30,756 bases of DNA from a virus (IMGVR_UViG_3300031839_000325:1-30756); one strand, 5' to 3'; shown: positions 1 through 30,756, counted from the stretch's first letter. Notes: generated from the letters alone by a model not told the origin. Program-made: numbers and translations.

Positions 1-1441
1 TCCTAACAATAGCATTGCGTGTAGACTGTAGATTGATTGCTGTAGTCCTGTTTGTGCCATCGTTATTACCAATTAGGCGCAGATTTTCAATAACCACATT
101 TTCATTTGGTGTCATTACATCAACAACGCCAGTTGAAGATGTGTAAGTATCTTCAGCCGCAGCCTGTAGAGTAAATTGAGTTGCGCTATCAATGCTGCGG
201 ATAACAGCATACTCGCTTTTCTTTGCCGCAGTCTCATCAACGCCATCACCAAAGTTCACATTTGGATCACGCAAATAAATTACATCATTCGCCGCAAGGT
301 TGGTTGTGCTTACAACAGTAATCTGATGGTCGCCTCGATTTACTGTGGCATTGATGTCTGCCTGACTTGTAGCAATGCCGCTAGCTAAGAACAAACCAAC
401 AGAGTTATCTGCTGGGGTTTGACCGCTGCCAGTTGACACCTGATTGCTAAAATCAAGTGTACCGTTTTTGATTGTCATTTTGCCATATATAGTAAGGCTT
501 GTATCAACACGGTAGGTTTTGTTTTGCAAATCAAGAACACCACCACCAGCAGCATTAACAGCGTTGATTGCATTTTGCAAAGCAGTAGCATCATTAGTTG
601 TGCCATCTGCCGCTGGGCCAAAATCTTCTGCGCTAGTATATTCTTTTAGCTTGCTTTCGACTGTGCGTGTCTGTGCGCCAGTGCCGCCTTGGTTGTAATT
701 GATGTTGCCACTGTCAGCGTCCAGCGTATCAATGGCTTTGCCAATGATAACCTCGATCTGCGAGTTCAGCGGTGGAGCCTCGGTGAATGTCAGGGTTGTG
801 CCAGACACAGAGAAGCTAGACTTTAGCTGGTAAACGCCATCAATGTAGACTTGGGCGTTGTTCTTTGATCCGGCCTCTACAGTGGTCGTGAAGGCTGTCT
901 GAGAGCCATTGCCGGTGAATGTATTATTGACAAAGTTAGCACCCACCACTGCGCCAGCAGCAAGGGCTGACGCGCTTTCTACAGCCACATTACCAGAGGT
1001 GTCAAACTTGAGGATCTTGTCAGCGCGAGTAGTAGCATCAGGAAGAGTCATAGTTGTAAACTCTTCAATAGGACTTCTTACTGCACGATCAATCTGATCC
1101 TCAAGATCAGCATCAATTGCAATCTGCTTATCAAGCTCTACATTAAGAGACTCTACACTGAAGGGGCCAGCAGTAGGGAAGTCAGTAGAACGCTCAATGG
1201 TTATATCGCGTACAAGCGCAACAGTAGCTGGGCCAGTAACAGACATAGTAATTGTTCCGACAGATCCATTACCGCCGGATACAGTGTAGTCTGTACTAAG
1301 AGTCTTGAGCGTAGAGTCAATGTAAACAAGTATATCTGTATTATCAAAGAACTCAAAAGGCACAGCAAAGCTGGTCTGCGTTACTCCAGCAGCCAGTGAG
1401 TATGAGACTCTTGGGTTGTTGTCAGCTATATTAATAGTCAT
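1..1441 (-). CDS. Tail fibre / tailspike protein, T7 gp17-like N-terminus, partial (C-terminus beyond left edge)
   Basis: This frame is open from an ATG at 1441 to the window edge, giving 480 residues without a stop. The start MTINIADNNPRVSYSL and the following beta-rich stretch, with motifs such as YIDGVYQ, fit the T7 tail-fibre N-terminal domain that attaches the fibre to the tail. From about residue 215 the sequence changes to DFGPAADGTTNDATALQNAI, a typical entry into a right-handed beta-helix of the pectate-lyase/tailspike kind, followed by repeated short strands. Role inferred: host-surface recognition, possibly polysaccharide cleavage; the catalytic part would be in the missing portion. 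The Shine-Dalgarno is AGGTAGGA just upstream. It lies 42 bp downstream of the giant ejection protein. The family assignment is confident, the enzymatic activity is not. Confidence 0.85.
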   Translation of the reverse strand, partial: MTINIADNNPRVSYSLAAGVTQTSFAVPFEFFDNTDILVYIDSTLKTLSTDYTVSGGNGSVGTITMSVTGPATVALVRDITIERSTDFPTAGPFSVESLNVELDKQIAIDADLEDQIDRAVRSPIEEFTTMTLPDATTRADKILKFDTSGNVAVESASALAAGAVVGANFVNNTFTGNGSQTAFTTTVEAGSKNNAQVYIDGVYQLKSSFSVSGTTLTFTEAPPLNSQIEVIIGKAIDTLDADSGNINYNQGGTGAQTRTVESKLKEYTSAEDFGPAADGTTNDATALQNAINAVNAAGGGVLDLQNKTYRVDTSLTIYGKMTIKNGTLDFSNQVSTGSGQTPADNSVGLFLASGIATSQADINATVNRGDHQITVVSTTNLAANDVIYLRDPNVNFGDGVDETAAKKSEYAVIRSIDSATQFTLQAAAEDTYTSSTGVVDVMTPNENVVIENLRLIGNNDGTNRTTAINLQSTRNAIVR

Positions 1442-1472
1442 GGCGCAATCCTACCTTCCAACTTGAAATTGC

Positions 1473-1483
1473 TCAACTCACAA
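1473..1483 (-). repeat. Copy 1 of the late-region motif TTGTGAGTTGA
   Basis: The minus strand reads TTGTGAGTTGA directly after the stop codon of the gp16-like gene and before the tailspike gene. The same 11 bases occur at 16323-16333 and 20241-20251, in each case in or at the edge of an intergenic gap of the leftward transcription unit. The role is unknown; see findings. Confidence 0.5.
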
Positions 1484-4400
1484 TTAGTAACGTCTTGCAG
1501 TGAATGAGTTCGATGCTTCATTCATTAAATCTTTCCATATCCATAGTCTAGCTAGTGGGAAGTTTCGCATAATTCTTTTCGATCCTTCGCCGTATTCGCC
1601 AGTGACTAACTCTTTTACACCAGTACCTATCTCAGCACCCCAACTAGGCCCAGCACCTAATACGCTAGTCGCCGCATCAATGTAACTTTTTTCTTGTGGA
1701 AACTTAGGGGATATTAAACCCATAGAAATATCTGGCCCACCCATAGCCATAGAAGTTTCCATTGATCTGTATATAGCATCCGAATACAAAGCAGCCATAC
1801 CAGACATATCAAATGATCTAGCAATCTTGTCTGATATACTCATATTGTCCATTACATAATCAGGATACTTTATCTCCATGCCTAAGTAAGCCAAGCCCAT
1901 AGATGTAGCCATAGCTACTGCTCTGTTTCTAGCAGCACCTGTTGCGTAAGATGCAGTAATCTTATTCATTGCAGCTAGTGAGTATGAGTAGAACTGGAAT
2001 GGCAAGCCAAGCAAACCATTCTCAATGCGTGAGTATCCACGGAACTTTGGATCTTCGTCATAACCAAACTGTTTTGCAATCCTATGGGGAACATAAGCAA
2101 CACCATCAGCAATGATTGGTTTGTCAGCCGGAGTGCTTTGAAGGATTGTGTTCATAATCCCACTGTTCATTGAACTGCGAAACTCCATACGCAGCGCATT
2201 AAACTCATCAGGCCACTTATCTGTATTAGGCAACCAAAGACCAGAGTTGTCTGGCTTAGTGTTTTCAATAATGCCATCATCTACAAGCTTATTGAAACCA
2301 TCAGCTTCTTTCTTTCCAATACCGTATCTAGCAAGATACTCCATCTCAAACTTAGAAGCTGTCCCTTTAGATAGACGTATTGACATCTGAACAATAGAAT
2401 GACCGCGAACAATAACATCCATCTTTTTCATAATGTTTGTGAATGGGCCAAGTAAGTTTGCTTGGAAGAAACCCCATTTTACTTTGTTCATATATTTACT
2501 ATAGGTTCCTTCTGAGAATGGATTGTTAGTTATGTCATCAATTATTCTTAAATGATTTTCACCCGAAACAGTTTCATGAACTTCCCCAGCAAGCTTACCT
2601 TCTTTAGTAGTCATCTTGAGTCTGTCATCAGACATAACACCATACAATGAACGAAACACATCTCTTAACTCATGCTCCATCATAATCTTAGCAAAGTCAG
2701 GTAATGTAGCAAATCCAGCAGAACCAAGATAAGTAATTGTTGCAAAGTCACGCAACACAGTAGCTACACGCTGATCCCAAGATGTAGGATCACGCAACAC
2801 ATTGCCAACTACACGATCATACAAATGCAAAAAGTTCTTGCGAACAGCGTTTGTTTGTTTAATTGATTTGCCAGCAGCAAACATATCTTCATCAATCTCA
2901 AGTAGAAGATCATCAATGCTCTTGCCACCATACATCTTGGCAAACTCATAACGAGGAGCAACACGCTGGGTGTAGGCTCTCATTACAGCAAGAGGATCGT
3001 TTTGAATAAAATCAAGAACAAGTCTGTTAGGTATGTCTAGCTTACGATGACGGAAGTGCTTTGATACACCAGCACCAAAAAAAGCATTTTCATCAGCGGC
3101 GTTATCAAATGTCTTAGATACACCAAGTATCTCATCAACTGTAGATTCAACACGCCCTTGAACAGACTTGTCATCTGTTGGCAATGTTCTTTTTACAAAC
3201 CTTGGCTCACCAGCTTTAACTCTACCTTTGACTGGCTCGTAAATGTCTGGGTTATTTTTGTACCAATCAAAAAGAATCTTTTCAAACTGTGGCCTATTTG
3301 ATCTGATTGCATCTCTGTTCCAGAAACGCGGAAACATTTCCTCACGAAACTGTGGGCCAATGTCTCTATCGTCTTTCATCTTGGCAAGACTAATCTCAAG
3401 AGCAGACAACTCTTGTTCTATTTGTTCAGCGCGTTCTCGTAAAGCCTTTAGATAAGCATACTGTCTTTCACTTCCACCAGCTTTTGCTTTATCAAAACCA
3501 GACTCAACTTCTTTAATCTTTTTATTAAGAGACTCTAAGTCTTTTTCTTTCTTAATCATCTTTGCGCTTAAGCTTTTTTCTGTGCCAATTAAGCCAGTTT
3601 CAATAAGACGCTTTTCCCATTTCTTGTAGAAATTACTTAATAGTTTAATTGACTCAGCTTCTGCTGCACTTGATGCCTCTTCTCCGTTTATATATTTTCT
3701 ATTTACCTCTTTCATAAAGGCAGTAAATGACCCATCAAAGTTTGATATGTTAATGTCAACAACAGTAGTCACACCTTTCTTTGTGTGTTGAGCAAAGTTA
3801 TTAAGCATACCCATGTATACTTCAAGCCACTCGCCGTTTCGTGTTGAAGAATATTGATGCACAGATTTAGGCGTGGCAAATCCAACCTTGTTTAAGTTTT
3901 GCAACATTGCAGAATCACCAGCCAAAGTTGTTACTTTCTCTTTAATGCTAGAAGGAATATCTCCCTGCAAAATAGACTTCATTGGCGTTGGGATTGCTTT
4001 GTAAAACCAAGAGTTAGTAAATATATTATCTGCTAAACCAAAAGGATCCTTTAATGTTCCGTCATTAATACCCTCAACTCTGCGGAACTGTTGCTCACGC
4101 TTAACGTCTTGCAGCCTTTCAGAATCCCTTACCTTTGCATCGTCTAGGTTTTTAAGTTTACGAACTATTTTTTCAGATTTTTCTAAATCCTTTATTTGGT
4201 CGTCTAAATACTTAAGTTGTTTAACATCAACCTTTTCTTTTTTTAAAGATTCTTTTTTATCATTAATTTCTTTAATTTTTTCTTTTATTTTTTTAAGAGT
4301 TTCTTGACCACCTTCAAATTCATATCTAGCCAAGTGAGTTCCATCATGCTTATTTAACTCTGATTTTGTTTCATCAATGCCCTTAATCAATCCGTCAATT

Positions 4401-6259
4401 GTTTTAGGCAAAGTTGTTCTAAGGCTGTTAAGAATCTCATCACCTTCGCCACCAAGCTTACGCGCCTCTCTGTCACCAACAAGTGACATATCTTTAGCAG
4501 TAAAATTTTCTGTTATCTCAACAAACTCTTTTACCTGTTGATTTGTTTTTTCAAGAGCAGCGGCTCGTCTTGACGCTGGGATGCTAAACAAAGTGCCAAT
4601 CATGCCACCAGTAACAAAGGCAGAACCAACATTCATTGCTGATTCTACTGGTGTAGCTAATGGATCAAATGGATAGCGAATACCTTCAAGACCCACTTGC
4701 AACGCAGCAACAGAAGTTCCTGTTCTTAGGAATGAACGACCAAGACCCACGGCTGGGCCACCAAAAGGAAGCGCAACTAGGTTAATTGGATCAAAGATAC
4801 CAGCGGCAAACTGCATTGGGATTGACGCTCTGTATAATACTTCGCGTCTTTCTTTGTTTGCATCTATCTGTTGCTTAAGTTCAGCCATCTCTTGTGATGA
4901 CTTAGCTTCATAGAGGTGGGACTTGTACTCTTCATATCCAGATATATCATCAAGAGGCTTGTATCCAACTTGCTCAATGTCTTGGTATTTAAGATTGTTC
5001 TTAATAGCATTGAACAAAGGGGCGTATTGATAGCTAAGAGTTGCAGATACAGTCTCACCAAATGTAGGATCTTCTTCTACACTAATTGGCACAAACTCAT
5101 CTATAGTTCTTGGGATCTGCAGCGGCACAGGGCCACCATAGATATTAAGAACACCTTTGTTTGGGCTTCTCTTAACAGAACTTTTAGCAATGATTGCATC
5201 ATTAGCTAACTCAGCTTCTGCAATAGCTTCTGTTCTTTGATCCACCATAGGCAGATCATCTTCTGTTATATCAATAACAGGCTGTTGTCTTTCTGTTAAT
5301 ATAGGCAAGTCTGCCTTTTCCATTGCTGGCTGCAATGGAGTTGGCTGACGCTCTTCAAGTATTGGAAGATTGGTCTGATCCTGTATATCTTCTTTAATCA
5401 ATCTTTCTTTTAAGATTTTTAACTCAGGATCTTTTTCTTCTTTAACAAGAGAAGAAACTCTTTCTTCTATTATATTAAGAGGCGGTTCTGCAGCCTCAGT
5501 TAATCGCTGCACACGCCTTGCTCTAGCATCTGCATCGGGACGAACTGTACTTAATGGAGTGTCTGACGGTAGCTGATCTGGAGCCGTAGCATCATCTGAC
5601 GGTAGCTGATCTGGAGCCGTGGATACTTTATCATAGCTGCCAGATTCAGAGTGTAATCCACTAGAAAAATTAAAATCTATTGAGTCGCCTGATTTTGTTT
5701 TGTAACTAACAAGCGTCTTCTTACCCTTTTGATTAGAAGGAGTAATAGAAATATTGGTAATTCTATCAAAAGCATTTTGCTCTGCTATCTTATTGTAATG
5801 TTTAACACGCCGCTTGGCTAAGCCACGCAGCACACCCTTTTGATTGGTCTTAGGATCATTAGCAGAAACAACGTCAAGAAGATTCTTTGCTGCATCTTCA
5901 TAGTTTCCAGCTTTAGCTGCTCTTACAAAACTTGGGGCAGCACTTAAACTTCCCTTAAGGTTGTAATGCAAATCAATTGCTGCACCTTTAACAGATGTAG
6001 GCAACTTGTCATAAGCACTCTTACCAAATGTTTTTACCACTTGATCTCTATGCCAGTCAACAAGTTCGTTGAACAAATCCCTGTCTGACATTGTGTCAGC
6101 TTTAAGACCTTTTGCAATTAAAATAGATTTTAAAGCTTTGGGAATTGAAGTTATGCCAAAGCCTCTTGTTGGCCCACCACCTTCAATTGCTTTAGATCTA
6201 CCGCGAACACCTTCACTTGCAGCAAGTTCTTTTTTAAACTTGTCGTACCAATCAGCCAT
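1484..6259 (-). CDS. Large internal virion (ejection) protein, T7 gp16-like, with N-terminal lysozyme-like domain
   Basis: A 1591-residue protein, somewhat longer than T7 gp16 (about 1300). Residues 1-160 look like a lysozyme-fold domain: Glu16, then GGGPTRGFGIT (27-37) with Thr31 fifteen residues after Glu16, the E-to-T spacing of T4 lysozyme. The usual Asp between them is absent, with Glu26 close by. Residues 205-345 form a charged linker with a tandem duplication and five short LxIxxxR-type repeats. Residues about 620-735 are Lys/Glu-rich and probably coiled coil. The remainder resembles the long helical part of podoviral ejection proteins. Role inferred: local cell-wall opening and formation of the DNA-ejection conduit. 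Position (last of three ejection proteins, before the tail fibre) matches T7 genes 14-15-16-17. The start ATG overlaps the upstream stop as TAATG. Confidence 0.82.
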   Translation of the reverse strand: MADWYDKFKKELAASEGVRGRSKAIEGGGPTRGFGITSIPKALKSILIAKGLKADTMSDRDLFNELVDWHRDQVVKTFGKSAYDKLPTSVKGAAIDLHYNLKGSLSAAPSFVRAAKAGNYEDAAKNLLDVVSANDPKTNQKGVLRGLAKRRVKHYNKIAEQNAFDRITNISITPSNQKGKKTLVSYKTKSGDSIDFNFSSGLHSESGSYDKVSTAPDQLPSDDATAPDQLPSDTPLSTVRPDADARARRVQRLTEAAEPPLNIIEERVSSLVKEEKDPELKILKERLIKEDIQDQTNLPILEERQPTPLQPAMEKADLPILTERQQPVIDITEDDLPMVDQRTEAIAEAELANDAIIAKSSVKRSPNKGVLNIYGGPVPLQIPRTIDEFVPISVEEDPTFGETVSATLSYQYAPLFNAIKNNLKYQDIEQVGYKPLDDISGYEEYKSHLYEAKSSQEMAELKQQIDANKERREVLYRASIPMQFAAGIFDPINLVALPFGGPAVGLGRSFLRTGTSVAALQVGLEGIRYPFDPLATPVESAMNVGSAFVTGGMIGTLFSIPASRRAAALEKTNQQVKEFVEITENFTAKDMSLVGDREARKLGGEGDEILNSLRTTLPKTIDGLIKGIDETKSELNKHDGTHLARYEFEGGQETLKKIKEKIKEINDKKESLKKEKVDVKQLKYLDDQIKDLEKSEKIVRKLKNLDDAKVRDSERLQDVKREQQFRRVEGINDGTLKDPFGLADNIFTNSWFYKAIPTPMKSILQGDIPSSIKEKVTTLAGDSAMLQNLNKVGFATPKSVHQYSSTRNGEWLEVYMGMLNNFAQHTKKGVTTVVDINISNFDGSFTAFMKEVNRKYINGEEASSAAEAESIKLLSNFYKKWEKRLIETGLIGTEKSLSAKMIKKEKDLESLNKKIKEVESGFDKAKAGGSERQYAYLKALRERAEQIEQELSALEISLAKMKDDRDIGPQFREEMFPRFWNRDAIRSNRPQFEKILFDWYKNNPDIYEPVKGRVKAGEPRFVKRTLPTDDKSVQGRVESTVDEILGVSKTFDNAADENAFFGAGVSKHFRHRKLDIPNRLVLDFIQNDPLAVMRAYTQRVAPRYEFAKMYGGKSIDDLLLEIDEDMFAAGKSIKQTNAVRKNFLHLYDRVVGNVLRDPTSWDQRVATVLRDFATITYLGSAGFATLPDFAKIMMEHELRDVFRSLYGVMSDDRLKMTTKEGKLAGEVHETVSGENHLRIIDDITNNPFSEGTYSKYMNKVKWGFFQANLLGPFTNIMKKMDVIVRGHSIVQMSIRLSKGTASKFEMEYLARYGIGKKEADGFNKLVDDGIIENTKPDNSGLWLPNTDKWPDEFNALRMEFRSSMNSGIMNTILQSTPADKPIIADGVAYVPHRIAKQFGYDEDPKFRGYSRIENGLLGLPFQFYSYSLAAMNKITASYATGAARNRAVAMATSMGLAYLGMEIKYPDYVMDNMSISDKIARSFDMSGMAALYSDAIYRSMETSMAMGGPDISMGLISPKFPQEKSYIDAATSVLGAGPSWGAEIGTGVKELVTGEYGEGSKRIMRNFPLARLWIWKDLMNEASNSFTARRY
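5562..5620 (-). repeat. Tandem 33-bp duplication inside the gp16-like gene
   Basis: Twenty-six identical bases occur at 5562-5587 and again at 5595-5620, a period of 33 bp. This gives an 11-residue repeat (TAPDQLPSDDA, then TAPDQLPSDTP; about residues 214-235) in the linker that follows the lysozyme-like domain. The near-perfect DNA identity suggests a recent duplication. Confidence 0.85.
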
Positions 6260-8454
6260 TAGTTTTTACCAAACAACTTTAAGAAACCTTTTTGTTCTTT
6301 TGCTACTCTTTCTTTTTGTTGTTCTCTTCTTTTAATAATTGCATCTTGCACTGCAATAAGAGCTTGTCTTTGCGCTTCTATTCTTGCTGCTTGCTGTTCA
6401 GAAATAATATCACTTGAAACCATAAATGGGCCGCTTGCATCCTGCAATGGAACCATATCTCCATTATTATCTCTGTACACACCCATATAAATTACTGTTG
6501 ACTCAGTGCTTAATGGTTGTTGTGGCAAAGGAACAAGTCGAACATTTTTTTTACCTTCTAGTTTCATTGCTGCTGAAAAAGCAAAGCCTTCAAAACCTCT
6601 GTCAATTAATTGTTTCTGAACTTCAACAACAAAATTAAGTCGATCTTTATCATCAGGAAACACACGCTTTAATGCATAGAAAGATTTGTTTGGATCAAAG
6701 TTAAATGGATCAGCAATTAAATTCTCATCGTCTTCCATATACAATTCATCAAGAAGATTTGTTGTCTCTTTCTTAATTCCATTAAGATCATGTCCAGTAG
6801 CAATCATATGATTAATTAAGGGACGTATATTCCTTATTGCGTATATATCGTTGCCAATGTCTAACTCTGTAGAAATAAATCTATCAATCCTTGCATCAGC
6901 AGAATCAGCACCACGATCAGAAGCAAAGTCTTTAAAAACATCAGAAGCTCTAATGTTAAAAGCACCTTCGTCTTCTAGCATTGTTCTTTGGCGGGAAAGA
7001 ATGTCTCTTAAGTTACCACCTCTAAAGTTACGCATAGCAATTGCAGAACGCATCATTGCGTCCTGTTCTTTTGTTATGCCACCATCTATAAGCAGTAGGT
7101 TTCTTCGCTGACCGCTGCTATCAATCATGTTTGCGTAATTCAGCCAATGATTAAATGTTGTTTCAATAAACTCATCACTAGCTGGTTGATCACCACTTGT
7201 AACAATGTCAATATTTTGTGTTAATGCATCAATAACTATACCTCTAAAAACAGCAGTACTAAGCATTGAGTTGCCTACAGATTGAGGCAAACCAAGATAC
7301 TCGTTCATGCTTACATCTGCAGGAAGGCCGGTATCTTCTATAATTATATCTGTAACAGCTTCTCTAGCATTAGGATTTGTATTAAAAACTCTTTGACCAT
7401 TAATAAATTTTTTTCTTTCTATATCTTTTTTAGTTGCTTTCTTTACTGAGCCTTCTTGCTGAGATAAAGAAACACGCTGACTAGAAACAAAACGTCCAAT
7501 AAACTCTCTATCTTCTACAAATGTAGGATCTTCAATAATACTCTTTACCAAAGGCTTCAAAGACTCTGGCAAGTTCTCATTAACAGCTTGGTTGTCAATT
7601 GAGTTTTCAACTAATAAAGCGATAGAAGTGGTTACTGGCTTTTGCACTTTGTTACCGTTTGCATCAGTATCTTCATAAGTAGATGTTAAAGAAAGGCTCT
7701 TAGACAAAAGACCAGTCTTCATTCCACGCCGCATAATAGCGATATTAGCATCAGCTTGATTGCCAGTTTGAACGCCAGCATTTACAGCGTTTCTTTGCTT
7801 TTGAATCTCTGACTCAAATAACACACCAGCGTCAGGAGAATCCATTGATGATAAGTTTGAGATGGTAGTTGCTTGAGTCTTTGCATCATTCTCAAGATTG
7901 CTACGCTCAATCTCTTGCTGAATAGCAAAGCGTTTTGCAAGCAGATTTGTTCTAGTGCTTGCCATCCAAGCGGCGGCAATGTCTCTGGTTGTTTCTTGGA
8001 AACGAGGCTGTACATTCTTAGTTACCTGAGAAAGATACTCACCCATATCTGCTTCATAACGCTCAACAGCTTGTGGATGGTTCTGATGCGAAATGGCAAT
8101 CTCTGCAGATTTTTCTTTAATTGCAGTTTCTACAGACTTTACATATCTGTTCTCAGCTACTTGCTCAAATGCATCACGAGCAATAGTACCAAAGTTCTGA
8201 GGCACAGAAGGCATGTTAAAGGTTTCAATCTCACCAGTAAGAGGATCAATTGTTCTGAAGTCAGATCCTTTAATAGCTGCAGCAGTTTCCATACCAGTAC
8301 GCTTGGCCTGATCCGCTGCGGCTCTATAAGCAGTTTGAGTTAGTTCATCGGCTGCACGACCAACAGTTTGCCAATACTCTTCCCCTGCTCGACTAGCTCG
8401 AACAACGCCAATTGGCTGATTCCTAAATGTTCTCTGCTCTCTAATTACAGCCAT
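6259..8454 (-). CDS. Internal virion (ejection) protein, T7 gp15-like
   Basis: A 731-residue, mostly helical, Gln/Glu/Arg-rich soluble protein beginning MAVIREQRTFRNQPIGVV. No catalytic motif is visible. Its size (T7 gp15 is about 750), its place between a gp14-like and a gp16-like gene, and its long helical composition fit the second ejection protein, which forms the periplasmic tunnel with its neighbours in T7. The C-terminus is strongly basic and Gln-rich (KRREQQKERVAKEQKGF). Its stop codon overlaps the ATG of the gp16-like gene at 6259, so translation of the two is probably coupled. The assignment rests mainly on gene order and architecture. Confidence 0.7.
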   Translation of the reverse strand: MAVIREQRTFRNQPIGVVRASRAGEEYWQTVGRAADELTQTAYRAAADQAKRTGMETAAAIKGSDFRTIDPLTGEIETFNMPSVPQNFGTIARDAFEQVAENRYVKSVETAIKEKSAEIAISHQNHPQAVERYEADMGEYLSQVTKNVQPRFQETTRDIAAAWMASTRTNLLAKRFAIQQEIERSNLENDAKTQATTISNLSSMDSPDAGVLFESEIQKQRNAVNAGVQTGNQADANIAIMRRGMKTGLLSKSLSLTSTYEDTDANGNKVQKPVTTSIALLVENSIDNQAVNENLPESLKPLVKSIIEDPTFVEDREFIGRFVSSQRVSLSQQEGSVKKATKKDIERKKFINGQRVFNTNPNAREAVTDIIIEDTGLPADVSMNEYLGLPQSVGNSMLSTAVFRGIVIDALTQNIDIVTSGDQPASDEFIETTFNHWLNYANMIDSSGQRRNLLLIDGGITKEQDAMMRSAIAMRNFRGGNLRDILSRQRTMLEDEGAFNIRASDVFKDFASDRGADSADARIDRFISTELDIGNDIYAIRNIRPLINHMIATGHDLNGIKKETTNLLDELYMEDDENLIADPFNFDPNKSFYALKRVFPDDKDRLNFVVEVQKQLIDRGFEGFAFSAAMKLEGKKNVRLVPLPQQPLSTESTVIYMGVYRDNNGDMVPLQDASGPFMVSSDIISEQQAARIEAQRQALIAVQDAIIKRREQQKERVAKEQKGFLKLFGKN

Positions 8455-8463
8455 GTTACTAAC

Positions 8464-8928
8464 CTATACTTCTACAGTTTTGTACTTTGTGGTTTCGTAC
8501 TTGTACCAGCCAGAAGCAATAGAAGTTGCCGCTTTAATGTACGATGCCTTCTGCGCTTGACGACCTTCATAAAGACGCTGACGCTGTTGATCTCCAAGCC
8601 TTGCTGTCTCAGCAGTTGACTGATAGTTGCTTCTCTTAATGTCACTATAAGCAACATCCTTCTGCTTATCCAAGAAAGCTTTAACTGATCGATCACTCAT
8701 GTCACGCCCAGAGAAAGCAAACCAAGCAATGTTGCTTGCTGTTGCTGACTCGAACTGTTCCATGCGATCATTCTCACGCTGGATTGCCTCAAGAGCCACT
8801 TGCTTCTTTTGCTTTTCAAGCTGTGCTGCATCAAACGCTGCAGCTTGCCTTGCGGCTCTGCCGCCTTGGATTGCTGAGTAGGCAGAAAGACCAGCACTAA
8901 TTCCTAATAATATTGTTGGCAGTGCCAT
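8464..8928 (-). CDS. Internal virion protein, T7 gp14-like
   Basis: A 154-residue protein with a hydrophobic, Gly/Ala-rich N-terminus (ILLGISAGLSAYSAIQGG) followed by an Ala/Gln-rich helical region. This is the usual architecture of podoviral gp14-type ejection proteins, which enter the outer membrane at infection. A second semi-hydrophobic part lies near the C-terminus (ATSIASGWYKY). It sits directly after the tail nozzle gene with a TAATG stop/start overlap at 8928 and directly before the gp15-like gene, as in T7. Confidence 0.72.
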   Translation of the reverse strand: MALPTILLGISAGLSAYSAIQGGRAARQAAAFDAAQLEKQKKQVALEAIQRENDRMEQFESATASNIAWFAFSGRDMSDRSVKAFLDKQKDVAYSDIKRSNYQSTAETARLGDQQRQRLYEGRQAQKASYIKAATSIASGWYKYETTKYKTVEV

Positions 8929-11165
8929 TAGAATATTACCTCCGCTACCATACCATTGATCTGCATCTTCAATGGTGCAGATTGACTAATTGTAACTACC
9001 GGATCCTTTGAGTAGCCCAGTAATCTAAACTCTTTCTTGCCAGTAACAGGGTTTCTGCTTTGGCTAAAGTCATCAGTTACCTGATATATAAGAAGCCTTG
9101 TGTTGTTGACAGACACAGACAATGTATCCAACAAGTCAAGGGTAACTTTGTTGACGCTGCGAGGCTCACCTGTAATAGGGCCATTAGAAGCGTTAGCATC
9201 AATAGGCAGCGTTATTGCCTCAATGTCAAACTTGTATCCAACTTCTACATTAGAAGCAGTTAACTCAGACACAGAGGATATATCAACTTGCCCACTAGCT
9301 ACAGTAAACTCACCATAGTAATCATCGCCATCAACAACAGCAACAACAGCACCATTGTTAAACTGTGATGAAACTGTGGCAACGCCAGCAGTAAAGCTAA
9401 ACTCTCCAGAGAAATCTAGGTTAGCATTATCTGTCAGTTCAAGAAGAATATATTTATTAGTGCCATCACCTAAATCATACTTACCTGTGGCAAAGACTCT
9501 TTCATCTACTGTGCAGATAGAATGGAACTCACCATTAGTTGTAATTTCTGACCAGCCAGCTTTCTTGTTTACGCGATCACTATAGAGAACACATATAGTA
9601 CCATCGTTATTGACAAAGAAAGCGTAAGACTCTGGACGATTCAAAGCTCCTTGAGCAATAGACAGTTGCTTTGGAGTTTTGATTAAATGAGAGGAAAGAA
9701 CTGACAATGCACCAGATACATACGCACCTTCAGAGTCATCAAAGACATATTCACGAACTACATTGCCATTCCGCTGCACATAGATTGTTGATCCATCAAA
9801 CGGCTTTGGCTGCACATAAGATGATCCATATGGAGTCTGTGATTTAATCTGTGCATTGGTAGGAGTAATAGCACTGGTAGTCAAAGACGGAATATAAAAC
9901 TCAGATGTTGAGGTAAACAACTGCAAGTCTCTGTTAGATACAATGTGGCGAATAGAGTTGATCTCGCCTACGGTTGCAGTCAAGTCAAGCCCATCATTGT
10001 CAGCACCATCACCAACATCCCAGTTAAAGAACTGACCAATCTTTGTAGCCCAAATGCCATTAGGCTTAGAGCTTGTACCAGCAGCCCATAGACGATTCTC
10101 GTGGAAACAGATTGCTGTAGGAAACCCACGGATACTGCTCCAAGCTTGCTCATCCCAAGAGATAGTTGGTGCATGTGTTTCAATCTTTGGAGTGCCGCCG
10201 CCATCTACTGATTCAGTTGCGTTAGCTCCAGCGGTAAATACATATCTGTTTTCATCAAGGACATCTGCAATAGTTCTTGCGCCATTCAATTGGTTTTTGC
10301 TAATGCCACCAACAGTGCCAGCATGATCGACAACAATAGCATCACCAATGTTTAGGCCATGAGCAACCTGTGTTACTTCAACATCAGCAATACCTTCTGT
10401 AGTTTTAAAAGCATTGAAGTCCAAATGAACCTCAAGCTTATCTTTAATTGTTCCAGTTGCTGTTGTTGCATTGGTGTAAGCAGTAATCTCAATCTCATTA
10501 CCTTGATACCTAATAACCTTTCCAACGTGATCTGATGTAAAGTAATCAGCACTGGTCGTTAATACAGCACCTGTGCCTGTTGTCTTGTCTACATCAAGAG
10601 TCATGCCAAGTGGCTGGAATGGATAAAAAGGCTGGTAAATAACATCGTCATTGGCATCCACATCAAATACATATGGACGCACTTCAAATGTAGTTAAGCT
10701 TGTTCTTGTTAACAGTAAGAAGGCGAATGAACTATGTGCAATAAACATAACATCGCCAGCTTGTACAAAGCTAATTTCCTGCAAGATGCTGTCAGTAATT
10801 GGCAAGGTAACAGCATCTGTATCCTGAGTAATTGTGGCAGTCAGAGATACAACACCTGTAGTTGGATCAATGATAAACACACGAATCTTCTGATGCTCAA
10901 AAGATACAATGTACCTTTCGTCATCTGAAAAAATAAATGGCTCGAGTCTTATTTGCTGGGTCTTAGTTGTGTCTATGGTTGTGTCAAACTCATAGATCTT
11001 CTGAGATCCAAAGCGTTTCTTTAGACCGCCTTCTGATTTAATGAGTAGATTGGTAATCTTCTTTGCCGCATTGTTATAGACACTCAAGTCTGTCCTTGAG
11101 ATCATAGATGGGCTTAGTTCACCAAACTGAAAGTTAGTAAGAGGCACACGGATCTTAGTTGGCAT
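8928..11165 (-). CDS. Tail tubular protein B (tail nozzle), T7 gp12-like
   Basis: A 745-residue beta-rich protein. The N-terminal segment, including FQFGELSPSMISRTDLSVY and the stretch ending RFGSQ, is characteristic of podoviral tail nozzle proteins (roughly 'GE.SP...GR.D...Y' then 'GG...R.G'). The middle contains the typical 'ICFHENRLWAAGT' segment (about residues 360-375) seen in this family. Role: lower part of the short non-contractile tail, carrying the fibres and conducting DNA. It follows the tail adaptor gene with overlapping TAATG at 11165 and precedes the ejection proteins, conserving T7 order 11-12-14-15-16. Confidence 0.88.
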   Translation of the reverse strand: MPTKIRVPLTNFQFGELSPSMISRTDLSVYNNAAKKITNLLIKSEGGLKKRFGSQKIYEFDTTIDTTKTQQIRLEPFIFSDDERYIVSFEHQKIRVFIIDPTTGVVSLTATITQDTDAVTLPITDSILQEISFVQAGDVMFIAHSSFAFLLLTRTSLTTFEVRPYVFDVDANDDVIYQPFYPFQPLGMTLDVDKTTGTGAVLTTSADYFTSDHVGKVIRYQGNEIEITAYTNATTATGTIKDKLEVHLDFNAFKTTEGIADVEVTQVAHGLNIGDAIVVDHAGTVGGISKNQLNGARTIADVLDENRYVFTAGANATESVDGGGTPKIETHAPTISWDEQAWSSIRGFPTAICFHENRLWAAGTSSKPNGIWATKIGQFFNWDVGDGADNDGLDLTATVGEINSIRHIVSNRDLQLFTSTSEFYIPSLTTSAITPTNAQIKSQTPYGSSYVQPKPFDGSTIYVQRNGNVVREYVFDDSEGAYVSGALSVLSSHLIKTPKQLSIAQGALNRPESYAFFVNNDGTICVLYSDRVNKKAGWSEITTNGEFHSICTVDERVFATGKYDLGDGTNKYILLELTDNANLDFSGEFSFTAGVATVSSQFNNGAVVAVVDGDDYYGEFTVASGQVDISSVSELTASNVEVGYKFDIEAITLPIDANASNGPITGEPRSVNKVTLDLLDTLSVSVNNTRLLIYQVTDDFSQSRNPVTGKKEFRLLGYSKDPVVTISQSAPLKMQINGMVAEVIF

Positions 11166-11758
11166 TAGCTGCGCCTTTCAGAAATGAACCTCGAAGTAGT
11201 AAGCTTTCTTGTTGTCTGCTGCTGTGAATCTAGGTTTCTAGCTTTTGCCATGGCACGTTGAGCTTGTTGCTCCATCAAGCTTGCAAGGTTAGCATCTCTT
11301 GCGATTGAAGATGCAAAGATTGTAGCCAGCGCATATTCGACAGCAATAACAAAATATGAAGGCCAGTTCTCTTCACCAGCCCTGAATGAATAATCAGCAA
11401 TAACTACATCGGTTGTTGATGTGTCAGCGTATACTTTGTCGCCATAAATCTGATATTCAATTGGTAAGTCAGTAACAGTAACTGCATGTACCATTAGATT
11501 GTCTGTTGGCAGTTGATAGGCATAATTATATCTGCCTGTTGGTGCGGCTGTGAGTCTATTAAGCACAGCCTGATTTGTGGCAAACCGCCAGCGTGTGTTG
11601 ACAAGAGATGCTCTTGCAACATCCTCATACATATTTACAGAGACAAGAGCCTCTGTAGTACCTTCATTAAATGAAGTAATCGGGTCTGCACCAATAAGAA
11701 TTAATGCCTTGGCACAAATATCAATTGGTGAGTTGGATGCAATGCTGGTTACTGCCAT
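11165..11758 (-). CDS. Tail tubular protein A (head-tail adaptor), T7 gp11-like
   Basis: A 197-residue protein. The N-terminal pattern, with a short helix containing 'ICAKALILIGADPI', then 'VNMYEDVARASLVNTRWRFA', is diagnostic of podoviral tail tubular A/adaptor proteins, which bind beneath the portal and connect it to the nozzle. The C-terminal part is helical and Gln/Arg-rich. The start codon is preceded by a pyrimidine-rich stretch (CCCCCTCAACTTTC) with no Shine-Dalgarno, immediately downstream of a strong UUCG hairpin, so initiation here is unusual. Confidence 0.87.
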   Translation of the reverse strand: MAVTSIASNSPIDICAKALILIGADPITSFNEGTTEALVSVNMYEDVARASLVNTRWRFATNQAVLNRLTAAPTGRYNYAYQLPTDNLMVHAVTVTDLPIEYQIYGDKVYADTSTTDVVIADYSFRAGEENWPSYFVIAVEYALATIFASSIARDANLASLMEQQAQRAMAKARNLDSQQQTTRKLTTSRFISERRS

Positions 11759-11766
11759 GAAAGTTG

Positions 11767-11786
11767 AGGGGGCCGAAGCCCCCTCC
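11767..11786 (-). terminator. UUCG hairpin, probable attenuating terminator between capsid and tail genes
   Basis: On the minus strand an 8-bp perfect stem GAGGGGGC / GCCCCCTC closes a TTCG tetraloop. It is followed by AACTTT rather than a full U-tract, so termination is probably partial. T7 has its late terminator at the same place, just after the capsid gene and before gene 11. Attenuation would keep capsid transcripts in excess over tail transcripts. The ATG of the tail adaptor lies only 8 bp beyond the hairpin. Confidence 0.65.
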
Positions 11787-11793
11787 CCCTGTG

Positions 11794-12057
11794 TTAGTCG
11801 CCGTCTGTTTCAACGATGGCTGTGCCATCTGAAACATCAACTACAGTACCAGTGTTTGAAAGAACATTGACAAAGTTAGTTGTAGGGACATTGGTGTCTG
11901 CAACAATAATTACGTCACGAACTGACAGCATATTTGCTGCGCCGTTAAAGTAACCTTCTGTATTAACAGTAGCGATTGGATCTACAGTTGTGTAGAACCA
12001 CAGATCACCATTTGATGCACCACCAATGCGAGTCAATCCAGCAGAATCATAAGCCAT
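11794..12057 (-). CDS. Small structural-region protein, possibly head decoration; function unknown
   Basis: An 87-residue acidic, Gly/Val/Thr-rich, beta-predicted protein beginning MAYDSAGLTRIGGASNG, with no Cys or membrane segment. A good Shine-Dalgarno (AGGAGAATGAATA before ATG) and tight spacing, 11 bp after the capsid stop, support it as real and co-expressed with the capsid. Small beta-rich proteins directly after a capsid gene are often head decoration or stabilising proteins, but nothing in the sequence proves this. I recognise the type from marine podoviruses without knowing a defined function. Confidence 0.65.
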   Translation of the reverse strand: MAYDSAGLTRIGGASNGDLWFYTTVDPIATVNTEGYFNGAANMLSVRDVIIVADTNVPTTNFVNVLSNTGTVVDVSDGTAIVETDGD

Positions 12058-12068
12058 TATTCATTCTC

Positions 12069-12881
12069 CTAGTTGTTGTCAAGGACTTCATAGACACCGT
12101 TGTCGTCAATAACAACAGCACCCATTGACATCATTGAGGTTGCGAGGTGAGAGACTTTCTCAGCTACATAGTTCAACTCAGTTGTAACGTCTGCGCCAAT
12201 GCCAAGACCAACAGCAGATGTGTGGTAAGCAATGTTTTTGCCAGCAGTTACAGCAGAAGTTGAGAAGATCTTGAAGCCCAAGAACTCTTTCATTGTCATA
12301 CCGCCCGCATATGGGAGGTTCTGCTCACCAACAAAGTCGCTTGAAGCAAACTCGTTAATTGTAAACAGATCGGCATAACCCTTCGGATGCATTGCAAGAT
12401 AGCGACCGCCATCCTCAGGCACATCAGCAGAGCCAAAAGTTTCAAACAATGACAGCAAATCTGCTTTCTCAAGAGCAGAGCCAGTATCATGAATCTGAGT
12501 TGAGTTAGCACCAGCGTCCATTGCAGTTAAAAGGATGTCGTCAGTCTTACGACCAAGTGCTGCAGCAGCAGACTTAGCAACAGCTTGACGCTCATCAATG
12601 TTGGTCTTCAACTCATCCAGCTTGTCGATGTACTCGGCTGCATAGAAGTCAGCCATTGTTGTTTCGACATTGGTGTGAGCCAGTTCCATTGGTGTAACAT
12701 TACCGTTACGAGACTTTGTTGAAGCAGAGCCAGTTCCGATTTTCTGGAAACGTACAGTGTTACCACTCACATTGCTTACTGAACGAACAGTGTTCCGCAA
12801 CTTGGAACCCATACGCTGATAAGCCATATGAACTTCGGACTCGAACTGCTTAATAAAGGCTTGGTCAATTGTATTAGCCAT
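12069..12881 (-). CDS. Major capsid protein
   Basis: A 270-residue protein. The N-terminus MANTIDQAFIKQFESEVH, the central 'TTMADFYAAEYIDKLDELKTN' type helix region and the later 'YLAMHPKGYADLF' segment fit an HK97-fold coat protein of marine podoviruses. It is shorter than T7 gp10A (about 345). It follows the scaffold and precedes the tail genes, the expected place. The 83-bp upstream gap contains a Shine-Dalgarno (AAGGAAAGC before TTAAAATG). No independent promoter was convincing in the gap. Confidence 0.85.
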   Translation of the reverse strand: MANTIDQAFIKQFESEVHMAYQRMGSKLRNTVRSVSNVSGNTVRFQKIGTGSASTKSRNGNVTPMELAHTNVETTMADFYAAEYIDKLDELKTNIDERQAVAKSAAAALGRKTDDILLTAMDAGANSTQIHDTGSALEKADLLSLFETFGSADVPEDGGRYLAMHPKGYADLFTINEFASSDFVGEQNLPYAGGMTMKEFLGFKIFSTSAVTAGKNIAYHTSAVGLGIGADVTTELNYVAEKVSHLATSMMSMGAVVIDDNGVYEVLDNN

Positions 12882-12964
12882 TTTAAGCTTTCCTTATCAA
12901 AGAGAGTTACTATTGTCGCGGTTGTCTGTTTTACATCCTCACTGCGATTATCCTATCGGGTCGC

Positions 12965-13486
12965 TCAGTGTATTACAGGCCGATTAGACGTATTATAAAC
13001 ACTAGATTGTACTGAATTGCAACGCACAAAATGTAACAACTCATATCCGTTAAGGATTAATCTTTCATCTAGGATGACAAAACCAGACCAAGCCAGCCAC
13101 ATTATTGTGTGGTGATGGTCAATTGGTACATAGTTTTCAATAAGATCGTAGGTTCCTTGAAGGAACTCAACTCCAACTCTGCTACTTTTAGCAAAGTTTA
13201 AATAATTTTTATCTATATCTGTTGTTCCAAGAAGCCAGACTCTAGCTTGGTTCTCTTCATTGCCCACTGTTCCGCACATACCAATGGGTGTGTCGTTATG
13301 CATTACAGTATAGTTGTTAGCCCCTTCTGTTTCTAAGGGGATGGTTAATGCTTCTATTGGGGAAAGCATGTGGATAGCGCACTCACGAATATCGTGAGGA
13401 CGCATTTTTTCTGCTACATGCTTGGCATGTGAGAGTGTTGAGTCGGTAAGGTAAATGTTACCGACCCTTGCGTACTCATTAGCCAT
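12965..13486 (-). CDS. Phage Gp13-like protein (GNAT acetyltransferase fold)
   Basis: 173 residues when started at the ATG at 13486 (MANEYARVGNIYL). This start overlaps the end of the scaffold gene as TATGGCTAA. A longer reading of 16 codons would run into the scaffold gene and lacks support. The protein resembles the Gp13 family of podoviruses, a GNAT-like fold: a strand containing TVMHNDTPIGMCG, then ARVWLLGTTDI, then a helix and 'HHHTIMWLAWSGFVI' near residue 135. In T7 gp13 is needed for assembly and is not a proven enzyme. Here the gene lies between scaffold and capsid, not after gene 12 as in T7. An acetyltransferase activity is only a possibility. Confidence 0.65.
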   Translation of the reverse strand: MANEYARVGNIYLTDSTLSHAKHVAEKMRPHDIRECAIHMLSPIEALTIPLETEGANNYTVMHNDTPIGMCGTVGNEENQARVWLLGTTDIDKNYLNFAKSSRVGVEFLQGTYDLIENYVPIDHHHTIMWLAWSGFVILDERLILNGYELLHFVRCNSVQSSVYNTSNRPVIH

Positions 13487-14228
13487 ATAGCTTTTTGAAT
13501 CCCTCTTCCACTTGCTTAATGAAAGCAGGATCACGCCTTACTGGATCGTGATACCTTGGGTCAAGCATCATTTGTTTTAACTCTTTTTCATTTGTTTGAG
13601 CAGCAGGGATGCTATCTCCAGAAGGGCCACCTTCCCTTATGTTTTCCATAATATGCTCAAGAGCCATAACACCATCGGCTGTTTCACACATACGCTCAAT
13701 AGCTGGCATTACATTCTCTGGAAAGAACTGATTAGCAAACAAACTAATAGCTTCAGTTCTAGCAGAAGCATTGTCTCCTAACTTAGCTAACTCTTCATCA
13801 TAGCTGGGAACATTAGCATTAATAGCATTGACATACATGTTAATGCCTTCACTAAACTCTTCCTGAGAAAAGCCATTTTCAAATGCATGATCTGCCCACC
13901 AGCCAAGTAGTTCATTATCTGATGCAAGAGTATCATCAATGCCTTCTGGCAATTGATAATCACCCTTGTCGGCTGGCCTGTTCTGAAAAGCTTGTTCTTC
14001 TATTTCTTTTAAGAAAGACTCTTTAAGTTCATCTTCCTTTTGACCAAGCTTGCCTTCTAATGATGAGTAGGCAGATGCTAGATCTTCTGCAGACTTAAAC
14101 TTTTCTGGTAGCCACTCAGGGCGTGACTGCTCTTCTGTTTGTAAAAGCGGATCACCGCCTTCAGTTACAACACCCGAATCTACTGCTTGAGCCTCAGTTG
14201 ACTCAGCTACTTGACCCTCTTCACTCAT
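13479..14228 (-). CDS. Capsid assembly scaffolding protein
   Basis: A 249-residue, highly acidic, Glu/Gln-rich helical protein (MSEEGQVAESTEAQAVDSG at the start; charged segment SLEGKLGQKEDELKESF). Its C-terminus is more basic (VRRDPAFIKQVEEGFKKLYG), the usual site for contact with the capsid protein. Composition, length and position between portal and capsid match T7 gp9. The start ATG at 14228 overlaps the preceding gene (ATGAGTGA). Confidence 0.83.
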   Translation of the reverse strand: MSEEGQVAESTEAQAVDSGVVTEGGDPLLQTEEQSRPEWLPEKFKSAEDLASAYSSLEGKLGQKEDELKESFLKEIEEQAFQNRPADKGDYQLPEGIDDTLASDNELLGWWADHAFENGFSQEEFSEGINMYVNAINANVPSYDEELAKLGDNASARTEAISLFANQFFPENVMPAIERMCETADGVMALEHIMENIREGGPSGDSIPAAQTNEKELKQMMLDPRYHDPVRRDPAFIKQVEEGFKKLYG

Positions 14229-14487
14229 TTACTTTCACCTTATGTCCATTATTAATACGACCCTCAATGAGACCAACGATATATCGCTGACCCTCAACAT
14301 GCCGCAGTTCATCATTTGAAACTGCTGCACCATTCACTGATTCTATAGTAATAGATCGTAGGTAGCGCAATACCTCTCTTCCAGTGTCAGTGGAAAAAAG
14401 GCTTGCAACATTCTTGCTTATTATAGCGTCTTCACTCTTCTTGCGGCGAAATCCGTCAATACCTACAAAGTTATTGCTGTCCACCAA
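14221..14487 (-). CDS. Small structural-region protein, Bbp19-like; non-ATG start
   Basis: An 88-residue protein with the pattern 'ASLFSTDTGREVLRYLRSIT ... DELRHVEGQRYIV', resembling the Bbp19 type of phage structural proteins encoded beside portals. It starts at TTG (14487) or GTG (14484), inside the end of the portal gene; no ATG is available before the conserved part. A Shine-Dalgarno (CAGGAGCAG) lies 8-11 nt upstream within the portal reading frame, so translation is probably coupled. The precise role is unknown. Confidence 0.65.
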   Translation of the reverse strand: MVDSNNFVGIDGFRRKKSEDAIISKNVASLFSTDTGREVLRYLRSITIESVNGAAVSNDELRHVEGQRYIVGLIEGRINNGHKVKVNE

Positions 14488-16057
14488 TAAGCTGCTCCTG
14501 TTGACTCGTCAATTGCTGTTGCTGTGCATACTGTTGCGCCATTGCAACCAGTTGCTGTCGCTCGTTCAAATCACGAATCAGAGTATCAGGTACACCAAAC
14601 TTCTTAGCTAGATACACGGCTGTCTCTTCAGAGTTGATTAGAATGTTAGTAATCTCAGGCCCAAAGCGTCCTTGTACTAACTCAAGGAATCGAGCAACAG
14701 AAGTAATATCCTGATTTGCTTGCGCTTGTGCAAGAGGGGAAACAGAACGAACCTTTACATCTCTGCCATTAATTGTAGGCAGATCAATGCGCCCCTGTTT
14801 CTTTAGGATATAAACCACACGCTGCAATACAGGCTGTACAAGTTCTGCTTGCAGGCGACCAAAGGCTGAACCAATGCGCCGTGAAAGATCTGCCATGCGT
14901 TCTGCAACCTCGGTAGCAGATGCTGGTGTGCGATCAGGATTACCCAGCATGTCATTGTAAAGCGCACGTTTAATATTCAAGCGCATGTCAGACAAGACAA
15001 GGTTAGCAACATCAAATGATCCTGCAGATTGAATAGGTGTAAGACCGCTAGATCCAACAGCTTTTGGAATGACCGTCCCTGGAACAAGATTGATTGTATC
15101 AGGGTTAATTACGCCATCATCTTCCATCTGGTAAATGCCAGAGATAGCCATCTGTGCATTTTCTAAGATCAGTTCAATGGTAAGATTAGTTGTCTTAATT
15201 GCACTCAATGCATTGATAAGAGGGCCGCGACCATAGATTTCACCAGCACACTTTGACCAGCGGAAGCAAACAAAAGGATTGGAGCCAACGCCTTTGTATG
15301 TTTCTGTAGCAATAATATCTTTAGTATACATTTCAATTGCAAAGAACATATACGCTTCTTCATTCTTAGAAGAGTAATCTTTGCAAACAACTTCAAGAAC
15401 TTTTGTTCTCTGATCTGGACGCTGCTTAATAGAGTCCATAACCTTGGGAGAGAACTTACCCTTTGGATACACGTTAGGTATATCTGAGTTACGCATACTG
15501 CGCTCACGATAAACGTGATCGATGCGATCATCAGGGCCAGCATCAAGAACTACATGCGGCAATGGGATTGCAGAGAAGTTTACCGGATTGATTGCATTGC
15601 CTTCAGATACATGAAGGATGCCAGTGCCTACCGCAAGATCGAGAAAGGATTCGTGAACTTCTTGACCAAAGTTGGAATTTTGAATGACTTCAAAAACGTA
15701 ATCAGTGACTTCATCAAGTTGATTATTGACCTCATCGCGTTCCTCAGGAGGCACTTCAGAACCCGAAGTAAAATCTGCCCAACGAGCAAAGTTCGGCACA
15801 AGGCCAGACTGTAGACGCGAGGCAAACTCTTGCACTCCAACCACAGCAGTTTCATCAAAGATTTTATCGTCACGGCGTTGTCCGATTGCTTCAGCATAGA
15901 AAGACTCCCTCTGCGGTAGAGCGTACTCATAACACTCTTCAAATAAAGAAACAAAGTTTTCTCTAACAGATTTAGCTTTCTCATACTTTTTAAGGTAGTC
16001 TGCAGCTACACCTGTCGGTGAGTATACTCCATCAAGAGTGTCTGTTTGTACAATCAT
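14471..16057 (-). CDS. Portal (head-tail connector) protein, T7 gp8-like
   Basis: A 528-residue protein typical of podoviral portals: an N-terminal helical region with 'YALPQRESFY' and 'RQRRDDKIFDETAVVG'-like text, then 'FASRLQSGLVPNFARWADF', and later 'YNDMLGNPDRTPASATEVAE', a well-conserved portal segment. The C-terminus is very Gln-rich (QQYAQQQQLTSQQEQ). Role: dodecameric ring at one capsid vertex for DNA packaging and tail attachment. It is placed between the gp7.3-like gene and the scaffold, as in T7 (7.3-8-9). Confidence 0.92.
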   Translation of the reverse strand: MIVQTDTLDGVYSPTGVAADYLKKYEKAKSVRENFVSLFEECYEYALPQRESFYAEAIGQRRDDKIFDETAVVGVQEFASRLQSGLVPNFARWADFTSGSEVPPEERDEVNNQLDEVTDYVFEVIQNSNFGQEVHESFLDLAVGTGILHVSEGNAINPVNFSAIPLPHVVLDAGPDDRIDHVYRERSMRNSDIPNVYPKGKFSPKVMDSIKQRPDQRTKVLEVVCKDYSSKNEEAYMFFAIEMYTKDIIATETYKGVGSNPFVCFRWSKCAGEIYGRGPLINALSAIKTTNLTIELILENAQMAISGIYQMEDDGVINPDTINLVPGTVIPKAVGSSGLTPIQSAGSFDVANLVLSDMRLNIKRALYNDMLGNPDRTPASATEVAERMADLSRRIGSAFGRLQAELVQPVLQRVVYILKKQGRIDLPTINGRDVKVRSVSPLAQAQANQDITSVARFLELVQGRFGPEITNILINSEETAVYLAKKFGVPDTLIRDLNERQQLVAMAQQYAQQQQLTSQQEQLIGGQQ

Positions 16058-16061
16058 TTAA

Positions 16062-16274
16062 TTAAACTTTCGTTTGGAAGAAACCAGCACCGCCACCAGA
16101 ACTAGAAATTAATGACCGCGCACCAGTGCCACGTTTTGCTTTTCCAGCAGCCATCTCAAGTCGCTCTGCTTTACTTGCAGCACGTTTCCTTTGCTCTTCA
16201 GCCATTTGCGCCTCAAGATTAGGATCCTCTTGTGGTGCTGGCATAGAAGGCGGTTTTAATGGGCCTACACACAT
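16062..16274 (-). CDS. gp7.3-like small tail-assembly protein
   Basis: A 70-residue protein starting MCVGPLKPPSMPAPQEDPNL, with an Ala/Lys/Glu helical centre and a Gly/Ser-rich end, GTGARSLISSSGGGAGF. The C-terminal pattern of basic residues, then SL, then a Ser/Gly run resembles T7 gp7.3 (recalled as ending KKSLSVARSSGGGINI), and the gene lies immediately upstream of the portal as gene 7.3 does. T7 gp7.3 is a tail protein needed for adsorption. A related short protein is encoded at 18992-19240. The start codon and Shine-Dalgarno lie in a perfect hairpin (16273-16297). Confidence 0.6.
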   Translation of the reverse strand: MCVGPLKPPSMPAPQEDPNLEAQMAEEQRKRAASKAERLEMAAGKAKRGTGARSLISSSGGGAGFFQTKV

Positions 16275-16297
16275 AATAAACTCCTATTGTTTATTAT
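16273..16297 (-). promoter_or_regulatory. Hairpin with Shine-Dalgarno in the loop, at the start of the gp7.3-like gene
   Basis: On the minus strand ATAATAAAC and GTTTATTAT form a perfect 9-bp inverted repeat around the loop AATAGGA. With the first base of the stem it contains AGGAG, the only ribosome site of the gene, and the second arm runs into the ATG. The stem is AT-only apart from one pair, so it may melt with temperature or translation. Confidence 0.6.
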
Positions 16298-16322
16298 CCT
16301 TAAACATAAAAACAAAAACTGT

Positions 16323-16333
16323 TCAACTCACAA
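16323..16333 (-). repeat. Copy 2 of the late-region motif TTGTGAGTTGA
   Basis: The minus strand TTGTGAGTTGA contains the TGA stop of the large terminase and opens the short gap before the gp7.3-like gene. It is followed by a T-rich stretch and no clear -10 box at standard spacing. Confidence 0.45.
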
Positions 16334-17869
16334 TCTAGCCCATAGACTAGATTTTCTTCTGTTAGGCTTGGCCTGTCTTGCAAATACATCATACTCAGCC
16401 TTTGCATTAAAGGCTCTTGCTTGCTTCTGACCAGATATTAATTGTCTGCCTTCACCAGCACCAAGCATCAAGTATTGCAACGCATCGTGAATATGAGAGT
16501 ACATATTTTTATCTGGTTTGTCATCATACCTTTCACCAGAGGTTTGGATACGTCTGTACTGGTATCCACCTTGAAACCCCTTAATTAAGGTTTGGCAACG
16601 TCTGTCAATCATAAAAGCTGGCAAACCATCAACCATTTTCATCAATGACTGGTTAACTGATTCAAGCCTTAGATCTACAGAGTTGCTTGGAGCAGGGAAA
16701 GCACGAAGCCCAGCACCTCTTAGGATTTGAAATGGGGTAGACTCATCAGTCTGCGCTCTAAAGTCGCCAGCAGGATCGCCATAAATATGAACATCTAGGT
16801 TGCCAAAGCGAGTTGCTATTTCTCTACGCAACTCTTCCGCAAACCTAACAATGCCCATATCGATAGCGACAATCTCTGATTGTATGAGCCATCTACCTCT
16901 AACCTTCTGTCCAAATACTGCTGCAGGGGTGAGGCCAAAGTCAATACCAACATATAACGGTACACCAATAGCAATAGGAATTTCTTCCTTTGCCACATGA
17001 GTTTCGGTTACAAACATGCCGTATACAGGCTTGCCTTCTTGGATTGAGCCAAGCTTGTTCATTACATACACATCTATCCAGCTTTTAGTTTTACCACGAA
17101 TTAGATTCGGATAATAGCTCTCAAGCATGTTCTTTCTGTTTTCAGCACCTTTGTTTGGCTTGTAATCTTTGATCTCCCCCTTCTCATCATACTCTTCAAG
17201 CATACCCTGAGGCTGTACATAGAACGACCAGTTGTCTGGTTTGACCAGCATCTTGGCTTGCTCTTGAGGGATGTGATCTGGGATCGGTACTTCGCCAGAC
17301 ATAATAGGCCACCAGTGATCTTCTTCCGGTGCGTTAGTATCTGCAATAACGCCAGACCAGCTAGGCCCACCATCACGCATAGAAGGGAAACGACCAACGC
17401 GCATAGTACACGCATCAATAATTGACTTGGGTATTTCCCTAGCCTCGTTAATCCAGATGCCAGTAAGTTCAAGAGACAAAAGTTTCTTGACATCTTCTGG
17501 TCTATCAAGTGCTAGGAAGATAACCTCTAGTTCGAGATCACCCTTCTTAAGATTATGCGTGTAAGGTACTGACCAAGTAAACTTGCCCCAATCATTCTCA
17601 GGAAACCAGTCAAGCCAAGTCTTAATTGTAGTTGTTCTTAGCTGCGGGTTAGTATTTCGGATGATTGCCCAGCGGCTGCGGCGCACTCCAGCCTTGTTTG
17701 GCTCTTGCTGTAAAGCCCTGCGGAATACTTCAACACAACAAGCAACAGACTTGCCAGAGCCTACAGGCCCACGGATGCCACGAAAGAAGGTATCATCCTT
17801 CATAAAGTCTTTTAGGACTTGACCGTCAGGCTTGTAATTAAAGCTGGTCAACTTTATGTTCCTTGCCAA
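16328..17869 (-). CDS. Terminase large subunit
   Basis: A 513-residue packaging motor. Walker A is GPVGSGKS (residues 34-41). Walker B and the catalytic glutamate are in LTGIWINEAREI (136-147, Glu142). The C-terminal RNase H-like nuclease shows GIDFGLTPAA (Asp309), HIYGDPAGD (Asp364) and YSHIHDALQY (His460, Asp461). All elements of an active ATPase-nuclease are present. The gene start overlaps the end of a small upstream ORF by 32 nt. The closest general type is the T7/marine podovirus group, with coupled downstream gp7.3-like and portal genes. The small terminase is not adjacent but lies eight genes upstream. Confidence 0.95.
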   Translation of the reverse strand: MARNIKLTSFNYKPDGQVLKDFMKDDTFFRGIRGPVGSGKSVACCVEVFRRALQQEPNKAGVRRSRWAIIRNTNPQLRTTTIKTWLDWFPENDWGKFTWSVPYTHNLKKGDLELEVIFLALDRPEDVKKLLSLELTGIWINEAREIPKSIIDACTMRVGRFPSMRDGGPSWSGVIADTNAPEEDHWWPIMSGEVPIPDHIPQEQAKMLVKPDNWSFYVQPQGMLEEYDEKGEIKDYKPNKGAENRKNMLESYYPNLIRGKTKSWIDVYVMNKLGSIQEGKPVYGMFVTETHVAKEEIPIAIGVPLYVGIDFGLTPAAVFGQKVRGRWLIQSEIVAIDMGIVRFAEELRREIATRFGNLDVHIYGDPAGDFRAQTDESTPFQILRGAGLRAFPAPSNSVDLRLESVNQSLMKMVDGLPAFMIDRRCQTLIKGFQGGYQYRRIQTSGERYDDKPDKNMYSHIHDALQYLMLGAGEGRQLISGQKQARAFNAKAEYDVFARQAKPNRRKSSLWARL

Positions 17870-18032
17870 ACTTAATCATACGATCAACAGTCTCTGGCCC
17901 GATAGAAGCAATAACCTTATCAGCTTCATAGTCGGTGCAGAACTCTTCGGGATGGTAGGCGAGGTGTACTTTTTTAACTACACGCCGAAGAACATCCCTC
18001 TCTTCTGGCTTTAGAATGTGTAAGAAACTCAT
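17838..18032 (-). CDS. Small protein of unknown function upstream of the large terminase
   Basis: A 64-residue protein (MSFLHILKPEERDVLRRVVK at the start) with a likely helical first half and 'YEADKVIASIGPETVDRMIKFG' in the second. It is conserved in position and type beside the terminase in related marine phages, to my recollection. It overlaps the terminase start by 32 nt, and its own ATG overlaps the preceding stop as ATGA, so it is part of a coupled chain. No catalytic or binding motif is visible. Confidence 0.6.
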   Translation of the reverse strand: MSFLHILKPEERDVLRRVVKKVHLAYHPEEFCTDYEADKVIASIGPETVDRMIKFGKEHKVDQL

Positions 18033-18280
18033 CTGTACCTTGCTGTTTTTTTAGCAACATCCTTTGGTTGCTTGGCAACTTGCTTCCCTTTTCGTATCGC
18101 TGCCCTCTTTGCTCTGGTGGTGCGCCGATACTCTGAATCACTCAAGGCGGCTACGGCAGCGGAAGGGAGATAACGCTCGCCAGTAGCCTTTGGCCCTTGA
18201 GTAGATGGCTTACCAGATTTAGTACGCCACTTCTGCTTTGTCCATGCCCTAAGAGATTTCTGTGAAGGTGCTAGTGCCAT
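18029..18280 (-). CDS. Small highly basic protein, DUF5872-like, unknown function
   Basis: An 83-residue, Lys/Arg-rich protein. The start (SQKSLRAWTKQKWRTKSGK) followed by GERYLPSAA and a basic tail resembles a family of small phage proteins with a K-W-[TRK]-K-Q-K-W-R motif (I recall it as DUF5872, not verified). High charge suggests nucleic-acid or virion association. A GGAGG Shine-Dalgarno lies about 13 nt upstream of the ATG. Confidence 0.62.
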   Translation of the reverse strand: MALAPSQKSLRAWTKQKWRTKSGKPSTQGPKATGERYLPSAAVAALSDSEYRRTTRAKRAAIRKGKQVAKQPKDVAKKTARYR

Positions 18281-18307
18281 TAGTTAGTATAGCCTCCACC
18301 AGCTTTC

Positions 18308-18574
18308 TTATACAGTAGCGCGAGCCTTTGCGCTTTTCTTGCCGACCATTGACCCGCTGCGCCGCCCTTTGCTTCGCGCTTTACTTTGTTGAACAGGCTT
18401 TTCCTCAACTTGGGTTTGGTGTAATTCCCCGCCGCGTTCACCGCCATCTTGTATCTCCACTGGTATTAAACGCCTAGAGTCTGGCATGTAAGTCGCGCCA
18501 GACAAAACTCTGCCATCAGGCATATTAATCGTTGGCCCCTCGTAAGGAGTGCCGTCACGAAACTGATACTTCAT
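18308..18574 (-). CDS. Small hypothetical protein with basic C-terminus
   Basis: An 88-residue protein. The N-terminal half is hydrophilic with short strands (MKYQFRDGTPYEGPTINMPD, then GRVLSGATYMPDSRRL). The C-terminal half is Lys/Arg/Ser-rich and probably disordered. The ATG at 18574 overlaps the stop of the 38-residue gene upstream (AAATGA), supporting co-translation. Function unknown. Confidence 0.6.
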   Translation of the reverse strand: MKYQFRDGTPYEGPTINMPDGRVLSGATYMPDSRRLIPVEIQDGGERGGELHQTQVEEKPVQQSKARSKGRRSGSMVGKKSAKARATV

Positions 18575-18687
18575 TTCTTCAGAAGTGTCTTCTTACGCAT
18601 AGGCTTCATTTCTTTTCCAGCAGCCTTCTTTGCTGCCATGATGCCCTTCTTTGTGTAAGGGTATTTCTTTCCTGCTACATTAGGCAT
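18571..18687 (-). CDS. Very small basic protein (38 residues)
   Basis: A short gene filling the gap between two others: MPNVAGKKYPYTKKGIMAAK, then a Lys/Met-rich end (residues 21-38), stop at 18571. About a third of the residues are Lys or Arg. The start overlaps the upstream stop (TAATG at 18689-18685) and its stop overlaps the next start (ATGA at 18574-18571), which is strong evidence that it is translated. I recall similar 'N-V-G-K-K-Y-x-Y-T-x-K-G' mini-proteins near terminase genes of marine phages. Function unknown; DNA or capsid binding is possible. Confidence 0.7.
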   Translation of the reverse strand: MPNVAGKKYPYTKKGIMAAKKAAGKEMKPMRKKTLLKK

Positions 18688-18992
18688 TACGCTCTCGCTT
18701 TCTTTGCTTTGTTGCGTTTACTAATCAATGATCCTTTGCGTCTGGCATCAGCCTTACTGCTTGCTCCCCACGCCTTTAAGCTTAGAAGTAGTCTGGTTGG
18801 GCGACCCTTCGAGTCTCTCTCCGGCCCCCTCATATTCCCCATGCGTTGAAGGAATGACGCTCTGCGAGGATTGTCTCCTGACTTCACTGGTGCTTTGAGG
18901 GTGCCGCCTTTGTAAGATGCGCGTCCTGCAGCGTTGAGACCACCTTTGGGGTTCTTGCCTTCTTTGCGTTGCCATGCTGGTGTCTTAGCCAT
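18687..18992 (-). CDS. Basic protein, DUF6321-like, unknown function
   Basis: A 101-residue protein, strongly basic. The N-terminus TPAWQRKEGKNPKGGLNAAG and the following 'LKAPVKSGDNPRRASFLQRM' and 'PTRLLLSLKAWGASSKADAR' segments are very characteristic of a conserved small protein found in many marine phages (I recall DUF6321, not verified). It has no known function. It is linked to both neighbours by TAATG overlaps at 18992 and 18687. The pattern of aromatic and basic residues would suit binding of nucleic acid. Confidence 0.72.
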   Translation of the reverse strand: MAKTPAWQRKEGKNPKGGLNAAGRASYKGGTLKAPVKSGDNPRRASFLQRMGNMRGPERDSKGRPTRLLLSLKAWGASSKADARRKGSLISKRNKAKKARA

Positions 18993-19240
18993 TACACTTG
19001 CGCCATCCCGCCGCTTGCATCACCAACGCTTCCATAATCACCACCACCAACAGAAGTGCCAGCACCCATACCATTGTCTCCATCACCAGTAAGAAGAGAA
19101 CGAGGCTTTCGGCTCATCCGGCGGCGGCGTTTGTTCTCCTCGATTTGCTCGGGAGTAAGTTCATACATACTCTTAATCGGCTCTTTCGAGGTATCCTTCG
19201 CAACAGGAGCAGCATAGCTTGGGCCAGATGAAATACACAT
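18992..19240 (-). CDS. Small protein related in layout to the gp7.3-like protein
   Basis: An 82-residue protein: MCISSGPSYAAPVAKDTSKE at the start, a basic patch (KRRRRMSRKPRSLL), then a Gly/Asp/Ser-rich tail (GAGTSVGGGDYGSVGDASGG). The M-C-[IV] start, basic patch, R-S-L and Gly-rich tail repeat the layout of the 16062-16274 protein, so the two may share a fold or role in tail assembly. Identity is low and this is inference. Start and stop lie in tight junctions (1 bp after the gene upstream, TAATG with the one downstream). Confidence 0.58.
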   Translation of the reverse strand: MCISSGPSYAAPVAKDTSKEPIKSMYELTPEQIEENKRRRRMSRKPRSLLTGDGDNGMGAGTSVGGGDYGSVGDASGGMAQV

Positions 19241-19241
19241 G

Positions 19242-19529
19242 TTAGCTTCCTATGTCATTCTCACGAATGGTAACAGTCACTGTACCGCTAGTAAAGTCGC
19301 CAGTCTTAACACCAACACGATAGTTAACACCAATAGGATCAAAGCCAACAGTCTCAATAGGCGCGGTAAAAGTATCTACATCAGCCCAGCTAGAACCAGC
19401 ATCAAAGCTGCGCTGCACAGTAACTGTGGCAACAAACGTGCCAGCAATACTTAAACTAAAGTTACCCTTAACACTGATCTTATCACTAAACGTATTCTGT
19501 GCAGTGATGTCCTTGGTTACTAAATCCAT
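19242..19529 (-). CDS. Small beta-rich structural-type protein
   Basis: A 95-residue, Thr/Val/Ser-rich protein (SLSIAGTFVATVTVQRSFDA, then DAGSSWADVDTFTAP) predicted all beta, resembling small jelly-roll or decoration-type phage proteins. Shine-Dalgarno AAGAAGGAAAAG precedes the ATG. Function unknown; virion component is the likeliest guess. It is the first gene after a 276-bp structured gap. Confidence 0.6.
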   Translation of the reverse strand: MDLVTKDITAQNTFSDKISVKGNFSLSIAGTFVATVTVQRSFDAGSSWADVDTFTAPIETVGFDPIGVNYRVGVKTGDFTSGTVTVTIRENDIGS

Positions 19530-19805
19530 TTTACTTTTCCTTCTTAAAAAATTTTCAAGGTGGCGACAGGCGCAAGGACTAGAGGGAATAGATTGCAGCC
19601 ATGTCGCCGTGTCTGGTCATCGAACCTTTTTGCCAATAATGTTTGTAACCCACCCCTTCGCAACCTCGCAACGCACTTTTTTAACCCCCCCACCGCTATA
19701 TCAGGAAACGCTTCCCTGTAAAAGCCGCGCAATGTAGTGTTGATCTAGGATCAGCTACATTGCCACTGATAATTGCGAAGCTCTGCTTCGCGCAGTTTAC
19801 ACTGC
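19530..19805. other. Intergenic gap with two hairpins between the small terminase gene and the next late gene
   Basis: 276 bp without a convincing gene. Two structures stand out. At 19731-19761 AATGTAG/CTACATT encloses TGATC-TAG-GATCA, a nested imperfect hairpin. At 19775-19791 there is a 7-bp stem GCGAAGC with a 3-base loop. The leftward side of the second lacks a U-tract, so it is a weak terminator at best. The remainder contains C-rich and T-rich runs (around 19677-19692). Possible roles are RNA processing, attenuation, or a packaging signal near the small terminase gene. Confidence 0.5.
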
Positions 19806-20177
19806 TTAACTCAAGTCAATCTTCACAGATATCTCTCCTGCATGTAGATGCATGTGCTTGTCGGGAGCCTTGAAGCCAGCTCTGTCCAAGATATCCTTGC
19901 TCGCTTCTAGCTGCACGTACTCACTCTTGGCTCCCTTGGCAAGCCCGACGAGCTTCGCTGCAGCAGTGGTAGCGTTCAGCCCTAACACCTCTCCCACTCT
20001 TGTCATCATGTACGACTGCACATGTGGCAAGCGCAAAGCACGGCTGGCTGTGACTCTCCCGCTTTTCCCCTCCGAGTATCCGGCTTTGCGCGCAGCCTCA
20101 GTGATGCTACATCCTTCTGCTACAAGCGTATCCACCAAAGCCATCTGTTTCTCGGTCACCTTCAATACATCAGTCAT
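19806..20177 (-). CDS. Terminase small subunit
   Basis: 123 residues from the ATG at 20177; an in-frame GTG at 20222 would add 15 residues but places the start over the likely promoter -10 region. The N-terminal part, 'KQMALVDTLVAEGCSITEAA RKAGYSEG' (read as two joined segments), is a helix-turn-helix typical of small terminases that bind the packaging site. The centre, 'LRLPHVQSYMMTRVGEVLGL', and the 'ASKDILDRAGFKAPDKH' end are also typical. It is the first gene of the leftward late unit and is separated from the large subunit by eight small genes. Confidence 0.82.
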   Translation of the reverse strand: MTDVLKVTEKQMALVDTLVAEGCSITEAARKAGYSEGKSGRVTASRALRLPHVQSYMMTRVGEVLGLNATTAAAKLVGLAKGAKSEYVQLEASKDILDRAGFKAPDKHMHLHAGEISVKIDLS

Positions 20178-20214
20178 GCTCAATCTCTCTTGCCCCCCCT
20201 TGTGTTCCCCCCCA

Positions 20215-20244
20215 AATATCACTCGTTCTGCACTGCCTTGTCAA
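20215..20244 (-). promoter_or_regulatory. Candidate sigma70-type promoter for the late (leftward) operon
   Basis: The minus strand has a perfect -35 TTGACA (20244-20239). At 18-bp spacing there is GATATT (20220-20215), 4 of 6 matches to TATAAT. Transcription would begin near 20208, about 30 nt before the small terminase ATG. The -35 box overlaps copy 3 of the TTGTGAGTTGA motif. Confidence 0.5.
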
Positions 20245-20251
20245 CTCACAA
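20241..20251 (-). repeat. Copy 3 of the late-region motif TTGTGAGTTGA
   Basis: The minus strand TTGTGAGTTGA overlaps the first four bases of the -35 box TTGACA of the late promoter candidate. It is identical to the copies at 1473-1483 and 16323-16333. Confidence 0.5.
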
Positions 20252-20593
20252 ATCACACCCAAGTTCACGCTCCAACGAGACATTGAAAGCCTAGCCAAGC
20301 TGCCCTTGCCAAACCCACATTTACTAGCTGAGTCAGTTCTCCTAAGTCAGAGACAGGCCCTGCCGCGCCAACAATGCCTATCCGAGCCACAGTCGCTCAC
20401 AGAAAGCAAGGCGAAGGCCGCACCCTGCTGACAGTGAGTTAGCTGGTTATCTTTCCTCTTGCCGTGGCTTGCCTTGCTTTCTGCTGCCTGACACCGCCCT
20501 GCAGGGCGGCGAGGCAGGCCTTTGGCTGATCGTCAGTGGCTTCGGGGCATTGTAAGGCGGGGCAGTTCCCGCCTCCAACTAAGGAGAACTACA
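20245..20593. other. Divergent intergenic region with inverted repeats (strand-switch point)
   Basis: This non-coding stretch separates the leftward late and rightward early units and looks more GC-rich than the flanking genes. It contains a 13-bp perfect inverted repeat, CAGAAAGCAAGGC at 20400-20412 and its complement at 20471-20483, 58 bp apart. It also contains a perfect 16-bp palindrome CCGCCCTGCAGGGCGG at 20494-20509, itself flanked by TGCCT/AGGCA. No strong -35/-10 pair for the rightward unit was found. It may hold a packaging site, an early promoter under regulation, or an origin; none is proven. Confidence 0.5.
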
Positions 20594-21049
20594 ATGACTA
20601 AGCAAGTAAAAGTAAATGGGTTTGCCAAGGACATCTCGTCTAAGCTTCCAATGGATAATAACACAACAAAATCAAGTGTAAGATACTTCTTGAACAAGTT
20701 CATAGATGACTGCGAATACAACATCAAACAAAAGCACAAACAACTTGCAGACATTCACGCTCAAGCTCAAGAGGTAATGTCAGGCAACATCGTAGACGAA
20801 CACGAACACGCTGATTCAGGCAAAGTTCGGATCCGTTCAGGTAGCTCAACTGAGGTTGTCGGTGCACCGCACTACGATGAAGACAGATTAATCAAGCTTC
20901 AGCGTGATGCAGAATGGAACGAGTTCCAGATCGGCATCGCGGAAGACATGAAACAGATGCTAACGGAAACATTGGATGCTGTAATCCCTGAGGAAGTAAA
21001 GCCCAAGGCAGCAGAAGGTGCCTTGTCCTACTTCCAGAAGCGAGCATAA
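20594..21049 (+). CDS. Early protein of unknown function
   Basis: 151 residues from the ATG at 20594, chosen because AAGGAGAAC lies 5-13 nt upstream; an earlier in-frame codon at 20522 has no ribosome site. The protein is hydrophilic and mostly helical with a central acidic/His stretch (NIVDEHEHADSGKVRIRSGS) and a C-terminal amphipathic region. No family recognised. As the first gene of the rightward unit, followed at once by a strong terminator, it is probably transcribed on its own early and abundantly. Confidence 0.75.
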   Translation: MTKQVKVNGFAKDISSKLPMDNNTTKSSVRYFLNKFIDDCEYNIKQKHKQLADIHAQAQEVMSGNIVDEHEHADSGKVRIRSGSSTEVVGAPHYDEDRLIKLQRDAEWNEFQIGIAEDMKQMLTETLDAVIPEEVKPKAAEGALSYFQKRA

Positions 21050-21062
21050 CTCCCACCAACGA

Positions 21063-21090
21063 GCCTCGCAGCTTCGGCTGCGGGGCTTTT
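21063..21090 (+). terminator. Rho-independent terminator
   Basis: A stem of GCCTCGCAGC and GCTGCGGGGC (one T-G pair) around a TTCG loop is followed by TTTTCTT. It lies 13 bp after the stop of the 151-residue gene and ends that transcript. Confidence 0.88.
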
Positions 21091-21181
21091 CTTATGCTCA
21101 TTGCCAGCCCCACACACACCCCACGCCTAAGGCGGGGGTTCCGCACACAAAGTAAGTATTGCGCCGCCAAGTTTCTATCTA

Positions 21182-21211
21182 TTGGCAAGCAAAAATTACT
21201 TGCAATTTAAA
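21182..21211 (+). promoter_or_regulatory. Candidate early promoter upstream of the small membrane-protein gene
   Basis: TTGGCA (21182-21187, 5 of 6) and TTTAAA (21206-21211, 4 of 6) at 18-bp spacing in an AT-rich stretch. A start near 21218 would put the palindrome at 21219-21234 exactly at the transcription start. It follows a terminator, so a new promoter is needed here. Confidence 0.45.
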
Positions 21212-21218
21212 TTTAATC

Positions 21219-21234
21219 ACTGCATCATTGCAGT
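21219..21234. promoter_or_regulatory. Operator-like palindrome, copy 1
   Basis: ACTGCA-TCAT-TGCAGT is a perfect inverted repeat with 6-bp arms and a 4-bp centre. It directly precedes the Shine-Dalgarno AAGGAGG of the gene at 21247. Related palindromes with the same arm and centre lengths occur at 23461-23476 and 25407-25422. Confidence 0.72.
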
Positions 21235-21246
21235 AAGGAGGACGAA

Positions 21247-21399
21247 ATGATTAGCAATTTACTTCTAGGAATCGGATTCATGTTGCTAATACTAGCATCT
21301 GCACTCGATCCACAGACTGAATCAGCAATCTGGATTCATGTCTCACTACTATTCTTTGCATCATTCGTGATGCTGTCTGGCGTAGTATTGCGCCGCTAA
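21247..21399 (+). CDS. Small membrane protein, two hydrophobic segments
   Basis: A 50-residue protein preceded by AAGGAGG. It has a hydrophobic N-terminal segment (MISNLLLGIGFMLLILASAL) and a second from about residue 29 to 48 (WIHVSLLFFASFVMLSGVVL), separated by a short polar loop DPQTESA, and it ends RR. This predicts a two-helix inner-membrane protein. Function unknown; candidates are superinfection exclusion or interference with the host membrane. It is the first gene after the operator-like palindrome at 21219, so it is probably regulated early. Confidence 0.72.
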   Translation: MISNLLLGIGFMLLILASALDPQTESAIWIHVSLLFFASFVMLSGVVLRR

Positions 21400-21424
21400 T
21401 CCATCATCAAAGGAGAACCAAAAA

Positions 21425-21820
21425 ATGATTGGATATAAAATCGATGCCTTCAATGAGACAATCACCGAGGTAGAATACAATGGTGATTACACTCAGATCT
21501 ATCCTCATCTCAATGGCGCAAGAGCATTTGATGTAGCTAGACTATATGCAAATCATGACGTTGCATATGTAGATGACGAAGGATTATACCGAGAGAACCA
21601 AAGCTTCTGGGTGCATAGGAATTACATGCAGCCACTAGCAGGAGATGCATTGATCCTTGGCACTGATGAGGAAGGCGAAAGCATCTCACCCAAAACTACA
21701 ATCGAACAGCTAAGAAATGACATCGTGTTTATCGGTGACAGATTCATGCTGCAAATGTTTTACAAACTAAATGGTGACGTTGAAGACATCACACCATTCT
21801 TTTTTAAGGAGACCGCGTAA
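21425..21820 (+). CDS. Early protein with DUF3846-like features, unknown function
   Basis: A 131-residue acidic protein. A strand-rich start (MIGYKIDAFNETITEVEYNG), then 'IYPHLNGARAFDVARLYAN' and 'QPLAGDALILGTDEEGESIS' recall small phage proteins annotated with DUF3846; this is recall only. No catalytic motif. The ribosome site GGAGAACCA lies 4 nt before the ATG. Confidence 0.62.
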   Translation: MIGYKIDAFNETITEVEYNGDYTQIYPHLNGARAFDVARLYANHDVAYVDDEGLYRENQSFWVHRNYMQPLAGDALILGTDEEGESISPKTTIEQLRNDIVFIGDRFMLQMFYKLNGDVEDITPFFFKETA

Positions 21821-21830
21821 GGAGAACCAA

Positions 21831-22055
21831 ATGACAAAATCAACACACACAATCAAACGCATTGAGAGATTAAAAAACTCTTACGCTGGCAATCCAGCGT
21901 TTAAGTTTACGTTTGATGGAGGTCTTACCCTTCGTACTAAAGCAAACATCTCTGATGCCTACAAAGTATCAGGTGGTTGGGAAGGCAAGCGAGTAGAAAT
22001 TGAAACTGAAACCACGCCATATGGTAAAACATTTATCATTGGCATCAACGAGTAA
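21831..22055 (+). CDS. Small early protein of unknown function
   Basis: 74 residues from ATG 21831, chosen for the GGAGAACCA site ending one base upstream; an in-frame codon at 21771 lies within the previous gene and lacks a site. A helix with basic residues (STHTIKRIERLKNSY) is followed by beta-rich text (FKFTFDGGLTLRTKANISDA, then GKRVEIETE). It may be a small nucleic-acid binding or inhibitor protein. No family recognised. Confidence 0.62.
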   Translation: MTKSTHTIKRIERLKNSYAGNPAFKFTFDGGLTLRTKANISDAYKVSGGWEGKRVEIETETTPYGKTFIIGINE

Positions 22056-22066
22056 CGGAGAACCAA

Positions 22067-22276
22067 ATGAAAATCTCATTCATCAATCAAGTAACAGAGG
22101 CATCACGCCTAGTTAATGCAATCTATGATCGCGCTCACGATGAGGGATCAGAGTTCAAGTCTACAATCCAGCAAGCTAAGTGGGCATTGGATAAGATCAG
22201 AGACACCTATGACGAGGTGCTTGAACGTGACGCAACTGAAGACTCTAGCTACAGACCACTCAAGGAGATCAAGTAA
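22067..22276 (+). CDS. Small early protein of unknown function, helical
   Basis: A 69-residue, mostly helical acidic protein (SRLVNAIYDRAHDEGSEF, then AKWALDKIRDTYDEVLERDA). GGAGAACCA lies just upstream. The stop overlaps the next start (TAATG at 22274-22278). Function unknown. Confidence 0.62.
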   Translation: MKISFINQVTEASRLVNAIYDRAHDEGSEFKSTIQQAKWALDKIRDTYDEVLERDATEDSSYRPLKEIK

Positions 22277-22455
22277 TGTCTGAAGGTATCAATGTGTTTG
22301 AGTTTGATAGCGAAACAGCCAAGCCACAATTAGATATGGATTGGGTGCAAGCTATCTCAACAATCGAGTTAGTCGTTCAAGATTATATTTACCAACACCC
22401 AACAGCAGAAGAACATATCTCTGCAGCTTGGGCAACTGTACTGAAGGGAGTTTAA
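22276..22455 (+). CDS. Small acidic early protein of unknown function
   Basis: A 59-residue protein (MSEGINVFEFDSETAKPQLD at the start; 'VQAISTIELVVQDYIYQ' in a helix). The ATG overlaps the previous stop, the stop lies 1 bp before the next ATG, and a purine-rich GAAGGGAG near its end serves the next gene. Tight packing supports it as translated. No family recognised. Confidence 0.65.
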   Translation: MSEGINVFEFDSETAKPQLDMDWVQAISTIELVVQDYIYQHPTAEEHISAAWATVLKGV

Positions 22456-22456
22456 C

Positions 22457-22663
22457 ATGGCACTCATGCAACAGCGTCACTTTGAATTTATCGCTAGGAA
22501 TATTGCGCCAACATATCCTTGGCCTACCTACATTCTCACATTGGCAGACGAACTAGCTGCAACCAATCCTAAATTTAATCGGGATAAATTTATCAAGGTT
22601 GCAACCAAAGCTTGGGAAGATGCACACCCACCGGAGGATATCGATGACTCAATCCCATACTAA
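22457..22663 (+). CDS. Small early protein of unknown function
   Basis: A 68-residue protein with 'RHFEFIARNIAPTYPWPTYI' followed by a helical region ending 'KVATKAWEDAHPPEDIDD'. Ribosome site GAAGGGAG, 8 nt before ATG. Its end contains the Shine-Dalgarno of the next gene (GGAGGATATCG), so the two overlap by 20 nt. Function unknown. Confidence 0.65.
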   Translation: MALMQQRHFEFIARNIAPTYPWPTYILTLADELAATNPKFNRDKFIKVATKAWEDAHPPEDIDDSIPY

Positions 22664-22865
22664 GACAGACATTTACGCCATTTACTTTCACCTTAAGTCC
22701 ATGGCAGAAGACAGAGGATCAGCCGATGCCTACTACAATCGGCCTTGGAATCCTCACATGTTTGTAGATGGCAAGCGAGTAACAATAGAATCTCTCACAC
22801 CTCAAGAGATTGTAGACTACACACGCGGCTACAATAATGAGGAAAGCAGAAAGGACTGGGGATAA
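22644..22865 (+). CDS. Small early protein of unknown function
   Basis: 73 residues from ATG 22644, chosen because GGAGG lies 7 nt upstream. 'DIYAIYFHLKSMAEDRGSAD' is helical, and 'HMFVDGKRVTIESLTPQEIV' beta/turn. The stop overlaps the next ATG (ATAATG at 22863). No family recognised. Confidence 0.62.
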   Translation: MTQSHTKTDIYAIYFHLKSMAEDRGSADAYYNRPWNPHMFVDGKRVTIESLTPQEIVDYTRGYNNEESRKDWG

Positions 22866-23203
22866 TGCAAGATCTATTTGATGTGCAAGTAAACACAATG
22901 CACCACAAGAACGCAGTAGACACAGAGGTAGCAGCCGCTGAGTCTATTGCGCCTCGAGTTACTGGGCTGCGGCTTGCTGTATTACAAGAGCTTTACAAAG
23001 CCTACAGGTTTGGCTTTACTGGTGAGCAAGTATCAAACAACACAGGCGAATGGCTTTACTCTGTCAAGCCAAGGATCACTGAGCTTGTACGCATTGGAAT
23101 GGTTGAAGACTCAGGTGATCGTGTTAAGAACTCACGCAACAGAAACGAAGTAGTCTGGCGTATAACAGATAAAGGAAAGGAGTTTATCGATGCAAGGGAT
23201 TAA
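22865..23203 (+). CDS. Winged helix-turn-helix DNA-binding protein
   Basis: 112 residues. After a variable N-terminus (about 30 residues), 'LRLAVLQELYKAYRFGFTGE' followed by 'QVSNNTGEWLYSVKPRITEL' and then 'VRIGMVEDSGDRVKNSR' with a final strand 'NEVVWRITDKG' is a canonical winged helix: H1, recognition helix pair and wing. Such proteins are frequent in phage early regions and resemble MarR-like or replication-accessory wHTH proteins. The partner DNA is unknown. It could be a regulator of the early region. Confidence 0.68.
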   Translation: MQDLFDVQVNTMHHKNAVDTEVAAAESIAPRVTGLRLAVLQELYKAYRFGFTGEQVSNNTGEWLYSVKPRITELVRIGMVEDSGDRVKNSRNRNEVVWRITDKGKEFIDARD

Positions 23204-23447
23204 GAGCATCAAGTATGTCAATGGCAAAAAGTATGAATACATTCGACACGCAACCTCTGCTGCTATTGAATCATACGATAGGCAAGAACGTGAACGCATG
23301 AAAGAACAATGCCGCAAAGCCAGCGAGTTAATACCAGCTAATGCATTTGCTGATGATGTTATTGATGATGACGTTGGCGTTTACTATTCCAAGCCAACTG
23401 ATGTCATTGGTCTTAGCACTCTTGGCCTACACTCATCAGAAAATTAG
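23190..23447 (+). CDS. Small early protein of unknown function, acidic C-terminus
   Basis: An 85-residue protein: a basic N-terminal half (IKSIKYVNGKKYEYIRHATS, then a helix DRQERERMKEQCRKA) and an acidic part (NAFADDVIDDDVGVYYSKP). It overlaps the previous gene by 14 nt and uses an AAAGGAG site 8 nt upstream of ATG. Located just before the promoter of the HTH gene. Function unknown. Confidence 0.62.
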   Translation: MQGIKSIKYVNGKKYEYIRHATSAAIESYDRQERERMKEQCRKASELIPANAFADDVIDDDVGVYYSKPTDVIGLSTLGLHSSEN

Positions 23448-23451
23448 CCTG

Positions 23452-23480
23452 TTGACAACCACTGCATCTGTGCAGATTAT
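23452..23480 (+). promoter_or_regulatory. Sigma70-like promoter of the HTH gene
   Basis: Perfect -35 TTGACA (23452-23457), a 17-bp spacer, and GATTAT (23475-23480, 4 of 6). A palindrome fills most of the spacer. Expected start about 23487, the A of the ATG, so the transcript would be leaderless or nearly so. Confidence 0.68.
23461..23476. promoter_or_regulatory. Operator-like palindrome, copy 2
   Basis: ACTGCA-TCTG-TGCAGA: perfect arms CTGCA/TGCAG and the same 16-bp layout as copies 1 and 3. It lies between the -35 and -10 boxes, where a bound repressor would block RNA polymerase. Confidence 0.7.
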
Positions 23481-23486
23481 GTGACC

Positions 23487-23690
23487 ATGCTTAGTTATAT
23501 GGACACATTAAAAGAACAATCAGCATGTGCAAAGGTCGATCTAAAGAAAGCCTTTGTATATGCTGGCGTTCCTGACTCAACCTTTTACCGCGCAAAGATG
23601 GGTAAGAACTTGAGGCACAGCACAGCTTGCAAAGTGGAAAAGGCTATTGAAAAACTTTCAGCACTTCAAGAAAGAAACACCTGTTCCTGA
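23487..23690 (+). CDS. Short helix-turn-helix regulator, probable repressor of the early region
   Basis: 67 residues from ATG 23487. A GTG at 23481 is upstream of the expected transcription start, and an ATG at 23499 is another possibility; none has a Shine-Dalgarno. The sequence 'CAKVDLKKAFVYAGVPDSTF' followed by 'YRAKMGKNLRHSTACKVEKA' has the Cro/CI-like pattern: helix 2, turn (AGVPDST), recognition helix and a third helix. It is small, like Cro-type proteins. The operator-like palindrome in its own promoter and in two other early promoters makes it the natural candidate for binding that sequence. The XRE protein encoded next at 23701 is a competing candidate. Confidence 0.66.
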   Translation: MLSYMDTLKEQSACAKVDLKKAFVYAGVPDSTFYRAKMGKNLRHSTACKVEKAIEKLSALQERNTCS

Positions 23691-23700
23691 CACTTACGAG

Positions 23701-23901
23701 ATGATAATCTATCAGCTTGTACAAGAACGCAACAATCAAAAGATTAGTCAAGAAGAACTGGCTCATCGTATTGGCTGTGCTAAATCTTTAATTCACAAAT
23801 GGGAACAGTACAAGAGAGTGCCAAGCGGGTTTCTCTTTTCGTGCTGGCTGGATGCACTTGGCTGTCAGATCAAGATCACGAAGAAAAATATTAAGCGATA
23901 G
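23701..23901 (+). CDS. XRE-family (Cro/CI-type) helix-turn-helix protein
   Basis: 66 residues from ATG 23701. An upstream TTG at 23647 would extend it into the previous gene. 'LVQERNNQKISQEELAHRIG' followed by 'CAKSLIHKWEQYKRVPSGF' is a clear XRE HTH with the S-Q-E-E-L-A-x-R-I-G helix, turn and recognition helix. The rest is short, so it is one domain without dimer or cleavage modules. It is placed directly after the first HTH gene, 10 bp away, suggesting a two-gene regulator cassette. Weak ribosome site (TACGAG). Confidence 0.74.
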   Translation: MIIYQLVQERNNQKISQEELAHRIGCAKSLIHKWEQYKRVPSGFLFSCWLDALGCQIKITKKNIKR

Positions 23902-24024
23902 GTCTGGCAGACCACAAACATGCGAAGCATGTGCAGTAAGTACACCATACTTTGTTGCAGTACTTGCATCTATAGAACCAGTGGCGCATTATATAATCTG
24001 TGTCGATTGCTATGAGAGGGAAAC

Positions 24025-24351
24025 ATGGCAAACAAAAATCGTAATAAAGGAAACTACCACGAGAAGTGGTTCGTTGACTGGCTCAAGAAGCTCGGCTTCC
24101 AAGCGAAACGCCAGCCCCTCTCGGGCAGCTTGGGAGGCGAGTATCGAGGCGACATCATCTGGGAGTTCGGGGGAGAACGACTGGTAGTTGAAGTCAAGTA
24201 CCGTGACAAGTCAAGCTTTCCCAATCCCTTCACAATAATGGAGGGCCGTGACGCAGCCCTATATAAGCGGAGACACGGCACTCCAAAAACCCTAGTCATA
24301 TTTGATGGTGATTTCTTTGAAGAAAGGATAGCACCACTCATCAAAAAATAA
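24025..24351 (+). CDS. PD-(D/E)XK nuclease, Holliday-junction-resolvase-like
   Basis: 108 residues. 'NKGNYHEKWFVDWLKKLGF' with Glu13, 'GGEYRGDIIW' with Asp43, and 'LVVEVKYRDK' with Glu56 and Lys58 give the nuclease triad E...D-x12-ExK, typical of VRR/Hjc-like or T7 gp3-type resolvases. 'QPLSGSLGGEY' resembles the S-G-S/x-x-G loop of Hjc-like enzymes. Likely role: resolution of branched replication or recombination intermediates before packaging. Ribosome site GAGAGGG, 6 nt before ATG. Confidence 0.8.
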   Translation: MANKNRNKGNYHEKWFVDWLKKLGFQAKRQPLSGSLGGEYRGDIIWEFGGERLVVEVKYRDKSSFPNPFTIMEGRDAALYKRRHGTPKTLVIFDGDFFEERIAPLIKK

Positions 24352-24361
24352 GGAGAACCAC

Positions 24362-24988
24362 ATGGCATTTGTTGCAATGGCAAAGGCTATACAAACAGAC
24401 ATTCCAGATCCACTAGCCAAGTGGCTGCTTGTCGTGCTTGCAGATCATGCTGATGAAGATAGACTACAGTGCTGGCCTAGCATAGACAGGCTAGTGCAGC
24501 GCACAGGTATGAGCAGGGCAACTGTAGCTAGAAAACTAAATGATCTTGAGCAATCAGGAATTATACACAGAGACAAAGGCAACTCACAAAGGTCTACGCT
24601 CTATACCCTTTTGTCTCTTAGAGAGATAGTCTCACACAGAGACGAGGTAGTCTCAGACAGAGACCCTAACCTATCAAAGAAACTATCAACTAAGAAAAGA
24701 GGGGCAGTGCCTGAGAATTGGAAACCATCTGATGAGTTGATTGAATCTATAAATGAATCACTGAAGGAGAACCTTGACCATGAGTATGAAACACCTAGCT
24801 TCTGCGATTACCATCAGTCCAAAGGCAACGTCTTTGCCAGCATCGACAAAGCCTACCGGAACTGGTGTAGAAATTCAGTTAAGTATAGCCGAGCAAGAAC
24901 AAGCAATAGCACTACTGGTGTCGGCAGCCGATCCACTGGCGGTAGACAAAAGGCTGATTACTTCGCTGGAATTATTGACGGGCTTTAG
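24362..24988 (+). CDS. Replication initiator, lambda O-like (N-terminal winged helix, internal origin candidate)
   Basis: 208 residues. Residues about 10-80 form a winged helix ('LAKWLLVVLADHADEDRLQC', 'WPSIDRLVQRTGMSRATVAR', then 'KLNDLEQSGIIHRDKG'), the origin-binding domain type of phage O-like initiators. The end, 'SFCDYHQSKGNVFASIDKAY' plus 'RNWCRN' (147-171), is the usual C-terminal motif of such proteins. The linker (90-115) is encoded by iteron-like repeats (24613-24664). GGAGAACCA and ATG are one base apart. It precedes a possible loader gene and the recombination genes, like lambda O and P. The final part (172-208) is low complexity and overlaps the next gene. Confidence 0.78.
   Translation: MAFVAMAKAIQTDIPDPLAKWLLVVLADHADEDRLQCWPSIDRLVQRTGMSRATVARKLNDLEQSGIIHRDKGNSQRSTLYTLLSLREIVSHRDEVVSDRDPNLSKKLSTKKRGAVPENWKPSDELIESINESLKENLDHEYETPSFCDYHQSKGNVFASIDKAYRNWCRNSVKYSRARTSNSTTGVGSRSTGGRQKADYFAGIIDGL
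24613..24664. repeat. Three iteron-like repeats in the initiator gene, candidate replication origin
   Basis: GTCTC-N5-GAGAC occurs at 24629-24643 and 24650-24664, with a close third copy at 24613-24627 (GTCTC-TTAGA-GAGAT). Longer shared text is TAGTCTCAnACAGAGAC in copies 2 and 3, spaced by 21 bp. A/T-rich, purine-biased DNA with the direct repeat CTATCAA follows (24671-24699). Lambda has the same arrangement: iterons then an A-rich segment inside gene O. Confidence 0.62.
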
Positions 24989-25415
24989 AGTCGAGCCTAT
25001 CCAGCGCACACGCTATCTCAAAGACGAGACTGTAGACATACAGCTACAAGGATACAAGATCCGCTGTGATGACAAGGACAAGTGCATCCAAGCTATCAAG
25101 AAGATCAAGCAGTCGCTCACCCCACTGCCAGCGGAAGAGATCGCGCAACGCCTCACCGTGTTGGCTGCGCTGGTGGTGAAGCCAACAGGTGAGTCGTCTT
25201 CCGATCATAAGATCAGGATAAAAGCAATCACATCTCAGCTTGTCTCATTCCCTGCCGACATAGTTATCAGAGCGATTGATAATGTTGGGAAGGCAACAAC
25301 CTTCTGGCCTGCCTATGCAGAGTTTCATAAGCACATCGAATACAAACTCAAGACTAGGTACAAATTACTAGAAGCATTTGAAAAACAACTATTAACCCTT
25401 GACCATACTGCGTAG
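24780..25415 (+). CDS. Possible replication partner / helicase-loader-type protein
   Basis: 211 residues from the ATG at 24780; GGAGAACC lies 6-13 nt upstream, inside the initiator gene. The first ~35 residues (SAITISPKATSLPASTKPTG) are low complexity. The middle contains 'LVSAADPLAVDKRLITSLEL' and the end contains the 'VIRAIDNVGKATTFWPAYAE' type motif (x-W-P-x-x-A-E-F/L) often found in phage loader-like or P-like proteins. The remainder is helical. Position right after the O-like gene supports a lambda P analogue, but no ATPase or defined domain is visible. It overlaps the initiator by 209 nt, which is unusually long. Confidence 0.55.
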   Translation: MSMKHLASAITISPKATSLPASTKPTGTGVEIQLSIAEQEQAIALLVSAADPLAVDKRLITSLELLTGFRVEPIQRTRYLKDETVDIQLQGYKIRCDDKDKCIQAIKKIKQSLTPLPAEEIAQRLTVLAALVVKPTGESSSDHKIRIKAITSQLVSFPADIVIRAIDNVGKATTFWPAYAEFHKHIEYKLKTRYKLLEAFEKQLLTLDHTA

Positions 25416-25427
25416 TTGCAGTATAAA
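25399..25427 (+). promoter_or_regulatory. Sigma70-like promoter of the exonuclease operon
   Basis: TTGACC (25399-25404, 5 of 6), 17-bp spacer, TATAAA (25422-25427, 5 of 6). Start would be near 25434, just before the Shine-Dalgarno, giving a very short leader. The spacer is filled by an operator-like palindrome. Confidence 0.7.
25407..25422. promoter_or_regulatory. Operator-like palindrome, copy 3
   Basis: ACTGCG-TAGT-TGCAGT, flanked so that ATACTGC and GCAGTAT form a 7-bp inverted repeat with a 6-bp centre. It overlaps the spacer and the first base of the -10 box. Confidence 0.72.
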
Positions 25428-25445
25428 GAAACAAAGGAGAACCAA

Positions 25446-26234
25446 ATGGAACGCAAGGGATTTATCGGCGGCTCTGATATGCGCCGCATTATGGATGGTC
25501 AATGGGTAGACCTATGGGAAGAGAAGCTTGGGCTTGTCGAATCAGAAGATCTATCTGACAATCTAGCTGTGCAGCTAGGCACACACACTGAAGACTTCAA
25601 TATCAAATGGTTTGAGAAGAACTTCAAGACAATCACAGGTAATCATCAGCAAGAATATCGTATGCAGTACGAAAGCGTACCACTCAAGGCTACTGTTGAT
25701 GGTGTAACCAACGATGGCACAGCCGTTGTAGAGTGCAAGCATACCTATGAGCGCAACACAATGGAGGGTTGCCTCAAGATGTACATGCCTCAGATACAAT
25801 TCTATCTATGGGTATCAGTGCATGATGGCTGTTATCTATCTGTAATCTTTGGCAATCGCAGATGGGAATGTGTCTATGTCCAAAAGGATTGGGACTACAT
25901 CAAGAAGATGCAAGTCATGGTCAAAGAGTTTTGGAAGTGTGTACAGGATAACACACGCCCTTTCGGTGACAACCTTGCGGAGCCAGTAAGCATCGACAAG
26001 ATCAAGGTCGATGGTCTGGTACGCAGGGATGCATCATCTGACAACGAGTTTATCTCACGCTGCCATGACTACATACAGCATGAAACCAATGCAAAACTAT
26101 TCGAGTCTGCCAAGTCTGATCTCAAGGCAATGGTAGGCGATGATGAGAGGGAAGTATACTGTGACCTTCTCTCTATCAAGCGCGACAAGCGCGGCTCACT
26201 TCGCGTCACAGTAAAGGAGAACCAGAATGTCTGA
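25446..26234 (+). CDS. Lambda-type 5'-3' exonuclease (YqaJ-like recombinase)
   Basis: 262 residues from ATG 25446, chosen for GGAGAACCA just upstream. 'FIGGSDMRRIM' at the N-terminus, 'LGTHTED' (44-50, Glu49), 'PLKATVDG' with Asp85, 'VVECKHT' with Glu96 and Lys98, and 'PQIQFYLW' (115-122) make the complete nuclease core of the lambda-exo/YqaJ family. It degrades one strand from double-stranded ends and hands it to an annealing protein. The next gene encodes that partner and overlaps the stop by 8 nt, like lambda red. Its promoter carries operator copy 3. Confidence 0.86.
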   Translation: MERKGFIGGSDMRRIMDGQWVDLWEEKLGLVESEDLSDNLAVQLGTHTEDFNIKWFEKNFKTITGNHQQEYRMQYESVPLKATVDGVTNDGTAVVECKHTYERNTMEGCLKMYMPQIQFYLWVSVHDGCYLSVIFGNRRWECVYVQKDWDYIKKMQVMVKEFWKCVQDNTRPFGDNLAEPVSIDKIKVDGLVRRDASSDNEFISRCHDYIQHETNAKLFESAKSDLKAMVGDDEREVYCDLLSIKRDKRGSLRVTVKENQNV

Positions 26235-26679
26235 CAATCTAAAGCTATGGAATACAGTATCCAAATCAGATCCAAAGTATCTCAAGAAGGTATCATTCGG
26301 ATCACGTTCATTCACCGCTATCGATCCTCAGTATCAGGTACGCTGCGCCACAGAACAGTTCGGCCCAGTCGGTCAAGGCTGGGGATGGAAGAACAACACA
26401 CGTTTCATCGATGTATCCAATGGAGACACCGCAGTCATTGCCGATGTCACTATCTGGATTGGCTCTGATGAGTATTGCTTCGGCCCCTTCTCTGGTTGCC
26501 GCAAGTTCTTCGATGCAGCCAAGGGTCGCATGGCAGAAGATGCACCCAAGATGGCAATCACTGACGGTCTTACCAAGGCTCTATCACACCTAGGATTCAA
26601 CGCAGATGTATTCCTTGGGGAGATGGACGGTAACAAGTATGCCGCAGATAGCTCTAAAAAAGGCGGTGAGGGGTGGTAA
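26227..26679 (+). CDS. Single-strand annealing protein (Rad52/Sak-like)
   Basis: 150 residues. 'LKKVSFGSRSFTAIDPQYQV' then 'CATEQFGPVGQGWGWK' and later 'APKMAITDGLTKALSHLGFN' followed by ADVFLGEMDGNKY match a phage annealing-protein type (I recall it as Rad52/Sak-like, from memory only). Partner: the exonuclease encoded upstream. Ribosome site GGAGAACCAGA before ATG, inside the previous gene. This is the expected exo-annealase pair, which also supports circularisation or concatemer formation. Confidence 0.72.
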   Translation: MSDNLKLWNTVSKSDPKYLKKVSFGSRSFTAIDPQYQVRCATEQFGPVGQGWGWKNNTRFIDVSNGDTAVIADVTIWIGSDEYCFGPFSGCRKFFDAAKGRMAEDAPKMAITDGLTKALSHLGFNADVFLGEMDGNKYAADSSKKGGEGW

Positions 26680-26687
26680 GCCCCTCA
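26667..26687 (+). terminator. Hairpin at the end of the annealing-protein gene, possible attenuator
   Basis: TGAGGGG and CCCCTCA form a 7-bp stem with the stop codon in the 7-base loop. No T-tract follows, so this may be a translational or RNA-stability element more than a terminator. Confidence 0.35.
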
Positions 26688-26734
26688 TAGCTACCCAACT
26701 ACCAGAATAATTTAACCCCACTCAGGAGGCTTCT

Positions 26735-27115
26735 ATGAGCGATTACGACAATACTAATAAGGGCGCAGCCTTTAAACCCTTCCCAGAAATGGCTATGATT
26801 CTGCAAGGTAAGGTAGATAACAATGGCAACAATGAAGATCTGGTTCTTGTCAAGACCACATCAAAAGATGGTACGCCGCGTATTGACCTATACCAAAAGG
26901 TTGGTGCATTATTCGAGAACGATAAGGGCGACAACCAGAACAAGCCAGACTACACTGGCCCTTACCAAGACAACTTACGCATAGCCGCATGGCGTAGAAC
27001 AAAGGATGGGTCTGCCTACATGTCCTTTGAACTATCGGAGAAAACAAATGGTGCAGCGCAGCCGAAAGAAGATCCGCTGGTCAAGATCCTAGATGGAGAT
27101 GATGTACCGTTCTAA
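26735..27115 (+). CDS. SSB-like single-stranded-DNA-binding protein (DUF736-like)
   Basis: 126 residues. Near the N-terminus 'DNTNKGAAFK' and later 'PDYTGPYQDNLRIAAWRRTK' and 'KDGSAYMSFELSEK' resemble DUF736-type OB-fold proteins. The C-terminus LDGDDVPF copies the acidic SSB tip (DDxPF) that recruits host replication proteins. These two features together make an SSB role likely. Shine-Dalgarno AGGAGG upstream. It follows exonuclease and annealing protein in the same direction. Confidence 0.74.
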   Translation: MSDYDNTNKGAAFKPFPEMAMILQGKVDNNGNNEDLVLVKTTSKDGTPRIDLYQKVGALFENDKGDNQNKPDYTGPYQDNLRIAAWRRTKDGSAYMSFELSEKTNGAAQPKEDPLVKILDGDDVPF

Positions 27116-27154
27116 TAAGTGATGAGGTTGGTGGTTCTTCTTACTCATCATACT

Positions 27155-27187
27155 GAGGCAGATCTACTCTACAGGTCTGCCTCTTTT
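27155..27187 (+). terminator. Rho-independent terminator after the SSB-like gene
   Basis: GAGGCAGA (27155-27162) and TCTGCCTC (27176-27183) form an 8-bp stem followed by TTTT. It lies 40 bp after the SSB-like stop and 14 bp before the zinc-ribbon gene. A second, 7-bp hairpin (TGATGAG/CTCATCA, 27120-27150) precedes it. Confidence 0.8.
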
Positions 27188-27201
27188 ATATGGAGGACAA
27201 T

Positions 27202-27393
27202 ATGTTTGAAACAGGAGATGGTAGCTGGGAAGTTCTTCTATCTAAAGGAAGATGCCCAAGCTGCAAAAGTTTACTGGTAACAATTGAAGATACACTGAAG
27301 CGAAAGAAAAGAGAGTGCCTTGTCTGCAGCTTAACAGTTACTGACGTTAAAGAATCAATCCCTTACGATACCCATTCACACGATCAAACGTAA
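27202..27393 (+). CDS. Small zinc-ribbon protein
   Basis: 63 residues from ATG 27202; ATG 27190 is rejected because GGAGG lies between the two and serves the second. CPSC (18-21) and CLVC (39-42) give CX2C-X17-CX2C, a zinc ribbon. Such mini-proteins in phages can bind DNA or host RNA polymerase. Located after a strong terminator, it may be read by partial read-through. The 3' end overlaps the convergent endolysin gene by 47 nt. Confidence 0.65.
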   Translation: MFETGDGSWEVLLSKGRCPSCKSLLVTIEDTLKRKKRECLVCSLTVTDVKESIPYDTHSHDQT

Positions 27394-27796
27394 GCAACTC
27401 GCCACGATTGTGTCGATAGCTACAGTAGCTGCAATGAATCCATCCAGTGTTGCCACCAGTGTAACACTCAAGGATTAGCTGATCGAATGGCAAGCTATCT
27501 CTAATCCACACAGCCAAGTCAGCGTTGTCGATACCAGCTACTTCAAAGTCTGCTGCCTCTCCCTTGGCATGTTGACTGTTAATACTACTGCCAATAGCCA
27601 CACACAACTCCGCACTTCTAAAGCCAGAAGACACTATGAATGGGCCGAACTCATCACGAATAGGCTGCAGAATATTCTCACACAACTCTATCATATTCTT
27701 AATCTGCCCCTCATCTGGCAGATTCGGTATGTCTCTACGCTCTGCAGTCTGACTCTTAACCATCTCATCAAGAGTAAAGTTCCTTGACAGATTCAT
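27347..27796 (-). CDS. Peptidase M15-type endolysin
   Basis: 149 residues. 'SQHAKGEAADF' (75-84) with His76 and Asp83, and 'GWIHCSY' with His121, are the zinc ligands of M15 D-Ala-D-Ala peptidases; 'FGPFIVSSGFRSAEL' precedes them as usual. It cleaves peptide crosslinks of peptidoglycan for lysis. The two holin-like genes lie immediately upstream in the same unit; the holin stop overlaps this start. Convergent overlap with the zinc-ribbon gene at its end. Confidence 0.85.
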   Translation of the reverse strand: MNLSRNFTLDEMVKSQTAERRDIPNLPDEGQIKNMIELCENILQPIRDEFGPFIVSSGFRSAELCVAIGSSINSQHAKGEAADFEVAGIDNADLAVWIRDSLPFDQLILECYTGGNTGWIHCSYCSYRHNRGELLTFDRVNGYRKGLIL

Positions 27797-28170
27797 TTCT
27801 TAAACCCCTTCAAGCCACGCAAACCAAACGATGCACCAATAGATGCATACACTGCCCACTGAAACCAGTCAGGTGTAGCAGACAAGGCAGCAAAGCCACG
27901 CTCAACATATGGCTGGGTAAATGGGATAAAGCACATAGCAATGATAACAATAAACAACACAGTCCATGCCTCATCCTTCCAGCTATTGTCGCTGGCTTGA
28001 GCCATGATCTTTTCCCAGCCAGCCTCGTGCGTAGCGGCAACCTTCATTACCTCTGCTTCGGCATCGGCTTTGGCTTGTGCAACTTTACCTTTAGCTTTAG
28101 TCTGCTCTACCTTTGACTCCATCCAAGAGCCAGCTAAACTAGCGATTGGATTGATTAGTGCTTGCCACAT
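27793..28170 (-). CDS. Holin of the GTA/3-TM type
   Basis: 125 residues. Charged helical region 18-60, then 'SWKDEAWTVLFIVIIAMCFI' with a transmembrane segment (about 66-86), 'PYVERGFAALSATPDWFQWA', and a second helix (about 104-118). This is the typical pattern of the 3-TM gene-transfer-agent/phage holin family. Role: timed membrane permeabilisation to release the endolysin. It overlaps the endolysin start by 4 nt and the upstream membrane-protein gene by 32 nt. Confidence 0.78.
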   Translation of the reverse strand: MWQALINPIASLAGSWMESKVEQTKAKGKVAQAKADAEAEVMKVAATHEAGWEKIMAQASDNSWKDEAWTVLFIVIIAMCFIPFTQPYVERGFAALSATPDWFQWAVYASIGASFGLRGLKGFKK

Positions 28171-28378
28171 GATGCTTTCCTTCGTGATTCATCCACACTG
28201 CAAAGGCTCCGGTCATTGCTCCAGTAACTACAGATACAAGCCCAGCTTGTGCTGGACTAGGATCAGGCAATGCCATGAACCATTCAACTACACGCCAACT
28301 CATCAATGACATCATAATCATCATTGCTCTTGGCAATAATTTAAGCTTTAATATTCGATTCTCTATCCTATCAATCAT
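28139..28378 (-). CDS. Small membrane protein, probable second holin or holin partner
   Basis: 79 residues with hydrophobic parts at about 17-36 (RAMMIMMSLMSWRVVEWFMA) and 44-63 (AGLVSVVTGAMTGAFAVWMN) and a loop containing 'PDPSPAQ', a pattern found in small phage holin-like proteins. The tail is His/polar. It precedes the 3-TM holin and may act as a second pore or antiholin. Start only 20 bp from the divergent plus-strand gene. Confidence 0.68.
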   Translation of the reverse strand: MIDRIENRILKLKLLPRAMMIMMSLMSWRVVEWFMALPDPSPAQAGLVSVVTGAMTGAFAVWMNHEGKHHVASTNQSNR

Positions 28379-28398
28379 ATCAAACCTCGGTGAAAAAA

Positions 28399-28734
28399 AT
28401 GAGCGAACTAATTAGAAATGATATATTAGCTAAAGCCAAAGACGCAGTAAAAGAACGCGGTGAAAATTATGGAAAACCTTCTGACAATTTTACTATAACT
28501 GCTGCTCTTTATGAGGCTCATCTAGCTATACCTATGACTCCATTTGATGTGGGTGCATTACATATCTTAAATAAGTTAGCTCGTTTACATTCTGATCCTA
28601 CTCATGTTGACTCTTGGGTTGACATTGCTGGGTACGCTGCTGTTACTTGCGAAGCGATCTACGATATTGAAGATACTCAGCACCTTCCTGCGGATCAGCA
28701 AAACATTGTACCCATGAAACCTCCGAAGGATTAG
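28399..28734 (+). CDS. DUF6378-like protein on the opposite strand within the lysis/late region
   Basis: 111 residues from ATG 28399 (a GTG at 28390 is also in frame). 'KERGENYGKPSDNFTITAAL' followed by 'LHILNKLARLHSDPTHVDSW' and 'VDIAGYAAVTCEA' is very characteristic of the DUF6378 proteins common in tailed phages, whose function is unknown. The region is more AT-rich in codon use (AAT, ATA, TTA) than its neighbours. It is the only plus-strand gene between 27400 and the right edge. Its last 92 nt overlap the metallophosphoesterase gene on the other strand. These signs suggest a late-acquired 'moron'. Confidence 0.78.
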   Translation: MSELIRNDILAKAKDAVKERGENYGKPSDNFTITAALYEAHLAIPMTPFDVGALHILNKLARLHSDPTHVDSWVDIAGYAAVTCEAIYDIEDTQHLPADQQNIVPMKPPKD

Positions 28735-29665
28735 TTGGATCGATCACTTGCATAATTGCTTGACCAAACTTCTGTTGCTCAAAGCCTTTAACAAAAGCAT
28801 AGGTGTCATGATACTTGTAACCTCGCGCTCTAGCTAACCAAGCAGTGCGCTCTTCTTCTACAAGTTCGATCTGCCCCAATGCCCAATTGTGCTTATGACC
28901 ACTGATATACAAGTGTGCATGTGATCTAAACTTTGCGGTCTTTGTCTGTGCGTGTAATGGATTCCACTGGCTATGCCCAGCCATGTCATGCGCGACAAAG
29001 ATCTTGCACTCACGCTTGTTTGGAAACTTCAAAGCAATCCTAGCTTCCCAGTTCTCAAAGACTGTATGCTCTTCTGCAATCCACTTCAATGGATCGCCAG
29101 CACCAGACCACATGTCGTGATTGCCACCAATAAGAATCATTGGATTCATCTCTTGAATCAACCACTCGACTAGCTTCCATGCTGTCTTGTGTGATGTATC
29201 CTGCTCACCATACAAACGACCAAGCCTACCAACCCAGTTGTTCTGTTGATCCCCTAATGAGCAGCCATAGACACCATCATAGTTATTAATAATATCTAAG
29301 TGTTCTCTCAATGCATCCCAGTCACAATGATTGTCATCGATGTGCGGATCACCAAGCCAAAGCAAACCAATTGGCTCGTCTGTATTCATATGTATCGCAC
29401 TCCACTTCTTGGCTTCACGATACTTCTTTCTTTTCTTAAAGCGTTGATGAAGGTGATCGACAATATCATCTACTGGTATATCATCGTCTAGCTTTGGAGG
29501 TAATCTGTAACCAACATTGTTCTCAAGGATGCCAGATCTTTTTCCACTTTTTAATCTGTTGATAATGGTAGATCTGGGTATGCCTGACTCTCTAGATGCT
29601 GCTCTTACGCTGCCATGCATGTTTACAAGAGACTCAGCCTCTAATATCTTTTCCTTATTGGTCAC
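28643..29665 (-). CDS. Metallophosphoesterase with N-terminal HTH
   Basis: 340 residues. An N-terminal HTH (about 8-40: 'ESLVNMHGSVRAASRESGIP' then 'RSTIINRLKSGK') precedes a calcineurin-like phosphoesterase: 'GDPHIDD' (Asp106, His108), 'GDQ' (Asp139), 'GGNHDMW' (Asn182, His183), 'HD' (226-227) and 'GHKH' (256-259). All metal ligands are present, so it is probably active on DNA ends, RNA or a nucleotide. The HTH suggests DNA targeting. It lies in the leftward late unit, and its C-terminal coding overlaps the DUF6378-like gene. Confidence 0.8.
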   Translation of the reverse strand: MTNKEKILEAESLVNMHGSVRAASRESGIPRSTIINRLKSGKRSGILENNVGYRLPPKLDDDIPVDDIVDHLHQRFKKRKKYREAKKWSAIHMNTDEPIGLLWLGDPHIDDNHCDWDALREHLDIINNYDGVYGCSLGDQQNNWVGRLGRLYGEQDTSHKTAWKLVEWLIQEMNPMILIGGNHDMWSGAGDPLKWIAEEHTVFENWEARIALKFPNKRECKIFVAHDMAGHSQWNPLHAQTKTAKFRSHAHLYISGHKHNWALGQIELVEEERTAWLARARGYKYHDTYAFVKGFEQQKFGQAIMQVIDPTNPSEVSWVQCFADPQEGAEYLQYRRSLRK

Positions 29666-29666
29666 T

Positions 29667-30083
29667 TTAATTCCCCTTAGAAATTAACAATGAAACAATA
29701 AAGCCCATTACACCTAAAGAAAGCAAGACAAGAATTGTAATTGCAATTCCCTCAACAATTTGCTGACGCATTTCCTGTTGCTTGTAAATCATCTCTTGAC
29801 GCTCTTTACGGATGCGTCCTTCAAGATGAATAAGATCTGCCCAAGACTGTGGGCCATAAGTCATTTGCAAATATTGTTTAAGCTCGGCACGCTGCGCTTC
29901 TAACTTTTTTTTAGCAGCATAGACTTGCAATGCCTGTTGCTGCACAGTGTCTGCGCCTTGCAACTTCTTAAATAATGGAGGATTCTTAGCTTGCTTCTCA
30001 GCTTGGTCAATGTCAGACGCAGCCTTCATCCATCGAGACACATCATTGATGCAAGACTCGAGGTCACGACCAGCACTAATCAT
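29667..30083 (-). CDS. Membrane-anchored coiled-coil protein; true start probably upstream at 30149
   Basis: 138 residues from the first canonical ATG: a charged helical region (about 1-105) with 'DVSRWMKAASDIDQAEKQAK', then a C-terminal membrane helix ('IAITILVLLSLGVMGFIVSL', about 112-131). The frame stays open upstream, and 22 codons from 30149 (beginning ATA GAC CCG ATT) encode DPITIGAAVSGATAAFNTIK. This matches the usual 'M-[I]-D-P-I-T-x-x-A-A' N-terminus of this phage family as I recall it. AAAGGG lies 8 nt before that ATA. A non-canonical ATA start (160 residues) is thus likely; see findings. Function unknown; the type is frequent next to lysis genes. Confidence 0.68.
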   Translation of the reverse strand: MISAGRDLESCINDVSRWMKAASDIDQAEKQAKNPPLFKKLQGADTVQQQALQVYAAKKKLEAQRAELKQYLQMTYGPQSWADLIHLEGRIRKERQEMIYKQQEMRQQIVEGIAITILVLLSLGVMGFIVSLLISKGN

Positions 30084-30145
30084 CTGCTTTATAGTGTTAA
30101 ACGCTGCTGTAGCCCCGCTGACAGCCGCACCTATAGTAATCGGGT

Positions 30146-30349
30146 CTATGACAACATCCCTTTCCGCAGTGGCTTACACTTCCAGCTAATAGGCATAAGG
30201 CCGTAAGCCATCTCCCCGATGTCACGACCCATTTCCATAGCACGTTCTTCGCAAGCCTTCATCGTTGGATAAGGGCCGCGAACATCGTGGAACTCAATAC
30301 ATTCAGTTGGGGTTGCTATTGCACAGGCTAATACAATTGCCTTAAACAT
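30146..30349 (-). CDS. Small protein with hydrophobic N-terminus, four cysteines
   Basis: 67 residues from ATG 30349. A longer TTG start at 30409 would lie within the next gene and is rejected. The N-terminus MFKAIVLACAIATPTECIEF is a short hydrophobic segment, possibly a signal or anchor. Cys9, 17, 33 and 58 could form disulfides if exported. The rest is polar (KACEERAMEMGRDIGEMAYG). It overlaps the upstream gene by 8 nt (ATGTTTAA). Function unknown; an exported virion or lysis accessory protein is possible. Confidence 0.62.
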   Translation of the reverse strand: MFKAIVLACAIATPTECIEFHDVRGPYPTMKACEERAMEMGRDIGEMAYGLMPISWKCKPLRKGMLS

Positions 30350-30503
30350 TTTTCCGCAGAGCCTTGCGGATGCGGATAACAAGAAGCACAATACCAATAA
30401 GACCAGCAACCAGCGTTACCCACTCGTTCAGAGCGTGTAACCAAACTGGGCTAGTGATTGCACCTACTGCCAGAGCAATGTCGGTATGTGCTTCGTTGTC
30501 CAT
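30342..30503 (-). CDS. Small membrane protein (53 residues)
   Basis: MDNEAHTDIALAVGAITSPV, then a hydrophobic helix (about 28-45, 'EWVTLVAGLIGIVLLVIRI') with a basic C-terminus RIRKALRKNV: an N-out/C-in single-pass protein. Its ATG follows the upstream stop by 5 bp, with AAGGTAA as the ribosome site. A holin-like or spanin-accessory role is possible; I recall similar short 'T7 gp17.5-type' holin-like proteins but cannot assign it. Confidence 0.65.
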   Translation of the reverse strand: MDNEAHTDIALAVGAITSPVWLHALNEWVTLVAGLIGIVLLVIRIRKALRKNV

Positions 30504-30508
30504 TTACC

Positions 30509-30756
30509 TTACTCCGTTGGGCGGGCAGCGTAAGCAGCCTTGGCTGCGTCAGTAAATACAGTGCCAGCAATAGCTTGTACGTCAGAACCCTCGGCTGATA
30601 AGTCAGCGTCAGGCATTAAAACGTGACGATGGAAAGTGCGACTGATCTCATCTCCGTCTTCAGTAATAACTGTTGCTGCACGAACTTGGATTGATGACCA
30701 ATCACCGTGGCTAATTACTTCAATCTTGTCGTTAGTTGTTGTTTTCTCTAGTGCCA
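30509..30756 (-). CDS. Small structural-type protein, lacking only the first base of its start codon
   Basis: The frame begins TGGCACTAGAG at the right edge. Adding one A gives ATG GCA CTA GAG, so the protein would be MALEKTTTNDKIEVISHGDW and so on, 82 residues, ending YAARPTE. It is beta-rich and acidic, with 'VRAATVITEDGDEISRTFHR' in the middle. I recognise it as a conserved small protein of marine podo- and cyanophages near the tail-fibre end, without known function. That would agree with a position downstream of the tailspike in a circular map. Confidence 0.7.
   Translation of the reverse strand, partial: ALEKTTTNDKIEVISHGDWSSIQVRAATVITEDGDEISRTFHRHVLMPDADLSAEGSDVQAIAGTVFTDAAKAAYAARPTE

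Follow-up and report, generated by a model that had tools for sequence, protein, structure and literature searches.

The Cro proteins of phages 434 and lambda are compact helix-turn-helix (HTH) proteins of about 66 amino acids, which autoregulate via a site overlapping their own promoter; their operators are clustered between the divergent cI and cro genes. The half-sites of the 434 operators follow a 4+6+4 spacing. Other small autoregulatory HTH repressors are the controller (C) proteins of restriction-modification systems and HipB. In the telomere phage PY54, Cro is a lytic repressor with a strong promoter and a high operator specificity; it has a single genomic site, next to cI, apparently does not repress itself, and its cro mRNA was demonstrated experimentally to be leaderless (PMC4488713).

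Here, we describe a putative circuit of comparable design in a 30.8-kb virus contig from IMG/VR, the whole of which is referred to as the window. The plus strand carries its early genes, which extend from about 20.6 kb to 27.1 kb, and its structural genes (for terminase, head-tail adaptor, major head protein, tail and internal virion proteins) are on the minus strand. We propose that a 67-aa HTH protein encoded in the early region (positions 23487-23690, + strand) is an autoregulated, Cro-like repressor of that region, produced from a leaderless mRNA and acting at three operators. On the basis of sequence comparison, we put the probability of this reading at roughly 0.82.

The three candidate operators are palindromes, with no strand assigned: ACTGCATCATTGCAGT at positions 21219-21234, overlapping a predicted -10 box; ACTGCATCTGTGCAGA at 23461-23476, in an autoregulatory position and with an imperfect outer base; and ACTGCGTAGTTGCAGT at 25407-25422, upstream of an exonuclease gene and inside the predicted promoter 3. 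A pattern search of the window returned exactly the coordinates (21219, 23461 and 25407) at which an earlier sequence-only reading had placed copies of ACTGCA-N4-TGCAGT, and the three palindromes are the only + strand matches of ACTGCRNNNNTGCAGW within the window. They are spaced by 2.2 and 1.9 kb. Judged by the window only, three such half-site pairs are mildly unusual: three or more copies of CTGC-N6-GCAG were present in 11 of 200 simulated (first-order) sequences, and the motif was not enriched in the window when up to three mismatches were allowed (19 observed versus 22.05 expected). These window statistics being only suggestive, it is placement and conservation that decide whether the operators are real. 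The half-site layout, CTGC-N6-GCAG, has the same 4+6+4 spacing as in 434; the half-sites are one helical turn apart, which suggests that a homodimer would contact a single face of the DNA.

Each palindrome is associated with a predicted promoter on the + strand. Promoter 2 (23452-23480) consists of TTGACA (23452-23457) and GATTAT (23475-23480), and promoter 3 (25399-25427) of TTGACC (25399-25404) and TATAAA (25422-25427); both are called from sequence and conservation. The box coordinates bear out the claim that copies 2 and 3 are located inside the 17-bp spacers of sigma-70-like promoters, operator 2 sharing two bases with the -10 box of promoter 2 (the first two of that box) and operator 3 sharing one with that of promoter 3. 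Nearly all relatives have TTGAC 5′ of the start of the HTH gene, and promoter 3 reads TTGAAC or TTGATC-N17-TATAAT in relatives. Promoter 1 (21200-21228) is predicted from TTGCAA (21200-21205), a spacer of 17 bp and a weak -10 box, CATCAT (21223-21228). TTGCAA and palindrome 1 are retained in near relatives with differing upstream DNA (e.g., at locus L009); the conservation of the complete TTGCAA-N17-CATCAT element in these near relatives implies that the palindrome would cover the weak -10 box. Other lineages carry TTGCAN-N17-TATACT at this position, overlapping the palindrome. Copy 1 had been placed at the expected start of a third promoter, which is roughly right: in near relatives, it is over the weak -10 box, and in the other lineages it is adjacent to or overlaps with TATACT, close to where transcription would start. 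Matches to the sigma-70 consensus are not above chance in this region (13 versus 13.0 expected) and, therefore, the promoter calls rest on conservation.

The first gene after operator 1 encodes, by translation, a predicted membrane protein of 50 aa (21247-21399, +), and the slot that it occupies is taken by differing small genes among relatives. Downstream of operator 2, also on the + strand, the gene of the 67-aa HTH protein is followed by those for an XRE (HTH_3) protein (23701-23901; Pfam HTH_3, 1.7e-07 for the ORF) and, in operon 2, a Hjc/RusA-like resolvase (24025-24351; family matches) and an O-like replication initiator (24362-24988; phrog_1032, 3.1e-28). Operon 3, on the same strand, begins with the gene for a YqaJ/RecE-like exonuclease (25446-26234; PF09588, 7.7e-10; phrog_434, 8.2e-30), followed by its likely ssDNA-annealing partner (26227-26679; phrog_7838, 3.9e-38, with the PHROG label “exonuclease”, the annealing role being suggested by position) and a likely single-strand DNA-binding protein (SSB; 26735-27115; phrog_18154, a weak match at 7.4e-4). 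The stretch 20594-21049 lies ahead of a predicted terminator (21061-21088) and outside the reach of the three promoters. With the operon boundaries that we infer, most early genes of the + strand between 21247 and about 27.1 kb would fall under the three promoters. The “small early regulon” of the sequence-only reading is, thus, upheld in its three target positions but probably not in its smallness.

The palindromes, proposed as operators from the window, are conserved upstream of orthologous genes in related phages. A scan for the exonuclease yielded 72 loci, the upstream DNA of which was read without prior selection for the motif. In most of these upstream regions, including those of exonucleases with as little as about 53% identity, ACTGC-N6-GCAGT is flanked by TTGNNN and a -10-like box. 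In the loci from the first two scans, taken together with three excerpts of the window, there are 157 pairs of CTGC and GCAG at 6-bp spacing, as compared to 3-37 for any other spacing between 0 and 15, and 16 long relatives contain 47 matches to the motif versus four to a reversed control pattern. Three copies per phage are common, even at near 50% exonuclease identity, and several records share the order of the copies: before the variable small genes, the HTH gene and the exonuclease gene. At locus L092, where genes are inserted ahead of the exonuclease gene, the site remained with the promoter.

In the first survey, all 38 distinct HTH-bearing loci had site 3 upstream of the exonuclease gene, and a relaxed pattern detected site 2 at the HTH gene in 34. 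For each of the 92 distinct HTH proteins that could be checked, a site, strict or relaxed, accompanies the HTH gene itself or the YqaJ exonuclease gene; the relaxed pattern turns up by background in about 5% of stretches of 100 bp, and several of its matches are imperfect. The least perfect of the three is site 2, the 25 distinct strict copies of which end in A, G or C and never in T, probably because the final base also belongs to the -10 box; the exonuclease site always ends in T. Some lineages hold only TGC-N6-GCA at the HTH gene. In one lineage (L175-L180), the HTH gene is retained and, where the region next to it was read, a variant site is present, but there is no site at the exonuclease gene.

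The 67-aa protein was characterised by its translation, a family alignment (A1), a structure model, co-occurrence and covariation. The AlphaFold2 model (22 relatives) is a confident four-helix HTH (pLDDT 89.4). Its best PDB fold matches are lambda-repressor-like (HipB, DdrO, controller proteins and 434 Cro), none of them significant (E at least 0.45; TM about 0.5-0.66); the significant structural matches are exclusively to unnamed viral proteins. In sequence searches, the protein had no Pfam match at E up to 1 and no convincing match in PHROGs or PDB; membership of HTH_3 or another curated HTH family was not found by sequence, two of the 22 relatives matching HTH_3 (best 0.017). A DNA-level search of a phage collection and tblastn with the protein gave no match, and one profile-pattern scan of bacterial genomes for prophage relatives gave only a spurious match of 16 residues. 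The ATG of the HTH gene is located 6 nt after the -10 box without a Shine-Dalgarno sequence, a layout conserved across the family; as the start codon coincides with the predicted transcription start, the mRNA is predicted to be leaderless. In relatives too, an operator overlaps the predicted promoter of the HTH gene, and the circuit would, thus, be autoregulatory.

Size, compact HTH and a promoter-overlapping site are shared with 434 and lambda Cro, and 434 Cro (2cro) has a weak fold similarity to the window protein (TM 0.62), which, however, lacks a sequence family match. Instead of operators clustered between divergent cI and cro, there is one for each of three dispersed promoters; the divergent arrangement was not found, both regulator genes being on the + strand. 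The putatively leaderless, autoregulated gene lies within an early operon, unlike in 434 and lambda, and an integrase was not found. The integrase, resolvase and ParA families (PF00589, PF00239 and PF13614) are absent from the window and from 16 long relatives, the completeness of these records being unclassed; the remark that this phage has no visible integrase, thus, holds for 17 long records. PY54 Cro is similar with regard to the leaderless mRNA (predicted here) but has one site as compared to three here, including that at the gene's own promoter. As to C proteins and HipB, the fold match is insignificant (HipB, E 0.45), and no restriction-modification or toxin gene was recognised beside the window HTH gene.

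Among isolates, the closest relative found is Pelagibacter phage EXVC031P Hodr (OQ414635), with identities of 66% for terminase, 53% for capsid and 37% for exonuclease. Hodr infects Pelagibacter; the GC content of the window is 43%. Hodr encodes a homologue of XRE, with 41% identity across 58 residues, and the 24.8 kb of Hodr that were read contain neither a relative of the 67-aa HTH protein nor a copy of the operator. A literature search, with most subscription journals outside its scope, found no published description of the circuit or of Hodr.

Either the 67-aa HTH protein or its XRE neighbour had been put forward as the binding protein, and co-occurrence and covariation point with near certainty to the former. 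A wider survey of loci with more than 2.5 kb read upstream of the exonuclease gene divides into 158 with the HTH gene and a site, 22 with the HTH gene but without a strict site, 50 with neither and two with a site only (Fisher p 9e-31, uncorrected for relatedness); shared ancestry inflates these counts. Most of the 22 have variant sites at the HTH gene, while the site-only loci comprise L290, which encodes another small HTH directly after the site, and L173, where there is a core match only. On the exonuclease tree, the HTH gene shows four independent gains or losses, and the site followed in about three of the four, a number of changes that puts a sign test or tree-corrected significance out of reach. 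One clade nested among HTH-bearing phages in this tree (L230, L241, L244 and L246) has lost the HTH gene and carries no CTGC-N6-GCAG upstream. At L205, L208, L228 and L231, the recognition helix reads STTYWR versus DSTFYR, a Tyr that is invariant in alignment A1 being changed to Trp, and the sites shift from CTGC to TTGC (ATTGC...GCAAT or close), at all three places in L205 and L228. Exclusively T-type sites at the HTH and exonuclease genes accompany four of the four STTYWR-type proteins versus none of 88 others, 58 of which have C-type sites at both genes. This switch of helix and site probably represents one event in one lineage.

Sequence comparison has established the sites, where they are placed, that they are conserved and that they are linked to the 67-aa HTH protein; from this, we infer a circuit in which a homodimer of this protein would bind CTGC-N6-GCAG directly. 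Located in the spacer between the two promoter boxes at copies 2 and 3, and over the -10 box or the start at copy 1, the dimer would exclude the host sigma-70 RNA polymerase from all three promoters. Its targets would be the variable small early genes; its own gene along with those for XRE, the resolvase and the replication initiator; and the exonuclease, annealing and SSB genes. Early in infection, the three promoters would fire; upon accumulation of the HTH protein, the early region would be shut down and, last of all, the HTH gene itself, whose site is the least perfect. With most early genes of the + strand placed behind these three promoters, repression would extend to accessory, replication and recombination genes.

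The XRE protein, alone or together with the 67-aa protein, is a very improbable binder: it is a recognisable HTH_3 protein encoded in the same operon and usually co-occurs with the sites, but all 16 distinct XRE-less loci retain both sites (at the HTH and exonuclease genes). Conversely, Hodr and its relatives, in which the exonuclease is present, and the L230 clade have XRE and lack both the 67-aa HTH protein and the sites, and, among about nine supported independent pairs that differ in XRE, the site is unchanged in about six. The 67-aa protein could itself bind but act as an activator, remodelling the spacer in the manner of MerR, as the site is within the spacer at promoters 2 and 3. MerR promoters have spacers of 19-20 bp. 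Here, however, the spacers have the optimal 17 bp and many relatives have near-consensus boxes (TTGAAC/TTGATC-N17-TATAAT; TTGACA at the HTH gene), so that an activator would not be needed; moreover, site 1 overlaps or follows the -10 box, which is a blocking position, and the model consists of helices only, without a winged-helix fold. We consider such activation improbable.

Borrowed control by a host regulator such as LexA would be in keeping with a recombination operon among the targets, as in SOS regulons, but is even less credible than binding by XRE, since the sites come and go with the phage HTH gene, include its promoter and shift with its recognition helix. The least probable alternative has the palindromes acting as RNA hairpins (attenuators or ribosome-site blockers). 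Site 1 would indeed be at the 5′ end of the mRNA, just ahead of a Shine-Dalgarno sequence, and a terminator-like stem was flagged there on the minus strand; copies 2 and 3, however, being located between -35 and -10, would not be included in the transcripts of their promoters. The arms hardly vary and do not show compensating changes; at the exonuclease and HTH sites, position 5 is A or G throughout, facing C in a minority, and no strict site at the HTH gene has an intact outer base pair. More plausible than any of these, though still unlikely, is that the 67-aa protein is mainly a CI-like immunity repressor, for a superinfection block or an episomal carrier state. All three early promoters would then be silenced, and leaderless mRNA occurs for lambda and PY54 cI (PMC4488713). 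Against this role stand the lack of integrase, resolvase and ParA families in the 17 long records (completeness unclassed) and of a relative in the one pattern scan of bacterial genomes, and the location of the gene inside an early operon that its product would repress.

For the proposed Cro-like repressor, we favour early shut-off over immunity as its purpose. Tentatively, and with considerable doubt, a broader view may be entertained: a separate family of small phage repressors, unrelated in sequence to the curated HTH families, would provide integrase-less aquatic podoviruses with superinfection immunity or a carrier state, and its DNA specificity would have changed together with all dispersed operators at least once. 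The proposed circuit raises the question of why an early-gene repressor would be retained in a phage without signs of lysogeny. With about 90 distinct repressors and their sites, one coordinated change of specificity and one natural deletion, these phages would constitute a natural series for protein-DNA recognition, and the reading gives a large group of aquatic phages, uncultured and with unannotated regulators, a transcriptional circuit that can be tested.

Two strong terminator-like hairpins, located at 21061-21088 and 27155-27183, flank the early region under the control of the three predicted promoters. Many early genes in the window share a ribosome-site string, AAGGAGAAC(C/T), immediately 5′ of the start codon (at approximately 20581, 21413, 21820, 24351 and 25435), whereas the HTH gene, encoding the predicted 67-aa repressor, lacks this string ahead of its start codon. 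A zinc-ribbon-like ORF (23852-24187; C-x2-C...C-x2-C) runs some 160 nt into the resolvase gene, which begins at 24025, in a different frame, an overlap that also occurs in most relatives examined. Further downstream, the O-like replication initiator gene includes ACACAGAGAC-type repeat units (24565-24664), two 21-bp copies of which stand in tandem at 24623 and 24644. In phage lambda, the origin iterons are located within O, and the position of the ACACAGAGAC-type units is similar.

In two distant relatives, L135 and L136, operator-like sites occur in pairs where other phages have single sites (L135:4078-4104 and 6218-6261; L136:5916-5942 and 8055-8099). Ahead of the HTH gene, CTGCATATCTGCAT adjoins TTGCAATGTTGCAT, while two operator-like sites spaced by about 30 bp precede the exonuclease region. 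In L205 and L228, of the lineage with an altered HTH recognition helix, a conserved sequence some 170 nt upstream of site 1, GCTGCTTCATAGCAGC (L205:3296 and L228:3462), fits the strict operator core, CTGC-N6-GCAG, but has the appearance of a stem-loop rather than of an operator.

The identity of the gene downstream of operator 1 (21247-21399 in the window) varies among relatives, including small membrane proteins and others, yet operator 1 and its promoter are retained despite this change (L013, L034, L053, L066 and L080). The position after operator 1 is possibly an accessory-gene slot.
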